Shown: positions 1 to 64,000 of the stretch, piece after piece
Layout: each line of letters opens with the position of its first letter
How positions within the stretch are numbered: the stretch's first letter is position 1
DNA from: Methylorubrum populi
GTDB lineage: Bacteria; Pseudomonadota; Alphaproteobacteria; Rhizobiales; Beijerinckiaceae
Assembly: GCF_002355515.1 (NCBI RefSeq)
Contig: NZ_AP014809.1
Coordinates: 5,108,501-5,172,500 of the forward strand
DNA length: 64,000 nucleotides
Reading direction: 5' to 3'
Made by a program: the position numbers and the translations under genes
The notes under the pieces: generated by a model
What the model was told of the DNA's origin: nothing
What the model saw: only the letters and a program-made list of their open reading frames with translations
The model's database searches: none

Positions 1-1820
1 AACAGGTTGAGCACGAGCAGGCCGAGGGCGTAGGCGATGAACGGCCAGGCGCGGACGAAGTACAGGGTGATCGCGGTCTTGAACGGCTCGGCCTCGGACA
101 GGCTGTCGGCAAGCGGCGAGCCTTCCGCCGCGGCGGCGAGGATGCCGGCCAGAAGCACGTATTTCGCCTGCCGTAGGGCGCGGTCGAGGCGCGGCGGCAC
201 CGCGACCGGCCGGAGGCGCAGGGGCTTGGCCAGCCACGCGACGAATTCCTGCAGCGCGCCGAACGGGCAGAGCCAGCCGCAGAAGGTGCCCCGGCCCCAG
301 ACGAGGAGCGTGGCGATGACGAAGGCCCAGAGCAGCAGCGAGGGCGGATCGTAGAGCAGGAAGGTCAGATCGTGCGTCACGGCCGCGGCACGCACGAGGC
401 CGACCAGGGTGACGATGGAGAGCTGCGCCTGGGCGTACCAGCCGATGAAGAGAAGTGTGAAGGCGAGGTAGGCGAGCCGGAACATGGGGAAGCGGCGCCG
501 GTCGGCCACGAGGCCGCGCTGGCGCGCCAGCACCGGGAGCAGCCCGGCCAGCGCCAGCGCGATCACCCCGAGTTCGACGCCGCGCGCCCGCCACGGATCG
601 GTCCAGCCCGGCCCCGCCTCCGCCGCCTCGCGGATGAAGAGATCGGCCGGCAGCGCGTAATCGGCGGAGAACTCACGGGCAATTTTCTCTGGAAAGATCT
701 GGCCTCGTTCGCGCACGATCTTCGCGCCGAGCGTCCAGGGGGCGGACGGGTCGAAGCCCGCCGCGCCCGTGATCCGCAGGATGGTCCAGGGCCCGTCCGG
801 CAGGCCGGGGGCGGCTCCGCGCCGCTCGATCGCCATGTCGCGGGCGTTCACGGCGAGGCCCCCCTGCGTCACCGTCAGCCGGTCGGGGATCGAGCCGAGC
901 ACGAACTCGTCGCCGAGGGGGTTCTCGGGGCCGTGGCTCACCACCAGCACCGCGTGATCGCCGGGCCCGAGCTCGCGGGTCAGGGCGGCGAAGCGCTCAG
1001 GCCCGAGCAGGGTGCGGCCGATCGCCGGCGCGTTGAGATAGGCGAAGGTCAGGTCGAGGAGCGGCGCTTCGGCCGGGCCGTCACCGGCGACCGCCACGCC
1101 CGCATCGCGGAAAGCGGCCTCCGCCTGGCCGTTGCTGACGGTAAGGCGCCGGAGCCAGCCCCGCGCGCTTAGCTCGGCCACATTCAGGGCTTCGCCGGTC
1201 TCGGGCCGTGCCTCGACCTTCAGGCCGAGATTGGCGGCCCCGAAGCCGAGCTTCGCCCGCGCCACCGCGAGGGAGGCGGCGAGGATCGATTCGTTGATCA
1301 CCCGCGTCGAGGCGGTGGCCATCGAGATGCCGTCGACCGTGGTCTGCGGCGCGGCACCGGAGCCGCGGGCGTTCGGGCGCCCGACCCGGATCGGGCGGCG
1401 GGCCGACATCCCGACATATTGCTCGACGAAGGCGAAGAGCGGCTCCGAGCCGAGACCTTCGAGGAAGACCGGCTCGTGATGGGAGATCACCTTCACGTCG
1501 CGGAACGTCCCGTCGGGGGCGAGCGCCACCAGGAGGTCGGGGGGCGTGCCGCCGAAGCCGGGGATCGGCGCGAGGTCGATCGATTCGAAGGCGTAGGCGA
1601 AGACCTCGTAGCTGCCGGCCTCCTGCTTCAGGATCGGCCAGACCGGCAGCGTCGCGTCGCGCTCGCCGACCACGAGCGGTGCGGGGAAGTGGCGTTCCAT
1701 CCCGGCCCGGTCGAGGCTGCCCGCCGCGGCGAGCGGGGCGGCCAGGGCCAGGGCCAGCAGCGCGAGCAGGGCCGACCGCAGGGCGTTCGATGCGGTGCGG
1801 CCGCGTCCGACCCGCGTCAC
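1..1820 (-). CDS. NosR/NirI-like FMN-binding and 4Fe-4S membrane protein (3' end outside window)
   Basis: Partial gene entering the window from its 5' end. The start is a GTG at 1820 that overlaps the stop of the upstream beta-propeller gene in a GTGA, so the two are translationally coupled. About 606 residues are visible. There is a signal peptide or anchor at residues 10-33, then a periplasmic region with an FMN-binding motif (TTVDGISMATAST, around residue 160, as in NosR/NqrC-type covalent FMN domains). From about residue 405 come several membrane helices, and near residue 515 a CGWLCPFG motif, the start of a NapH/NosR-type polyferredoxin region. NosR proteins pass quinol electrons across the membrane for N2O reductase maturation, but no nos genes are seen here. 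The partners are PQQ-dehydrogenase-associated genes, so the role is probably electron delivery for that system (inference). The missing C-terminus may hold further Fe-S motifs. Confidence 0.85.
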   Translation of the reverse strand, partial: MTRVGRGRTASNALRSALLALLALALAAPLAAAGSLDRAGMERHFPAPLVVGERDATLPVWPILKQEAGSYEVFAYAFESIDLAPIPGFGGTPPDLLVALAPDGTFRDVKVISHHEPVFLEGLGSEPLFAFVEQYVGMSARRPIRVGRPNARGSGAAPQTTVDGISMATASTRVINESILAASLAVARAKLGFGAANLGLKVEARPETGEALNVAELSARGWLRRLTVSNGQAEAAFRDAGVAVAGDGPAEAPLLDLTFAYLNAPAIGRTLLGPERFAALTRELGPGDHAVLVVSHGPENPLGDEFVLGSIPDRLTVTQGGLAVNARDMAIERRGAAPGLPDGPWTILRITGAAGFDPSAPWTLGAKIVRERGQIFPEKIAREFSADYALPADLFIREAAEAGPGWTDPWRARGVELGVIALALAGLLPVLARQRGLVADRRRFPMFRLAYLAFTLLFIGWYAQAQLSIVTLVGLVRAAAVTHDLTFLLYDPPSLLLWAFVIATLLVWGRGTFCGWLCPFGALQEFVAWLAKPLRLRPVAVPPRLDRALRQAKYVLLAGILAAAAEGSPLADSLSEAEPFKTAITLYFVRAWPFIAYALGLLVLNL

Positions 1821-2830
1821 GGGGCGGCGCCCGCCGAGCGCTCGGACGTGCCGGAAGCGGGGCGCACGGCGACTCCCCAGGGGAAGCGGCCGACCTTGAC
1901 GCTGCGGATCGGGCGCTGGGTCGCCACGTCGATCACGGTGACGTCACCCGACACGCCGTTGGTGGTGAAGAGCCGCGACTCGTCGGGCGTCATGGCGAGT
2001 TGCCAGACCCGGCGGCCGACGAGGATGTAGTTCACGACCTTGTAGGTCTTGGCGTCGATCACCGCGACCCGGTCGGAGGGGCCGAGCGCAACGAAGGCGA
2101 AGCGCCCGTCCCGGGTCAGGGTGATGCCCACGGGCTGGAGCCGGTCGGCGGCGATGCCTTTCACCGCAAATTCGATGGTCTCGACCACCTTACGGGTGGC
2201 GGCGTCGATCACCGCGACCGTGCCGCCGATCTCGGAGGAGGCCCAGAGCATCCGCCCGTCCGCGGAGAAGGCGGCGGCGCGTGGGCGCTGGCCCACCGGG
2301 GTCGCGTCGTTGGCCGTGAGCGTCGGCACGTCGATCCAGTGGACCATGTTGGTGGTCTCGGAGGTGGTGACGGCGGTCTTCCCGTCCGGGCTCACCGCCA
2401 TGCCCTCGGGCTCGATGCCGACATCGATCTGCGCCAGCACCTTGCGGGTCTGCGCATCCACCACGGTGGTGGTAGCGTTCTCCTCGTTGGCGATGAACAG
2501 GGTGCGGTCGTCGGGGGCCAGCGCGAACTGCTCCGGATCCTCTCCGGAGGGCAGGTTGTGGCGCAACGCGCCCGTATCGGGGTCGATCACCTGCACCGCG
2601 TCGGAATCGCTGGCGCAGACGTAGAGCGTGCGGCCGTCGCGGGAGAAGGTGAGCCCGCGCGGGCGCCGGCCGACGGGGAAGGTGCGGATCACCTCGAGCG
2701 TGGCCCCGTCAATCACCGAAACGGTGTTGTCGCGCTCGTTCGAGACGAAGATCTCTTCCGCCGCGGCCGAGCCTACGAGCCCGAGCAGGCCGGCGCAGAG
2801 GAGGAGGCGTGCGGTCGCGGCGCGGCTCAT
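1817..2830 (-). CDS. PQQ-dependent catabolism-associated YVTN beta-propeller protein
   Basis: This is a 337-residue exported protein. The signal peptide covers residues 1-24 and ends AAAEE. It is followed by repeated blades carrying the YVTN-like signature (for example VSNERDNTVSVIDG, FIANEENATTTVVDA and FTTNGVSGDVTVIDV), giving a seven-bladed propeller of the family found beside PQQ alcohol dehydrogenases. It is predicted to act in the periplasm, and its biochemical role is not established. It lies 46 bp after the substrate-binding protein gene and overlaps the NosR-like gene by 4 bp, so the three form one leftward operon. The family assignment is firm and the function is unknown. Confidence 0.88.
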   Translation of the reverse strand: MSRAATARLLLCAGLLGLVGSAAAEEIFVSNERDNTVSVIDGATLEVIRTFPVGRRPRGLTFSRDGRTLYVCASDSDAVQVIDPDTGALRHNLPSGEDPEQFALAPDDRTLFIANEENATTTVVDAQTRKVLAQIDVGIEPEGMAVSPDGKTAVTTSETTNMVHWIDVPTLTANDATPVGQRPRAAAFSADGRMLWASSEIGGTVAVIDAATRKVVETIEFAVKGIAADRLQPVGITLTRDGRFAFVALGPSDRVAVIDAKTYKVVNYILVGRRVWQLAMTPDESRLFTTNGVSGDVTVIDVATQRPIRSVKVGRFPWGVAVRPASGTSERSAGAAP

Positions 2831-2876
2831 GAGGCGGATCCCGTTCTCGTTGGCGGCTCGGCGGTTGGGCCCCGCA

Positions 2877-4112
2877 TCAGCCCGGTTTCCGAAAAGCCCG
2901 GCACGCGCTCTCCGGCTCGTCGGGGCCGAGCGTGTCGAGTTCGGTGCGGTGGTGCTGGAAGCCCTCGATCGGGGCGGTGGCGGTCACCGCGCCCGGCCAG
3001 AGCAGGAAGACCGGCTGGCGCAATTGCCCGTCCCAGGCGCGGAAGCTCAAGGGGCGCCCCTTGAAGCCGCCGACCTCGAAGCGCGGCGACAGCACCAGCT
3101 CCGCCACCTTCTCGGGATCGGTGCTGCGCGCCTGCACCGCCGCTTCGCCGAGCGCGTGCACGGCCATCCAGCCGGCGTAATCGATCGGCCGCATCGCCCG
3201 TCCGGCGAGGCGGCGGAACCGGGTCTGGAGCTGCACCGCCGCCCAGGCCTCGACCGGGCGCCCCCAGGCCACCGGGGTGAGCCCCTGCGTGCCGACCACG
3301 GGCCGGGCCGCGGCGGTGTTGTAGACGAGGTTCGCCCCGAACGCCCCGGCCTCGTCGGCGACCGCGACCACGTCGTGCTCGGGGCCGCGGGTGGGCAGCA
3401 CGAACTCGCGGAGCGCCGTGTCGCGGGTGTCGCCGCCCTGCGGATCGTAGCGGGATTCGGCCACGATCCGCGCGCCGAATTTTTTGGCGCTCTTCTTGAC
3501 CGCCTCGGCATAGAGCGCATCCGCCGGGGCCGGGCCGGAGAGCAGCAGGATGCGGGTCCAGCGCTTGTAGGCGAGGAACTGCACCAGCGCGTCGGCGAGC
3601 ATCGTCCGCGAGGGCAGGACGTGAAGCAGGCGCGGCCGGCAATCGGCCTCGCGCAGGCGCGAATCCGGCGCGCCGACATTGAGGAACACGGTGCCCTTGG
3701 CCTCGGGCATGTCGGCGAGCGCCAGCACGTCCTCGGCGGGTGCGTTCAGCACGACGAAGCGCGGCCTCTCGCCGAGTGCGCGAAACGCCACGCGGATGTC
3801 CTCGCCGGCGGCGACGACACGACTGTCGAGGGTGAAGTCCAGGGAGACGAAGCGGCCGGTGGCGTTCGAATCCTTGAGGCCGAGTTCGGCGCCCTTCAGC
3901 CCCTCGTCGTCGGGGATCGGATCCTCGTTGTTGAGGGGCGTGGGCCGCTCGACGCGCCGCTCGAGGTAGTGGATCGCCAGCGGCTCGGCCCGCGCCGGCG
4001 ACAGCAGCGCAAGCCACAGCAGGCCGTGCAGGCTCAGCCCGACGCCGCACGCCTTGCGCCGCGGCGTCGCCCGGAGAGGGCCGCCCTGCCGTTTCCCGAG
4101 CCGCGCCAGCAT
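2877..4112 (-). CDS. PQQ-associated ABC-type branched-chain-like substrate-binding protein
   Basis: A 411-residue periplasmic protein of the type-I binding fold (Leu/Ile/Val receptor-like) that accompanies PQQ-dependent catabolism clusters. I chose the ATG at 4112 because it gives a short basic N-terminus followed by a hydrophobic stretch and cleavage after SPARA. Upstream in-frame codons run into the divergent cytochrome gene. After the signal come the conserved motif NNEDPIPDDEGLKGAELGL and two Rossmann-like lobes. No permease or ATPase gene is next to it, so it may be a sensor, chaperone or ligand carrier rather than a classical transporter component (inference). It is the first gene of the leftward operon with the beta-propeller and NosR-like genes. 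Confidence 0.85.
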   Translation of the reverse strand: MLARLGKRQGGPLRATPRRKACGVGLSLHGLLWLALLSPARAEPLAIHYLERRVERPTPLNNEDPIPDDEGLKGAELGLKDSNATGRFVSLDFTLDSRVVAAGEDIRVAFRALGERPRFVVLNAPAEDVLALADMPEAKGTVFLNVGAPDSRLREADCRPRLLHVLPSRTMLADALVQFLAYKRWTRILLLSGPAPADALYAEAVKKSAKKFGARIVAESRYDPQGGDTRDTALREFVLPTRGPEHDVVAVADEAGAFGANLVYNTAAARPVVGTQGLTPVAWGRPVEAWAAVQLQTRFRRLAGRAMRPIDYAGWMAVHALGEAAVQARSTDPEKVAELVLSPRFEVGGFKGRPLSFRAWDGQLRQPVFLLWPGAVTATAPIEGFQHHRTELDTLGPDEPESACRAFRKPG

Positions 4113-4294
4113 CGCGCCCTGCTCGCCTCCCGATTGTTGTTGGAGCCGAGGATACGTTCGATCGAGGGGCCCCCGGTATTGGACCAAGGTCTCCCCCTCA
4201 CCTCCTCCACCTCCCCAGCGCCCCCGTACCAAAGCACAATGGGTTCGGCCGGGCGCGCTTGCTAACCGTCCTCTCAAGAATGGGAGGAATGAAA
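4113..4294. promoter_or_regulatory. Divergent promoter region between the two PQQ-associated operons
   Basis: These 182 bp separate the leftward binding-protein operon from the rightward cytochrome operon, so both promoters must lie here. I did not find a convincing -35/-10 pair. The segment contains a pyrimidine-rich run (cctcctccacctcc, around 4200) and the cytochrome ribosome-binding site GGGAGG at 4282-4287. Shared control of both operons is inferred from the layout. Confidence 0.45.
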
Positions 4295-4717
4295 ATGAAG
4301 GCTGCACCCCTCAAGGGCGGGCTCCTCGCCGTCGGGCTCGTCCTGTCCGTGTCCGCCGCCTTCGGCCATGGCGACGTGCAGCCGCAGCCCGTGGACACGA
4401 CCGGCCTGGCGCCGCTGGGCGACGCGTGGCGCGAGGAGAATCCCTATCGCGGCGACGCCAAGGCGATCGCCATCGGCGATTCCGGCTTCAATCAGAACTG
4501 CGCCCGCTGCCACGGCCTGCAGGTCATCTCGGGCGGGCTGGCGCCGGACCTGCGCTACCTGCCCCTCGGCAAGGAGGGTGACGAGTACTTCGTGGAGCGC
4601 GTCCGCCACGGCGCGACCACCAACGGCGTGATGAAGATGCCGGCCTTCGAGGGCGTGCTGTCGCAGGAGGCCCTGTGGGCGATCCGCACCTACATCGAAG
4701 CCAAGCACGAGGAGTAG
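4295..4717 (+). CDS. pedF: Cytochrome c-550 of the PedF type
   Basis: A 140-residue periplasmic c-type cytochrome with a signal peptide (residues 1-23, ending SAAFG). A single haem motif CARCH at residues 69-73 is followed by a probable axial Met in VMKMPAF. The sequence resembles PedF, the cytochrome c-550 that takes electrons from quinoprotein ethanol dehydrogenases, so it is the likely electron acceptor of ExaF encoded 1.2 kb downstream. The start at 4295 is preferred because GGGAGG (4282-4287) is 7 nt upstream. The ATG at 4289 would leave almost no spacing. It is first in the operon with the binding protein, 11 bp apart. Symbol given by resemblance. Confidence 0.85.
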   Translation: MKAAPLKGGLLAVGLVLSVSAAFGHGDVQPQPVDTTGLAPLGDAWREENPYRGDAKAIAIGDSGFNQNCARCHGLQVISGGLAPDLRYLPLGKEGDEYFVERVRHGATTNGVMKMPAFEGVLSQEALWAIRTYIEAKHEE

Positions 4718-4728
4718 GAAGGCCGCCC

Positions 4729-5607
4729 ATGCGCGCCCTCCCCCGCCGCCGCGCCGTCGCCCGCGCCATCCTCGCCTGCCTCGTCGCCGCCGGGGTGATC
4801 ACCGGCAGGCCCGCCGCCGCGCGCCCGCTCGACGAGGTGACGGCCTCGGGCGTCCTGCGCGTGGCGATCTACGACGACAACCGCCCCTTCTCCGAAGCGG
4901 GGACAGCGGGTCCCCGCGGCATCGACGCGGATCTCGCCCGGGCCATCGCCGAGCGGCTCAAGCTCAAGCTCGACCTGCGGGTGGTGGATGCCGGCGAGAA
5001 CGTGGACGGCGACTTCCGGCTGAACCTGTGGCGCGGCGACCTCGCCGGTACCCCGCTCGCCGACCTGATGTTGCACGTGCCCCACGACCGCATCCTCGCC
5101 ACCCGCAACGAGCAGATCTTCCTGACCAATCCCTATTTCGAGCAGCGCCTCGCCTTCGCCTATCATCGCGGCCGGATCGAGGGGTTCGAAGGGGTGCGCG
5201 ACCTTGAGGGCAACACCGTCGCGGTCGAGGGCACGAGCGCCTCGGACAGCCTCGTGATGAATGCCGAGGGCGGGCGCTTCCGCAGCACCGTCCGGCATTT
5301 CCGCAGCTTCGACGAGGCGGTGAAAGCCTATCTCGCCGGCGAGACCCCGATCCTCGCCGGCACCCGCGCGGGCATCGAGGCGGCGCTCGCGGCGGCCGGC
5401 GTTGCGGGGCAAGACAATCCCGTGGTCGAGGTGCCGATCCCCGGTCTCGTGCGGACGCGGTGGGACCTCGGCGGCGCGGTCCGCAGCGATTCCCGCGACC
5501 TCGCCTACGCGGTCGGCGATGCGCTCGCCGCCCTGGCGCAAGAAGGACGGCTCAAGGCGATCTGCGCCAGCTACGGCGTCAGCTACACCGCGCCGCAGGG
5601 GTATTGA
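4729..5607 (+). CDS. Periplasmic solute-binding protein of the MoxJ/XoxJ type
   Basis: A 292-residue protein with a basic N-terminus and hydrophobic signal (residues 1-28), then a type-II periplasmic binding fold. The first strand is VLRVAIYDDNRPFSE and the second lobe contains VAVEGTSASDSL. Relatives MoxJ and XoxJ are encoded next to methanol dehydrogenases, are needed for their activity, and are thought to help fold or load cofactor into them. Its place between the PedF-like cytochrome and exaF suggests the equivalent role for ExaF (inference). It could instead be an amino-acid-type binding protein, but no transporter genes are present. Confidence 0.8.
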   Translation: MRALPRRRAVARAILACLVAAGVITGRPAAARPLDEVTASGVLRVAIYDDNRPFSEAGTAGPRGIDADLARAIAERLKLKLDLRVVDAGENVDGDFRLNLWRGDLAGTPLADLMLHVPHDRILATRNEQIFLTNPYFEQRLAFAYHRGRIEGFEGVRDLEGNTVAVEGTSASDSLVMNAEGGRFRSTVRHFRSFDEAVKAYLAGETPILAGTRAGIEAALAAAGVAGQDNPVVEVPIPGLVRTRWDLGGAVRSDSRDLAYAVGDALAALAQEGRLKAICASYGVSYTAPQGY

Positions 5608-5909
5608 GGTCGCTCCATAGTCGTCGGAGCGTGGAAATGCTCCGCCCGGTCGACGAGAAGCAACGCGCCGGTCGATCTGTCATACATTTCGCCTGAATTC
5701 GATTTCGCCGCTCTGTCGAGAGCGGTGGGATCTTCAGTTTCCACAGCACGCGTGAGCCTGATCCGGCGAAGTTCGACCAAAGGCCAATAAGCGTTTCCTG
5801 AGAACCACTCTACGCTCCGGATCCTAAGGGGCGCCCCGCCGATTCTGCGGGGCGGCAAAGCCCCGCGGATCCCGGAAAACCGGGTCCGGTACGATGGAGG
5901 ACATGCCCG
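5608..5909 (+). promoter_or_regulatory. exaF upstream region with hairpins and ribosome-binding site
   Basis: This 302-bp gap ahead of exaF is less G+C-rich than its surroundings between about 5680 and 5800. Near its 3' end are two inverted repeats: gccccgc/gcggggc (5833-5839 and 5847-5853) and cccgg/ccggg around an AAAA loop (5871-5884). A strong GGAGGA at 5896-5901 lies 8 nt before the ATG. The region probably contains an exaF promoter and a structured 5' leader. No gene is supported on either strand. Confidence 0.5.
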
Positions 5910-7673
5910 ATGAGAGTGCGGAACCAGTTCCTGACGGCGGTGGGGCTCGCCGCCCTCAGTGTCGGCCTCGCCCTTCCCGCGATCGCCGAGGTGACCGAGC
6001 AGGACATCCTCAACGACGCCAAGACCCCCGGCGACGTCGTCACCTACGGCCTCGGCCCGCAGGCGCAGCGCTTCAGCCCGCTCAAGACGCTCAACCGTGA
6101 CAACATCAAGGGCCTCGTTCCGGCCTGGTCGTTCTCGTTCGGCGGCGAGAAGCAGCGCGGCCAGGAGAGCCAGGCGCTGGTCAAGGACGGCGTGCTCTAC
6201 GTCACCGGCTCCTACTCGCGCCTCTACGCCGTCGATGCCCGCACCGGCGAGAAGAAGTGGGAGTACAACGCCCGCCTGCCCGAGGGCATCCTGCCCTGCT
6301 GCGACGTGGTGAACCGCGGCGCCGCCCTCTACAAGGACAAGGTCTATTTCGGCACGCTCGACGCCAAGCTCGTCGCGCTCGACCAGAAGACCGGCAAGGT
6401 CGTCTGGCGCAAGGACATCGACGACTTCAAGTCCGGCTACAGCTACACCGCCGCGCCGATGATCGTGAAGGGCAAGATCATCACCGGCGTGTCGGGCGGC
6501 GAGTTCGGCGTGGTCGGCCGCGTCGAGGCGCGCGATGCCGAGACCGGCGAGATCGTGTGGAAGCGCCCCGTCATCGAGGGCCATATGGGCGAACTCAACG
6601 GCAAGCCCTCGACCATGACCGGAAAGACCAACGAGACCTGGCCCGGCGACACCTGGAAGTTCGGCGGCGGCGCCACCTGGCTCGGCGGCACCTACGATCC
6701 GGAACTGAACCTGATCTATTTCGGCACCGGCAATCCGGGTCCGTGGAACTCCGCCCTGCGCCCGGGCGACAACAAGTGGTCGGCCTCGCGGCTCGCCATC
6801 AACCCCGACAACGGCGAGATCGTGTGGGGCTTCCAGACCACGCCGCATGACGGCTGGGACTATGACGGCGTCAACGAGTTCGTGCCCTTCGACATGCAGA
6901 AGGACGGCAAGACCGTGAAGGCCGGCGCCACCGCCGACCGCAACGGCTTCTTCTACGTCCTCGACCGGACCAACGGGAAGTTCATGTCGGCCACGCCGTT
7001 CGTGTCCAACATCAACTGGGCCAAGGGCATCGACGAGAACGGCCGCCCGATCTACGACGATGCCAACCGCCCCGGCGATCCGGCGAAGTCCGAGGACGGC
7101 AAGAAGGGCAAGTCGGTCTACGCGACGCCGGGCTTCCTCGGCGGCAAGAACTGGAACCCGATCGCCTACAGCCCCGACACCCGGCTGTTCTACGTCCCCT
7201 CCAACGAGTGGGGCATGGACATCTGGAACGAGCCCGTGAACTACAAGAAGGGCGCCGCCTATCTCGGCGCGGGCTTCACCATCAAGCCGACCTTCGAGGA
7301 CCATATCGGCTCGCTGAAGGCGATCGACCCGGCGACCAAGAAGGTCGTGTGGGAGTACAAGAACAAGGCCCCGCTCTGGGCCGGCGTGCTCACCACCGCG
7401 GGCAACCTCGTCTTCACCGGCACGCCCGAGGGCTTCCTGAAGGCTTTTGATGCCAAGACCGGCGAGGAAGTCTGGAAGTTCCAGGTCGGCACCGGCGTCG
7501 TCGCCTCGCCGATCACCTGGGAGCAGGACGGCGAGCAGTGGATCGGCGTCGCGGCCGGCTGGGGCGGCGCGGTGCCGCTCTGGGGCGGCGAGGTCGCCAA
7601 GACCACCGCCGGCATCAACCAGGGCGGCAGCTTCTGGGCCTTCCGCCTGCCGAAGGCCCTCGCCTCCCGATAA
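5910..7673 (+). CDS. exaF: Lanthanide-dependent PQQ ethanol/methanol dehydrogenase ExaF
   Basis: A 587-residue quinoprotein alcohol dehydrogenase exported by a signal peptide (residues 1-26, ending AIA). It oxidises primary alcohols in the periplasm using PQQ. The eight-bladed propeller has repeated Trp-docking motifs such as [10 protein letters not shown] and [10 protein letters not shown]. Adjacent Cys130-Cys131 form the vicinal disulfide that stacks on PQQ. In the motif HDGWDYDG (313-320) Asp317 is the catalytic base and Asp319 is the extra acidic residue found in lanthanide enzymes, which calcium enzymes replace with Ala, Ser or Thr. Asp319 matches the residue described as essential in Methylorubrum extorquens ExaF. 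The upstream cytochrome is the likely electron acceptor. XoxF is the alternative name to exclude, but neighbours and residue number favour ExaF. Confidence 0.93.
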
Positions 7674-7681
7674 GCGGGCTT

Positions 7682-7778
7682 CCAAAGGGATCATCCCTTT
7701 GGCGGGGAGCCGGGGCAGTGCCCCGGCTTTTCGTTATCCAGGGCTCTGCCCTGGACCCGCGAAAGGACTCGTCCTTTC
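7682..7778. repeat. Cluster of four short hairpins between exaF and a LysR gene
   Basis: Four perfect or near-perfect palindromes lie in tandem: 7682-7702 (ccaaaggga/tccctttgg), 7709-7727 (gccggggc/gccccggc), 7738-7754 (ccagggc/gccctgg) and 7761-7778 (gaaagga/tcctttc). From memory, elements of this composition are scattered between Methylobacterium genes. The second hairpin is followed by TTTTCG on the plus strand and can act as the exaF terminator. The cluster runs into the 3' end of the LysR coding sequence. Confidence 0.75.
7709..7732 (+). terminator. Probable exaF terminator
   Basis: An 8-bp G+C stem (gccggggc, 3-nt loop agt, gccccggc) is followed by TTTTC. It lies 36 nt after the exaF stop, inside the hairpin cluster. 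Confidence 0.6.
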
Positions 7779-8687
7779 GAAACCTGAAATCTCGCTCGCG
7801 CCCAGATGTGCGACCAGGTGTTCAACGAGTTGGCGGGCGTGCGGCGGCAGCGCCGCGAAGCTGCGAGCGCAGAGCCGCAGGCGGCGTAGCGCCCAGGGCT
7901 CGTCGATCGCGATCGCGCGGATCGCCAGCGTCTCCGCCGCGCGCCGCGCCGTCGCCTCGGGCGCGATCGCCACGCCGACGCCCCGCTCGACCATGCGGCA
8001 GACCGCGTCGAGCCCGTTCAGCCGCACCCGGAGCTTGAACGGCCGTCCGGCGCGGGCGGCGTGGGTCGCCAGATGCGCCTGGAGTGCCCGGCCGTGGCTG
8101 AGGCCGACCAGCGGCTCGTCCAGCACCTCCCGGAACGTGACGCCGCTGCGGTGGGCCAGGGCGTGGTCCGCCGGCACGACGAGCACGATCCGGTCGAGGT
8201 TCAGCGGCACGGTTTCGAGTGCGCCGAGATCGGTGGTGTCGGCGACGATGCCGATATCGGCGAGTCCTCCGGCCAGGGCATCGACGGTCTCGCGGCTGGT
8301 GCGCTCCTCCAGATCGATGTCGATGCTCGGATGCGCCGCGAGGAAGCCCGACAGCGCGTCGGGCAGGAAGGCGGCCGCCGCCGCGGTGATCGACAGCAGC
8401 CGGACATGGCCGCGCAGGCCGTGGGCGTATTGCCCGAGCTCGCCGCGCATCTGTTCGAGCTGGCCGAGCACGAGCCGGGCGTGATGCACCACCGCGAGGC
8501 CCGCCGGCGTCGGGCGCACCCCGCGGGCATGGCGCTCCAGGAGCGGCACGCCGCCATCCGCCTCCATGCCGCGGATGCGCTCGCTCGCCGAAGCGAGCGC
8601 CAGCCCGGCCCGCTCGGCACCGCGGGTGATGCTCTCCGCCTCGACGACGTGGAGGAACAGGCGCAGGTCGGTCAGATCGAAGCGCAT
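7734..8687 (-). CDS. LysR-family transcriptional regulator
   Basis: A 317-residue regulator with an N-terminal winged helix-turn-helix (residues 1-60, LRLFLHVVEAESITRGAE) and a C-terminal substrate-binding-like effector domain (90-295). The effector is unknown. It faces the small exported protein and TauE-like gene, the usual LysR arrangement, so these are possible targets (inference). The last 15-20 residues (roughly GFERTSPFAGPGQSPG) are encoded by the hairpin cluster, and the stop TAA lies inside it. The natural C-terminus has therefore probably been replaced or extended by repeat DNA. The start at 8687 gives the standard family N-terminus. Confidence 0.85.
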   Translation of the reverse strand: MRFDLTDLRLFLHVVEAESITRGAERAGLALASASERIRGMEADGGVPLLERHARGVRPTPAGLAVVHHARLVLGQLEQMRGELGQYAHGLRGHVRLLSITAAAAAFLPDALSGFLAAHPSIDIDLEERTSRETVDALAGGLADIGIVADTTDLGALETVPLNLDRIVLVVPADHALAHRSGVTFREVLDEPLVGLSHGRALQAHLATHAARAGRPFKLRVRLNGLDAVCRMVERGVGVAIAPEATARRAAETLAIRAIAIDEPWALRRLRLCARSFAALPPHARQLVEHLVAHLGASEISGFERTSPFAGPGQSPG

Positions 8688-8798
8688 GCCCGCATCGTCG
8701 GCGGACAGGCTCCTGTCGGCAAGGGCTTCGTCTTAGCCGAAGGCTGACACGGGCCAGATCCGCATTGTCGTCCGCCGTCAGGCTGTCACATTCCGCCC

Positions 8799-9053
8799 AT
8801 GGCATGGGACACACGAACCAGAACCCGTCCAGGCGACGCCCGGCTCGAAACGGCAGCCCTCCTCCTCGCGGCGTTGACGGCCGTGGTCGCCATCGCTCGC
8901 TCGGATGCCGCTCCCCGGGGCCTCGATAGGCCGACGGCAGCCTCGCGCCCGGTCTCCGCCGCCACGCCCGTCGCGGCGCCGCCATCGGCGCAGGGGGGCG
9001 AGGCGGAGGCCGCCCGACAGGCGATCCTGCGCGACATGCTGCTCCACGATTGA
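8799..9053 (+). CDS. Small hypothetical protein with one membrane segment
   Basis: An 84-residue reading frame with a charged N-terminus, one hydrophobic stretch (residues 18-34, AALLLAALTAVVAIARS) and an Ala/Pro-rich tail. It lies 34 bp before the TauE-like gene on the same strand. No family was recognised and no clear ribosome-binding site was seen, so it may be a spurious frame in G+C-rich DNA. Confidence 0.4.
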   Translation: MAWDTRTRTRPGDARLETAALLLAALTAVVAIARSDAAPRGLDRPTAASRPVSAATPVAAPPSAQGGEAEAARQAILRDMLLHD

Positions 9054-9087
9054 ACCACGCATCCCGGCCCGAAATCCGAATACGCGC

Positions 9088-9840
9088 ATGTCCTTCCCTA
9101 CGGACCCCCTCCCCCTCGCGGTCGCAGCGTCGGCCTTCCTGCTCGCCGGCTTCGTCAAGGGCATGGTCGGCCTCGGCCTGCCGCCCGTCGCCATGGGGCT
9201 GCTCAGCCTCGTCATGGCGCCGGTCCAGGCCGCGGCCCTGCTCGTGGTGCCGGCCTTTGTCACCAATGTCTGGCAGCTCGCGGCGGGCCCGCGCTTCGGC
9301 ACGCTGCTGCGCCGGCTCTGGCCGATGCTGGCGGCGAGCGTGGTCGGCACCCTGGTCGCGGCGGGGATCCTGCACGGCAACTACGGCGCCGAGGCCACCG
9401 TCTTCCTCGGGCTCGCGCTCATCGCCTACGCCGTAGTGGGGCTGGCCGCCCTGCGGCTCCACGTTCCACCCGCAGCGGAGCGCTGGCTCGGGCCGCTCGT
9501 CGGCGCCGCGACGGGGCTGGTGACCGCGGCCACCGCCGTCTCGTCCTTCCCCTCCGCGCCCTATCTCGGCGCGCTCGGCCTGACCAAGGACGACCTGATC
9601 CAGGCGCTGGGGCTGTCCTTCACCGTCTCCACCATGGCGCTCGCGGTCGCCCTGGCCGGCGGCGGCGCCCTCTCGCTCGGCGTCGCCGGCACCTCCCTCA
9701 TCGCCCTGGTCCCTGCCCTGCTCGGGATGATGCTCGGCGGCTGGGTGCGGGGCCGGGTGAGCGAGCGGGTGTTCCGGCGCTGCTTCTTCGTCGGCCTGCT
9801 GGGCCTCGGGCTTCACCTCGCCCTGCGGCCGCTGTTCTGA
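9088..9840 (+). CDS. TauE/SafE-family sulfite/anion exporter
   Basis: A 250-residue integral membrane protein with about eight hydrophobic helices. It has the family's internal duplication, with the first repeat near residues 8-110 (FLLAGFVKGMVGLGLPPV) and the second near 125-245 (GAATGLVTAATAVSSFPSAPYL). Family members are proposed to export sulfite, sulfoacetate or related anions, and the substrate here is not determined. Start at 9088 is chosen because the membrane domain begins directly after it. It may be co-transcribed with the small gene upstream and controlled by the divergent LysR protein. Confidence 0.82.
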   Translation: MSFPTDPLPLAVAASAFLLAGFVKGMVGLGLPPVAMGLLSLVMAPVQAAALLVVPAFVTNVWQLAAGPRFGTLLRRLWPMLAASVVGTLVAAGILHGNYGAEATVFLGLALIAYAVVGLAALRLHVPPAAERWLGPLVGAATGLVTAATAVSSFPSAPYLGALGLTKDDLIQALGLSFTVSTMALAVALAGGGALSLGVAGTSLIALVPALLGMMLGGWVRGRVSERVFRRCFFVGLLGLGLHLALRPLF

Positions 9841-9850
9841 AGCAAGCGCC

Positions 9851-10816
9851 CTACGGCTCGACCTTCCTGAGCAGAAGGGGCGCGCCGATCTCGGGATCGC
9901 GCCGCCAGCGGCCTTCCCCGATCGCGACGAGGTTCACCGCGTGGCCGCGCCGCGCCTTCAAGGTCAGGTGGCCGTTGGCGAAGCGCCAGCTCACCGGATC
10001 GAACACGGTGATGCCGCTGTCGCGGCAATCCGGCAGCACCCGCACCGGAGCCGTGTCCTTCCCGGCTTCGAGGGACAGCGTGAATTCGAGGCGGCAGACA
10101 TCCTTCTGCTCGGCGCGGTCGAGGGCGTAGAGGCCGGGGGCCGGGCCCGGAGCCGGTGGCTCGGCCGCCTTCTCCGTCGCGGCGGCCGGGGTCGATGCCT
10201 GGCCCTCCGCCGCGGTCGTTGCGGGGGTGACGGGCGCCGAATCGGGGGCGGGCGGCTGCATCGCCGCGATCTGCAGCGGCACGAGGTTGTAGCGCTCCCC
10301 GTTCTCGGCGGTGGCGCCGAGGCTCATCCCGTCAGGGCTCCGGGCGAAGGTCAGCACCGGCCGCAGGTTCCGGTCCACGAGGCGCAGTTCCTCGCCGGTG
10401 AACAGCCAGCCGCCGATGCCGGCCATGAGCGGCAGGGCCCGGCGGCAGCCGGCGGGAAAGCGCGCCGCGCGCCCGCTCGGGCCGGTCTCCATCGCGAGCG
10501 TCAGCACGCAGCGCCGCCGGCCGCCTTCGAGCGAGAGATCCCAGGTGCCGGCTGCGCCCGCCAGAGTCTTTGGCAAGGTCGTTGGCAAGGTCGTCGGCAA
10601 GGCTGTGGGCAGAGTCGCGGGGCCGGGCGGTGCTCCGCCGTTCTCCGAGGGCGCCGTCGTGGGGACGGTCTCGGGGACGGTGGCGGGGGGCGGCTCCGGA
10701 GCGGCCGGGCTCTCCTGCGCAGGAGCCGCGCTCGCCGCCAGCGCGATCAGGGCCGCGGCCAGAGCTCCGGCGAAAATCCCGGCCCGTGCCATGCGCCTCA
10801 TCGTCGGCCCCTTCAT
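9851..10816 (-). CDS. Exported AprI/Inh-type metalloprotease inhibitor with two inhibitor domains
   Basis: A 321-residue protein with a signal peptide (to about residue 33, ending AAPAQE) and a Pro/Thr-rich linker containing a short tandem repeat ([17 protein letters not shown], residues 68-85). Two AprI/Inh-like eight-stranded domains follow, at about 88-185 ([19 protein letters not shown]) and 225-320 ([20 protein letters not shown]), joined by a second Ala/Pro-rich linker. Each domain has the paired cysteines of the family. Such proteins protect the periplasm from secreted metalloproteases, but no protease gene lies in the window. ATG overlaps the stop of the upstream dehydrogenase gene (ATGA), indicating an operon. 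ATGs at residues 6 and 9 are alternative starts. Confidence 0.75.
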
Positions 10817-11784
10817 CGCTGGCCCTTCCAGGGCGTTTCCGGCACCGGCGTCACCGGCCCCTTGCCGTCAAACCAGGCGAACAGGTTGTCGGTGAGCAGC
10901 CGGCCCATCGCCGCGCGGGTGTGATGCGAGCCCGAACCGACATGCGGCAGCAGCACCGTCTGATCGAGGTCGATCAGCGCCTGCGGCACGTGCGGCTCGT
11001 TCTCGAACACGTCGAGCCCCGCGCCGAGGATCGTCCCGGACTGGAGCGCTGCGGTCAGCGCCGCCTCGTCGATGACGCTGCCGCGGGCGATGTTGACGAC
11101 GATGCCGTCCTTCCCGAGCGCCGCCAGCACCTCGGCATCGACGATCCCGGTGGTGCCCGGCCCGCCGGGGGCGGCCACGATCAGCGTATCGACCGCCCGC
11201 GCCAGCCCGAGCAGGCTGTCGTGGTAGGCGTAAGGCACGTCCCCTCGCGGCGTCCGGCCGTGATAGGCGATTGTCACCCCGAACCCCTCGAGGCGCCGGG
11301 CGATCGCCCGCCCGATCCGTCCGAGCCCGAGGATTCCGACCCGGCGCTCCCGCAGGCTCGTGGTGAGGGGGAAGCTTCCCTCCCGCCAGCGCCCGGCGCG
11401 CAGGTAGCGGTCCGCCTGCGGGATCCGGCGGAGGGTGGCGAGCAGCAGGCCCAGCGCGAGGTCGGCCACCTCGTCGGAGAGCACGTCCGGTGTGTGGGTG
11501 ACGACGATGCCGCGGCGAGCCGCCTCGGCCGCGTCGATCGTGTCGTAGCCCACGCCGAAGCTCGCCACGATCTCGAGCCGCGGCAACCGATCGAACAGGG
11601 CGGCGTCGATCGGACACATCGCGCCGACGGCGAGCGCCCGGATGCGCGGTCCGACCGCGTCGAGCATCGCGTCGCGATCGGACGCCTCTTCCAGGCGGTG
11701 CAGGCGGAAGCGCTCGGCGAGCCGTCCGGCCACGTCGGGGCGGGTCTGCCGGATCAGCAGGATTTCGGGGGTCTCGGACGGCAC
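10813..11784 (-). CDS. D-isomer specific 2-hydroxyacid dehydrogenase (hydroxypyruvate/glyoxylate reductase-like)
   Basis: A 323-residue NAD(P)-dependent oxidoreductase. The nucleotide-binding motif GLGRIG lies at about residues 153-158. The catalytic triad of the family is present: Arg in [10 protein letters not shown] (about 237), Glu in FENEP (about 266) and His in PHVGSGS (about 285). The closest resemblance is to GhrB-like enzymes that reduce glyoxylate or hydroxypyruvate. In a serine-cycle methylotroph hydroxypyruvate reduction is central, but the main enzyme for that is normally in the serine-cycle cluster, so this is probably a side-activity paralogue (inference). It is first in a two-gene operon with the inhibitor gene. 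Confidence 0.85.
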
Positions 11785-12069
11785 AGGCTCACGGCCTCCC
11801 GAAGGTCGATGGAGGGGCGATCAACAAAGGTTGGATCGGGAGTAATGCCGCCCCGCGCGCCGGTCCAGCCATCCCCGGCCGCCGGGGCAAGCCCGCGGCA
11901 GACGTGTCATGCGCGCCGCATGTGCGTTGCCGCCCTTCCGAAATCGGCCGAGGAGCATTACACAAGAGCCACTTCCGGATATTCCCCAAGATCCGGCCGC
12001 ACGGTTTCTCGCGGCCCGACGGGGGCGTTTTCCGCGATGGAGCCTTCAACCCGTCAGAATAGCCGCATC

Positions 12070-13479
12070 ATGACCGCGCCGCGCACCCTCTACGACAAGA
12101 TCTGGGACGACCACGTCGTCGATGTTCAGCCGGATGGCTCCGCCCTCCTCTACATCGACCGCCACCTCGTGCACGAGGTGACGAGCCCCCAGGCGTTCGA
12201 GGGGCTTCGCGTCGCCGGCCGCAAGGTGCGCGCGCCGCACAAGACGTTGGCCGTCGTCGACCACAACGTCCAGACCTCGGACCGCTCCAAGGGCATCGAG
12301 GATCCCGAGAGCCGCACCCAGCTGGAGGCGCTCGCCGAGAACGTGCGCGACTTCGGCATCGAGTTCTACGACGCGCTCGACCGGCGCCAGGGCATCGTCC
12401 ACATCATCGGACCGGAGCAGGGCTTCACCCTGCCGGGTCAGACGATCGTGTGCGGCGATTCCCACACCTCGACCCACGGCGCCTTCGGCGCGCTGGCCCA
12501 CGGCATCGGCACCTCCGAGGTCGAGCACGTGCTCGCCACCCAGACGCTGATCCAGCGCAAGGCCAGGAACATGCGCGTCACCGTGGACGGCACCCTGCCG
12601 CCGGGCGTCAGCGCCAAGGACATCGTGCTGGCCATCATCGGCGAGATCGGCACCGCCGGCGGCACCGGCCACGTCATCGAGTATGCCGGCGAGGCGATCC
12701 GCTCCCTCTCGATGGAGGGCCGGATGACGATCTGCAACATGTCGATCGAGGGCGGCGCCCGCGCGGGCATGGTCGCCCCCGACGAGACCACCTACGCCTA
12801 CGTCAAGGACCGCCCGAAGGCGCCCAAGGGCGCGGCGTTCGACGCCGCCCGCCGCTACTGGGAGAGCCTCGTCAGCGACGAGGGCGCGCATTTCGACCGC
12901 GAGATCCGGCTCGATGCGGCCAACCTTCCCCCGCTGGTCTCCTGGGGCACGAGCCCGGAGGACATCGTCTCGATCCTCGGCACCGTGCCCGACCCGGCGC
13001 AGATCGCCGACGAGAACAAGCGCCAGTCCAAGGAGAAGGCGCTCGCCTATATGGGCCTGACGCCGGGTATGCGGATGACCGACATCACCCTCGACCGGGT
13101 GTTCATCGGCTCCTGCACCAATGGCCGGATCGAGGATCTGCGCATCGTCGCCAAGATGGTCGAGGGCCGCAAGGTCCATGACGGCGTCTCGGCCATGGTG
13201 GTGCCGGGTTCCGGCCTCGTGAAGGCGCAGGCGGAAGCCGAGGGGATCGACCGCATCCTGAAGGATGCGGGCTTCGATTGGCGCGAGCCGGGCTGCTCGA
13301 TGTGCCTGGGCATGAACCCGGACAAGCTGCGGCCCGGCGAGCGCTGCGCCTCGACCTCGAACCGCAACTTCGAGGGCCGCCAGGGCCCGCGCGGCCGCAC
13401 CCACCTCGTCTCCCCGGCGATGGCGGCGGCGGCAGCGGTGGCCGGCCGCTTCGTCGACATCCGCGACTGGCGCGGCTGA
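12070..13479 (+). CDS. leuC: 3-isopropylmalate dehydratase large subunit
   Basis: A 469-residue aconitase-family enzyme that isomerises 2- to 3-isopropylmalate in leucine biosynthesis, acting with LeuD (not in this window). [4Fe-4S] ligands are seen as the Cys in GSCTNGR (about residue 348) and the CSMC pair (about 409 and 412). The substrate-binding segment [15 protein letters not shown] is at about 131-145. Length and motifs match LeuC throughout. The start ATG at 12070 gives the normal N-terminus [14 protein letters not shown]. The 285 bp upstream carry no gene and must contain the promoter. Confidence 0.96.
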
Positions 13480-13633
13480 GGCGGCCACGATCGGTCCGCG
13501 GCGCGGGCATGTTGCCCCCGTGCCGCGAGACGAACCTGCTTCGGGATTTTTGGCGGGCGGCGGCGAAACAGCGATTGACGCCTTGGCCGCCGCCCCCTAA
13601 ACGAACCCCATCGCCGACCGGAAACGGCCCGGC

Positions 13634-13718
13634 GCCCAGGTGGCGGAATTGGTAGACGCGCTGGTTTCAGGTACCAGTCTCGCAAGAGGTGAAGGTTCGA
13701 GTCCTTTCCTGGGCACCA
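13634..13718 (+). tRNA. tRNA-Leu (anticodon CAG)
   Basis: A complete 85-nt cloverleaf with encoded CCA. The acceptor stem gcccagg (13634-13640) pairs with cctgggc (13708-13714), with discriminator A at 13715 and CCA at 13716-13718. The anticodon stem ctggt/accag encloses the loop TTCAGGT, giving anticodon CAG for CUG codons. A long variable arm (tctcgcaagaggt) is typical of class II tRNA-Leu. It lies 154 bp after leuC and is followed by a terminator. Confidence 0.95.
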
Positions 13719-13764
13719 ATTGATCTCCAGATCTTCGAGATCGATTGTTCTGTGAAGTTTTGGT

Positions 13765-13794
13765 CCCGTACCTTGTGAAAGGTGCGGGATTTTT
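13765..13794 (+). terminator. Rho-independent terminator after tRNA-Leu
   Basis: The near-perfect stem cccgtacctt/aaggtgcggg (13765-13774 and 13779-13788, one G-T pair) is followed by ATTTTTC. It lies 46 nt downstream of the tRNA CCA end. Confidence 0.8.
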
Positions 13795-14456
13795 CTTGTT
13801 TCATGGCCGGCTCAGTCCGGCTCCTTGTGGTGATGGGCCGCGTGTATGCGGATGACCGGCGATCAGCTCGAAAAGGAGCCGAAACCCTCGAAGTCGCTTG
13901 TCGGCGCAATCCGTTTGACGGGCGCGCATGCCTGCCCGTGAGGCGTGTGGCTCGCAGTGTCGACCGGCCGTGATTTCGCCAGTCCAGTGACACCCATTGC
14001 GGGTGCCGTTTCGCCGCTACGCTTGCGTCGATTGAGCATAGCACGGCCGTTCGACTTGTTGAGGTCGCGCATGTGACTGCCTTGTTGGCGGGTGATTGTT
14101 CACGAATTGCGCATTGAACGCGCGCTCCGTGCTCATGTTCCGGGCATCCGCGCGACGAGAAGCCGGAGGCGCCGGGATCGCTGGCCCGACGCGACGGGGA
14201 ACGCGGTTGGCGACGTCCCCAGCGACCGGATCGCCTCCCTCCGACGCGGGGCCGTGGATGGGGGGCGTCGACGGAGCGGGCTGCGCGTGCGCTCGCTCGG
14301 GTGCGACGGAACATGCACTGGCACCTGACGCCGGCGGAATCTCTTCGCAGCGGCATCGGGATGAGGCCGTCGAGCACCGCGGCGACCCGCTCGGACCGCG
14401 CGCTCTCCCCCGTCAGCGGGGAGCGCTCATCGCCGGCCGGTCACCGCGGCGACGCC
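13795..14456. other. Gene-poor stretch downstream of tRNA-Leu
   Basis: These 660 bp have no reading frame with a recognisable protein on either strand. Base composition is slightly lower in G+C and more mixed than the flanking genes, and codon-position bias is weak. Open frames crossing it have low-complexity Arg/Ser/Pro composition typical of shadow frames. It could be the eroded remains of inserted DNA beside a tRNA, but I found no repeat of the tRNA 3' end, integrase or transposase fragment. Confidence 0.5.
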
Positions 14457-14978
14457 TCAAGGCTGCTTGTGGATCGGATCGACCCAGTAGACGGCTTCCG
14501 GCCGCTCGGCCGCCTCGACGTCGGGCAGGTTGACCACCACCGCCTCGTTGTCGGAGCGTACCAGCACGCAGTGCAGGGGCTCATCGGTCGAGGCGTTGAT
14601 CTCCTGGTGCGGGACGTAAGGCGGCACGAAGATGAAGTCGCCGGGCCCCGCCTCGGCGACGTATTCGAGGCGCTCGCCCCAGCGCATCCGGGCGCGGCCG
14701 GAGACGACGTAGATCACGCTCTCCAACGCTCCGTGGTGATGGACGCCGGTCTTCGCGTCCGGCTCGATCGCCACCGTGCCCGCCCAGATTTTCTGGGCAC
14801 CCACACGGGCGGCATTGACCGCCGCCTGCCGGAACATGCCGGGTGTCTGGGCGGTGTTGGGGTCGAGCCGGTCGCCGGGAATCACCCGCACCCCGTCGTG
14901 CTTCCAACGCCCGGCCGCTTCTCCGTCTTGATCGTGGGCCTCAGGGGGATGGGTGTGGCCGTCGCCGGTGTCGTGCAT
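14457..14978 (-). CDS. Cupin-domain protein
   Basis: A 173-residue protein with a single cupin beta-barrel. Metal-ligand motif 1 is around residues 78-85 (HHHGALES) and motif 2 is GDFIFVPPYVPHQEIN at about 112-128. The spacing fits a small metal-binding cupin, with no sign of a fused DNA-binding domain. The substrate is unknown. The N-terminus is His/Asp/Glu-rich. It stands alone, convergent with nothing and oriented away from tuf. Confidence 0.78.
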   Translation of the reverse strand: MHDTGDGHTHPPEAHDQDGEAAGRWKHDGVRVIPGDRLDPNTAQTPGMFRQAAVNAARVGAQKIWAGTVAIEPDAKTGVHHHGALESVIYVVSGRARMRWGERLEYVAEAGPGDFIFVPPYVPHQEINASTDEPLHCVLVRSDNEAVVVNLPDVEAAERPEAVYWVDPIHKQP

Positions 14979-15052
14979 ATCGATTGAACTCCGCGGACGC
15001 GATCATCGCATGGCGGCGCGTCGTTCGGAAAACCCCGGATCGATAGCGGCAC

Positions 15053-15082
15053 GAAAAAAGGGCCGGCATCGCGCCGGCCCTT
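15053..15082 (-). terminator. tuf terminator
   Basis: A 10-bp stem aagggccggc/gccggccctt (15059-15068 and 15073-15082) is followed on the minus strand by a run of T residues (complement of the A run at 15054-15059). It is about 60 nt after the tuf stop. Confidence 0.85.
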
Positions 15083-15142
15083 CGCTTCGATCGTTCGAGG
15101 CAGGCGCACGAGCGAGGCCCGTGCGCCGAATCTCAAAAAAGA

Positions 15143-16333
<1,191 letters not shown>

Positions 16334-16454
16334 CGTGCAATCCTACCGCGGGACCGGCCGCTGCCGGGCGTAAAGGCGCGGTCCGCTTAGAGGCTTGCGC
16401 GGCGATGATCAAGCGGCAGGTTTGCCGGGAGACCGAATTGCCGCGTTTGAGCCC

Positions 16455-16730
16455 TTAGGAAGAGCCGTCGCCGACCGGTTCGTAGAGCCGCTGCGCCTCC
16501 GGTGCGCCGCCGCGGCGCTCGCCGAGATCGAGCACCCGCACCAGCATCGTGCCGTGGGGCGCGGCGACGGTCAGGACGTCGCCGCAATGGACCGCCTTGG
16601 CCGGTGCATCGGCGCGGGTACCGTTCACGCGGACATGGCCGTCGGTCACGAGACGGGCCGCCATCGAGCGGGTCCGGGCGAAGCGCGCGAACCACAGCCA
16701 CTTGTCGAGGCGCTGGCGGCCCTCGCTCAT
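16455..16730 (-). CDS. S4-domain RNA-binding protein (Hsp15-like)
   Basis: A 91-residue protein made almost entirely of an S4 RNA-binding fold (RLDKWLWFARFARTRSMAAR at residues 7-26, then VRVNG). It resembles the N-terminal part of heat-shock protein Hsp15, which binds stalled 50S subunits carrying nascent peptide. It lies 22 bp downstream of the SUV3-like helicase gene on the same strand and is probably co-transcribed with it, suggesting an RNA or ribosome-rescue role (inference). The C-terminus is short, without the basic tail of E. coli Hsp15. Confidence 0.82.
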   Translation of the reverse strand: MSEGRQRLDKWLWFARFARTRSMAARLVTDGHVRVNGTRADAPAKAVHCGDVLTVAAPHGTMLVRVLDLGERRGGAPEAQRLYEPVGDGSS

Positions 16731-16752
16731 TCCGCGCTCGGGCGAAGCGCTC

Positions 16753-19700
16753 TCAGCGCTTGCCCCCGTCGGATTCGAGCTTCGCCTTCAGTGCGGCGAG
16801 CGCCGCGAAGGGCGAATCGGGATCGGGCTGGCGCTCGCGGCGCGGCGGGCGCGGCTCGGCGTTCGGGCGGCGGTTGTCGTCGCGGCGGTCGGGCCGGTTG
16901 CGCGGGCCCTGGTGATCGCGGCGCGGACCCCCCTCGCCGTCCCGACGTCCGTCCCCCCGCCCCTCGGCGCGGGCCGGGCGACCGCCCTCCGGACGGTCCT
17001 CGCGGGGACGGCGTGGGCCGTCGCCCCGCCGCTCGCCGTGGCGTCCATCCTGGCGGCCGTCCTGCCGACCTTCCTGCCGTCCGTCCTGGCGCCCATCCTG
17101 ACGTCCCTGGCCGCGGCCGGGCCGCTGGCCGGAATGGCGCTGCGGGCGGTGCAGGTGCCAGACCTCGACGGTCTCGGGCGCCGCCGGCTCGGCCGGCTCG
17201 GTGCCGGCTTCGGCGACGACGGCTTCCGCGGCAGGCTCTTCCATCGTCGGCTCTTCGGTGGGAAGCGCCGAATCGGCGGCGTCCACCGCCTCGACCTCGC
17301 CGGTCGCCGCAGCCTCCTCCGCAGCGACCGCGGTCTCGGCCGGCATCGGCGCCGCAGCTTCGGGGGCAGCAGCTTCAGGGTCGGCCGTCTCGGAAGGCGT
17401 TTCCCCCGTCGCGGCCTCGGCCCGTGCCGGCTCCTCGGTCGGAGCCGTCGACTCGGCGGGAGACTCGGCCGTCTCCGCCGCAGCGGATTCGGCTTCGGAA
17501 GCGGCGGTCTCCGTCGGCGCCTCGACGCTATCCTCGGAGGTCGGCTCGGCGGCGGTGTCGCCCGCCGGCTCGGTGGCTATGTCCTGGGCCGGCGCCTCGG
17601 TCACCGTCTCGTCCGAAGGTGCGGCCTCGGCGGCTCGCGCGGCGGGCACGGTCGGCGCGGCGGCGACCAGCGGCACGGTGATGGCCGGGCCGGGGCGGGT
17701 CTGCGCCACGTAGCCGAGCGACTTCAGGATCGAGGCGAAATCCTCGCCCGAGCAGCCGACCAGCGAGGTCATGTTGACGGTAGCCACGAACCCGTCGCCG
17801 TCGGCGGTGCCGGCCGGGGGCTCGCCCGGCGTGGTACCGGGGCGGTAGGCGATCGCCGGGCGGATCAGGTCGGCGAGGCGCTCGAGGATGTCGACGCGCA
17901 CCGCACGCTCGCCGCAGACCCGGAAACCGGCGGCGCGGTAGAGGCCCTTGGCGATGTTGGGATCGACCTTGATCGAGGTGCGGCCAGAGCTGGCCAGATG
18001 CGCGATCTCGTCGAGACCCGGCTGGTCGAGGCCGCCGCTCTTGAGCGCCCAGAGCTGGGCGGCGAGCGTGCGCGGCGCCGGCTTCAGCAGGGCCGGGAGG
18101 AAGATGTGGTAGGCGCCGAAGCGCACGCCGTGGCGGCGGAGGTTGGCGCGCCCGTCCTGATCGAGGCTGCGCATCTCGTGCGCCACCTTGGCCCGTTCCA
18201 GCACGCCGAGCGCCTCGACCACCTGATAGCCGATGCCGCGGGCGAGCCCGGTGAGGTCGGCGGCCGACTCGATCTCCATCAGCGGCCCGAGCAGGCGCAC
18301 GATATGCGCCCGCAGCCACGCGGTCAGCCGCGTCTCGACCTTCTCGCGGGACGCGCCGGCGAGGCTGTCATCGGCGACGAGGCGGATGCCCGGCTCGAAC
18401 AGCTTGTCGCCCGGCGTCAGCTTGGCGACCGGGTCGCCGGTCCAGCGGATCACGCCGTCGTGCGAGAGCACCAGGGCGGCGTCGGCGGCCGAGGCGAAGC
18501 GGTCGGCCCGCGCCTCGATCTCGCCGGCCAGCGCCTTCTCCGCGGCGGAGCGCAGGGTCTTGGCTTCGTGGCCCTCGGCCTGGGGGTCGGGCACGAATTG
18601 GAAGCCGTGAAGACGGCCCACATGTTGACCCTCGACGGTGACGTCACCGCCGGAGGTGATTTCGGCTTCCAGCATCGTCTTCTCTCTCAAGCGCCGCATC
18701 AGGACGCTGGTGCGCCTGTCGACGAAGCGGCTCGCGAGGCGCTCGTGCAGGGCGTCGGACAATCTGTCCTCTACCCGACGCGTCTCGCCCTGCCAATGCA
18801 GAGGATCGAGCAACCAGTCGGGGCGGTTCGCCACGAAGGTCCAGGTGCGCCCCTGGGCGATGCGCTGGGACAGGGCGTCGATGTCGCCGTCGGTCCGGTC
18901 GATCGCCGCCACGTGGCGGGCGAACCAGTCGTTGGGGATGCGGCCCGCCATGCCGCGCATGAGGAAGCGGTAGAGCTGCGCCACGAGATCGGCATGGGTC
19001 TGCGGATGGACCTTGCGGTAGTCCGGCACGCCGCAGGTGTCCCACAGCCGCCGCACCGCCGCCGGCCCTTTCGCCATGTCGCGGATGTCGTCCTCGCGCA
19101 TCAGGATTTCGAACGCCTGCTGGTCCTCGCCCATGGGGGCGCGGGTCAGGCCCTGCTCGTGCGGATGCTCGTCGAGGCTCGCCTGCAGCTTTTCCAGCGA
19201 GGCGAAATCGAGATCGGGATTGCGCCATTGCAGCATGCGCACGGGCTCGAAATCGTGCGTCTCCAGCGCCTCGACCATCTCCGGCTCGAAGGGCGGGCAG
19301 CGTCCTGTCGAACCGAATGTGCCGTCGGAGGTATGGCGGCCGGCGCGCCCGGCGATCTGGCCCATCTCGGCGGGCGTCAGCTTGCGGAAGCGGGTGCCGT
19401 CATATTTCCAGTTGGCGGCGAACGCCACGTGATCGACGTCGAGGTTGAGCCCCATCCCGACCGCATCGGTGGCGACGAGGTAGTCCACATCGCCGGACTG
19501 GTAGAGTTCGACCTGCGCATTGCGGGTGCGGGGCGAAAGCGCCCCGAGCACCACCGCCGCCCCGCCGCGCTGGCGCCGGATCAGTTCGGCGATGGCGTAG
19601 ACCTCCTCCGCCGAGAAGGCGACGATCGCCGTGCGGTGCGGCAGCCGCGAGATCTTTTTCTCACCCGCGAAGGTCAGGCTCGAGAGGCGGGGCCGCGTCG

Positions 19701-20151
19701 TCGTCTGCACGCCGGGGATCAGCGCCTGCACCAGCGGCAGCATGGTCGAGGAGCCGATCAGCAGCGTCTCCTCGCGCCCGCGCCGGTAGAGCAGGCGGTC
19801 GGTGAAGACGTGGCCGCGGTCCATGTCGGCGGCGAGCTGGATCTCGTCGATCGCCACGAAGGCGACCTCGAGGTCGCGCGGCATCGCCTCGATGGTGCAG
19901 ATCCAGTAGCGCGGCCGGTCCGGCTTGATCTTCTCCTCGCCGGTGACGAGGGCGACGTTCTCGACGCCGACCTTGGCGACGACGCGCAGATACACCTCGC
20001 GCGCAAGCAGCCGCAGCGGCAGGCCGATCATGCCCGTCGGATGCAGCAGCATCCGCTCGATCGCCATGTGGGTCTTGCCCGTATTCGTCGGGCCGAGCAC
20101 CGCCGTGACGCCGCGCGCGCGGGCCTCGCGGTGAAGGGTGCGGAGCGTCAT
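16753..20151 (-). CDS. SUV3-like DExH RNA helicase with long acidic and arginine-rich C-terminal tail
   Basis: About 1,132 residues. The N-terminal helicase core has Walker A GPTNTGKT (about 20-27), a DEIQ-type motif II (about 95) and motif VI QIAGRAGR (about 290), as in mitochondrial SUV3 and its alphaproteobacterial relatives. The central conserved region runs to about residue 770. It is followed by a roughly 200-residue Ala/Glu/Thr/Pro-rich acidic stretch, then about 130 residues rich in Arg, Gly, Asp and Gln with GRQDGRQDGR-type repeats, and a short amphipathic end (PFAALAALKAKLE). The tail resembles degradosome-like disordered scaffolds (inference). Start at 20151 is preferred because the family begins just before the P-loop. 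An ATG at 20277 would add 42 low-complexity residues and overlap the next gene. Confidence 0.85.
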   Translation of the reverse strand: MTLRTLHREARARGVTAVLGPTNTGKTHMAIERMLLHPTGMIGLPLRLLAREVYLRVVAKVGVENVALVTGEEKIKPDRPRYWICTIEAMPRDLEVAFVAIDEIQLAADMDRGHVFTDRLLYRRGREETLLIGSSTMLPLVQALIPGVQTTTRPRLSSLTFAGEKKISRLPHRTAIVAFSAEEVYAIAELIRRQRGGAAVVLGALSPRTRNAQVELYQSGDVDYLVATDAVGMGLNLDVDHVAFAANWKYDGTRFRKLTPAEMGQIAGRAGRHTSDGTFGSTGRCPPFEPEMVEALETHDFEPVRMLQWRNPDLDFASLEKLQASLDEHPHEQGLTRAPMGEDQQAFEILMREDDIRDMAKGPAAVRRLWDTCGVPDYRKVHPQTHADLVAQLYRFLMRGMAGRIPNDWFARHVAAIDRTDGDIDALSQRIAQGRTWTFVANRPDWLLDPLHWQGETRRVEDRLSDALHERLASRFVDRRTSVLMRRLREKTMLEAEITSGGDVTVEGQHVGRLHGFQFVPDPQAEGHEAKTLRSAAEKALAGEIEARADRFASAADAALVLSHDGVIRWTGDPVAKLTPGDKLFEPGIRLVADDSLAGASREKVETRLTAWLRAHIVRLLGPLMEIESAADLTGLARGIGYQVVEALGVLERAKVAHEMRSLDQDGRANLRRHGVRFGAYHIFLPALLKPAPRTLAAQLWALKSGGLDQPGLDEIAHLASSGRTSIKVDPNIAKGLYRAAGFRVCGERAVRVDILERLADLIRPAIAYRPGTTPGEPPAGTADGDGFVATVNMTSLVGCSGEDFASILKSLGYVAQTRPGPAITVPLVAAAPTVPAARAAEAAPSDETVTEAPAQDIATEPAGDTAAEPTSEDSVEAPTETAASEAESAAAETAESPAESTAPTEEPARAEAATGETPSETADPEAAAPEAAAPMPAETAVAAEEAAATGEVEAVDAADSALPTEEPTMEEPAAEAVVAEAGTEPAEPAAPETVEVWHLHRPQRHSGQRPGRGQGRQDGRQDGRQEGRQDGRQDGRHGERRGDGPRRPREDRPEGGRPARAEGRGDGRRDGEGGPRRDHQGPRNRPDRRDDNRRPNAEPRPPRRERQPDPDSPFAALAALKAKLESDGGKR

Positions 20152-20239
20152 GCGGAGGGCGGCGATCCCTGCGGCGCTGAGGGCCGTCGGCGGAGCGGAG
20201 GGCAGCCGGGCGTGTGGGCCCTGCGACGGAGAACGGCCG

Positions 20240-20584
20240 CTAGCGGGACGGGAGGTAACGCTGCGGCCTTCCCTCATATGGGACGCCGGCGCCCGGGGCG
20301 CCAGCCGGGGCGCCGAGGCTGGGATAGGCGTAGATGTCGATCCGCGGCTGCGGCTGCTGCGGCGTCAGGTCGGTGCAGAGGGTGTCGGGCATCGCCGTGA
20401 GCGGGCCGCGCCGGGGCGGTCGGCCCTCGATCACCTGGGCCGAGGAGAAGGCGTCGGGGCCGCAATCGGGACCGGTCGAGAGGGGCTCGCCGGCCCAGGC
20501 GGCGGGCGCGGCGAGGAGCGGCAGGGCGAGGCAGAGGAGCCGGAGTGCGCTTTTCCGGGTTGTAGGGGGCGTGAACCGGAGCAT
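20240..20584 (-). CDS. Small exported hypothetical protein
   Basis: A 114-residue protein with a clear signal peptide (basic residues to position 13, then LLCLALPLLAAPAAWA with cleavage before GEP). The mature part is Pro/Gly-rich with two cysteines (DCGPDAFSS and TLCTDL) and ends PQRYLPSR. No family was recognised. The start at 20584 places the signal at the N-terminus. It is upstream of the helicase on the same strand. Confidence 0.6.
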   Translation of the reverse strand: MLRFTPPTTRKSALRLLCLALPLLAAPAAWAGEPLSTGPDCGPDAFSSAQVIEGRPPRRGPLTAMPDTLCTDLTPQQPQPRIDIYAYPSLGAPAGAPGAGVPYEGRPQRYLPSR

Positions 20585-20640
20585 GGGAAACCCTCTGACC
20601 GCTTTCGAACCCCGTTCGAATTTGTGTCCCAACCCGCCTT

Positions 20641-20751
20641 CCTCATCGTGAGGTGCCCGCGTCAGCGGGCATTGACGGAGGCTCCAGATCCCGCGCGACC
20701 ACTGGAGGATCCTTCGAGGCCGCCGCTTCGCGTCGGCACCTCAGGATGAGG
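20641..20751. repeat. Imperfect palindromic intergenic repeat (type A)
   Basis: Terminal inverted repeats of 17 bp (CCTCATCGTGAGGTGCC at 20641-20657 and GGCACCTCAGGATGAGG at 20735-20751, 16 of 17 paired) enclose a G+C-rich middle containing gcccgc...gcgggc and ggatccttcga. The whole 111-bp unit can fold into a long cruciform. From memory, units with these ends are common between genes in Methylobacterium. No coding content. Confidence 0.75.
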
Positions 20752-20791
20752 GCGGGAGCGGGACGGGCGAGCCGCATCCCGGTGCGAAAAA

Positions 20792-21688
20792 CTACCGCTG
20801 CGACAGGCTCGCATCGGCGACGGCGGCCGGCTGTGCCTCGCCGCCGGTGGCGGTCGCGGTGCCGATTCGGGTCCAGCGGATCGCCTCGATGATGTTGGTG
20901 CCGAGGGTGGTGCGCACGGCGATCCGCATCGGTACCAGCACCCGCGTTCCCTCGACGGGGGCGAGCCAGACCGACATGTCGCGGTTGTCTTCCATGAACT
21001 TCACCCCCGGCCGGTCGGGTCGGTGGCCGGCGATGGCGACGTAGCGGGCGTTGCAGACCAGAACCGGGCCGCTGTAGCCGGGCTTCTCCACCTGCCGGGT
21101 CTCGCCGTAGCTCAGGACCACGTTGAAGCGGGTCGCGCCGTCGAAGACGGGGAGCGTGCGGTTGCAGTTCTCCGGGTCGGTGAGATCGGCCCGGGCGCGG
21201 GCCGGCATCATCAGGGCGCTGGCCGGATCGATCACGCCGCGCTTGGCCGCGGCCGTGACCGGCACCCGGTCGCCGGTATCGAGGAGCGGCGGGGTCACCT
21301 CGGCCTGGGTGACGTTGCCGTTCGCCAGCGCCATGCGCACGGCGATGCCCGAGCTGCTGGTGCGGGTGGCGATCGAGAAGGCGTTCGGCAGCGGGGCGGC
21401 GGCGATGCTGCCCGAGGAGCGGGCCGAGCCCTGGCCGCCGGTGACCGCGCCGACGAGGCCGGTCAGCACCGCCGAGACGTCCATGCGGTAGCGCGCGCCG
21501 TCGAAGGCGCCGGTGAGCTGGGCATTGCCGATCGGAATGCCGGCAAGGTTGACGCTGTAATCGACCGCGACGCCCGCGGGCGCCGCCTTGGTCTTGTGGG
21601 CCCGCGGCGCGGCGTCAGCCCCGGCCGGAAGGGCGAGCGCCCCGGCGAGGACGAGGAAGCGGGCGCGAAGGAAAGGCTTGGCGCGCAT
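20792..21688 (-). CDS. Exported DUF3108-domain protein
   Basis: A 298-residue protein with a signal peptide (residues 1-26, ending GADA) and a DUF3108-type beta-rich body (VDYSVNLAGIPIGNAQLTG at about 41-59 and KFMEDNRDMSVWLAP near 231-246). The family is periplasmic and of unknown function. An ATG at 21688 is preferred over one 24 nt upstream because it begins directly with the basic signal sequence. It is monocistronic, with the palindromic repeat 40 bp beyond its stop. Confidence 0.78.
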   Translation of the reverse strand: MRAKPFLRARFLVLAGALALPAGADAAPRAHKTKAAPAGVAVDYSVNLAGIPIGNAQLTGAFDGARYRMDVSAVLTGLVGAVTGGQGSARSSGSIAAAPLPNAFSIATRTSSSGIAVRMALANGNVTQAEVTPPLLDTGDRVPVTAAAKRGVIDPASALMMPARARADLTDPENCNRTLPVFDGATRFNVVLSYGETRQVEKPGYSGPVLVCNARYVAIAGHRPDRPGVKFMEDNRDMSVWLAPVEGTRVLVPMRIAVRTTLGTNIIEAIRWTRIGTATATGGEAQPAAVADASLSQR

Positions 21689-21809
21689 GGTCGGGACTCT
21701 GGGCGGCTCCACGCTCCGGCCGTCTCGGGACGAGGCGGGCCGGACGGTCGAGCTTATCGCGACCCATGGTTAACAGACCGTTCGGCCGGCGCCAGGGGGG
21801 GCGTGCGCG

Positions 21810-22811
21810 TTAGCCCTCGGGCGTCCAGGCCTGCCCGTGATAGACGAAGCGCGCGCCCTCGCTCGCCAGGGCCGCGAGGCCGCTGAAAGCGGGGTCCTCG
21901 ACGGTGATGACGCTGGTGGGGATCTCCCGCATCTGCGCGGCGAAGGGCGCCTTGCGCTCGAAGGCCTCGCGGAAGGCGCCCTCCCGCAGGACCGGGACGA
22001 TCCGCGGGGCGATGCCGCCGCCGATATACACCCCGCCGGTGGCCAGGAAGGTGAGCGCCAGATCCCCGCACACCCGGCCCAGCAGCTTGCTGAACAGGGC
22101 GAGCGCGGCGTGCGCGTGCGGATCCTCGCCCGAGAGCCCGCTGCTCGTGATCTCGGCCGGGTCGCACAGGGAGCCGTCGCCGCCCGCCCGCACGGCGCGG
22201 ATTGCGGCGCAGAGCCGGGCGAGGCCCGGACCGGAGAGCAGCGTCTCCACCGTGACGCGTCCCTCGACGCGCTCGACCGCCGGCCAGATCTCGGCCTCCT
22301 CCGCATCGGTCGGCCCGAGATCGGTGTGGCCGGCCTCCGTCGAGACGATGGCGAGGCGATCCTCGTAGGGGATCAGGGCGGCGGCGCCGAAGCCGGTGCC
22401 CGGACCCAGCACGAGGCGCGGTCCACGGGCTTCCCCCAGCACCGGTCCGATCGGCGTGAGGTCGTCGGGCGCGATGGCGGCCGCGCCCGCCGCCACCGGC
22501 ACGTAATCGTTGACGAGGCTGACCCGGGCGAGCCCGAAATCCCGGCCGATGGCGGCGGCGTCCACCAGCCAGTCGGCATTGGTGAGCTGAACCGCCGGGG
22601 CATCGACCCGGCCCGCGATCGCCAGGATCGCCGAGCGCGGCGCCGGCCCGCCGCCCTGGGTCAGGGAGGCCCGGATCGCCGCGCTCGGATGCGGATGGCC
22701 GTGAGTCGCCTCGCGGGAGAGGAGGCGGGGCGCCGCGCCCTTCGTCTCGATCAGGCCGAAGCGGGCATTGGTCCCGCCGATATCGCCGATCAGCACCGGG
22801 AATTCGAACAT
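21810..22811 (-). CDS. glk: Glucokinase
   Basis: A 333-residue ROK-unrelated Glk-family kinase that phosphorylates glucose with ATP. The motifs are phosphate-1 GDIGGTNARFG (9-19), the sugar-binding segment with catalytic Asp in LVNDY (about 101), GPGTGFG (about 137-143), EAGH (about 161-164) and phosphate-2 GGVYIGGGIAPR (about 267-278). It is full length. It sits 78 bp downstream of otsB on the same strand, and the pair suggests sugar or trehalose turnover. Confidence 0.92.
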   Translation of the reverse strand: MFEFPVLIGDIGGTNARFGLIETKGAAPRLLSREATHGHPHPSAAIRASLTQGGGPAPRSAILAIAGRVDAPAVQLTNADWLVDAAAIGRDFGLARVSLVNDYVPVAAGAAAIAPDDLTPIGPVLGEARGPRLVLGPGTGFGAAALIPYEDRLAIVSTEAGHTDLGPTDAEEAEIWPAVERVEGRVTVETLLSGPGLARLCAAIRAVRAGGDGSLCDPAEITSSGLSGEDPHAHAALALFSKLLGRVCGDLALTFLATGGVYIGGGIAPRIVPVLREGAFREAFERKAPFAAQMREIPTSVITVEDPAFSGLAALASEGARFVYHGQAWTPEG

Positions 22812-22889
22812 CCGCCTCTCGCTTCTCGCCGTGCTTTGCCGCGACCTTAACAGAGGGTGCGCGGGCGGTTCGACAAGCGGTGAGCCGTG

Positions 22890-23645
22890 TCAGGCCGCGG
22901 GCAGCGCGTCCGGATCGATCGGCGCGCCCTCGGCCCAGGCGGCGATCAGCGCGCGCACCGCGGCCGGGTCGGCGAGGCGCCGGCTCGCCACCGTCTCGCC
23001 CTCGCCGATGCGCACGCTGACCCCGCCATCCTCGTTGACCGAGGCGAAGGCGATCTCGTCGGTGCGGTCGTCGCCCAGGAAAATCGCCCGGCGGCCGGCA
23101 TAGGGCGCGGCCTCCCCGAAGGCGCGGATCGCGTGGCCCTTGGTGGCGTCGGCCGGCACGATCTCGCCGACTGCCTTGCCGAGCTGGAGCCGGTAGGCGG
23201 CGCCGAGATCGGCTGCCACGGCCTTGACGATCGCTTCCGCCGCCTGCGCATCGCCCGGCGCGGCAAGCCGCCAATGCACCGCGACCGAGGCGCCCTTGTC
23301 CTCGATCAGCACCGCTTCGTAGCGGGCGGTCTCCGCGTGCAGCCGCTCGACGCCCGCGCGCAGGTCCGGGTGGTCCTCCGGCCGTCCGCCGCTCAAGGTC
23401 CCGTCCACCCGGCGCTCCACGCCGTGCAGGCCGGCGACGTCGAACCGGGCCGGTGTCAGGAAGTCGTCGATCACCGCGACCGGCCGCCCGGTGACGATCG
23501 CGAGCGCCCCGCCGAGCCGCTCGCGCAGCCGCTCCAGGGCGGGCACGAGATCGGGATCGACCTGCACCGCGTCGGGCCGCGGGGCGATCTCGACCAGCGT
23601 GCCGTCGAAATCGAGGAACAGGGCGTAGTCTGCGGTGTCGCTCAC
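22890..23645 (-). CDS. otsB: Trehalose-6-phosphate phosphatase
   Basis: A 251-residue HAD-superfamily phosphatase giving trehalose from trehalose-6-phosphate. Motif I LFLDFDGTLVEI (residues 9-20) carries the nucleophile Asp13 and acid/base Asp15. Motif II is in IVTGR, motif III is the Lys in KGHAI and motif IV is FLGDDRTDE (about 195-203). The GTG start at 23645 is chosen because AAGGA lies about 8 nt upstream and the protein then begins 12 residues before the nucleophile, as in the family. No otsA is visible in the window. Confidence 0.92.
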   Translation of the reverse strand: MSDTADYALFLDFDGTLVEIAPRPDAVQVDPDLVPALERLRERLGGALAIVTGRPVAVIDDFLTPARFDVAGLHGVERRVDGTLSGGRPEDHPDLRAGVERLHAETARYEAVLIEDKGASVAVHWRLAAPGDAQAAEAIVKAVAADLGAAYRLQLGKAVGEIVPADATKGHAIRAFGEAAPYAGRRAIFLGDDRTDEIAFASVNEDGGVSVRIGEGETVASRRLADPAAVRALIAAWAEGAPIDPDALPAA

Positions 23646-23744
23646 GGCGTCGTCCTTCTCTCGGGCTCTCCCTGCGCTAGCATGGGGGCGGGTTGCGACA
23701 AACCGGTGATGCGCCACCCCGATGCGACACCTACGGAGGACACC

Positions 23745-24239
23745 GTGCGCCCCATACCCGTCCGCCCCGGCCCGGGGCAGGAGAGCGTCTGGGACTATCC
23801 CCGCCCGCCCCGGCTGGAGCCGGTGCCGGAGCGCCTGACGGTGATCCTCGGCGGCCGGACCATCGCCGCGACCACGGCCGGATTCCGGGTGCTGGAGACG
23901 AGCCACCCGCCGACCTACTACTTCCCGCCCGAGGCGATCGCGGCGGGCGTGCTCGGGCCCCCGCGCCGGGCGGGGATCTGCGAGTGGAAGGGCCGGGCCG
24001 TGCTGTTCGATGTGACGGGCGGCGGGAAAACGGTGCCGGGGGCCGCCTGGGCCTATCCCGATCCGACGCCGGGCTTCCGGCCGATCGCCGGCTACGTCGC
24101 CTTTTATGCCGGGCCGATGGATGCCTGCCGCGTCGGCGATGTGCGGGCCGAGCCGCAGCCCGGCGGCTTCTACGGCGGCTGGATCACGCCGGGGCTCGCC
24201 GGCCCGTTCAAGGGCGGGCCCGGCACCATGGGCTGGTGA
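23745..24239 (+). CDS. DUF427-domain protein
   Basis: A 164-residue protein of the DUF427 (nucleotidyltransferase-like beta fold) family, with the characteristic segments QESVWDYPRPPRLEPV and TYYFPPEAIAAGVL followed by WAYPDP. The family's activity is unknown. The GTG at 23745 has GGAGGA just upstream (23735-23740). An ATG at 23709 would add 12 residues and lacks a good site. It is divergent from otsB. Confidence 0.82.
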   Translation: MRPIPVRPGPGQESVWDYPRPPRLEPVPERLTVILGGRTIAATTAGFRVLETSHPPTYYFPPEAIAAGVLGPPRRAGICEWKGRAVLFDVTGGGKTVPGAAWAYPDPTPGFRPIAGYVAFYAGPMDACRVGDVRAEPQPGGFYGGWITPGLAGPFKGGPGTMGW

Positions 24240-24311
24240 CGGTTTTCGGGCTGGCGCCGCTCCCCGCGGGGCCGCTACACCGGCCTCGGAGACGAACGCG
24301 AGGAGCCTTGC

Positions 24312-25529
24312 ATGCAGGTCGAGACCGATCCCCGAGATGTCGGCCTCTGCCCCGACCGCCTGGAACGGATCGACGCCTGGATGCGGGGCTACGTCGAGAG
24401 CGGGCGCCTCGCCGGCCTCTCGGTCAGCGTTCTCCGCGGCGGCCGGACCGCCTTCTTCCGCGCGCACGGCCACGCGGATCTCGCGCGGGAGCGGCCGTTT
24501 GCCGCCGACACCCTCACCCGCATCTACTCGATGACGAAGCCGCTGACCTCGCTCGCGGTGATGATGCTCTACGAGGAGGGGCGGTTCCAGCTCGACGATC
24601 CGGTGGCGCGCTTCCTGCCCGAGTTCGCGGAGATGCGGGTGATGACCGGCGGCAACCGGGCGAGGCTCGAGACCGAGCCGGCGCTCCGCCAGATCACCAT
24701 CCGCGACCTCCTCACCCATACGAGCGGCCTGACCTACGGCTTCATGGAGGCGACGCTGGTCGACGCGCTCTACCGGCAGAACGAGATCGACTTCCAGACC
24801 TCCACCCTGCCGCTCGGCGAACTGGTCGCACGGCTCGCCCAGCAGCCGCTCCTGGCTCAGCCGGGGGCGGAGTGGAACTACTCGGTGGCCACCGACGTGC
24901 TCGGTCACTTCGTGTCGGTGGTATCGGGCCAGAATTTTGCTGATTTCATGCGCAGGCGGATCCTGCGCCCGCTCGGCATGGACGACACCGACTTCTTCGT
25001 GCCGGAGGAGAAGCAGGCGCGACTCGCGGCGAACTACGCCTTCGACCGCGCCGGAAAGCTGCGCCTCTACGACGACAGCGTCGGCAGCCGCTTCCTGTCG
25101 CCGCCGCCGCTGGCGTCCGGCGGGGGTGGGCTCGTATCCACCGCCGCCGACTACATGCGCTTCTGCCGGATGTTCCTGAACCTCGGCGAACTCGACGGCG
25201 TGCGGCTTCTCGGCCGCAAGACAGTGGAGCTGATGCTGATGAACCACTTGCCCGGCGACCTCGCCGCCATGGGACAGCCGCGTTTCGCTGAATCCTCCTA
25301 TGCCGGCATCGGATTCGGGCTCGGCTTCTCGGTGATGCTCGATCCCGCGCGCGCCCAGATACTCGGCACGCCGGGCGAAGTCTCCTGGGGCGGGGTGGCA
25401 AGCACCTCGTTCTGGATCGATCCGGACGAGGACATGGCTGTGGTGCTGCTCGCTCAGCTCGTCCCCTCATCGGCGCTGCCCCTGCGGCGCGAGTTGCGCG
25501 TGCTGACCTACGCCGCGATCGACGTCTGA
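24312..25529 (+). CDS. Serine hydrolase / class C beta-lactamase-fold esterase
   Basis: A 405-residue member of the beta-lactamase-related serine hydrolases (EstB/LovD-like). The nucleophile motif SMTK is at residues 73-76 and the tyrosine motif YSV at 190-192. A Gly-rich WGGVAS segment near residue 360 stands in for KTG. There is no signal peptide, which argues for a cytoplasmic esterase or transesterase rather than an antibiotic-resistance enzyme. It follows the DUF427 gene by 72 bp on the same strand. Confidence 0.88.
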   Translation: MQVETDPRDVGLCPDRLERIDAWMRGYVESGRLAGLSVSVLRGGRTAFFRAHGHADLARERPFAADTLTRIYSMTKPLTSLAVMMLYEEGRFQLDDPVARFLPEFAEMRVMTGGNRARLETEPALRQITIRDLLTHTSGLTYGFMEATLVDALYRQNEIDFQTSTLPLGELVARLAQQPLLAQPGAEWNYSVATDVLGHFVSVVSGQNFADFMRRRILRPLGMDDTDFFVPEEKQARLAANYAFDRAGKLRLYDDSVGSRFLSPPPLASGGGGLVSTAADYMRFCRMFLNLGELDGVRLLGRKTVELMLMNHLPGDLAAMGQPRFAESSYAGIGFGLGFSVMLDPARAQILGTPGEVSWGGVASTSFWIDPDEDMAVVLLAQLVPSSALPLRRELRVLTYAAIDV

Positions 25530-25530
25530 A

Positions 25531-25547
25531 GCGGGCTTCGAGCCCGC
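25531..25547 (+). terminator. Hairpin after the serine hydrolase gene
   Basis: The perfect stem gcgggct/agcccgc with a TCG loop starts 1 nt after the stop codon. It lacks a T run, so it may stabilise the transcript end rather than terminate alone. Confidence 0.5.
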
Positions 25548-25871
25548 CGGGCCGACCGTCACAACGGGGCTCCGGTGAGCGGCCCTGTCGGCGGACGCTG
25601 CAAGGCACGCGCACATGCGCCGGCTGTCGACCTATAAACATCTGATTGAATTGATAAATTTTAATTGGATGCCCCGCTCCGGTTGGCTTCCTCAAGAAAA
25701 GCTTGAGTGTGGTATCAAAAAAATTTTAACCCCTCATTGCATGATTGATGCAGTGCAAACGCGCGTCTTTGATCGAGATTTTTTGTCGTCTCACGAGACA
25801 GCTTGATTGAACTTTAGTTCCAACCCTGGTTGGATCCAGCCTTAGAACAAAACCAAGTTGGGCAGGAAAAC
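25548..25871 (+). promoter_or_regulatory. AT-rich leader and promoter region of the fdh2 operon
   Basis: The interval 25630-25860 is strikingly rich in A+T compared with the roughly 70% G+C surroundings (for example ttgataaattttaattgg and atcaaaaaaattttaac). It contains a small dyad tgcatgattgatgca (25739-25753). The ribosome-binding site of fdh2C is weak (ggcagg, about 25861). No gene is supported. The base composition marks a strong promoter or regulator-binding zone for formate dehydrogenase (inference). Confidence 0.6.
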
Positions 25872-26345
25872 ATGGCGAGTGCCGAGCCTTGGAACGCCAC
25901 CCGCGCGGCCGGGATCGTCGCCGAGCTGCAATCCCTGGAGGGTGCCACTCTCCCTATATTGCATGCTCTGCAGGAAACCTTCGGCTACGTCGATGCGGAA
26001 GCGGTGCCGATGATTGCCGAGGCGCTGAACCTGTCCCGCGCCGAGGTGCACGGCTGCCTGACCTTCTACCACGACTTCCGGCGTGAGCCGCCGACCGGCC
26101 GGCACCACGTCAAGCTGTGCCGGGCCGAGGCGTGCCAGGCGATGGGGTCCGACCGGCTGCACGGCGAGATCCTCTCGCGGATGGGCTGCGACTGGCACGG
26201 CACCAGCGCCGACGGCGTCACCGTCGAGCCGGTCTACTGCCTCGGCCTGTGTGCCAATGGCCCGGCCGCCCTGGTCGATGACGAGCCGCTGGCCCGTCTC
26301 TCCGCTGAATCCCTCGACGCCGCCCTCAAGGAGGCCCGCGCGTGA
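25872..26345 (+). CDS. fdh2C: NAD-dependent formate dehydrogenase, gamma subunit (NuoE-like)
   Basis: A 157-residue subunit homologous to NuoE/HoxE that carries one [2Fe-2S] cluster. Ligands are seen in KLCRAEAC (about residues 77-84) and in VYCLGLCANGP (about 120-130). The N-terminal helical part (ILHALQETFGYV) is family-typical. It works with the NuoF-like beta subunit to pass electrons from formate to NAD+. It is first in the cytoplasmic fdh2CBA(D) operon, with its stop overlapping the next start (GTGA). The name follows Methylorubrum extorquens FDH2. Confidence 0.9.
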   Translation: MASAEPWNATRAAGIVAELQSLEGATLPILHALQETFGYVDAEAVPMIAEALNLSRAEVHGCLTFYHDFRREPPTGRHHVKLCRAEACQAMGSDRLHGEILSRMGCDWHGTSADGVTVEPVYCLGLCANGPAALVDDEPLARLSAESLDAALKEARA

Positions 26346-27901
26346 GCATCACCGTCTACGTCCCGCAGGACGCCGTCGCCCTGGGGCTGGGCGCCAATCG
26401 CGTTGCCCGCGCGATCTTCGCCGGCGCCGAGCGCCGCGGCCTCGACGTGCGCATTGTCCGCACCGGCACTCGCGGCCTGCTCTGGCTGGAGCCGATGGTC
26501 GAAGTGGCCACCCCTGAGGGCCGCGTCGCCTACGGCCCGGTGACCCCGGCCGATGTCGAGGGCCTGCTCGACGCCAACTTCATTGAGGGCGGCGAGCACG
26601 CGCTCCGCCTCGGCAAGCCCGAGGAGATGCCGTTCCTGGCCAAGCAGCACCGGCTGACCTTCCACCGCTGCGGCGTGGTCGATCCGGTCTCGGTCGAGGA
26701 TTACCGGGCCCATGGCGGCTATCGCGGCCTGGAAGCCGCGCTGAAGCTCGATGCCGAGGGCATCGTCGCCCAGGTGCGCGACTCGGGCCTGCGCGGGCGC
26801 GGCGGCGCCGGCTTCCCGGCGGGCATCAAGTGGAACACGGTGATGCTGGCCAAGTCGGACCAGAAATACGTGGTCTGCAACGCCGACGAGGGCGATTCCG
26901 GCACCTTCGCCGACCGGATCATGATGGAGGGCGACCCCTTCAACCTGATCGAGGGCATGACCATCGCCGCGGTCGCCACCGGCGCCACGCGCGGCTACAT
27001 CTACTGCCGCTCGGAATATCCGCAGAGCTTCAAGACCCTGCGCGATGCCATCGCCAACGGCGTCAAGGCCGGCGTCCTCGGCGACAACATCTTAGGGTCG
27101 GGCAAGAGCTTCCACCTGGAAGTCCGGCTCGGCGCCGGCGCCTATATCTGCGGCGAGGAGACCTCGCTGCTGGAGAGCCTCGAGGGCAAGCGCGGCATCG
27201 TCCGAGCCAAGCCCCCGATCCCGGCGCTCAAGGGCTTCCTCGGCAAGCCGACGCTGGTCAACAACGTCATGACCTTCACGGCCGTGCCGTGGATCATGGA
27301 GCACGGCGCCAAAGCCTATGCCGAGTACGGCATGGGCCGCTCGCTCGGCACCCTGCCGATCCAGCTCGCCGGCAACATCAAGCATGGCGGCCTGATCGAG
27401 TACGCCTTCGGCATCACCATCCGTCAGGTGATCGACGAGTTCGGCGGCGGCACCGCCTCGGGCCGCCCGGTCCGCGCGGTGCAGGTCGGCGGTCCGCTCG
27501 GTGCCTACTTCCCCGACGAACTGCTCGACACGCCCCTCGATTACGAGGCGATGGCGGCCAAGAAGGGCCTCGTCGGCCATGGCGGCATCGTGGTGTTCGA
27601 CGACACGGTCGACATGGCCAGACAGGCCCGCTTCGCCTTCGAGTTCTGCGCCACCGAATCCTGCGGCAAGTGCACCCCCTGCCGCGTCGGCGCCACCCGC
27701 GGCGTCGAGACCATGGACAAGGTCATCTCCGGCATCCGCCCGGAGGCCAATCTCAAGCTCGTCGAGGATCTCTGCGAGATCATGACCGACGGCTCGCTCT
27801 GCGCCATGGGCGGCCTGACGCCGATGCCCGTGATGAGCGCGATCACCAATTTCCCGGAAGATTTTCGGCGCGCGGGCGATCTGCCCGTCGCGGCCGAGTG
27901 A
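26342..27901 (+). CDS. fdh2B: NAD-dependent formate dehydrogenase, beta subunit (NuoF-like)
   Basis: A 519-residue subunit. A thioredoxin-like N-terminal part (residues 1-110) is fused to a NuoF core. The NADH/FMN-binding motifs GRGGAGFPAGIKW (about 147-159) and YICGEETSLLESLEG (about 263-277) are present, and the [4Fe-4S] motif ESCGKCTPCR is at about 439-448. It reduces NAD+ with electrons from the alpha subunit. GTG start overlaps fdh2C by 4 bp. It is followed 11 bp later by fdh2A. Confidence 0.93.
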   Translation: MSITVYVPQDAVALGLGANRVARAIFAGAERRGLDVRIVRTGTRGLLWLEPMVEVATPEGRVAYGPVTPADVEGLLDANFIEGGEHALRLGKPEEMPFLAKQHRLTFHRCGVVDPVSVEDYRAHGGYRGLEAALKLDAEGIVAQVRDSGLRGRGGAGFPAGIKWNTVMLAKSDQKYVVCNADEGDSGTFADRIMMEGDPFNLIEGMTIAAVATGATRGYIYCRSEYPQSFKTLRDAIANGVKAGVLGDNILGSGKSFHLEVRLGAGAYICGEETSLLESLEGKRGIVRAKPPIPALKGFLGKPTLVNNVMTFTAVPWIMEHGAKAYAEYGMGRSLGTLPIQLAGNIKHGGLIEYAFGITIRQVIDEFGGGTASGRPVRAVQVGGPLGAYFPDELLDTPLDYEAMAAKKGLVGHGGIVVFDDTVDMARQARFAFEFCATESCGKCTPCRVGATRGVETMDKVISGIRPEANLKLVEDLCEIMTDGSLCAMGGLTPMPVMSAITNFPEDFRRAGDLPVAAE

Positions 27902-27912
27902 GGAGGCAGCCG

Positions 27913-30765
27913 ATGACCCTCATCAAGGAAATCGACTACGGCACGCCGATCCGGCTCAACGAGCAGACGGTGACGCTGACCATCGACGGCGAGAGCGTGA
28001 CGGTGCCCGCGGGCACCTCGGTCATGGCCGCCGCGATGCATATGGGCACCAAGATCCCCAAGCTCTGCGCCACGGATTCGCTCGAGCCGTTCGGCTCCTG
28101 CCGCATGTGCCTCGTGGAGATTGACGGCCGCCGCGGCACGCCCGCCTCCTGCACCACACCGGCCGAGAACGGCATGGTCGTGCATACGCAGACCGACAAG
28201 CTGCACCGCCTGCGCAAGGGCGTGATGGAGCTCTACATCTCCGACCACCCGCTCGACTGCCTGACCTGCGCCGCCAACGGCGATTGCGAGCTGCAGGACA
28301 CCGCCGGTCAGGTCGGCCTGCGCGAGGTGCGCTACGGCTATGACGGCGACAACCACGTCAAGCCGTCCTCCGACCGTTACCTGCCCAAGGACGAGTCGAA
28401 CCCCTACTTCACCTACGACCCGTCGAAGTGCATCGTCTGCAACCGCTGCGTCCGCGCCTGTGAGGAGACGCAGGGCACCTTCGCGCTCACCATCGAGGGC
28501 CGCGGCTTCGACAGCCGTGTGGCGGCCGGCCCGACCAACTTCATGCAGTCCGAATGCGTGTCCTGCGGCGCCTGCGTCCAGGCCTGCCCGACCGCGACGC
28601 TGCAGGAGAAGACGATCCACCAATACGGCCAGCCGGACCATTCCGAGGTCACGACCTGCGCCTATTGCGGCGTCGGCTGCGCCTTCAAGGCCGAGATGCA
28701 GGGCGACAAGGTCGTGCGCATGGTGCCCTACAAGGGCGGCAAGGCCAACGAGGGCCATTCCTGCGTTAAGGGCCGCTTCGCCTACGGCTACGCCACCCAC
28801 AAGGACCGCATCACCAAGCCGATGATCCGCGCCAAGATCACGGATCCGTGGCGCGAGGTTTCTTGGGACGAAGCCATCTCGCACGCCGCCAGCGAGTTCA
28901 AGCGCATCCAGGCCAAGTACGGCCGCGACTCGGTCGGCGGCATCACCTCGTCGCGCTGCACCAACGAGGAGGCCTACCTCGTCCAGAAGCTGGTGCGCGC
29001 CGCCTTCGGCAACAACAACGTCGACACCTGCGCCCGCGTCTGCCACTCGCCGACCGGCTACGGCCTGATGTCCACGCTCGGCACCTCCGCCGGCACGCAG
29101 GACTTCAAGTCGGTCGAGGAATCCGACGTGATCCTCGTCATCGGCGCCAACCCGACCGACGGTCACCCGGTCTTCGGCTCACGGATGAAGAAGCGCCTTC
29201 GGGAAGGCGCGAAGCTGATCGTCGCGGATCCGAGAAAAATCGACCTCGTGAAGTCGCCGCACATCAAGGCCGACCATCATCTGCCCTTGAAGCCCGGCTC
29301 CAACGTCGCCTTCATCAACGCCTTCGCCCATGTCATCGTCACGGAAGGGCTGATCGCCGAGGACTACGTCCGCGAGCGCTGCGACCTCGCCGAGTTCGAG
29401 TCCTGGGCCCGGTTCATCGCCGAAGAGCGCAACTCGCCCGAGGCCGCGCAGGCGATCACCGGCGTCGATCCGCAGGAGATCCGTGCCGCCGCCCGACTCT
29501 ACGCCACGGGGGGCAAGGCCGCGATCTACTACGGGCTGGGCGTGACCGAGCACAGCCAGGGCTCGACCATGGTGATGGGCATGGCCAACATCGCCATGGC
29601 CACCGGCAATATCGGCATGGTGGGCGCCGGCGTGAACCCGCTGCGCGGCCAGAACAACGTGCAGGGCTCCTGCGACATGGGCTCGTTCCCGCACGAGCTG
29701 CCGGGCTACCGTCACGTCTCGGACGACGCCACCCGCGAGAGCTTCGAGGCGATCTGGGGGGCCAAGCTCGACAACGCGCCGGGCCTGCGCATCACCAACA
29801 TGCTGGACGAGGCCGTCGGCGGCACCTTCAAGGGCATGTACATCCAGGGCGAGGACATCGCTCAGTCCGACCCCGACACCCATCACGTGACCTCCGGCCT
29901 GAAGGCCATGGAGTGCATCGTGATCCAGGACCTGTTCCTGAACGAGACCGCCAAGTACGCCCACGTCTTCCTGCCGGGCGCCTCCTTCCTGGAGAAGGAC
30001 GGCACCTTCACCAACGCCGAGCGCCGCATCTCCCGCGTGCGCAAGGTGATGGCTCCGATGGGCGGTTACGGCGACTGGGAGGGCACGGTGCTGCTCGCCA
30101 ACGCGCTGGGCTACAAGATGGAGTACACCCACCCGTCCGAGATCATGGACGAGATCGCGGCGCTCACCCCGAGCTTCGCCGGCGTCTCCTACGACAAGCT
30201 GGAGGAGCTTGGCTCGATCCAGTGGCCCTGCAACGAGAAGGCGCCGCTCGGCACACCGATGATGCACGTCGACCGGTTCGTGCGCGGCAAGGGCCGCTTC
30301 ATGATCACGGAATACGTGCCCACCGACGAGCGGACCACGGGCAAGTTCCCGCTGATCCTGACCACGGGCCGCATCCTCTCGCAGTACAATGTCGGCGCGC
30401 AGACCCGGCGCACCGAGAACTCCCGCTGGCACGAGGAGGACGTGCTGGAGATCCACCCCTTCGACGCGGAGACCCGCGGCATCGTCGACGGCGACCTCGT
30501 CGCGCTGGAGAGCCGCTCGGGCGACATCGCGCTGAAGGCCAAGGTCACGGAGCGGATGCAGCCGGGGATCGTCTACACGACCTTCCACCACGCCAAGACC
30601 GGCGCCAATGTCATCACCACGGACTACTCGGATTGGGCGACCAACTGCCCCGAGTACAAGGTGACGGCGGTGCAGGTGCGGCGCACCAACCGGCCCTCCG
30701 ACTGGCAGGCGAAGTTCTACGAGGAGGACTTCTCGCTGACCCGCATCGCGGAAGCCGCGGAGTAA
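27913..30765 (+). CDS. fdh2A: NAD-dependent formate dehydrogenase, molybdopterin alpha subunit
   Basis: A 950-residue catalytic subunit oxidising formate to CO2. The N-terminal [2Fe-2S] ligands are Cys52, 63, 66 and 80, followed by a His112-Cys116-Cys119-Cys125 cluster site. Two [4Fe-4S] ferredoxin motifs lie at Cys173-183 and Cys215-225. The molybdopterin domain begins with Cys249, 252, 256 and 284. The metal ligand is Cys377 in CARVCHSPTGYGL, next to the catalytic His378, so this is a cysteine and not a selenocysteine enzyme. The metal is expected to be Mo as described for FDH2, though the sequence alone does not exclude W. AGGAGG at 27901 is the ribosome-binding site. Confidence 0.95.
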   Translation: MTLIKEIDYGTPIRLNEQTVTLTIDGESVTVPAGTSVMAAAMHMGTKIPKLCATDSLEPFGSCRMCLVEIDGRRGTPASCTTPAENGMVVHTQTDKLHRLRKGVMELYISDHPLDCLTCAANGDCELQDTAGQVGLREVRYGYDGDNHVKPSSDRYLPKDESNPYFTYDPSKCIVCNRCVRACEETQGTFALTIEGRGFDSRVAAGPTNFMQSECVSCGACVQACPTATLQEKTIHQYGQPDHSEVTTCAYCGVGCAFKAEMQGDKVVRMVPYKGGKANEGHSCVKGRFAYGYATHKDRITKPMIRAKITDPWREVSWDEAISHAASEFKRIQAKYGRDSVGGITSSRCTNEEAYLVQKLVRAAFGNNNVDTCARVCHSPTGYGLMSTLGTSAGTQDFKSVEESDVILVIGANPTDGHPVFGSRMKKRLREGAKLIVADPRKIDLVKSPHIKADHHLPLKPGSNVAFINAFAHVIVTEGLIAEDYVRERCDLAEFESWARFIAEERNSPEAAQAITGVDPQEIRAAARLYATGGKAAIYYGLGVTEHSQGSTMVMGMANIAMATGNIGMVGAGVNPLRGQNNVQGSCDMGSFPHELPGYRHVSDDATRESFEAIWGAKLDNAPGLRITNMLDEAVGGTFKGMYIQGEDIAQSDPDTHHVTSGLKAMECIVIQDLFLNETAKYAHVFLPGASFLEKDGTFTNAERRISRVRKVMAPMGGYGDWEGTVLLANALGYKMEYTHPSEIMDEIAALTPSFAGVSYDKLEELGSIQWPCNEKAPLGTPMMHVDRFVRGKGRFMITEYVPTDERTTGKFPLILTTGRILSQYNVGAQTRRTENSRWHEEDVLEIHPFDAETRGIVDGDLVALESRSGDIALKAKVTERMQPGIVYTTFHHAKTGANVITTDYSDWATNCPEYKVTAVQVRRTNRPSDWQAKFYEEDFSLTRIAEAAE

Positions 30766-30780
30766 TTTCTCGGAGAGTTC

Positions 30781-30805
30781 GGGAGCGGGCCTTCGGCCCG
30801 CTCCC
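30781..30805 (+). terminator. Hairpin between fdh2A and fdh2D
   Basis: A perfect 11-bp stem gggagcgggcc/ggcccgctccc with a TTC loop (UUCG-like) starts 15 nt after the fdh2A stop. There is only a weak T-rich tail (ggttgtttgg), so read-through into fdh2D is possible. Confidence 0.65.
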
Positions 30806-30833
30806 GTATGGGTTGTTTGGTTCTGATGCCTCT

Positions 30834-30930
30834 GCCGTCACTGCGAGGCGAAGCCGAGGCAATCCAGGGCGCAGTCCGATCCGGAAGGGTCGCGCTGCCG
30901 GATTGCTTCGCTTCCGATCGCAGTGACGGC
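30834..30930. repeat. Palindromic intergenic repeat (type B) inside the fdh2 operon
   Basis: A 97-bp element with perfect 13-bp terminal inverted repeats (gccgtcactgcga at 30834-30846 and tcgcagtgacggc at 30918-30930). Inner matching blocks are aggcaatcc/ggattgctt. It is non-coding. The ends resemble a repeat common in Hyphomicrobiales intergenic DNA (from memory). It separates fdh2A from fdh2D. Confidence 0.75.
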
Positions 30931-30991
30931 GGAAGCCAGACCAACCGTCGGGTCGGTCTCTGATCCGGAATAGGGAAATCCCGAGCAGGCA

Positions 30992-31282
30992 ATGAGCGCA
31001 ACGACCACCAACGACCGACTGGTGCGCATGGCCAACCAGATCGCCCTGTTCTTCCGGTCCTATCCGGAAGACGAGGCGGTGGCGGGCATCCACAACCACA
31101 TCGTGGCGTTCTGGACACCGAAGATGCGCCGCGACCTCGAAGGCTATGCCGACGAGGCCGGTGAGCGCCTCGACGCCCTGGTGCACAAGGCGCTCGAAGG
31201 CGAGCCGACGACGGACAGCCCCGTGCGTCCGGCCACCCGCAACCCGCAGCTCGCGGGCGAGGGTGCCAGCGACGCGGGTTAG
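30992..31282 (+). CDS. fdh2D: Formate dehydrogenase delta subunit (FdsD-like)
   Basis: A 96-residue protein of the FdsD family, with the conserved segment LVRMANQIALFFRSYPEDEAVAG (split: LVRMANQIALFF, then YPEDEAV) and HIVAFWTPKMRRDL. FdsD is a small accessory subunit of NAD-dependent formate dehydrogenases. In the usual fds order it follows an fdhD-type sulfurtransferase gene, which is absent here. It is 226 bp from fdh2A with a hairpin and palindromic repeat between, so it may have its own promoter. The extra C-terminal 25 residues are Pro/Asn/Gly-rich. Confidence 0.85.
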   Translation: MSATTTNDRLVRMANQIALFFRSYPEDEAVAGIHNHIVAFWTPKMRRDLEGYADEAGERLDALVHKALEGEPTTDSPVRPATRNPQLAGEGASDAG

Positions 31283-31373
31283 ACCCCGTCACTGCGCGGC
31301 TTGAGCAGCCTCCCGCAATCGGCCTACCACGGCGGGAGCCCGCCCTCCCCGCGGGCGTCGGGGCGGCACTCAC

Positions 31374-32309
31374 GTGATCGACAAGCTCGAATTCCTTCTG
31401 GCACTCGCCCGCGAGCAGCATTTCGGGCGCGCGGCGGAAGCCTGCGGCGTCACCCAGCAGACGCTCTCGGCGGGGGTGAAGAGCCTCGAGGACCGCTTCG
31501 GCGTGCGGCTCGTCCAGCGGGGCTCGCGCTTCCAGGGCTTCACGCCCGAGGGCGACCGGGTGCTGGCCTGGGGCCGGCGCATCGTCGGCGACGCCCGGGC
31601 GATGCAGGACGACGTGGCCGCGCTCCGACGCGGCCTGTCGGGACATCTGCGCATCGCCGCCGTGCCGACCGCGCTGCCGATGGTGGCCGCGCTGACCACG
31701 CCCTATCGGGCGCGCTACCCGAATGTGCGCTTCAGCGTCATCTCCACCACCTCGGAGGAGATCTTCTCGCTGATCGACAATCTCGAGGCCGATGCGGGGC
31801 TGACCTATCTCGACAACGAGCCGCTCGGCCGCGTCATCGCCGTGCCGCTCTACACCGAGCACTACCAGCTGCTCACCGCGGCGGGCGGCCCCTACGACGA
31901 CCGGGCCAGCGTCACCTGGGCCGAGCTCGCCAAGATCCCGCTCTGCCTGCTGACGCCGAACATGCAGAACCGGCGCATCATCGACCAGCAGCTCCGCGCC
32001 GCCGGCGGCGAACCGGCGCCGACGCTGGAATCGAATTCCATGGTCGTGCTGATGACCCATGTGCGCACGCTGCAATGGGCGAGCGTGATGCCGGCGATCC
32101 TCGCCGACGCGCTGGGGCCGACCGAGGGCCTGCGGGCGATCCCGATCGTCGAGCCCGACCTGCGCCACGCCATCGGCCTCGTCGCTCCGCGCCGCGATCC
32201 GGCCACACCGATGGTTACCGCCCTCGTCAACGTCGCCCGCACCGTGGCCCGTACCCTCGACGCGGACGATCCGGTCCCGGCCGTGCTGCAGGCCTCCGGC
32301 ACGCCCTGA
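31374..32309 (+). CDS. LysR-family transcriptional regulator next to fdh2
   Basis: A 311-residue LysR protein with a winged helix at residues 1-60 (LEFLLALAREQHFGRAAEACGVTQQTLSAG, of which FGRAAEACGVTQQTLS is the recognition helix) and an effector domain at 90-300. LysR regulators often sit beside fds/fdh operons and activate them with formate or molybdate signals. Here it lies 91 bp downstream of fdh2D on the same strand rather than divergently upstream, so control of fdh2 is plausible but unproven. GTG start at 31374. Confidence 0.85.
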   Translation: MIDKLEFLLALAREQHFGRAAEACGVTQQTLSAGVKSLEDRFGVRLVQRGSRFQGFTPEGDRVLAWGRRIVGDARAMQDDVAALRRGLSGHLRIAAVPTALPMVAALTTPYRARYPNVRFSVISTTSEEIFSLIDNLEADAGLTYLDNEPLGRVIAVPLYTEHYQLLTAAGGPYDDRASVTWAELAKIPLCLLTPNMQNRRIIDQQLRAAGGEPAPTLESNSMVVLMTHVRTLQWASVMPAILADALGPTEGLRAIPIVEPDLRHAIGLVAPRRDPATPMVTALVNVARTVARTLDADDPVPAVLQASGTP

Positions 32310-32372
32310 GCCTGGGCCCCGCGGTTCGTTCCTTCGGCGGGCACCGGTACGGCGCCTCTCTCCCGGCAGCAA

Positions 32373-32816
32373 TCAGGTGCTGGGCCGCTGAAGAACGGCG
32401 CATTGCGTCAGCGCGCCGGGCTCCTTGCGCATGAAGGCACAGGTCACGCGGGCGCCGTCGACGTCGACGGTGCTGTGGCGCTTGGCCTGCGCGCCCTCGC
32501 GGGCCTGCCGGGCAGCCTCCCGCAGCCGGTCCGGCGCGATCCCCGTCACGGCATGCCCTGCCTTCACGAACAGCGCGTCGTATTCCGGCGGCACGGTCTC
32601 GCCCTTGTACTGCGCGCCAACGGAGGATTGGTCCCCGGCGCAGGAGAGCGTCAGCGAGGTCTGCGGGCCGGCATCGAACCGGGCGAAATCGGCGTTTCGC
32701 TCGGCGACTTCGGCCCCGGTGGCGGCCCGTACCCGCTCGATCAGGTCGGAGCAGGAGGATTCCGCCAGGGCCGGCGAGGCGGCGAGGACGAGGAGAAGGG
32801 CGAGGGCGGTGCGCAT
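32373..32816 (-). CDS. Exported hypothetical protein
   Basis: A 147-residue protein with a signal peptide (residues 1-18, ending ALAES). The body has four or five cysteines (SSCSDLIERV, LSCAGDQ, TCAFM, TQCAV) and a mixed alpha/beta pattern. No family was recognised. The start ATG at 32816 follows naturally from the signal sequence. It is convergent with the LysR gene and downstream of obgE, from which the tandem repeat separates it. Confidence 0.65.
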   Translation of the reverse strand: MRTALALLLVLAASPALAESSCSDLIERVRAATGAEVAERNADFARFDAGPQTSLTLSCAGDQSSVGAQYKGETVPPEYDALFVKAGHAVTGIAPDRLREAARQAREGAQAKRHSTVDVDGARVTCAFMRKEPGALTQCAVLQRPST

Positions 32817-32911
32817 CGCGCGATGGTAGGACGAAGCGGCAAGGCTCGTCTGCGGGAGCGGACTGAGGCGTAGCGCCGCTCCGGACGCGCCGGCCGCGTT
32901 CAGGGATGTCA

Positions 32912-34067
<1,156 letters not shown>

Positions 34068-34073
34068 CCCGCG

Positions 34074-34109
34074 CGGACGGTGCGGACGGTGCGGACGGTG
34101 CGGACGGCG
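34074..34109. repeat. Four tandem 9-bp repeats
   Basis: The unit cggacggtg is repeated three times exactly (34074-34100), and a fourth copy cggacggcg ends at 34109. It is intergenic, directly next to the inverted repeat upstream of obgE. Confidence 0.85.
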
Positions 34110-34165
34110 GTCGTCCGCCGGGCGCAGGCGGACTGACCATCGGTCGGGCCGTCTGCACCATTGGT

Positions 34166-34645
34166 TCAACTCCCCGTGCGACGGCACTGGCCGTCGAGGT
34201 TGAGGTACTGGATGCTGCGCAGGCCCGCCTCGAACCACCCGCCGGCATCCGGCTGGCGGCCGTTGGCGCCGCCATCGCCGTAGAGGTTGATCTGGATCGC
34301 GCCGTCCGGCGAGCGCAGGGTCGGTGCCTCGCCCGATCGATCGTAGGTCCAGGTCGGGCGCTCGTCGAACAGCGTCTGCGAACCGTCCGCTTCCCGCTGG
34401 AACAATTGCCCGTAGGCGGTGCCACCGCCCGCAGGGGCGGCGAAGTAGAACCCGACCTTCGGCGTGCGGCCCGCGAAATTGTAGAACTCGCAGTAGAGCC
34501 GGGTTTCTCCTTGAGGCTGCGGAGCGGGCGCCGCCGCCGCTTCGATCGGCGGCGGCGGCACGTCGCGGGTGATCGCGAAGATCAGGCTGCCGAGGGCGAT
34601 CGCGGTGAGGCCGGCCCCGAGGCCGGCGACCGTTCGCGTCCTCAT
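34166..34645 (-). CDS. Membrane-anchored hypothetical protein
   Basis: A 159-residue protein with one N-terminal hydrophobic segment (residues 7-26, AGLGAGLTAIALGSLIFAI), a Pro/Ala linker and a beta-rich extracytoplasmic part (TRLYCEFYNFAGRTPKVGFYF and WFEAGLRSIQYLNLDGQCRR, quoted in part) with two cysteines. No function recognised. ATG overlaps the stop of the GNAT gene (ATGA), so it belongs to the same operon, between ribosomal protein genes and obgE. Confidence 0.7.
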   Translation of the reverse strand: MRTRTVAGLGAGLTAIALGSLIFAITRDVPPPPIEAAAAPAPQPQGETRLYCEFYNFAGRTPKVGFYFAAPAGGGTAYGQLFQREADGSQTLFDERPTWTYDRSGEAPTLRSPDGAIQINLYGDGGANGRQPDAGGWFEAGLRSIQYLNLDGQCRRTGS

Positions 34646-35241
34646 AGCGAGGGCCCCCCCGCCACGGTCCCGCGCCGGTCGAGCCACGCCGCCCGGTCGA
34701 GCCGGTAGGTGTAGCTCGGCACGGCGCCGCCCCGCGCCTCGAAGACCGGCGCCGATTCGCCGGTGCGGTGGAATCCGCACTTCTCCAGTACGCGCTGCGA
34801 GCCGCGGTTCCCGGTCATCGCGGCCGAGACGAGCGCCCCCCCGCCGGCATAGGCGAAATGGGCATCCACCAGCGCCTCGGCCGCCTCGGTCATCAGCCCC
34901 TCGCCCCAGAACGGGCGTCCGAGCCAGTAGCCGAGATGCGGCTCCGTCTCGTCGGGCCGGTCCTCGACCGAGACGACACCGATCAGGTTCGCGGGCGCCG
35001 CCCGCCGGCAGACCGCCATGATCAGCCCGTCGCCCGCGGTGTTCGCCGCGCGCGCCCGGATCACGAAGCCCTCGGCCTCGTGCAGCGGAAGCGGCGTCGT
35101 GAGCCGCGCGGTCCTCTCGGCGACCGCCGGATCGCCGGCGAGCCGCGAGACCGCCTCGGCGTCGCGGGCGGTGGGCCAGCGCAGCCAGAGCCGTCGCGTC
35201 TCGATGCGGAAGACGTCGTCGCGGGTGAGATCGGGGAACAT
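34642..35241 (-). CDS. GNAT-family N-acetyltransferase (RimJ/RimL-like)
   Basis: A 199-residue acetyltransferase. The N-terminal strand RIETRRLWLRWPTARDA and the acetyl-CoA motif GYWLGRPFWGEGLMTEA (about residues 103-119) followed by NRGSQRVLEKCGF (about 146-158) define the RimJ/RimL-type GNAT fold. The target is unknown, perhaps a ribosomal protein given its place between rpmA and obgE, a common alphaproteobacterial arrangement. Start at 35241 matches the family start. An upstream in-frame ATG would add 23 low-complexity residues. Confidence 0.83.
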   Translation of the reverse strand: MFPDLTRDDVFRIETRRLWLRWPTARDAEAVSRLAGDPAVAERTARLTTPLPLHEAEGFVIRARAANTAGDGLIMAVCRRAAPANLIGVVSVEDRPDETEPHLGYWLGRPFWGEGLMTEAAEALVDAHFAYAGGGALVSAAMTGNRGSQRVLEKCGFHRTGESAPVFEARGGAVPSYTYRLDRAAWLDRRGTVAGGPSL

Positions 35242-35290
35242 CGTGAGCCGGTCATGTGAGGGCGCGCGCGGCGCCGTCCGGGACGACGAA

Positions 35291-35318
35291 GGGGGAGGAT
35301 GGTGTCCCATCCTCCCCC
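35291..35318 (-). terminator. Hairpin downstream of rpmA
   Basis: A perfect 12-bp stem gggggaggatgg/ccatcctccccc with a 4-nt loop lies between rpmA and the GNAT gene. It lacks a T run, so partial termination or transcript stabilisation is likely. Confidence 0.55.
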
Positions 35319-35428
35319 GTGTTCCGATCCGCTCGAAGCTTCGCCTGAAGCCTTAGCGACTCGTCCGCCGGTTCGGTGTGGGACACCGGCGGGACGCTCG
35401 CTTCGTCGTCAGCGACAAGCGTCCGCCG

Positions 35429-35695
35429 TTACTCCGCGGCCTGGGCCAGCGGTACGACGGTGACGAATGCGCGTCCGCGGCGGGTCTCGAACTGCACGTT
35501 GCCGGGGACGAGGGCGAACAGGGTGTGGTCCTTGCCCATGCCGACATTGGTGCCGGGATGCCACTTCGTGCCGCGCTGGCGCACGATGATGTTGCCCGGA
35601 ATGACGGCCTCCGAGCCGAACTTCTTGACGCCGAGGCGCCGGCCGGCGGAGTCGCGGCCGTTGCGGGACGAGCCGCCTGCTTTTTTATGTGCCAT
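35429..35695 (-). CDS. rpmA: 50S ribosomal protein L27
   Basis: An 88-residue L27 beginning [20 protein letters not shown], with the conserved KFGSEAV and GNIIVRQRG segments. The unprocessed short N-terminus (Met-Ala-His-Lys) is the normal form that reaches the peptidyl-transferase centre, with no Firmicutes-type cleavable extension. It lies 49 bp after rplU. Confidence 0.98.
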
Positions 35696-35744
35696 GGGAT
35701 TGCTCCGGAATTCTGCTTAGATCTGCGTTCGGACGGGCGGCCGA

Positions 35745-36137
35745 TTACTCGGCGGCGGCCGGGGCGGACTCGGCGGCCGGCTCGGCCTTCCGGGTCTTGC
35801 GCGGCTCGGCCTTCGAGGACTTGCCGCCGGCGCTGATCTCGGTGATGCGCACGACCGTGAAGTCCTGACGGTGACCGCGGCGGCGGCGCGAGTTCTGGCG
35901 GCGGCGCTTCTTGAAGGCGATGACCTTCCGCGTGCGGCCGTGCTGGACGATCTCGCCGGTGACGCCGACGCCCGACAGGAGCGGGGTGCCGATCTGGGTG
36001 GCATCGCCGTCGGTGAACAGCAGCACGTCGCCGAAGGTCACGGCGGCGCCGGCCTCGCCCTCGAGGGTGGCCACGGTGATGACGTCGTTGGCGGCAACGC
36101 GATACTGCTTGCCGCCGGTCTTGATGACTGCGAACAT
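35745..36137 (-). CDS. rplU: 50S ribosomal protein L21
   Basis: A 130-residue L21 starting MFAVIKTGGKQYRV, with the KKRRRQNSRRRRGHRQ basic segment that binds 23S rRNA. A Lys/Ala/Glu-rich C-terminal tail of about 30 residues extends beyond E. coli L21, as often in alphaproteobacteria. The start at 36137 is set by homology. The 233-bp leader up to 36370 contains no gene and should hold the operon promoter. Confidence 0.97.
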   Translation of the reverse strand: MFAVIKTGGKQYRVAANDVITVATLEGEAGAAVTFGDVLLFTDGDATQIGTPLLSGVGVTGEIVQHGRTRKVIAFKKRRRQNSRRRRGHRQDFTVVRITEISAGGKSSKAEPRKTRKAEPAAESAPAAAE

Positions 36138-36370
36138 CGTTGTCTCTCGTGTTCTCTGCCGGCCTCCGGCACCGCGAGGGGCCTGGACCGTCTTCTTGTT
36201 CAGGTCATCCGCGCGGGTCGGGGTCGATCGCTTCGACTTGGCCGTGTGCACGCGAACGCGAAACGCGCGGACTTCGTCGAGGAAGCCGCGCGGTGCCGGC
36301 CGGATAGTCGGGCGCAGGGGTTCTGTCAAGAAGGCTGGCCGCTGCGCAGGCCGGCAGGCCAGTGGCTGGC

Positions 36371-37915
36371 CTACCGCTTCGTCAGCCCGCCCAGCACGTT
36401 CCTGAGTATCGCGTCGCCGACCTCCGTGCCGACCTTGCGCGCCATCGAGCGGGCGGCGTTGCCGATGACCTGCTCGGCCAGGCTTGGCGGCGGGCGGCGG
36501 GAGCGGCCCTTGCCTTTCGGGGCGGCCTCCCCACCGCCTCCGAGAAGGCCGCCGAGCCACCCGCCGAGCATGCCCGAGAGGCCGCCCTCGCTCTGGCTTG
36601 CCGCTTCGGCCGGGGCGGAATCGAGGTGCTTGCGCTTGGCCAGCATCTCGTAGGCGCTCTCGTTGTCGACCGCCTCGTCATATTTCCTGCGCAGCGGGCT
36701 CTGCTGGATGAGCTCGGCCCGTTCCGCCGGCGTCAGCGGCCCGACCCGGCCCTGCGGCGGGGCGATCAGCGCCCGCTCGACGATGGAGGGCGTGCCCTTG
36801 GCCTCCAGGAAACTCACCAGCGCCTCGCCGACGGCGAGTTCGGTGATGGCGGAGGCCACGTCGAAGCCGGGATTCTGGCGGAAGGTCTCGGCGGCGGCGC
36901 GCACGGCGCGCTGGTCGCGGGGAGTGAAGGCCCGGAGCGCGTGCTGCACCCGGTTGCCGAGCTGGCCGAGCACCGTCTCCGGCACGTCGAGCGGGTTCTG
37001 CGTCACGAAATAGACGCCGACGCCCTTCGAGCGGATCAGGCGCACCACCTGCTCGACCGCGTCGAGCAGCGCCTTCGGCGCATCGTTGAACAGCAGGTGC
37101 GCCTCGTCGAAGAAGAACACGAGCTTGGGCTTGTCGAGGTCGCCGACCTCGGGAAGCTGCTCGAACAGCTCGGAGAGCATCCACAGCAGGAACGAGGCGT
37201 AGAGGCGCGGCCGCTGCATCAACCGGTCGGCGGCCAGGATGTTGACGAAGCCCCTGCCCTCCCGGTCGGTGCGCATGAAGTCTTCGAGGTTGAGCGCCGG
37301 CTCGCCGAGGAACTTGTCGGCGCCCTGGTTCTCCAGCACCAGCAGCGCCCGCTGGATCGCGCCGATCGAGGCGCCCGAGACGTTGCCGTACGTGGCCGAC
37401 AGCTCCTTGGCGTTCTCCGACAGGAAGGTGAGCAGCGCGCGCAGGTCCTTCAGATCGATCAGCGGCCACTGATTCTCGTCGGCGACCCGGAAGGCGATGT
37501 TGAGCACGCCCTCCTGCGTATCGTTGAGTTCGAGCAGCCGGGCGAGCAGCAGCGGGCCCATCTCGGTGACGGTGCAGCGGATCGGGTGGCCCTGCTCGCC
37601 GAACACGTCCCAGAACACGGTCGGGAAGCGGTCGGGCTCGTAAGCGATCCCGAGTTCCTCGGCGCGCTTGACGAAATGCGGCTTCGCCTCGCCCGCGGCG
37701 GCCAAGCCGGACAGGTCGCCCTTGATGTCGGCGGCGAAAACCGGGACGCCCGCATTGGAGAATCCCTCGGCCAGCACCTGCAGCGTCACGGTCTTGCCCG
37801 TGCCGGTGGCGCCCGCCACGAGGCCGTGGCGGTTGGCCAGCCGCAGGGTCAGCACCTCTGGCTTGCGCTGCGGGCCCGTGCTCCGGCCGACCAGAATCGT
37901 TCCCTCGCCCGCCAT
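36371..37915 (-). CDS. HerA/DUF853-family ATPase (YjgR-like)
   Basis: A 514-residue P-loop ATPase with Walker A GATGTGKT (residues 35-42) and Walker B KLVFFFDEAHLL (about 266-277). It also has the family's conserved PVFAADIKGDLSGLA (about 58-72) and YFVTQNPLDVP (about 305-315). HerA-type helicases translocate DNA or process ends, but the role of the DUF853 branch is unknown. The C-terminus (430-514) is Gly/Ala-rich with GGWLGGLLGG. It is transcribed convergently to nothing and divergently from the DUF2267 gene. Confidence 0.85.
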   Translation of the reverse strand: MAGEGTILVGRSTGPQRKPEVLTLRLANRHGLVAGATGTGKTVTLQVLAEGFSNAGVPVFAADIKGDLSGLAAAGEAKPHFVKRAEELGIAYEPDRFPTVFWDVFGEQGHPIRCTVTEMGPLLLARLLELNDTQEGVLNIAFRVADENQWPLIDLKDLRALLTFLSENAKELSATYGNVSGASIGAIQRALLVLENQGADKFLGEPALNLEDFMRTDREGRGFVNILAADRLMQRPRLYASFLLWMLSELFEQLPEVGDLDKPKLVFFFDEAHLLFNDAPKALLDAVEQVVRLIRSKGVGVYFVTQNPLDVPETVLGQLGNRVQHALRAFTPRDQRAVRAAAETFRQNPGFDVASAITELAVGEALVSFLEAKGTPSIVERALIAPPQGRVGPLTPAERAELIQQSPLRRKYDEAVDNESAYEMLAKRKHLDSAPAEAASQSEGGLSGMLGGWLGGLLGGGGEAAPKGKGRSRRPPPSLAEQVIGNAARSMARKVGTEVGDAILRNVLGGLTKR

Positions 37916-38064
37916 CTCGCCGCCCTCGCCCGAACCGTGACCGTTGCGGACGACAGGGTATGGCGCCCCGCGCGCCCGATCCAGGGGGGCGGGACAGCGG
38001 CAACCCTTGATTTCGCCGCCGCCGCGTCGGACAGACGAAAAATCCGCCAGAGAGGAAGCGATTC

Positions 38065-38451
38065 ATGGAAGAGCTGATTGCCCGCGTCACCAACCGCACG
38101 GGCCTCGACGCCGCGACCGCCAAGACCGCGATCGGGCACATCCTCGCCTTCCTCCAGAAGGAGGGGCCGGCCACCGAGGTCAGCCAGCTGATGGCCGCGC
38201 TTCCCGGCTCCGAGGCGGCGCTCGCCGAGGCGAATGCGTCGGAGGGCGGCGGCGGACTGATGGGCATGCTCGGCGGCATGATGGGCGGCGGCGTGATGGC
38301 GCTCGGCCAGAAGCTGATCTCGGCCGGCGTGCCGATGAACCAGATGCAGCCGCTTGGCCATGAATTGTTCGCCTACGGTCGCGAGAAGGCCGGCGAGGAC
38401 GTGATGGGCCCGATCGTCGGCTCGATCCCGGGGCTGAACCAGTTCGTCTGA
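38065..38451 (+). CDS. DUF2267-like small protein
   Basis: A 128-residue protein. The N-terminal half (MEELIARVTNRTGLDAATAK) is like DUF2267 helical domains. A Gly/Met-rich loop (GGGGLMGMLGGMMGGGVMA) lies in the middle at residues 61-79, followed by a C-terminal helical part. A good ribosome-binding site (agaggaag) precedes the ATG. Function unknown. The Gly/Met loop is flexible and could bind membranes or metals, but this is speculation. Confidence 0.72.
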   Translation: MEELIARVTNRTGLDAATAKTAIGHILAFLQKEGPATEVSQLMAALPGSEAALAEANASEGGGGLMGMLGGMMGGGVMALGQKLISAGVPMNQMQPLGHELFAYGREKAGEDVMGPIVGSIPGLNQFV

Positions 38452-38665
38452 GACGGCAGGGTCATCCGGTAAACCGTTGGGATCGTTAGCCGGTTTTCAT
38501 TCGCCGGCTAGCAGGGGAACTTCGCGCGAAGCCCGGCAACGGCTTCGCGCAAGTCGCTGTCAAAGCAAGAAGATTTCCGTCATAAAAGCGTGCGGCCTTC
38601 GTGATGTTGTCGCCGCGCAAGAGGACGCATCGCGCGGCCTCCGCCACGACGGAATCGCGCCGCCC

Positions 38666-39664
38666 ATGCTGCCGAATTTTTCCCCGCGCGAGGCCACGGC
38701 GGCGTGGAAGGCCGGCTGGGAGACCAAGGTCCAGGCGCCCTTCGCCCGCTTCCGCCAGACCTTCGAGGGCGGCGACCTCGCGCTCCCCGGCGCGGCGCCG
38801 ATCCTTCTGAAGACCCGGGCCAAGCGCCTGCTGCTGGAGCCGGGCCTCGATCCCAGCCTGGGCCGGATCGGCCCGCTCGAAGTGCGGCTGGCCACCACCA
38901 AATCCGAGATCCGGCGGGCGCAGCGCCTGCGCTTCCGCGTGTTCTACGAGGAGATGTCGGCGGTGCCGACCGGCATGGCGGCGCTCAAGCGCCGGGATGT
39001 CGATGCCTACGACGCGATCTGTGATCATCTCCTGGTGATCGACCACGCCGCGACCGAGGCGAAGCCCTTCCGCAAGGCCCGGCCGAAGGTGGTCGGCACC
39101 TACCGGCTGCTGCGCCAGGACCGGGCGGAGGCGCATTTCGGCTTCTACTCCTCGGGCGAGTACGACCTCGCGCCCCTTCTCGAGCGCCATCCGGGCAAGC
39201 GCTTCCTCGAACTCGGGCGCTCCTGCGTCCTCAAGCCCTACCGCACCAAGCGCACCGTCGAACTGCTGTGGCACGGCATCTGGACCTACGTGCTGCACCA
39301 CCGCATCGACGCGATGCTCGGCTGCGCCAGCCTGGAGGGCACCGATCCGGATCGCCTGGCGCTCCCCCTGAGCTTCCTCCACCACCATGCCCGCGCTCCC
39401 GAGGCGTGGCGGGCCCGTGCCCTGCCGGAGCGCTACGTCGCGATGGACCGGCTGGCGAAGGAGGCGGTCGATCCGAAGGCGGCGCTGATGGCGCTGCCGC
39501 CCCTGGTGAAGGGATATCTCCGGGTCGGCGCGACCTTCGGCGACGGGGCGGTGGTGGATCGCCAGTTCGGCACCACCGACGTGCTCGTGGTGCTGCCGGT
39601 CTCGGCGATCTCGGCGCGCTACATCGGCCATTTCGGCGCGGGTGCGGATCGGCACGCCGCCTGA
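38666..39664 (+). CDS. olsB: OlsB-like L-ornithine N-alpha-acyltransferase
   Basis: A 332-residue hemolysin-like acyltransferase. The core (residues 75-240) holds EIRRAQRLRFRVFYEEMSA, DAICDHLLVID, VVGTYRLLR and FLELGRSCVLKPYR, matching OlsB proteins that acylate ornithine with 3-hydroxyacyl-ACP. This is the first step of ornithine lipid synthesis, a phosphorus-free membrane lipid. The protein is longer at both ends than typical OlsB, with an extra N-terminal 60 residues and a C-terminal extension. olsA is not adjacent. Start ATG at 38666 is by reading frame and composition. Confidence 0.78.
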   Translation: MLPNFSPREATAAWKAGWETKVQAPFARFRQTFEGGDLALPGAAPILLKTRAKRLLLEPGLDPSLGRIGPLEVRLATTKSEIRRAQRLRFRVFYEEMSAVPTGMAALKRRDVDAYDAICDHLLVIDHAATEAKPFRKARPKVVGTYRLLRQDRAEAHFGFYSSGEYDLAPLLERHPGKRFLELGRSCVLKPYRTKRTVELLWHGIWTYVLHHRIDAMLGCASLEGTDPDRLALPLSFLHHHARAPEAWRARALPERYVAMDRLAKEAVDPKAALMALPPLVKGYLRVGATFGDGAVVDRQFGTTDVLVVLPVSAISARYIGHFGAGADRHAA

Positions 39665-39739
39665 GCGCGGCGGGTTGCCGGGGCGGCCCGGCCCTGCTGA
39701 GGCGGGCGTCCCCCCACCCTGACGCCGCGTCCGAGGGTC

Positions 39740-40909
39740 ATGCCCGCCGTCTCCGCTCCCCTTTCCGATCGCGACCGCCTCGGCGCGATGGCCGCCGCGA
39801 TCGCCTGCGTGGCGGTGGTGGGCACGGGGCTCGGCCTGTCGATCCCGCTCCTGTCGCTGGAAATGGAGCGGATGGGCGCGTCGAGCGTGGTCATCGGCCT
39901 CAACACCGCCGTGGCCGGGCTCGCGGCGATTCTCACGGTGCCGTTCGTGCCGCGGCTCGCCGCGCGGATCGGCGTGGTGCGCCTGCTGATCCTGGCGATC
40001 ATCCTCGGCGGCCTGTGCCTCACCGCCTTCAAGCTGATGCCCCACCTCGTCCTGTGGTTTCCCCTGCGCTTCGTCTTCTCGACGACGATGGGCGTGCTCT
40101 TCGTCCTCTCCGAGTACTGGATCAACGACGCGGCGCCCCCCGAGCGGCGCGGTCTGGTGATGGGTGTCTACGCGACGGTGCTGGCCATCGGCTTCGCCAT
40201 CGGGCCGACCCTGCTGACGCTGCTCGGCACCGAGGGACTCGCGCCCTATCTCGCCGGCTCGGCCCTGTTCTTCCTCGGCCTCACGCCGCTGGTGCTGGCC
40301 CGCAACCTCTCGCCCGCGCTCGGGCACGACGAGGGGGGCGGGATCGTCACCTATCTGCGCCTCGCGCCGCTCGCGGTGCTGGCCGCCGCCCTCTACGGCG
40401 CGGTGGAGGCGGGCGCCTTTGCCATCCTGCCGCTCTACGGCCTGCGCATCGGCCTCGACGCGCAGACCGCCGCCGCCCTTGTGAGCGCGGTGGCGCTCGG
40501 CAACGTGGTGTTCCAGATCCCCGTCGGTCTCCTCGCCGACCGGGTCGACCGGCGCCTCGTCCTGCTCGGCGGCAGCCTCGCGGGGGCGCTCGGAGCGGCG
40601 CTGATCCCGGCGGCCTCCGCCTCCCTGCCGGGGCTCACCGCCCTGCTCTTCGCCTGGGGCGGGATCGTCGGCACGCTCTACACGGTCGGCCTCGCCCATC
40701 TCGGCGCCAGCCTGCGCGGGCCTGATCTGGCGGGCGCCAACGCCGCCTTCGTGATGCTCTACAATGCCGGGTTGATGCTCGGGCCGCCGCTGATCGGCGG
40801 CGGCATGGACCTGCACCCGCCGCAGGGCTTCGCCGTCGCCATGAGCCTGCTGTTCGGGCTCTACGCGGTGCCGGTGGTTCGCAGCCTCGCGCGGGAGCGG
40901 GCGGCCTGA
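39740..40909 (+). CDS. MFS transporter
   Basis: A 389-residue integral membrane protein with about 12 hydrophobic helices. The major facilitator signature between helices 2 and 3 is weak (PRLAARIGVVR). The inter-domain loop falls near residues 195-210. It resembles YcaD-type MFS permeases whose substrates are unknown. It is 75 bp downstream of olsB on the same strand. Confidence 0.83.
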   Translation: MPAVSAPLSDRDRLGAMAAAIACVAVVGTGLGLSIPLLSLEMERMGASSVVIGLNTAVAGLAAILTVPFVPRLAARIGVVRLLILAIILGGLCLTAFKLMPHLVLWFPLRFVFSTTMGVLFVLSEYWINDAAPPERRGLVMGVYATVLAIGFAIGPTLLTLLGTEGLAPYLAGSALFFLGLTPLVLARNLSPALGHDEGGGIVTYLRLAPLAVLAAALYGAVEAGAFAILPLYGLRIGLDAQTAAALVSAVALGNVVFQIPVGLLADRVDRRLVLLGGSLAGALGAALIPAASASLPGLTALLFAWGGIVGTLYTVGLAHLGASLRGPDLAGANAAFVMLYNAGLMLGPPLIGGGMDLHPPQGFAVAMSLLFGLYAVPVVRSLARERAA

Positions 40910-41019
40910 CGCTCAGAGACGGACCGATGCGACGGGGCACGGAACGCCGCCCCGGCGGCCCTCGTTATCCTGTCGAAGCTGCACCGTTGCCCGTCCTCCC
41001 GACGCGAAGGAGCCCGAAC

Positions 41020-41148
41020 ATGAGCCTCATCGGACGCATCGTCACCAAGATCCTCGGCACCGACGACCGCGTCGTCGCCCGAGACGAGCGCAACGCCGAA
41101 TCGAGCTCCCCGATCGGCCGCCTCGTCACGAAGATCCTGCGCAAGTAG
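41020..41148 (+). CDS. 42-residue protein with a duplicated IGR-VTKIL motif
   Basis: A very short gene supported by AAGGAG 7 nt before the ATG and a terminator 23 nt after the stop. The protein is two copies of an amphipathic motif (LIGRIVTKILG at residues 3-13 and PIGRLVTKILRK at 31-42) joined by a charged linker (DDRVVARDERNAESS). The ends could form two short amphipathic helices able to lie on a membrane or pair with a partner. No family was recognised. Alternative: a toxin-like or leader peptide. Confidence 0.65.
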   Translation: MSLIGRIVTKILGTDDRVVARDERNAESSSPIGRLVTKILRK

Positions 41149-41171
41149 TCTCGCCGCCAGGCGCAGACCCG

Positions 41172-41208
41172 AGGGCCGGTCGCTCGAAGGGGCGGCACGG
41201 CCCTTTTT
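41172..41208 (+). terminator. Terminator after the 42-residue gene
   Basis: The stem agggccg/cggccct (41172-41178 and 41198-41204) around a G+C-rich loop is followed by TTTTT ending at 41208. It supports an independent short transcript here. Confidence 0.7.
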
Positions 41209-41360
41209 GCTGCCGGTCACCGGCCGCGCCCGCTCGGGTGGCCTTTTCCTGATGAGGCCGTTATGCCCGGGCCTCCCTTCCTCTCTCGAATCCTTACACG
41301 CGAAGGTACAGGTTCCTGCCGCGGTTCACCTGACCGGACCGCGCGACCCGATCTGCGATC

Positions 41361-41609
41361 ATGTCCCCATTGCACCACGTTGCCCCGGCCGCCGAATCCC
41401 TCTCGGCCGAATCCGAGGCGAGCCGAGGCTTGCCGAGCTACATCGTCGGACAGGACGGGCAGGGCCGCTGGATCGCCCTGGAAAGTCACGGTCTCGGCGG
41501 CGGCTATTTCCGCAGCCGCGAAGCGGCGTTCCAGTACGCGGTCGCCGAGACCGGCCGCCGCGCGGGCGCGGTTCGCCTCAGCGTCGAGCCGCTGCGCATC
41601 GCGCTCTAG
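41361..41609 (+). CDS. Small hypothetical protein (DUF2188-like)
   Basis: An 82-residue protein. The core YIVGQDGQGRWIALESHGLGGGYFRSREAAFQYAVAE (quoted by parts: GQDGQGRW, GGGYFRSREAA) is like small proteins with a beta-hairpin and helix such as DUF2188. Function unknown. No strong ribosome-binding site was seen and the N-terminal 20 residues may not be translated. It is convergent with the patatin gene, ending 31 bp from its stop. Confidence 0.55.
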   Translation: MSPLHHVAPAAESLSAESEASRGLPSYIVGQDGQGRWIALESHGLGGGYFRSREAAFQYAVAETGRRAGAVRLSVEPLRIAL

Positions 41610-41640
41610 GATCGCCCGGTGACGTGGGCGAGGCGGCGGG

Positions 41641-42840
41641 TCAGCGTCCCGCCACCGCCTCGCGCACCACGCTCTTGACCAGCGGCGCGGCCGGCACGCT
41701 CGGCTGCCAGAACTGGCCGGTGCGGCCGGCCTCGTAGCCGTACTGGTAGAGGCTGCGCATGTAGGCGGTGTCGAAGCCGCGGGCGGTCGTGGTCTGCGGC
41801 GCGCTCTCGTCGATGTAGGTCAGGTTGAAGCCCATCCCGTTGCGCCGGGCGAACACGTCGGTGGCCACCAGCGTCGCCCGGGAGCGGGCGCGGCTCGCGG
41901 TGGTGAAGGACTTCTCGACGATCGACAGAGTGTTGTTCTTCGTCACGTCGAATTCGGGCTCCAGCCGCCCGTTGATGACGACGTAGATGTCGGCCTTGCC
42001 CGCGTTGCGGAAGCGCCCGTCGCGCACGAGGAAGCTCTGCGGCAGGGTGAAGACCGGCGTCACCACCGAGCCGTCCACATGCATCTCCTGGAAGGCGCGG
42101 CCCTCGGCCTGAACGTCGAGGAGCTGGGGCGGGAAAACCGCCGGGATGCTGGCCGAGGCGGTGAGCACGTCGGTGAACAGCGAGACCGCGTTCGGCGCGC
42201 CGCTGGCGGCGATGGCGCCCATGTTCCAGATCACAGCGCGCTGCGTGTCGAGGTTCGTCGTCACCACGAGCAGGCGGCGTCCCTTGGCATGCTCCTCGGC
42301 GATGGCCTGGAGCAGGTCGGGCGTCACGTAACGGGCGATCAGGTTGCGCAGCCGACCGTCGCCGAACAGGCCGGACCCGAACAGCACGTTGGCGAGGCTC
42401 GGGCTCTGCACCAGCGATTCGGCGATGCCGCTGGTGTAGATGTCGGTGAGGTAGGGGTCGTAGGCCGGTCCGAGGAAGGCGAAGGGCGCGATCAGGGCGC
42501 CGGTCGAGACGCCGGAGACGATGGTGAAGTCCGGCCGCTTGCCCGAGGCGGTCCAACCGTTGAGCACGCCCGCGCCGTAGGCGCCGTCACCGCCGCCGCC
42601 CGACAGCGCCAGATAGCTGAAGGCCTGACGCTTCTTCTGCGGGCCGGCGGCCATCGCCACGAAATCGACGGCGCTGGCATCGGCATAGGCGCGCACCCCG
42701 ACCATGCCGGGCACGGTCGCGGCCTCCGCCTCCTCCTTGGTGTAGTTCGTCCGCGGCAACGAGGAACAGGCCGCGGCCTGTCCGGCAACCGCCGCGGCGA
42801 GCAGCAGACGCGACCAGCGCAAACCCTTTGGCATCGACAT
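41641..42840 (-). CDS. Patatin-like phospholipase, probable lipoprotein
   Basis: A 399-residue protein. The signal sequence ends in a marginal lipobox with Cys25 (GQAAACSS), suggesting envelope attachment. The patatin fold has the oxyanion Gly-rich segment ALSGGGGDGAYGAG (about 78-91), the nucleophile Ser in GVSTG (about 109-113) and the catalytic Asp in VDGSV (about 256-260). Such enzymes hydrolyse acyl lipids. It is isolated between intergenic regions and has its own promoter upstream of 42840. Confidence 0.88.
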   Translation of the reverse strand: MSMPKGLRWSRLLLAAAVAGQAAACSSLPRTNYTKEEAEAATVPGMVGVRAYADASAVDFVAMAAGPQKKRQAFSYLALSGGGGDGAYGAGVLNGWTASGKRPDFTIVSGVSTGALIAPFAFLGPAYDPYLTDIYTSGIAESLVQSPSLANVLFGSGLFGDGRLRNLIARYVTPDLLQAIAEEHAKGRRLLVVTTNLDTQRAVIWNMGAIAASGAPNAVSLFTDVLTASASIPAVFPPQLLDVQAEGRAFQEMHVDGSVVTPVFTLPQSFLVRDGRFRNAGKADIYVVINGRLEPEFDVTKNNTLSIVEKSFTTASRARSRATLVATDVFARRNGMGFNLTYIDESAPQTTTARGFDTAYMRSLYQYGYEAGRTGQFWQPSVPAAPLVKSVVREAVAGR

Positions 42841-43203
42841 GACCTGAACAAGCCCGAAGGAAGTGGGGCCAGCCTATACCAAACGAGCTTGGCCGTATTG
42901 CGTTCCCGCACATGGCAACTGTGCTCAGGCGCGGGTTGAGGCCGCGCTGCAACAACGCTCGCGGCAGGCGGGCGGCCGAAGCGGACCGTGCGGTCAGCCT
43001 GAGCACCTGGGCCTGCGCGGGGCTTGCACGGGCCCCGCGGGATCGGTGGGGCGCCGCCGGAAGCCCGGCACGGCGCCATGTCGTATCTCTCGGATTTGTC
43101 ATATGTTTGAGCGGTGTCCGCAGGTTAGGATCCCAGGAATGTCCGGAGCCGAGCACGAGACCGCCATGCTATCCTGCGTCCGCGTCCTGGGCGGGAGGCG
43201 CCC
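42841..43203. other. Intergenic region between divergent genes
   Basis: These 363 bp separate the patatin gene (leftward) from the ComEA-like gene (rightward) and must contain both promoters. No reading frame on either strand has a recognisable product. Near 43085-43110 the DNA is relatively A+T-rich (gtatctctcggatttgtcatatgtttgag), a possible rightward promoter. Confidence 0.45.
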
Positions 43204-43782
43204 GTGCTGAGCGGATCGGCGATCCTGCGGGTTGTCGTTCTGATTCTGGCGGCGGCGGGTTTGGCCTGGTTCGTCCAATCGTTCTGGCTTCACGGCCCCG
43301 AGCAGCGAGGCGCTGCGCCAGCGGCCACGACGGTGACGTCTGGCCCGCCGGCGGGACGTCCCGTCCCGACGGCTCCCCCCGAGCCGGTGCGGGTGGTCGG
43401 GTCGGCCGAATCGGCGCGGGAACCGGCAAGGGAGGCGGCCCGTCCGCCCGTCGAGACCCCGGCTCCCCCACCTCCCCTGGTCCCGCGGGCCGATCCCGGA
43501 CCGCCGACCGAGCCGGCACCGCCTCCCGTGGTGCGGGCAGCGCCGTCCCCGCCGCCGGATCCGGTGGCCGAGGCCGAGGAGAATGCCCCGCCCGCCGCGG
43601 TCGCCCTGATCGATCTCAACACCGCCTCGCTTGCCGAGCTGAACGGGTTGAAGGGCGGCGGCGCCATCGGCCGGACGATCATCCAGCACCGGCCCTACGC
43701 CTCCGTCGATCAACTCCTCAGCAAGCGCGTCCTCAACCGCGCCACCTACCAGCGCATCAAGGACCAGGTGACGGTGCAGTAG
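43204..43782 (+). CDS. Membrane-anchored ComEA-like helix-hairpin-helix protein
   Basis: A 192-residue protein with one N-terminal membrane anchor (residues 5-27), a 100-residue Pro/Ala-rich spacer, and a C-terminal helix-hairpin-helix domain (residues 137-190, IDLNTASLAELNGLKGGGAIGRTII). This domain is of the type that binds double-stranded DNA in ComEA. The architecture fits a periplasmic DNA-binding protein, but the domain is also found in proteins unrelated to competence. The GTG start at 43204 is supported by gcgggagg just upstream. Confidence 0.75.
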   Translation: MLSGSAILRVVVLILAAAGLAWFVQSFWLHGPEQRGAAPAATTVTSGPPAGRPVPTAPPEPVRVVGSAESAREPAREAARPPVETPAPPPPLVPRADPGPPTEPAPPPVVRAAPSPPPDPVAEAEENAPPAAVALIDLNTASLAELNGLKGGGAIGRTIIQHRPYASVDQLLSKRVLNRATYQRIKDQVTVQ

Positions 43783-43983
43783 CGGCCACCGGGCCGATGG
43801 CGCGAAGACGCACCGGAGGCATCGAACATCGGCGGGACAGCCTCCGTTCGGGAGACAAGCGGGCGTGAGCGAAACCGCTGGACCGTCCTCCGCTGCCCGC
43901 GCCGTGCATCCGACCCTGGTACAGCGCGCGTCGAGGCCCTAAACAGGACCGACGTTCTCTCAAGCGAAGGCCGAGGCCGCTCC

Positions 43984-44199
43984 ATGCACACGACATCCGG
44001 CGCACCGATCCTCCGCCAGGATCTGGGCGTCGAGGAGACGACGGAATCCGACAACATCGTCCGCTGGGACGGTGAGCGGCTCTATGTCGAGCAGGACATC
44101 TACCACAACGGCCAGCTCGTCCACCGCAAGTACCGGCGCACCATCACCGAGCCGGTCGCCCGCGCCCTGCAGGCGATCCTCAAGCGCTCGCAGCAATGA
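43984..44199 (+). CDS. Small hypothetical protein
   Basis: A 71-residue soluble protein with a beta-rich centre (IVRWDGERLYVEQDIYHNGQLVHRKYRR, seen as WDGERLYVEQD and GQLVHRKYRRT) and a C-terminal helix. No family recognised. It overlaps the next gene by 4 bp (ATGA), which supports translation and an operon. The 200 bp upstream contain no other gene. Confidence 0.65.
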   Translation: MHTTSGAPILRQDLGVEETTESDNIVRWDGERLYVEQDIYHNGQLVHRKYRRTITEPVARALQAILKRSQQ

Positions 44200-44708
44200 G
44201 GGCAGCGGCGCTCGCGCTGCTCGCGGCTCTGGCCGCTCCGCTCTCCCTCGCCGCCTCACCCGCGGCGGCGCAGGTACGGGTGACCTTCGTCGCGCCCGAG
44301 CGCTACACCGATGCCCAGAACCGCTTCGGTTCGGGCCTGTCGCTACGGGTGGTGCTGGCCGAGATGCGCCGCCTGTTCGAGACGCTCGGCAATCCCGTGC
44401 TGGCACCGGACCAGACGCTGGACATCGCGGTGCTCGACATCGACCTCGCCGGGCTCGACCAGCCGAGCTTCGGAGCGGCCCAGGGCGTGCGTGTGGTGAC
44501 CGACATCACCCCGCCCCGCTTCCGCCTGCGCTACGCGCTCAAGGAGCGCGGCCGCACGGTGCAGGCAGCGGAAGAGACCGTGACCGACATCAACTTCCTG
44601 CTCCGGGCCACCCGCCTCTCTTCGGGGCAGACCTTCTTCTACGAGCGCGAGGTGCTGCGGGACTGGTTCCAGGCGCGCTTCGTGCAGCGGCGCCCTCCGC
44701 CGGGCTGA
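44196..44708 (+). CDS. Exported DUF3016-like protein
   Basis: A 170-residue protein with a signal peptide (residues 1-25, ending AAAQ). The body matches the DUF3016 pattern: VRVTFVAPERYTDAQ at the start, LDIAVLDIDLAG in the middle, and RPPRFRLRYAL-like strands with INFLLRAT. Function unknown. Coupled to the upstream 71-residue gene. Confidence 0.75.
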   Translation: MRAAALALLAALAAPLSLAASPAAAQVRVTFVAPERYTDAQNRFGSGLSLRVVLAEMRRLFETLGNPVLAPDQTLDIAVLDIDLAGLDQPSFGAAQGVRVVTDITPPRFRLRYALKERGRTVQAAEETVTDINFLLRATRLSSGQTFFYEREVLRDWFQARFVQRRPPPG

Positions 44709-44793
44709 TCGACGGCTTCCGTCACACGGTCGACGCCCGAGCCTGTCATGTCCGCGCCGTCACGGGCCGGAAACGGGCGGGTCTCGGAGCCAC

Positions 44794-45717
44794 ATGCGGA
44801 TCGTCCTCGTCGCCAACCCCGCGTCGGGCGCCTTCGCCGGCGGCGTGACGCCGGACGCGGTCCGCGCGCGGCTGAGGGCGGCGGGGCTCGACCTCCTCCC
44901 CGAGCCGGACGAGACCCTGCCCCTGCCCGAGCGCCTGCGGGCCGCCCTACACACCGAGGGTGTCGCGGCCGTGGCGGTGGCGGGCGGGGACGGCACGCTC
45001 AATTGCGCGGCCGGCCTGCTGGCGGGAAGCGGCGTCGCCCTCGCCATCCTGCCCCTCGGCACCATGAACCTGCTGGCGAAGGATCTCGGCATCCCGCTCG
45101 CCCTCGACGCGGCGGTCGCGGTGCTCGCGGCAGGGCATCGCCGCGCCATTGATCTCGGCAGCGTCAACGGGCACGTCTTTCTCATCAACTCGGTGCTCGG
45201 CATGCCCGCCCGCATGGTCCGCCACCGCGAGGCCTTTCGCGGGCGGCGCCTCGGCCTCGTGGCGCTCCTGCGGCTCGCTGCGGCGAGCCTGCGCCATCTC
45301 GGCCCCTATCCGCGGCTCTCGACGGTGCTCTCGCAGGACGGGCGGCGGACGCGGCTGCGCCTCCGCCTGCTTGCGGTGGTCAACAACGACTACGCCGAGG
45401 GCCCCCGACGGATTCTGGAACGGAGCCAGGTCGATGGCGGCGAGTTGACGCTCTACATCGCCCGCCGCCTCTCGCCGTGGCGCGTCGTCCGTCTGGCGCT
45501 CGGATTCGGGCTCGGCCGCTGGCGGCGGCTGCCGGGCCTGGAGCGTCGCCGTGCGACCCGCTTCGCCGTCTCCGCCCGGAGGCGGGCCCTGCGGGTGATG
45601 AACGATGGAGAGGTCCGCTTGATCGCCCCGCCCCTGCGCTACCGCCTGATGCCCCGCGCATTGACCGTGATCGTCCCTGAGGCGGCCAAGGATCTGTCCA
45701 AGGAGCTGGCAGAGTGA
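44794..45717 (+). CDS. Diacylglycerol kinase-family lipid kinase
   Basis: A 307-residue member of the DAGK catalytic/YegS superfamily. The nucleotide-binding motif AGGDGTLN is at about residues 64-71 and PLGTMNLLAKDLG at about 88-100. Substrates are lipids such as diacylglycerol or ceramide-like molecules, not determined here. Its stop overlaps the GTG start of the metallophosphoesterase gene (GTGA), so the two are translationally coupled and probably act in one pathway. Confidence 0.87.
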   Translation: MRIVLVANPASGAFAGGVTPDAVRARLRAAGLDLLPEPDETLPLPERLRAALHTEGVAAVAVAGGDGTLNCAAGLLAGSGVALAILPLGTMNLLAKDLGIPLALDAAVAVLAAGHRRAIDLGSVNGHVFLINSVLGMPARMVRHREAFRGRRLGLVALLRLAAASLRHLGPYPRLSTVLSQDGRRTRLRLRLLAVVNNDYAEGPRRILERSQVDGGELTLYIARRLSPWRVVRLALGFGLGRWRRLPGLERRRATRFAVSARRRALRVMNDGEVRLIAPPLRYRLMPRALTVIVPEAAKDLSKELAE

Positions 45718-46598
45718 GACGGATCGCCCACATCTCCGACCTGCATTTCGGCCGCACCGACACCGCGGTGGTCGAGGGGCTCGCCGCCGAGCTGAACCGC
45801 GATCCGCCGGACCTGATCGTCGCCTCCGGCGACTTCACCATGCGGGCGCGGCGCAAGGAATACGCCGAGGCGCGCGCCTTTCTTGACGGGCTCGTCGCGC
45901 CCTGGATCGCGGTGCCGGGCAACCACGACATCGCCTATTTCAAGCTCTTCACCCGCTTCTTCCATCCCTTCGGCCGCTACCGCCGCTTCATCGCGCGGGA
46001 CACCGAGCCGACCTTCCTCGACGACGAGATCGCGGTGGTCTGCCTCAACACGGTGCGGACCTGGGCGCCGGAGACCGACTGGTCGCAGGGCAAGATCACC
46101 CGGGCGCAGATCGCCCGCACCGAGGAGCGGCTGGCGGCGCTGCCGGGCCACGTGTTCCGAATCGTGGTCGGCCACCACCCGTTCATGCCGCCGCCCTGGG
46201 ACGCGGAGGCCCGCCTCGTCGGGCGCGCCGACGAGGCCCTCGACGCCTTCCGCCGCCACGGCGTCGGGCTGACGCTGGCCGGCCATCTCCACCGCCACTA
46301 CGCCCGCTTCGCCGAGGCGCCGGAGACCGGTATCGAGCCCGACAGGGTCGCGGTCGACCGCGGCCGGGCGCAGGCCGGCGGCGCCCGGCTGCTCGCGGTG
46401 CAGGCGGGCTCGGCCACCTCGACGCGGCTGCGCGGCAACGAGCCCAACGCCTACAACCGCATCGTCATCGAGGACGGGCGGGCGACGGTTACCGTCCGGA
46501 TCTGGACCGGTGAGGCCTTCGAGGACGCGCGGGAGGAGGATCACCGGCCCGCTGCCGCCGAGGAGCAGACTGGCGAGCGGGAGGCGGCCGGACGCTGA
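45714..46598 (+). CDS. Calcineurin-like metallophosphoesterase
   Basis: A 294-residue enzyme with all five metal motifs: DLHFG (residues 8-12), SGDFT (about 42-46), PGNHD (about 67-71), GHHP (about 151-154) and AGHLHRH (about 187-193). It resembles CpdA/UDP-diacylglucosamine-type phosphoesterases. Coupling to the lipid kinase suggests a phospholipid or lipid-phosphate substrate (inference). GTG start overlaps the kinase stop. Confidence 0.87.
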   Translation: MRRIAHISDLHFGRTDTAVVEGLAAELNRDPPDLIVASGDFTMRARRKEYAEARAFLDGLVAPWIAVPGNHDIAYFKLFTRFFHPFGRYRRFIARDTEPTFLDDEIAVVCLNTVRTWAPETDWSQGKITRAQIARTEERLAALPGHVFRIVVGHHPFMPPPWDAEARLVGRADEALDAFRRHGVGLTLAGHLHRHYARFAEAPETGIEPDRVAVDRGRAQAGGARLLAVQAGSATSTRLRGNEPNAYNRIVIEDGRATVTVRIWTGEAFEDAREEDHRPAAAEEQTGEREAAGR

Positions 46599-46718
46599 CG
46601 GTCCGACTATCCGTGTTCGAGACCGGGTGGCGAGACCAAGAGCCGTACCCGGCCCGATCACGTCAGGTCGGCATTTCCTGGCCCCTGTTGCGACCCGCAG
46701 TCCTTCGTCGGCCCGGCG

Positions 46719-48200
46719 TCACTTCCCTCTGACAGCGGCCTGGGGCGCCGCTTCCCGACGCCCGCCGCCGCCCGCGAGGCTGACGGCGAAGGCCACCGCG
46801 AGGTTGAGCGCCAGCGCCACCACGCCGATGTTGAGATCCTGCACAGGCCCTGGCAGGCCGGGGGCCAGCTTGGCGAGGGTGTAGCCGCCCACCACCGTCA
46901 CCGCCACCGCGGCCACGCCGGCCAGGATGCCGGCCATCGCGCCCGCACGGGTGAGCGGGTTGCGGGGCAGGAGGCTGAAGAAGAAGGCGGGGAAGAGCTG
47001 CGTGACGACGGCGTAGCCGATCAGCAGCAGTTGCACGATGGTCTCGCCGCCGTAGAGGGTGAAGCCGACGCAGGCGAGCGCCAGCAGGGGCGCGATCCCC
47101 TTGGCGAGCCGGCCCGTGGTCGCATCGGTCGCGTTGCGCGCCAGCGGCCGGTAGAGGTTCTGCGCGATGAGCGTCGAACCGGCGATCAGGATCATCGAGC
47201 CCGGCACCAGGGCGGTCAGCACGCCGGTGGCGCCGATGATGCCGACGAACCACGGCGGGAAGGTCTGGAGCGCGATCTTGAACAGGGAGAGATCGACGTC
47301 CGGCCCCGTCAGCCCCGGCACCTGCAGCACCGCGGCGAAGCCCGCGAAGAACACGAACAGCAGCATGAGCTGGTAGAGCGGCAGGAACACCGCGTTGCGC
47401 CGGAAGGTGCGCGCATCGCTCGCGGTGTAGATCGAGGCGAAGATGTGCGGGAACATCCAGCCGCCGAGCGCCGTCAGCAGCGTGGTCGAGGCGAACCACG
47501 TCGCGCTCTGGCCGCGGTCCGGCAGGGCGAGGAAGCCGGGCTTGGCCCCATCGATCGCGGTGAACATCGCGCCGATGCCGCCGTAGTAGTGATACGGCAG
47601 ATAGATGCCGAGGAAGATCACCACGAACAGGATCATGAAATCCTTGAGCACGGCGGTCCAGGCCGACCCGCGCACGCCCGACACCATGACGTAGACGGTG
47701 AGCACCGCCGCGCCGATCCAGATCGCCAGCGTCGGCGAGATCGCCCCGTAGGAGGCGGTGGCGACGATGATGCCGAGCCCCTTCAACTGCAGCACCATGT
47801 AGGGGACCAGCGCCACGATCCCGACGAGCGCCACGAGGATGCCGAGGCTCTTGCTGTCGTAGCGCGCGGCGAAATAGTCGGGCTGCGAGAACAGGTTGCG
47901 CTCCTTGGCGAAGCGCCAGGCCGGCGGCAGGATCCAGTACGAGATGACGTAGATCAGCGTCAGGTAGCAGAGGATGTAGTAGGTCGGCCCGCCCTTGCCG
48001 TAGGCCCAGCCCGAGCCGCCGAGGAAGGTGAAGGTGGTGTAGATCTCACCCGCCATCAGCAGGAAGACGAGCAGCGTGCCGAAGCCGCGCTTGCCCACGC
48101 TCCACTGCTCCATGTCCATGTCGTGGCCCGACCGCGCCCGCAGGCCGAGGCCGAGCGCCACCACGACGGCGAGCGCGATGATCGGCAGCGCGGCGTTCAT
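46719..48200 (-). CDS. Sodium:solute symporter family protein
   Basis: A 493-residue membrane protein with about 13 hydrophobic helices. The SSF signature near residues 150-220 includes GVRGSAWTAVLKDFMILFVV (in part), and the C-terminal part has LLIGYAVVTQLFPAFFFSLL. It is like the acetate/monocarboxylate (ActP/MctP) branch, though the substrate is unknown. Start at 48200 overlaps the DUF3311 gene stop (ATGA). Confidence 0.88.
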   Translation of the reverse strand: MNAALPIIALAVVVALGLGLRARSGHDMDMEQWSVGKRGFGTLLVFLLMAGEIYTTFTFLGGSGWAYGKGGPTYYILCYLTLIYVISYWILPPAWRFAKERNLFSQPDYFAARYDSKSLGILVALVGIVALVPYMVLQLKGLGIIVATASYGAISPTLAIWIGAAVLTVYVMVSGVRGSAWTAVLKDFMILFVVIFLGIYLPYHYYGGIGAMFTAIDGAKPGFLALPDRGQSATWFASTTLLTALGGWMFPHIFASIYTASDARTFRRNAVFLPLYQLMLLFVFFAGFAAVLQVPGLTGPDVDLSLFKIALQTFPPWFVGIIGATGVLTALVPGSMILIAGSTLIAQNLYRPLARNATDATTGRLAKGIAPLLALACVGFTLYGGETIVQLLLIGYAVVTQLFPAFFFSLLPRNPLTRAGAMAGILAGVAAVAVTVVGGYTLAKLAPGLPGPVQDLNIGVVALALNLAVAFAVSLAGGGGRREAAPQAAVRGK

Positions 48201-48400
48201 GGCTCCTCTCCCGGGCCCCGGTTGGCGGGATCGGTGAGGTAGATCAGCGCCATGATGGCCGAGGTCGCGACCGTGCAGCCGACGAGCCACGCCAGCAGCA
48301 GCGGCATGCCGAGCACCAGCGGCTCGACCCGGTTGAGGAAGAACGGCCCGGCCAGCATCCCGAGGGCGGGCAGGGCCGCGAGCCACGGAATCAGCTTCAT
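48197..48400 (-). CDS. DUF3311 small membrane protein
   Basis: A 67-residue protein with two membrane helices (about 5-23 and 30-55), of the DUF3311 family that is regularly encoded directly upstream of sodium:solute symporters and is thought to be a small accessory subunit. It overlaps the symporter start by 4 bp. Confidence 0.85.
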   Translation of the reverse strand: MKLIPWLAALPALGMLAGPFFLNRVEPLVLGMPLLLAWLVGCTVATSAIMALIYLTDPANRGPGEEP

Positions 48401-48554
48401 CGCCGGCCTCTCCCCGGCGATGCCTCAGGATGACAGCCTCGTGGTCCGGTCATGCAATCCCCGTCGTTTCGGCGGGGACCATGAGGCAGAATCCGCACCA
48501 GGGCGAGGGGATGAAATCCTCTTTTTGCGTCCAGGGCGCCGCTCGGTCCGCCGC

Positions 48555-50603
48555 TCAGGCCGCCTCGGCGCGGCGGTCCAGCAGTTCCGGCAGGGCGCGC
48601 AGGTTGAGCGGCTTGGGCAGGAAACCGTCGAAACCGGCCGCATGAGCCGCGGCGACGTCCTCGCGACCGGTATTGGCTGTGAGGGCGACGAGGTGGAGTG
48701 GCGCCGCACCGGTCTCGGCCTCGCGGGCGCGGATGCGGCGGGCGACCTCCAGGCCATCGAGGCCGGGCATGCGGATGTCGATCAGGGCGAGGTCGAACGG
48801 TCCCTGCCCCGCCGACGCGGCCAGGGCCTCGAGCCCGTCGCGGACATGGATCACCCGTGCGCCGAGCCGCTCCAGCGCCTTGGTGGCGAGCAGCGCGTTG
48901 ATCGGGTTGTCCTCCGCCAGCAGGACCCGGCGGCCCGGCGCGGCGGCGTGGGCAAGCGCGGGCTCCGCGGCCGGCACGGCCGTCGCCTCGGCGGAGCCGG
49001 GGGACGGGGCGGGCCTCGGTTCCAGAAGGCGGTCGAACAGCGAGCGGGCCCGCACCGGTTTGATCAGGTAGCTGTCGAACCCCGCCGCGTTCGGGGCTCC
49101 GAATTCGCGCCGGTCGAAGGGCGAGAGCAGGATCAGGCTGCAGCGCACGCCGCTGCGGGTGGCCTCCGTCGCGAGCCGGCGCACGGCGGCATCGCCCAGG
49201 CTGCGGTCGGCGATGAGCGCATCGAAGGCGACGCCCGCGAGCGCGTCGAGGCCGGCTTCCACGCTGTTCACGGTCACCGCCGCCGCACCGGAGCGGGTGA
49301 GGCGCCGCGCCAGGAACGGCGCCTGAAAGGCGGAGTCGGCCACGATCAGCACCTTTCGCGATGCGAGGGCGGGACTTCCGGGAGCCTTTGCACGCTCCGC
49401 CGCCGGCAGCGGCAGCACGACCCGGAAGGTCGAGCCGCGTCCGACCGTCGAGCGGGCCTCGATCGTGCCGCTCATGCGCTCGACCAAGCGGCGGGTGATG
49501 GCGAGGCCCAGCCCCGTTCCCTCGTGGCTCGCGCTGTCGTCGCCCTGCTCGAATTCCTCGAACAGGATCGGAATGCGCTCCTCCGGGATGCCCGGCCCGG
49601 TATCCTCGACCGTGAGGACGAGCCCCTCCCCCGCGCGCGCCAGGCTGACGCCGACGCCGCCGGCTTGCGTGAACTTGATGGCGTTGCCCGCGAGATTGAC
49701 GAGGATCTGCCGCACCCGGTCGGCATCGCCGATACGCAGGGGGGCGAGGTCGTCGGCGATGTCGAGGGCGATTTCCAGGCCCTTGTCCTGAGCGCGCGGC
49801 GCCAGCAGCTCAACCACGCCCTCGACCAGGGCGGCGGCGTCGAAGGGCTCGGCAGCGAGATCGAGGCGCCCGGCCTCGATGCGGGAGAAGTCGAGGATGC
49901 CGTCGACAAGGCCGAGCAGCGCCTTGCCGCTGGTGCGGAACGCCTCGACATAGGTGCGCTGCTCGGGATCGAGCCGCGTCTCGAGCAGAAGATCCGCCAT
50001 GCCGAGGATGCCGTTCAACGGCGTGCGCAACTCGTGGCTGACCGTGGCGAGGAAGCGGGATTTGGCGACGTTGGCGGCCTCGGCCCGGCTCTTCGCCTCA
50101 TCGAGCGAGCGCGCCGCCTCGACGCGCTCGGTGACGTCGTGGCCCGCCCGCAGCCAGCTCGGGCCGTCCGCGCTGCCGGTCGCCGGCATCTCGATGAAGG
50201 AGAACCAGCGCGGCACCCCGTCCACCGGCATCAGGCGCTCCTCGACCACCCGCACGCCGTCCGGCCGCTGCTCGCTCGCGCCGCGCTCGATCACCTGCGG
50301 GCTCAGCGTCGAGCCGATCAGCTCCAGTGGCTTCACGCCGAGCAGGGCGGCGAAGCCCTCGCTGGCGAAGGTGATCCGTCCCTGCCCGTCCCGCTGGACC
50401 ACGGCCTCGGTCGTGGCCTCGACCAGCACCCGGTAGCGCTCCTCGCTCTCGGCGATGTGCCAGAGTCGATCCTGGAGCGCCTCCGTGACATCGGAATCCG
50501 GCACGACGGACCCGCCGCGGCGGAGCGACACCAGGATCAGCGTCAGCATCGCGGCGGCGATGCCCAGGCCCATCACGCTCACCGCAAGGGTTATCGGTTC
50601 CAC
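48555..50603 (-). CDS. Hybrid sensor histidine kinase with PAS domain and two receiver domains
   Basis: A 682-residue protein. A single N-terminal membrane helix (residues 7-27) is followed by a PAS domain (about 50-165, ending GHDVTERVEAARSL), then HisKA with the phospho-accepting His190 in ATVSHELRTPLNG. HATPase_c has N box NAIKF and G boxes DTGPGIP and GTGLGL. Receiver 1 (about 410-530) has LIADRS as its phosphosite region but a weakened acidic pocket. Receiver 2 (about 560-675) has LLAEDN, LIDIRMPG and the conserved Lys in PKPL. The signal and output are unknown and no partner regulator is adjacent. Confidence 0.9.
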   Translation of the reverse strand: MEPITLAVSVMGLGIAAAMLTLILVSLRRGGSVVPDSDVTEALQDRLWHIAESEERYRVLVEATTEAVVQRDGQGRITFASEGFAALLGVKPLELIGSTLSPQVIERGASEQRPDGVRVVEERLMPVDGVPRWFSFIEMPATGSADGPSWLRAGHDVTERVEAARSLDEAKSRAEAANVAKSRFLATVSHELRTPLNGILGMADLLLETRLDPEQRTYVEAFRTSGKALLGLVDGILDFSRIEAGRLDLAAEPFDAAALVEGVVELLAPRAQDKGLEIALDIADDLAPLRIGDADRVRQILVNLAGNAIKFTQAGGVGVSLARAGEGLVLTVEDTGPGIPEERIPILFEEFEQGDDSASHEGTGLGLAITRRLVERMSGTIEARSTVGRGSTFRVVLPLPAAERAKAPGSPALASRKVLIVADSAFQAPFLARRLTRSGAAAVTVNSVEAGLDALAGVAFDALIADRSLGDAAVRRLATEATRSGVRCSLILLSPFDRREFGAPNAAGFDSYLIKPVRARSLFDRLLEPRPAPSPGSAEATAVPAAEPALAHAAAPGRRVLLAEDNPINALLATKALERLGARVIHVRDGLEALAASAGQGPFDLALIDIRMPGLDGLEVARRIRAREAETGAAPLHLVALTANTGREDVAAAHAAGFDGFLPKPLNLRALPELLDRRAEAA

Positions 50604-50749
50604 GCAGGTCCCCTAAAGCCGGCCGATGCCGGAGGCCCGGCACGTCAGGGGAGCGACAGTGCCAGCCGCGCGTGAAGCGCCGCTTGAGAAAGAGGCTTAA
50701 GGGGAAGTGAGCGGGACCGGTGGATTTCGCCGGTCGCCCGCGGCCCGGC

Positions 50750-51199
50750 TCACACTTCGGGAAACCGCCGGAGCAGCGCGTTCCCGTCGAGCCGGAGCGC
50801 GGCGCCGACTTCGGCCAGGGCGGCGTGCTCTTCGCGTCCGATGCCCTCGTGGTCGGCCACGTCCGCCGCGACGAGGAAGACGTTGCGGCGCTGCTCCTCG
50901 GATCGTCCGGCGACGGCACCGATGCGCACGAGGTTCTCCGCGCGGCCGGCGCGGGTGCGGGCGCGGCCGAGCGCCTCGTAGAGGGCGTGTTCCAGCATCA
51001 GGCTGTCGTAGCCCTTCTCGATGATCGGGTTCGACCGGATGCCGGCCAGCGCCGTCTCGAACTCCTCGCTCATCAACTCGCCATCGGCGACCGCGACGTT
51101 GGCGCAGGCCGAGACCGCCGCCTGCATCAGCGACTCGTCGCCGGCATAGGCCTTGAGGGTGGTGCGGAACCGCTCAACCGCGTCGTGAAGAAGACCCAT
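50750..51199 (-). CDS. TerB-family protein
   Basis: A 149-residue all-helical TerB-like (tellurite resistance B) protein. The acidic metal-binding helix pair has VAVADGELMSEEFE (about 35-48) and ADVADHEGIGREEHAALAEV (about 112-131). Family members bind divalent metal. Function here unknown, with no other ter genes in the window. Start at 51199 chosen by family length. Confidence 0.8.
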   Translation of the reverse strand: MGLLHDAVERFRTTLKAYAGDESLMQAAVSACANVAVADGELMSEEFETALAGIRSNPIIEKGYDSLMLEHALYEALGRARTRAGRAENLVRIGAVAGRSEEQRRNVFLVAADVADHEGIGREEHAALAEVGAALRLDGNALLRRFPEV

Positions 51200-51260
51200 G
51201 TCCTGACAAAACCCTGCCCGACAAAACCCCATCTCGGAGCCCCGACAACGGGGATGCCGG

Positions 51261-52007
51261 TCAAACGATCCGCGCGCTGTCCCGCACCCGCGCTTCGGCA
51301 GCCTCGATCGCCTCCGGCGTGCCGACATGCAGCCATTGCCCGTCGAGGCGAAGGCCCTGGAGGCGGTTGCGTCGGATCGCCCGGTCGAACAGCAGGGTGA
51401 GGGAGAACGGACCCTCCGGCGTGTCGGCGAACAGCTCCGGCTTCAGGATCGCCACGCCGGCATAGATGAAGGGCGCGACCTCGCGCTCGCCGCGCCACGA
51501 CAGCCGGCCGTCCGCGTCCATGTCGAAATCGCCCGCCCCCTCGTAGCCGAGGCTCGTCGCGGTCGGGGCGACGAGGAGCAGGATGTCGGTCGTGTCGGGA
51601 TCCCAGGCCTCGATCAGCCGGCCGAGATTGGGCCGCGGCCCCTCCAGCCAGAACGAATCCGAGTTGAACACCACGAAGGGCTCGTCTCCGAACCGGTCGA
51701 GCGCCTTCTTCACGCCGCCGCCGGTCTCCAGCAGCGCGTCGCGCTCGTCGGAGACGACGATGTCGGGCGCACCGGTGCGGTGGGTGAGGTGCCCCTCCAT
51801 CAGGTCGGCGAGCCAGTGGACGTTGACCACCGCCGTCTCGATGCCGCCCGCCGCCGCCCGGTCGAGGGCGTGGTCGATCAGCGCCTTGCCGGCGACCTCG
51901 ACCAGGGGCTTGGGCAAGGTCGCGGTGATCGGGCGCATGCGCTTGCCGAGGCCCGCCGCGAGCACGAAAGCGCGGGTGATTCGTTTGGGATGTTGCTCGT
52001 CGCTCAT
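51261..52007 (-). CDS. murU: N-acetylmuramate alpha-1-phosphate uridylyltransferase
   Basis: A 248-residue sugar nucleotidyltransferase. The signature FVLAAGLGKRMRPITATLPKPLVEV is at residues 14-38, with LAAGLGKRMRP as the core. NSDSFW (about 115-120) gives a metal-binding Asp. It makes UDP-MurNAc from MurNAc-1-phosphate in the peptidoglycan recycling shortcut, using the product of AmgK encoded directly upstream. The gap to that gene is 32 bp. The pairing with an AmgK domain distinguishes it from other pyrophosphorylases. Confidence 0.88.
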   Translation of the reverse strand: MSDEQHPKRITRAFVLAAGLGKRMRPITATLPKPLVEVAGKALIDHALDRAAAGGIETAVVNVHWLADLMEGHLTHRTGAPDIVVSDERDALLETGGGVKKALDRFGDEPFVVFNSDSFWLEGPRPNLGRLIEAWDPDTTDILLLVAPTATSLGYEGAGDFDMDADGRLSWRGEREVAPFIYAGVAILKPELFADTPEGPFSLTLLFDRAIRRNRLQGLRLDGQWLHVGTPEAIEAAEARVRDSARIV

Positions 52008-52039
52008 GACGCGTTCGCGGGCCGGTTCGAAGGGAGCGG

Positions 52040-53677
52040 TTAGGGGGCGGGGTCGGAGTCCGGCCGCGGCGCGACGAGGCTCGGCAGGTGCGTCTCGTGC
52101 CACGCCCGCACCGGCGCCAGCGCCGGATGGGCGAGGTTGCGCGCGAGATAGCCCTCGATCCGCGGCAGGTGGGCGAGGTAGCCCGGCTTGCCGTCGCGCT
52201 TGTCGAGGCGCGCGAAGATGCCGAGGATCTTGGTGGCGCGCTGCGCCGCCAGAACCGCGTAGGCGCGGGCGAAGGCCTGCATGTCGAAGCCGATGTCGCG
52301 GCTGCGGCGCTCGCGGATGTAGAGGCCGAGCAGCCGCAGCTCGAAATCGGCGCTGGCATCGACCCGGGCGTCCTGGAGCAGCGAGGCGACGTCGTAGGCC
52401 GGGTGGCCCATCACCGCGTCCTGGAAGTCGATCACCCCCACCCGCTCCAGCCCGGTCCGTTCGGGGAGCCAGATCAGGTTGGGCGAGTGGTAGTCGCGCA
52501 GGGTCCAGGTGGCGGGCTCGGCGACCAGATCCCTGAGCGCCTCGGTCCAGAGGTCGCGGAAGGCCGCGCGCGCCTCCGGCGACAGCATCGTCCCGCGGAT
52601 CGCGGGGGCGTACCATTCCGGCAGCAGCTCCGCCTCGAACAGCAGGGCTTCGAGATCGTAGGGCGGGATGACGTGATCGATCCCCTCGCTCACCGGCACC
52701 GTCGCGGGCAGGTCGGTGGCGTGCAGCTTGGCGAGCAGGCGAACGGCCTCGGCGTAGCGTTCCGGCCGCGGCGCGCCGTTCTCGATCACCGGCTCGGTGC
52801 CGAGATCCTCCAGGATCAGCAGGCCGGCATCGAGGTTCTCGCCCAGGATCTTCGGGGCCGAGAAGCCGATCGCCCGCAGCGCCCGGTCCATGCCGACGAA
52901 GGCATGGACGCTCTCGGCGAGTTTGACGATCGCGCTGTAGGGCTTCCCGTCCTTCACCGGCGGCCCGTCGGGCCGGGGGGGCGAGATCATCAGCACGGCG
53001 GTCTCGCCGCCCGGCTTCACCAGGCGCTCGTAGGCGCGCGAGGAGGCGTCGCCCTGCATCAGCACCCGGTCGGCCTCGTCCCAGCCGGTGCGGGCGAGCA
53101 GCGCCCGGACGGCGCGGGCGCGCTCCAGCCGCTCGCGCATGTCGCCGCTGCCGTCGATCCGCACGAGGCGCGCCTCCTCGCCGAACTCCGCCCGCAGGGA
53201 CAGCTCGACGATCAGCGTGGGATTGTCGCGCGCACCCAGCCGCTCGGGCCACTCGACCAGGGTGATCGCGGTCTCGGAGAGTTCGTCGAAGCCGAGTTCC
53301 ACCAGCTCGTCCGGCCCGCGCAGGCGGTAGAGGTCGGCGTGGATCACGCTGCGGCCCGAGCGGGTCTCGTAGGGCTGCATCAGGGTGAAGGTCGGGCTCG
53401 GCACTTCGAGCGCCGGGTCGCCGGCCAGCTCGCGGATCATCGCCCGGGCGAGGGTGGTCTTGCCGGCACCGAGCCCGCCGGAGAGGGCGACGAGGTCGCC
53501 GGGTCGGAGAATGCCGGCCAGGAAGGCGGCCATGTCCTCGGTCGCGCCCTCCTCGGGCAGCAGCACCTCCCAGGCGGCGCGCCGCGGAACCGCCGCCTCG
53601 CCCTGCGACGGGCCGGGCCGCGGGCTTGCCGCCGTGCTGTCCGGAACCTCGCTCAACGCCCCAATCCTCCGCACCAT
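52040..53677 (-). CDS. Fusion of TsaE (tRNA t6A ATPase) and AmgK anomeric sugar kinase
   Basis: A 545-residue two-domain protein. Residues 36-185 are TsaE, with P-loop GGLGAGKTT (67-75), SPTFTL and HADLYRL. TsaE is the ATPase partner of TsaB/TsaD in making N6-threonylcarbamoyl-adenosine in ANN-decoding tRNAs. Residues 200-540 are an aminoglycoside-phosphotransferase-fold kinase (AmgK type) that phosphorylates MurNAc/GlcNAc at C1, with catalytic LRDYHSPNLIW (about 394-404) and IDFQDAVMGH (about 419-428). The fusion occurs in other Hyphomicrobiales. murU follows directly. Confidence 0.9.
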   Translation of the reverse strand: MVRRIGALSEVPDSTAASPRPGPSQGEAAVPRRAAWEVLLPEEGATEDMAAFLAGILRPGDLVALSGGLGAGKTTLARAMIRELAGDPALEVPSPTFTLMQPYETRSGRSVIHADLYRLRGPDELVELGFDELSETAITLVEWPERLGARDNPTLIVELSLRAEFGEEARLVRIDGSGDMRERLERARAVRALLARTGWDEADRVLMQGDASSRAYERLVKPGGETAVLMISPPRPDGPPVKDGKPYSAIVKLAESVHAFVGMDRALRAIGFSAPKILGENLDAGLLILEDLGTEPVIENGAPRPERYAEAVRLLAKLHATDLPATVPVSEGIDHVIPPYDLEALLFEAELLPEWYAPAIRGTMLSPEARAAFRDLWTEALRDLVAEPATWTLRDYHSPNLIWLPERTGLERVGVIDFQDAVMGHPAYDVASLLQDARVDASADFELRLLGLYIRERRSRDIGFDMQAFARAYAVLAAQRATKILGIFARLDKRDGKPGYLAHLPRIEGYLARNLAHPALAPVRAWHETHLPSLVAPRPDSDPAP

Positions 53678-53811
53678 CGCGAACGGCCACCCCGATGAGG
53701 GTTAAGCCTCAACCATCCTAGCGGGGGATGTTTAACCCTTTTTCCGCGCCCGCGTTGAGCCCCGCCCTGCGGCGTCGGCCGGTCTCGTCACGATTTCGCG
53801 GCCGCCCGACG

Positions 53812-56337
53812 CTACTCGGCGGCCTCGGCGAGCCCGCCATTGCCCGGCGGCGTGTCGACCGGGAACAGGCACGTGACGCGGGTGCCCGCGCCCGGTGCCG
53901 AGTGGATCTCGACGCGGCCGCCGTGCAGCTCGACGAAGGAGCGCACGATCGAGAGGCCGAGGCCGACGCCGCGGTGCTTGGTGCCCAGCGTGTTGCTCTC
54001 GAACCGGTCGAACACCCGGTCGATCACCTCGGGCGCGATGCCGCGGCCGCGATCGATCACCGTCAGCCGCAGCGCCGTCCCCTCGCGCCGCGCCTCGACG
54101 CGGACCTGCTGGCCGGGGGCGGAGAAGCCGACCGCGTTGGAAAGCAGGTTGAACAGGATCTGGCGCACCCGCTTGCCGTCGGCGAAGACGCTGCCGATGT
54201 CCTCCGGCACGTCGAGGTCGAGGCCGATATCGGATTCCGCCAGCCGATCCTCGATGCCGCGGGCGGCGGCCTCCACGGTGGAGCGCACATCGATGGTCTC
54301 GCGCTGGAGCTCGAGCGAGCCAGCATCGATCGAGGCGAGGTCGAGGATGTCGTTGATGATGACGAGCAGCGCGGCGGACGAGCGCATGATGTGCTCGGAA
54401 TATTCGCGCTGGCGCTCGTTGAGGGCGCCGACGGTCTCGTCGCCGAGGAGCTGGGTGAAGCCGATGATGTTGGTGAGCGGCGAGCGCAGCTCGTAGGAGA
54501 CGTGGTGGACGAAGGTGTCGCGCAGCTGCGAGGCGCGCTCCAGGGCGTCGTTCTTCTCGGTCAGCGCCCGCTCGACATTGGCGCTCGCGGTGACGTCGAT
54601 GAATGTCAGCAGCGTGGCGCCGAGCGGCAGGGGCTGCGAGGAGCAGTCGAGCACCGTGCCGTCGTTGATGTTGAGGCGGCAGGCATGGCCGCTGCGGGTC
54701 TCGGACAGGCCGGTGATCGATTGCCGAATGCCGGCCCAGGGGCTCTGGTCCGGCGTCAGCGTCCGGCAGGCGGCGATCACCGCATCGACATGCGGCTTGC
54801 CCGCCAGCGTCGCCGGATCGAGGCGCCAGGTCGCAGCGAAGGCGCGGTTGGCCACCGTCAGGCGCCCGTCGGCACCGAACACCGCCACCGGCTCCTTGAG
54901 CGCTTCCAGCGTCTCGGCCTGCTCCTTCATCAGCGCGTCGTAGCGCGAGGCGAGCTTCATGCTCTCCGAGACGTCATGGTAGAGATAGGTCAGGCCGCCC
55001 TGCGGGTTGGGGGCGGCGACGACGCGAAGCGTCCGCCCGTCGGGCAGGTACCAGGGTGTGTCGGTCGGCTCGACCGCGCGGTAGGCGGCGAGCACGTCGG
55101 TCTTCCACGAGCGGAAATCAGCCTGCTCGGGCAGTTTGCGGGCGGCGCGCAGGCGGTCGAGGATCTCGCCGTCGAGCGGGCGGCCTTCGAGAAAGGCCGG
55201 ATCGAGGTCCCACAGGCGCTGGTAGGCAGCGTTGTGGAAGATCAGGCGCTGGCGCGCATCGAACATCGCCACCGCGGTCGGCAACTGGTCGAGGGTGCGC
55301 ACATTGGCATCCATCTGCCGCTGCAGGTCGGCCCGCACGCTCTCCAGCTCGGACACATCGACGGCGATGCCGACGCGGCCGGTCTCCAGGGTGCTCTCGC
55401 TGACGTCGAGGGTCCGGCGCGCGCCCGCCACCACCGCCGACAGGCGCAGCGGCTGGGGCGCGAGGCCGGGCCGCCGCACTTGGCGGGCGATCAGGTCGCG
55501 GGCGCCGCGGTCGAGGAGTTCCAGGCCGTGGCTCAGGGCGGTCTCGCGGCTCGGGGCCTCGACGGCGGCGGCGTAGGCGGCGTTGACGAAGGCGAGCGCT
55601 CCATCCGGGCCCCGGTGCCAGACCGGCTGCGGCAGCGCGTCGAGCAGGCCCGCGAGTGCGGCCAGACCGCGCTTGGCCTCGTCCAGGGTGTGGCGGAGCT
55701 CGATCAGCTCGCGGCGCTCCTCAGTGGTCTCGCGCAGGCGCAGCAGCGCCCGGCCGCCCACCGCCTGACCCTGCGCCTCGATGAAGCGCCCGGCGAGGCT
55801 GCGCAGGTTCGTCCGGAACCCGGTGCCGCGCTCGCGCAGCGTGGCGACCGCCGCCTCGAGGAGCTGCGCGTCCTGGGGCGTGAGCCACGTGCCGAAGGTC
55901 AGCAGGTGCCGCGAGTTGCCCTGGCTCCCGCGCGCATCCTGGCTCCGCAGATCCTGGCGAAGGTCCTGGGCGAACCCCGCGTCGCCGACGATGCTCGGCT
56001 CGCCGCGCCCGGCCCAGGCGACGAGCACCTGGCGCTCGGAATGGAGCAGCATCTCGGCCCGGTCATGGGCGCCGCGGAGCTGGGCGAGCTCGTCCTGATA
56101 CACGCGTTCCTTGCGTGTCCAGCTGACGCGCTCGCGCAGGTAGACGAGCGACAGGATGGTCGCGAACAGGATCAGGCCGAGAACGACGGCGAGGCCGGCA
56201 ACGTTGTGCGTCTGCATCGCTCCCAGCATCGGCCTCGCTTCGATGGACGGAGCGCCCTCGGCGAATGCGGCGACCGGCGCCGCGACGATGAGGACGCCGA
56301 CGCGCGACAGAACGCGCGCCGCCCGTTCCAGACCCAT
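53812..56337 (-). CDS. divL: DivL-type cell-cycle histidine kinase homologue (Tyr instead of His)
   Basis: An 841-residue protein. The N-terminus has a signal/anchor and membrane helix (about 43-64), then PAS-like domains (about 225-560) with PAS signatures such as DQLPTAVAMFDARQRLIFHN (in part). The dimerisation helix reads HVSYELRSPLTN with Tyr615 where histidine kinases have the phosphorylated His. HATPase_c (about 700-830) has DRGRGIAPE and GVGLGLSIV. A Tyr at this place is the hallmark of DivL, which controls CckA and the CtrA cell-cycle regulator in Caulobacter and relatives. It is separated from ahcY by 0.6 kb. Confidence 0.9.
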   Translation of the reverse strand: MGLERAARVLSRVGVLIVAAPVAAFAEGAPSIEARPMLGAMQTHNVAGLAVVLGLILFATILSLVYLRERVSWTRKERVYQDELAQLRGAHDRAEMLLHSERQVLVAWAGRGEPSIVGDAGFAQDLRQDLRSQDARGSQGNSRHLLTFGTWLTPQDAQLLEAAVATLRERGTGFRTNLRSLAGRFIEAQGQAVGGRALLRLRETTEERRELIELRHTLDEAKRGLAALAGLLDALPQPVWHRGPDGALAFVNAAYAAAVEAPSRETALSHGLELLDRGARDLIARQVRRPGLAPQPLRLSAVVAGARRTLDVSESTLETGRVGIAVDVSELESVRADLQRQMDANVRTLDQLPTAVAMFDARQRLIFHNAAYQRLWDLDPAFLEGRPLDGEILDRLRAARKLPEQADFRSWKTDVLAAYRAVEPTDTPWYLPDGRTLRVVAAPNPQGGLTYLYHDVSESMKLASRYDALMKEQAETLEALKEPVAVFGADGRLTVANRAFAATWRLDPATLAGKPHVDAVIAACRTLTPDQSPWAGIRQSITGLSETRSGHACRLNINDGTVLDCSSQPLPLGATLLTFIDVTASANVERALTEKNDALERASQLRDTFVHHVSYELRSPLTNIIGFTQLLGDETVGALNERQREYSEHIMRSSAALLVIINDILDLASIDAGSLELQRETIDVRSTVEAAARGIEDRLAESDIGLDLDVPEDIGSVFADGKRVRQILFNLLSNAVGFSAPGQQVRVEARREGTALRLTVIDRGRGIAPEVIDRVFDRFESNTLGTKHRGVGLGLSIVRSFVELHGGRVEIHSAPGAGTRVTCLFPVDTPPGNGGLAEAAE

Positions 56338-56889
56338 GTCCCGCCCCCACCCCACCAGACCCGGCACTCCGCGGGACTCGCGCCCACGGCCTGGAAAGCT
56401 CCCGGAAAGCGCCGGGCAAATGCCTGCCGTCGCGTCCGGCTTGCCGCCGCCGCGCGGGCACCTGCTTCCGAAGATTCGCGCCACTGTAACGCGGGGGCGA
56501 TTCCGGCTGGAAGCGCCTTTATCGCCCCGGACGGGTCCGCCCTGCATTCCGGTGGCTTACAGCACCCAAAAGCCACACCACCGAAATGGTCCCTTGACGA
56601 GTTCTCGCGAGTGATCGGCGCGCCGGACGGTGCCGGGACCGCCGATTCCGGGGGCGGCGCAGCGGGAAAACAGTTTCGCCGAATGCGCCCGCGCCGCCGG
56701 TTCTGGCGACGTGCTTGCCGCCAGACGAGAGAAGCCCGGCCATGGGCCGGGCTTCTTTTCGCGAATCTTGTTCGCGAGGCCGAATTGGGTCGAGCCCGAT
56801 CCGGTTTCATCCTTCGGGCTGGCGTCTCGCGCGCGGCCGTGCGGGCCGGCCGATGGCTCGCCCGCTTCGGTTCGCGCCGAGATCCTGTC
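56338..56889. other. Long intergenic region between ahcY and divL
   Basis: About 550 bp with no convincing gene on either strand. Three GANTC sites (56473-56477, 56499-56503 and 56644-56648) are candidate CcrM methylation sites. A plus-strand terminator-like hairpin lies at 56731-56759. The divL promoter must be here, since divL starts at its left edge. Other frames are low-complexity. Confidence 0.5.
56731..56759 (+). terminator. Plus-strand terminator inside the ahcY-divL gap
   Basis: The perfect 11-bp stem gaagcccggcc/ggccgggcttc with loop ATG (56731-56741 and 56745-56755) is followed on the plus strand by TTTTC. On the minus strand the T run is absent, so it would end a plus-strand transcript not matched by any visible gene. 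Confidence 0.65.
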
Positions 56890-56924
56890 GCGAGCCCGGC
56901 ATCCTGCGGGGATGCCGGGCTCGC
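56890..56924 (-). terminator. ahcY terminator
   Basis: A perfect 14-bp stem (gcgagcccggcatc at 56890-56903, gatgccgggctcgc at 56911-56924) with a 7-nt loop begins 9 nt after the ahcY stop. No T run follows, but stem stability is high. Confidence 0.7.
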
Positions 56925-56933
56925 GGGGGCCGA

Positions 56934-58340
<1,407 letters not shown>

Positions 58341-58474
58341 GTCGGTATCCCTTCTCAGTCGTGGCCGGCGCGAAACAGCGAGTTGTTCCGGCGCTTCGGC
58401 CCGGCGCATCGGCCGGTTCACCCGGCCGGGTCGGCCATCCCTGTAGCAGGGCTCGGCTTAGGGAGCAATCAAGA

Positions 58475-58492
58475 CATAAAGATGTCTTTATG
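58475..58492. promoter_or_regulatory. AT-rich palindromic operator-like site upstream of ahcY
   Basis: The 18-bp site cataaagatgtctttatg has perfect 8-bp arms around a 2-nt centre and lies 135 bp before ahcY. It closely resembles the SahR operator known from other proteobacterial ahcY promoters (SahR is an ArsR-family repressor that senses S-adenosylhomocysteine). The match is by resemblance from memory. No sahR gene is in the window. Confidence 0.6.
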
Positions 58493-58537
58493 CGTTTGAT
58501 TCCAGGGTGGGGCTGGCACAAGGATGCCGCCGCGGCC

Positions 58538-60160
58538 CTAGGCCGGCTCATCCCGCAATTGCCGCCGGATGATCTTGCCGCTCGTCGTCATCGGCAGGGT
58601 GTCGCGAAACGCGAGCGCGCGCGGCATCTCGTGGGCGGAGAGCCGGGCCTTGGCGAAGGCGAGGATTTCGGCGGCGAGCGCGTCCGAGGGAGAGAAGCCC
58701 GCGCGCAAGGTGACGAAGGCTTTCACGGTCTCGGTGCGCAGCGGGTCGGGCACGCCGACGGCGGCCGCCAGCGCCACCGCCGGATGGGCGCAGAGGCAGG
58801 CCTCGATCTCGGCCGGGCCAATCCGGTAGGCCGCCGAGGTGATGAGATCGTCCTCGCGGCCGACGAAGCGGATGTAGCCGTCCGCATCGCGCCGCGCCTG
58901 GTCGCCGGTCATCCACCAGCCGTCGCGGAATTTTTTGGCGGTCGCCTCGGGCTGATTCCAGTAGCCGAGGAACAGCACCGGGTCGGGCGCGCGCACGGCG
59001 ATCTCGCCGGTCTCGTCGGTGTCCGCTTCGGTCCCGTCCTCGCGCAGCACCGCGACGCGGTGGCCCGGCACCGGCTTGCCCGTGGCGCCGGCCCGCGCCA
59101 CGCCGATCCGCGCGCTGGAGGCGAGAACGAGATTGCACTCGGTCTGGCCGTAGGCCTCACCGATGGTGAGGCCGAGCGCGGCTCGCGCCCATTCGAAGGT
59201 CTCGGCCCCGAGCGCCTCGCCGGCCGAGGCGATGTTGCGCAGGGCGGAGAGATCGAAGGTTTCGCGCGGGTTCGCGACGCCGCGCAGCATCCGCAGCGCG
59301 GTCGGCGGCAGGAAGGCGCGGGTGACGCCGAGATCGGCCATCAGCCGAAACGCCGCCTCCGGCTCGAACCGGCCCGAGGCCCGGGCGACAACCGGCATGC
59401 CGAGGCGCAAGGACGGCATCAGCACGTTGAGGAGCCCACCGGCCCAGGCCCAGTCGGACGGGGTCCACATCAGCCCGGTGCCCGCGGAGGGGAAGCCGTG
59501 CATGAGCGTCCAGCCCGGCAGGTGGCCGAGCAGCACCCGGTGGCCGTGGAGCGCCCCCTTGGCGAGACCGGTCGTGCCGGAGGTGTAGATCATCAGCGCC
59601 GGATCGTCCGGCCCGGTCGCCCGCGTCGTGAACCCGTCCGGAGCCGCCTCCAGAAACGCGAAAAAATCCTCGGCGGATGCGGCGGCCCCATCGACCGAGA
59701 GGATCGTGACGAGATCCGGCAGCTCGGCCCGCAGCCGTTCCAGCTTGGCCAGACCGGCCGCGTCGGTGACGATGGCCCGCGCGCCCGAATCGGCGAGCCG
59801 GTGAAGCAGGGCCGTCTCGCCGAACAGGCCGGCGAGCGGCAACGCGATCGCCCCCAATCGATAGGCGGCGAAGTGAGTGATCACCACCGCGGCCGATTGC
59901 GGGAGCAGCACCGCCACCCGGTCGCCCGGTTCGACGCCGCGGGCGGCGAGCGCCGCCGCGAGCCGCAGCGAGTCGGAGCGCAGGCGGCCGTAGCTCACCG
60001 TCTCGGGCCGGTCGTCGGACCCGAGCACGAGCAGCGCGGTGCGGTCGGGCTCGGTCAGCGCCCAGCGGTCGCAGACATCGGCCGCGATGTTGTAGCGCTC
60101 CGGGATCTCCCAGCGGAAACCCGCGACGAGGTTTTCGTAAGTGTCGGCCGGCTCCGGCAC
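58538..60160 (-). CDS. Acyl-CoA synthetase (AMP-forming)
   Basis: A 540-residue adenylate-forming enzyme of the acetyl/medium-chain acyl-CoA synthetase group. The ATP motif YTSGTTGLAKGALHGHR is at about residues 188-204, with GEAYGQTECN (about 333-342), TGDQARRDADGYIRFVGREDDLI (about 428-450, in part) and the C-terminal catalytic Lys in TTSGKIIRRQL. The acid substrate is unknown. The GTG start at 60160 is preferred because GGGGA lies 7 nt upstream, and it gives the family N-terminus PEPADTYENLV. Confidence 0.87.
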   Translation of the reverse strand: MPEPADTYENLVAGFRWEIPERYNIAADVCDRWALTEPDRTALLVLGSDDRPETVSYGRLRSDSLRLAAALAARGVEPGDRVAVLLPQSAAVVITHFAAYRLGAIALPLAGLFGETALLHRLADSGARAIVTDAAGLAKLERLRAELPDLVTILSVDGAAASAEDFFAFLEAAPDGFTTRATGPDDPALMIYTSGTTGLAKGALHGHRVLLGHLPGWTLMHGFPSAGTGLMWTPSDWAWAGGLLNVLMPSLRLGMPVVARASGRFEPEAAFRLMADLGVTRAFLPPTALRMLRGVANPRETFDLSALRNIASAGEALGAETFEWARAALGLTIGEAYGQTECNLVLASSARIGVARAGATGKPVPGHRVAVLREDGTEADTDETGEIAVRAPDPVLFLGYWNQPEATAKKFRDGWWMTGDQARRDADGYIRFVGREDDLITSAAYRIGPAEIEACLCAHPAVALAAAVGVPDPLRTETVKAFVTLRAGFSPSDALAAEILAFAKARLSAHEMPRALAFRDTLPMTTSGKIIRRQLRDEPA

Positions 60161-60300
60161 GGCAATGTCCCCGAACCTGCGGCGGCCCCCCGGCGCCGGT
60201 CGTGCTTCGTCCTGCCGGTTCCGCCGCAGCGGGACCGATCGCCTCTCATCCGCCCTCGCCGCGCCGGTCGCAATCCGCACTCGACGCGCAGTGACGGGGC

Positions 60301-60912
60301 TCAGTCTTCGCGCTGCGGAAACCCGGCGCGGAAGGCGAAATCGGTGATCGGGCGGCGCCCGTTCGGCTGTTCCTTGGCCTGCTGTTCCTCGCTCAGTTCC
60401 GCCCAGGGCGTAGCCCGCCCGACCGCGTAGGCCGCCTCGACACGATGATGCTCGGGCACGTTCAGCGCCGTCACCGCCCGCTCCTTGTCGAAGCCGCCCA
60501 TCCCGTGAACGTGCCAGCCCTGACGGTTGGCCTGGAGCGCGAAGGCGAGCGAGGCCGCACCGGCATCGAGGGAGTGGCTGGCCGAGGGCTTGAACTCGTC
60601 GCCGACCTTCATTCGTGTGTTCGAGACGAGGATCACGAGCGCGCCGGCATCCTTCGCCCATTTTTGGTTGCCCGGTACGAGAAGGTCGAAGAACCCCTCC
60701 CATTCCGGGGTGCCGCGCAGAGCGTAGACGAAGCGCCAGGGCTGCGAGTTGTAGGACGAGGGCGACCAGCGCGCCGCCTCGAACATCCTGAGCAGCTCGG
60801 ACTCGGGCACCGCCTCACCGGTGAAGGCGCGCGGCGACCAGCGCTCGAGGAAGATCGAGTCGATCGCGTGGTCGGGCGTGCGGGTGGTGGGACGGGTCGT
60901 CGCTTCGGTCAC
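60301..60912 (-). CDS. Nitroreductase-family oxidoreductase
   Basis: A 203-residue FMN-dependent protein of the nitroreductase fold. FMN-binding residues are in ERWSPRAF and ARWSPSSYNSQPWRF (about 47-61). It has GAASLAFALQANRQGW and a C-terminal DFAFRAGFP. Substrate unknown. GTG at 60912 is the preferred start. A possible start at 60969 adds 19 residues of unclear origin. Transcribed away from the hydratase gene. Confidence 0.83.
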   Translation of the reverse strand: MTEATTRPTTRTPDHAIDSIFLERWSPRAFTGEAVPESELLRMFEAARWSPSSYNSQPWRFVYALRGTPEWEGFFDLLVPGNQKWAKDAGALVILVSNTRMKVGDEFKPSASHSLDAGAASLAFALQANRQGWHVHGMGGFDKERAVTALNVPEHHRVEAAYAVGRATPWAELSEEQQAKEQPNGRRPITDFAFRAGFPQRED

Positions 60913-61047
60913 CGGGGACGGGCTCCAGGCTGGCAGGGCTTTGGTGCGGCGCACCGTATGGCAGCGCACAAGAGCGGGCTAGGGGGTGGTGTTGCCGCGC
61001 CTCCCGAGGCGGGCGAGAACGACGTGGATGACATCGGCGCGACGAGG

Positions 61048-61845
61048 ATGCCCGTGAGCGAGACCAGCTCGAACCCCCTTCTGTTGCGCGCCGACCGGGA
61101 CGGCGTCGCCACGCTGACGCTCAACCGGCCCGGAGCCCGCAACGCCCTGTCTCTCGCCCTGCTCGAAGCCCTGAGCAACGCCTTCGCCGCCCTGGCGGAG
61201 GACGCCAGCGTGCGCGCCGTGGTGCTGGCGGCGGCGGGGCCCGCCTTCTGCGCCGGCCACGACCTCAAGGAGATGACCGGCTACCGGGGCGAGGCCGACC
61301 GCGGCGCGAGGCGGTTCGAGGCCCTGTTCGCGCTGTGCTCGGGCGTGATGTCGGCGATCCCTGCCCTGCCCCAGCCGGTGATCGCGGCGGTGGAAGGCGT
61401 GGCGACCGCCGCCGGCTGCCAGCTCGTGGCCTCCTGCGATCTGGCGGTCGCGGGGGCTCAGGCGCGTTTCGCCACGCCGGGCGTGCAGATCGGCCTGTTC
61501 TGCTCGACGCCGATGGTGGCGCTCTCGCGCAACCTCTCGCGCAAGGCGGCGATGCGGATGCTGCTCACCGCCGAGATGGCGGATGCGGAGGAGGCCCGGC
61601 GTCTCGGGCTCGTCAACGAGGTGGTGGAGGCGGGCGGTGCCCTGGCGGCCGCTCAGGCGCTGGCCGCGGGCATCGCCGCGCGCAGTCCGTACACCGTGCG
61701 GGTCGGCAAGCGGGCCTTCTACGAGCAGCTGGAGATGCCGCTGGCCGAGGCCTACGCCCATGCAGGCCGGGTGATGACGGAGAACATGCTGGCACGGGCG
61801 GCGGAGGAGGGGATCGGCGCTTTTCTCGACCGTAAGGCGCGGTGA
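61048..61845 (+). CDS. Enoyl-CoA hydratase/isomerase-family protein
   Basis: A 265-residue crotonase-fold protein resembling human ECHDC3. Oxyanion-hole residues are in CAGHDLKEM (about 67-75) and AAGCQLVASCDLAVA (about 127-141). The second catalytic acidic residue expected of true hydratases is replaced in the segment GLFCSTPMVAL, so it may act on a different acyl-CoA reaction. The start at 61048 has gacgagg upstream. Confidence 0.85.
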   Translation: MPVSETSSNPLLLRADRDGVATLTLNRPGARNALSLALLEALSNAFAALAEDASVRAVVLAAAGPAFCAGHDLKEMTGYRGEADRGARRFEALFALCSGVMSAIPALPQPVIAAVEGVATAAGCQLVASCDLAVAGAQARFATPGVQIGLFCSTPMVALSRNLSRKAAMRMLLTAEMADAEEARRLGLVNEVVEAGGALAAAQALAAGIAARSPYTVRVGKRAFYEQLEMPLAEAYAHAGRVMTENMLARAAEEGIGAFLDRKAR

Positions 61846-61924
61846 GGCGCGAACCGATTGTCCGCCCGCGCATTGCCTCCGCGGCGCCCTCAAGCCGTCA
61901 CGACCCCTGGGCAATCGGACTCGC

Positions 61925-62704
61925 ATGCTCCTCAGACGCCCTCCTCCGATCTCCCCCGAGCCGGGTCCGGACACGAAAAAAATTGTGAGCTGGAACCTCC
62001 TGCGCCGCACCGGTGCAGCGGTGGATTGCCTCGTGACGCTGATCGAGCAGGAGCGGCCCGACCTGCTGCTGATGCAGGAGGCGACGCGGGAGATCGCCGC
62101 GCTCAAGGACCGGGTCGGCGGCGTCTATGCCTGGGCGCAACTGCCGGGGCGCATCCACGGGTTGGCGATGTGGAGCCCGATCCCCTGGGCGAAGCCGCCC
62201 GAGATCGTCCCGCTCCCCTCGGGCGTGCTGATCGACCGGGTCTGCCAAGTGCTCGATTGGGGCGAGTTCGGCGTCGCCAACGTCCACCTTTCCCACGGGC
62301 AGGTGCTGAACCGGCGCCAGCTCCGGCGGATCGAGAGCCACTTGCCGCAGCAGGCCGCGGTGCTCGGCGACTACAACATCGTCGGGCCGGCCCTCGTGCC
62401 GGGGTTCCGCGATGTCGGCCCCCGGCGGCCGACCCATGCCATGGTCAACGTGCTGCCGCTCCGGCTCGACCGCTGCCTCGTGCGCGGGCTCGTCTGCCAC
62501 GAGCGCGCGGTGCTGCCCCGCGGGCTGTCCGACCACCATCCGATCGTGGTGCGCCTCTCGCCCGCGCCGGAGGGGGCCGCCGCTGTCGGGCGGCTCAGAG
62601 GTATGGCAGAAGCAGTCGGACGGCTGCGTCGCGCAAACGCACGGGGAGCGGGCGGGCGTCGAGATCGGACAGCGTCAGACGGGTCTGCCGCTTCCCCACG
62701 ATGA
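61925..62704 (+). CDS. Endonuclease/exonuclease/phosphatase-family hydrolase
   Basis: A 259-residue protein of the EEP fold. The motifs are IVSWNLLRR (about 20-28), LMQEAT (about 49-54), GDYNIVGPAL (about 157-166) and the C-terminal SDHHPIVVRL (about 201-210). Substrates are nucleic acid or a phosphodiester and are not determined. The last roughly 40 residues (Arg/Gly/Ala-rich) lie beyond the domain and overlap the cardiolipin synthase gene on the other strand by 110 bp. Confidence 0.8.
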   Translation: MLLRRPPPISPEPGPDTKKIVSWNLLRRTGAAVDCLVTLIEQERPDLLLMQEATREIAALKDRVGGVYAWAQLPGRIHGLAMWSPIPWAKPPEIVPLPSGVLIDRVCQVLDWGEFGVANVHLSHGQVLNRRQLRRIESHLPQQAAVLGDYNIVGPALVPGFRDVGPRRPTHAMVNVLPLRLDRCLVRGLVCHERAVLPRGLSDHHPIVVRLSPAPEGAAAVGRLRGMAEAVGRLRRANARGAGGRRDRTASDGSAASPR

Positions 62705-64000
62705 AGGCTTCGAGGGTCCGGGCCAGCGGCACGTCGTAGACCTCGACGTTCAGCTCGAAATTCAGGCGGAAGCTGCGCGAATCCCAGTTCGCGCTGCCGA
62801 TGAAGCACCATTGCCCGTCGACGGTCATCGCCTTCGAGTGGTCGAAGGGCGGGCCGTCGATCCAGATCCGCACGCCGCTCCTGAGGAGCGGGTCGATATG
62901 GCCGCGGGTCGCCCAATCGACGAAGCGGTGATCGCTCGCCTTGGGGATGACGACATCGACCTCGATCCCCCGCGTCGCGGCGAGGCAGAGGGCGTTCACG
63001 ATGAGGTCGTTGGGCAGGAAGTAGGGCGTCGCCAGCCGGATCGATTGTCTGGCGCAGGCGATGACCTGCAGGATGACGGTGGCGATCTTCTCGATGTCGG
63101 CGTCCGGTCCCGAGGTGACGACGCGGGCGGTGACGGTGCCGGCCGGCGCCAGCGGCGGCAGCCACGCCTCGCCCTCCAGCTCTTCGTCGCTCACGAACAG
63201 CCAGTCGGCGATGAAGGCCTGGGTCAGGTGCTCGACCACCGGTCCCTCGATCCGGAAATGCGTGTCGCGGATCGGGAAGGCCGGCTTTTCGCGGATGCGG
63301 TTGCCGTCGGAGATGTTGACGCCGCCGGTGAAGGCGGTCCGCCCGTCGACGATCAGCAGCTTCTTGTGGGTGCGCAGGTTCAGGAACGGCATCCGCCAGG
63401 GCAGGACGGAGTGCATGAACAGCCCGGCCGGCACGCCGAGCCTGCGCAGCCGCCGCCACGCCGCGGGGAAGAAGTAGCCGCTGCCGATGCCGTCGAGGAT
63501 GACCCGCACCTCGGCGCCCCGCTCCTGCGCCGCGTGCAGCGCCGCGCAGAAGGCCCGGCCGATCTCGTCGTCGCGGAAGATGTAGCTCGACAGGGCGACG
63601 CTGCGGCGGGCCTCGCCGATCGCCGCCAGCATCGCCGGATAGGCCTCGTCGCCGTTGCGGAACACCTCGACCCGATTGCCCGCCACCGTCGGCAGGCCGG
63701 TGATCGCCTGCACCGCCCGGTCGAGCGCGCGGTAGGATTCGGGCACGTGGGCGGAGGGCTGCGGCGTGTCGTCGACGGCCTGCGAGGGACGCCGCTTCAG
63801 CCGCCGGGCGCGCCGCTCGACCCGGTTGATGCCGAAGGTGAGGTAGAGCAGCGTGCCGAAGACCGGCGCCAGCCATGCCAGCCCGATCCAGCCGATCGCC
63901 GCGCCCACCACCCGCTTGCGCAGCAGCACGTGGGTGCTGACGCCGAGGGACAGCACGAGGCCGATCGCCGCGACGATCTCGGTGCGCAGCGAGGCCGTCG
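62595..64000 (-). CDS. cls: Cardiolipin synthase (5' end outside window)
   Basis: A phospholipase D-superfamily phospholipid synthase. At least 468 residues are visible and the frame remains open to the window edge with a hydrophobic N-terminal helix (IVAAIGLVLSLGV), so the true start is upstream of 64000. A GTG at 63956 is an internal possibility. A second membrane helix (WIGLAWLAPVFGTLLYLTFG) follows, and two HKD catalytic motifs, HKKLLIVDG (first) and HSKAMTVDG (second), with GGVN and GSAN after them. It condenses phosphatidylglycerol molecules into cardiolipin at the inner membrane. The pairing with an EEP gene is seen in related bacteria. Confidence 0.92.
   Translation of the reverse strand, partial: TASLRTEIVAAIGLVLSLGVSTHVLLRKRVVGAAIGWIGLAWLAPVFGTLLYLTFGINRVERRARRLKRRPSQAVDDTPQPSAHVPESYRALDRAVQAITGLPTVAGNRVEVFRNGDEAYPAMLAAIGEARRSVALSSYIFRDDEIGRAFCAALHAAQERGAEVRVILDGIGSGYFFPAAWRRLRRLGVPAGLFMHSVLPWRMPFLNLRTHKKLLIVDGRTAFTGGVNISDGNRIREKPAFPIRDTHFRIEGPVVEHLTQAFIADWLFVSDEELEGEAWLPPLAPAGTVTARVVTSGPDADIEKIATVILQVIACARQSIRLATPYFLPNDLIVNALCLAATRGIEVDVVIPKASDHRFVDWATRGHIDPLLRSGVRIWIDGPPFDHSKAMTVDGQWCFIGSANWDSRSFRLNFELNVEVYDVPLARTLEAFIVGKRQTRLTLSDLDARPLPVRLRDAAVRLLLPYL

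Follow-up and report, generated by a model that had tools for sequence, protein, structure and literature searches.

Among the nearest described relatives of the block analysed here are the ped cluster of Pseudomonas and the exaGJF and lut genes of M. extorquens. In the accessible parts of two papers on these systems, a PedG/ExaJ-like protein regularly accompanies ExaF/PedH-type ethanol dehydrogenases (PMC7391723, PMC12997753). A further comparison comes from 2021, when NapH-like flavoproteins clustered with an ethanol oxidase were reported from 172 genomes and read as doing the job of cytochrome c, with a phylogeny, published in eLife, in which the association with exaA arose several times (PMC8238504, accessible part). 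An association of NapH-like flavoproteins with ethanol oxidases has thus been described before, and in the open-licence literature we found no other paper that pairs a flavoprotein of this kind with an ethanol oxidase of the PQQ type. The open-licence ped and exa literature examined was not found to mention a flavin-based partner, and the words NosR and flavin are absent from the main text of a 2026 review of ped. PMC7726165 was rejected as a link between NosR and PedH: "nosr" there is an author's name.

The block lies at the left end of a 64,000-nucleotide stretch of the Methylorubrum populi genome, here called the window, and has homologues of PedF/ExaG, PedG/ExaJ, PedH/ExaF, PedA1/LutA and PedA2/LutB. 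The gene set and the two facing operons described in the initial annotation are both present. On the forward strand, exaG/pedF encodes a cytochrome c-550 (4295..4717; TIGR04494, 200.6 bits against a cut-off of 122) and is followed by a PedG/ExaJ-like SBP_bac_3 protein (4729..5607; Pfam SBP_bac_3, 40.8 bits), which sits between pedF/exaG and exaF; the starts of both were picked by eye. The ExaF/PedH-type PQQ ethanol dehydrogenase (5910..7673, forward strand) has its best PDB match, at 871 bits, in 6zcv, which we take to be PedH. An extra Asp at the metal site is typical of lanthanide enzymes, and D319 in the WDYD motif of the window protein supplies it, placing ExaF among the lanthanide-dependent ethanol dehydrogenases.

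The leftward operon, on the reverse strand, begins with a PedA1/LutA-like periplasmic binding protein (2877..4112; TIGR03863, 474.5 bits against 413.6), whose start near 4112 is an estimate in an open frame extending to 4307. It continues with a PedA2/LutB-like YVTN beta-propeller (1817..2830; TIGR03866, 519 bits against 287) and a NosR-like FMN/[4Fe-4S] membrane protein (P0003; 1..1820). As first described, the last two genes have a GTGA in common, with PedA2 ending in a stop at 1819-1817 and the NosR-like gene starting from GTG at 1820. The three leftward genes originally listed are thus confirmed, but the operon does not end with them: the NosR-like gene, cut by the window edge, runs 298 bp beyond it, for a total of 705 aa; next come apbE, for an FMN transferase, and a DUF1194 gene, both outside the view of the initial annotation. 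Farther left, Pfam identifies a branched-chain amino acid ABC transporter, a polysaccharide deacetylase and a gamma-glutamyltranspeptidase; one 247-aa ORF in this flank has no Pfam match.

In comparison with the ped, exaGJF and lut systems, the window locus has gained the NosR-like, apbE and DUF1194 genes and is without PedB/PedC, family members of which are encoded elsewhere in the genome. It does not contain the ATPase and permease that define a PedA1A2BC/Lut transporter cluster. The earlier statement that the binding proteins have no ABC permease or ATPase is correct locally but not genome-wide, since a lut-like cluster 3 Mb away holds ATPase and permease family members (TIGR03864, TIGR03861). 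The description of the two binding proteins as orphans had to be dropped, because published work on exaGJF/ped, together with the lut-like copy, accounts for both: the PedG/ExaJ-like protein is the enzyme's usual companion, and PedA1, 47% identical to the lut-like copy, is a LutA/PedA1 paralogue. We also rejected the NosR-like protein as a substitute for PedB/PedC, given that a PedB-like ATPase occurs alongside it in loci L101, L136, L144, L259-L261 and L275.

The NosR-like protein resembles NosR (of nosRZDFYLX) and NirI in its FMN domain, its CxxxCP pairs and its two ferredoxin-like Cys sets, and none of the 12 Cys varies in any of 141 sequences. Pfam recognizes FMN_bind and Fer4_5, and the FMN domain is similar to RnfG structures (E about 1e-4). 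It differs in belonging to a separate clade, at 32-35% identity in alignment A2, which our trees place apart from both nosZ-linked NosR and a NirI-like group, as a third clade, and which is linked to exaF instead of nosZ. Its score against the NCBIfam NosR model, 507 bits, is about half the equivalog cut-off of 1000. The initial annotation saw no nos genes and named nosZDFY just left of the window as a finding that would count against its proposal; a Pfam search of the flank left of the operon found no nos or pqq families. Nor was nosZ found elsewhere in this genome, where the NosZ profile reached only 22.7 bits over the last 79 of 627 model positions (cut-off 625). For other genomes nosZ was recognized by a CuA-like pattern, which occurs in none of the 80 named loci, these being the 80 best among at least 589 confirmed relatives. 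Genome G036 carries both this NosR-like type and a nosZ-linked NosR. The NosR-like protein is probably part of alcohol oxidation, not of nitrogen metabolism.

A second difference from NosR/NirI lies in the flavinylation motif, which reads DGISMAT in the window protein and departs from the canonical D-x-x-[ST]-G-A-[ST], although the FMN-accepting Thr is kept. Among the 113 rows of the clade, Thr is retained in 113, Ala in 112 and Asp in 110, while Gly is replaced in every one (by K, M or R in 112) and present in 28 of 28 controls. The SGAT-type motif has thus become x[K/M/R]AT, a mark that helps annotators tell the clade from NosR and avoid counting its members as denitrification genes. In the accessible part of one study, changing the motif Gly to Ala left about 50% flavinylation (PMC12052999); the changed motif may therefore reduce or abolish flavinylation by ordinary ApbE, and it allows the tolerance of ApbE for altered target motifs to be probed. 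ApbE matches were found in 65 of the 80 named loci (the best 80 of 589) and in 13 of 27 NosR/NirI loci; none was seen in the linked loci L139, L165, L170, L171, L173, L179, L260 and L261. A dedicated ApbE lineage for the changed motif is unsupported, as the ApbE sequences of both groups are intermixed in the tree, with five changes between groups, at least two of them forced by starred branches. Strongly conserved ApbE residues are alike in both groups.

The linkage of exaF with the NosR-like gene is far beyond chance. The clade occurs in 16 of 398 Pseudomonadota genomes, and every one of the 16 belongs to the set of 33 that encode an ExaF/PedH-like enzyme (p 8e-20); scoring in the phylum and class samples covered the 2-3 best first-look candidates of each genome, and 33 further NosR matches in the phylum sample were assessed by motif and tree only. 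Within the genus (37 genomes), 17 of 18 exaF genomes have the clade and 0 of 19 others do, which answers the objection, foreseen in the initial annotation, that the gene might be equally common without the enzyme. Three same-genus loci are identical to named ones (L043/L123, L048/L124 and L051/L118) and L057/L125 are nearly so. Where a named locus has 8 kb or more of sequence on each side (41 loci, from the best 80 of 589 relatives), exa/ped genes were found in 36, against 0 of 27 NosR/NirI loci. In L260 (genome G749), pqqBCDE-like genes come directly after the ped, exa and NosR-like ones, though apbE is missing. The module is nonetheless optional, because 17 of the 33 ExaF-type genomes are without the clade, including L097 and L316, same-genus genomes that keep exaF and pedA1A2.

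Given that the clade nearly always accompanies such an enzyme in the sampled genomes, it is probably a dedicated electron wire, and we suggest that the block constitutes an ethanol dehydrogenase system of the lanthanide type, equipped with its own transmembrane redox module. Judged from sequence, the NosR-like protein is rather likely to be the transmembrane flavin/Fe-S electron conduit of this system, in a separate clade that would be dedicated to ExaF/PedH-type enzymes. We infer that ApbE would attach FMN to Thr169 of the periplasmic domain, and that electrons would move among this flavin, the CxxxCP pairs in the membrane and two [4Fe-4S] clusters at the C-terminus, so that the quinone pool would be connected with the dehydrogenase/cytochrome c system of the periplasm. 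Inward flow, from ethanol through PQQ and flavin to quinone and alongside the cytochrome c-550 route, seems slightly more likely than outward flow. The original proposal of a dedicated periplasmic system serving the alcohol dehydrogenase thus fares well in its redox part, as the clade follows ExaF/PedH-type enzymes; sensing is its least likely part. If our reading is true, about half of the sampled ExaF/PedH-type bacteria (16/33) own a second, flavin-based redox partner, and the NosR-like gene is a clear deletion target in Methylorubrum.

Electrons could instead run outward, from quinol via the NosR-like protein to the periplasm, where the reductant would mature the lanthanide dehydrogenase, keep it active or edit its metal site. 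Variants of this possible but rather unlikely scheme invoke PQQ or metal insertion, thiol state, or reduction of mistakenly bound Fe(III) or Ce(IV) that admits a trivalent lanthanide. NosR itself is thought to donate electrons to NosZ (PMC12052999, accessible part), and PedA1 and PedA2 are paralogous to lanthanide-transport proteins; many NosR-like loci among the best 80 of 589 relatives, however, show no pedA1/pedA2 in view. A pure acceptor should suit calcium enzymes equally, yet linked ExaF-type enzymes are D-type in 60 of 62 cases (56 of 58 once four doubly seen loci are removed). Compared with the phylum sample, in which 33 of 42 ExaF-type genes are non-Ca, this enrichment has p 0.006 and 0.007, or 0.049 after thinning of Methylobacteriaceae. 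The preference is weak when relatedness is considered: in the phylum sample alone, linkage is seen for 9 of 33 lanthanide and 0 of 9 calcium genes (p 0.17), and in L162 and L180 a Ca-type enzyme is the only one found. Doubtful, and more so than outward flow in general, is a NosR-derived lineage for rare-earth enzymology, combining outward electrons, redox proof-reading of lanthanide loading and an ApbE that accepts the changed motif.

Our preferred conduit reading also has to be set against the 2021 model, in which a flavinylated protein replaces cytochrome c between an alcohol oxidase and the respiratory chain, as drawn for the NapH-like clusters (PMC8238504, accessible part). The window locus has their combination of an FMN/Fe-S membrane protein (PF12801 with FMN_bind), ApbE and an ExaA-type PQQ ethanol dehydrogenase. 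Replacement, which is a proposal and not a strict definition of the clusters, does not describe it, since PedF/ExaG is present. Of 26 wide named loci with exaF (from the best 80 of 589 relatives), 22 likewise keep the cytochrome gene alongside the NosR-like one, as do all 14 same-genus loci with exaF. As cytochrome c-550 is usually kept, the NosR-like flavoprotein is not the sole electron outlet, and replacement in its strict form is disfavoured at these loci; we consider it improbable. Our loci further differ from those clusters, as far as the accessible part of PMC8238504 describes them, in having mostly a lanthanide-type enzyme and in that one clade covers the linked proteins sampled, where several independent origins were reported; our searches for relatives were seeded from one member of the clade, which bears on the single-clade result.

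A redox or metal sensor governing exaF expression is less probable again. NCBIfam names NosR a transcriptional regulator, and the divergent control region is conserved: the core TTGGACCAA of the box ATTGGACCAAGGT on the pedA1 side (4178..4190) is shared by 19 of 23 loci, with 0.36 matches expected from shuffling at 2 mismatches, and the box CGTACCAAAGCACAATGGG on the exaG/pedF side (4225..4243) has its core, TACCAAAGC, in 21 of 23, with a single match in the window at up to 3 mismatches and a shuffle expectation of 0. Both cores, however, persist in L097 and L316, which are without the NosR-like gene, and NCBIfam and Pfam searches of the NosR-like protein found no DNA-binding domain. An incidental neighbourhood within one lineage is scarcely credible: 15 of the 80 named loci (the best 80 of 589) are without a local exa/ped gene, some through a contig end, but the co-occurrence spans classes with varied gene orders, and for 13 of the 15 the enzyme is encoded elsewhere in the genome.

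The NosR-like protein encoded in the window (G000:C1:5108501-5172500, in a genome of 5.94 Mb) lies in a divergent block. Rightward run genes for a PedF/ExaG cytochrome c-550 (TIGR04494), for an SBP_bac_3 protein located, like PedG/ExaJ, between pedF/exaG and exaF, and for a PQQ ethanol dehydrogenase whose top PDB match (871 bits) is 6zcv (PedH) and which carries the additional Asp characteristic of lanthanide enzymes. The leftward operon encodes a PedA1/LutA-like protein (TIGR03863), a PedA2/LutB-like propeller (TIGR03866) and the NosR-like protein, and the GTGA overlap of the last two genes, described in the initial annotation, was confirmed in the sequence. Beyond the window edge, apbE follows 4 bp past the NosR-like gene, and the operon ends, 15 bp after apbE, with a DUF1194 gene (L002 8354-9202, ~1.3-2.1 kb beyond the left edge of the window), whose product has a DxSxS stretch resembling a von Willebrand A metal site. 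Outside its own genome, DUF1194 was found at 2 of 16 same-genus loci and at 4 of the 80 named loci, the best 80 of 589 relatives. The initial observation that nos genes are missing also extends beyond the window. Farther left are gamma-glutamyltranspeptidase, polysaccharide deacetylase and branched-chain amino acid transporter genes, and a profile search found no NosZ in the genome (the sole match reaches 22.7 bits, against a cut-off of 625, and covers the final 79 positions of the model). FMN_bind and the NosR model each match this genome once, at the window NosR-like gene, whose product is 93% identical to its Methylorubrum thiocyanatum counterpart.

In trees of 39, 141 and 99 sequences, the window protein and its relatives form a third clade, apart from nosZ-linked NosR and from a NirI-like group (100/100 bootstrap and SH-aLRT in the 39-sequence tree, SH-type support of 100 in the others); the NirI label is our own assignment, and one member locus, L108, also has a cytochrome d1 protein. 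One genome (G036) encodes a nosZ-linked protein as well as an exaF-linked one. The 12 Cys are all invariant across 141/141 sequences. The flavinylation motif is given in PMC12052999 as D-x-x-[ST]-G-A-[ST], with FMN carried by the final residue. Thr169 is retained in all 113 clade rows (110 distinct) and the preceding Ala in 112, and the motif Gly is replaced by K (79 rows), M (29), R (4) or S (1), compared with Gly in 28/28 controls. Among 33 other NosR-like matches outside the clade, Gly is present in 31 and Arg in 2; L284 and L312 encode proteins outside the clade with this Arg replacement. The family profile matches RnfG structures across the FMN domain (E ~1e-4). Three ApbE residues, S252, H267 and D294 (numbered as in P0002), are retained in the ApbEs of both groups compared and would correspond to the Ser, His and Asp that PMC12052999 describes as catalytic. 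In G026, the NosR-like gene (L056 9092-11118) is spread over two reading frames, with two TGA in one piece, and may be a pseudogene or reflect a sequencing error.

In the genomes sampled, the clade follows ExaF/PedH-type enzymes. Among 37 same-genus genomes, the NosR-like protein (at least 69% identity) occurs in 17, and ExaF (at least 83%) is present in 18, namely those 17 and G033 (Fisher 1e-9, optimistic as the genomes are related). The 16 same-genus loci include ApbE in 16, PedA1, PedA2, PedF and PedG in 15 each and ExaF in 14, with L047 and L055 cut by contig ends. ExaF-type enzymes (at least 800 bits) were found in 33 of 398 Pseudomonadota genomes (32 with D and one with G at residue 319), and all 16 genomes with the clade fall within these 33 (p 8e-20, again optimistic given relatedness). 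The gene is therefore not equally frequent where the enzyme is missing; equal frequency would, according to the initial annotation, have refuted the link. In two genomes, G486 and G797, the only enzymes above the threshold are Ca-type, and both genomes lack the clade. When neighborhoods were compared, as also proposed there, exa/ped genes were present at 65 of the best 80 of 589 relatives and, where these loci had at least 8 kb on each side, at 36/41, versus 0/27 NosR/NirI loci. For the 15 of these 80 without local exa/ped genes, a D-type enzyme is encoded elsewhere in 13 genomes (one as a partial gene) and was not found in two MAGs (G799, G803). In G235, the D-type enzyme gene is ~13 kb from the NosR-like gene, just outside the stretch compared. 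In G490, G559, G461, G590, G708 and G500, the clade gene has no exa/ped gene or apbE within 20 kb, and each genome has the enzyme; in G312, nosR-apbE stand by themselves, ~130 kb from exaF.

Because FMN, Fe-S and membrane features are conserved and apbE looks intact, the best-supported role for the NosR-like protein is probably that of a transmembrane electron conduit. With inward flow, ethanol electrons would join at the quinone pool, saving energy relative to the cytochrome c route; outward flow, which would be NosR-like, could serve maturation or metal selection. We slightly favor the inward direction, with less confidence than we place in the conduit itself. NapH-like flavinylation clusters that include an ethanol oxidase were reported for 172 genomes in PMC8238504, which models the flavoprotein as standing in for cytochrome c and describes several independent origins; the flavoprotein/ethanol oxidase pairing was therefore already known. 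The earlier suggestion of a dedicated periplasmic system survives as a probable conduit that, judging by co-occurrence, is dedicated to ExaF/PedH-type systems. What our analysis adds is the clade and its motif, the near-exclusive occurrence with ExaF/PedH-type enzymes, the retained cytochrome, the control boxes and the place next to pedA1A2; in the portions of openly licensed literature covered, no paper was found that connects the ped/exa lanthanide system with a NosR-like protein.

The initial annotation considered both binding proteins orphans without ABC components. The locus indeed has no ATPase or permease, but PedG/ExaJ is a known exaF companion and family members of the ATPase and permease that go with PedA1 lie in L096 (C1:2045682-2054489), a second, lut-like copy in the same genome. 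It comprises TIGR03863, TIGR03866, a TIGR03864 ATPase, a PedC permease (TIGR03861) and a TonB receptor. The window PedA1-like and PedA2-like proteins are 47% and 54% identical to the L096 copies. PedF- and PedG-like genes border exaF in M. extorquens AM1 (PMC12997753), the set is named exaGJF (PMC8969499), enzyme activation is the suggested role of XoxJ/ExaJ/MxaJ (PMC7391723), and both PedA1A2BC and LutAEF are reported to be ABC transporters for lanthanides (PMC12997753, PMC8969499, PMC7391723).

The NosR-like module is an optional part of ExaF-type systems, since 17/33 ExaF-type genomes lack the clade and L097, L098 and L316 keep exaF, pedG, pedF, pedA1 and pedA2 without the NosR-like gene. 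In L097, from the same genus, an additional cytochrome c and a GSDH-like protein (13185-14812) separate the two operons, between pedF and pedA1. In the L162 and L180 genomes, the clade was found alongside only a Ca-type enzyme. A preference for Ln-type partners is suggestive: 60/62 linked ExaF-type genes (62/64 minus the NosR-less L097 and L098) are D-type, versus 33/42 non-Ca genes in the phylum sample (p 0.006), or 56/58 once four twice-seen loci are removed (p 0.007). The p value is 0.049 after dropping most Methylobacteriaceae, and gene-level linkage in the phylum sample is 9/33 for non-Ca versus 0/9 for Ca genes (p 0.17). The ExaF-like enzyme (67%) of L317 (G658) has WGYG versus WDFD/WDYD in other members, and both Asp of the motif seem changed. 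In L099, pedA1-NosR-apbE is adjoined by a FIST-domain protein and a hybrid histidine kinase (12266-15663), which look similar to the NosP/PedS1 pair known from ped clusters of Pseudomonas.

Two conserved boxes lie between the divergent operons (window 4178-4243) in a comparison of 23 Methylobacteriaceae and Methylopila loci, and are likely sites for a shared regulator. The right core, TACCAAAGC, is conserved in 21/23 loci and the left core, TTGGACCAA, in 19/23. The window has a single match to the right box, against a chance expectation of 0; for the left box at 2 mismatches this expectation is 0.36. A search for the cores in the lut-like cluster and in seven loci of other groups gave only a left core in L261. 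The boxes are kept at most related loci, NosR-less ones included, and read outward, ACCTTGGTCCAAT and ACCAAAGCACAAT have 8/13 letters in common (our count). In the NosR-less L097 the boxes are 1.8 kb apart, which suggests that each promoter has its own site, with one regulator common to both operons.
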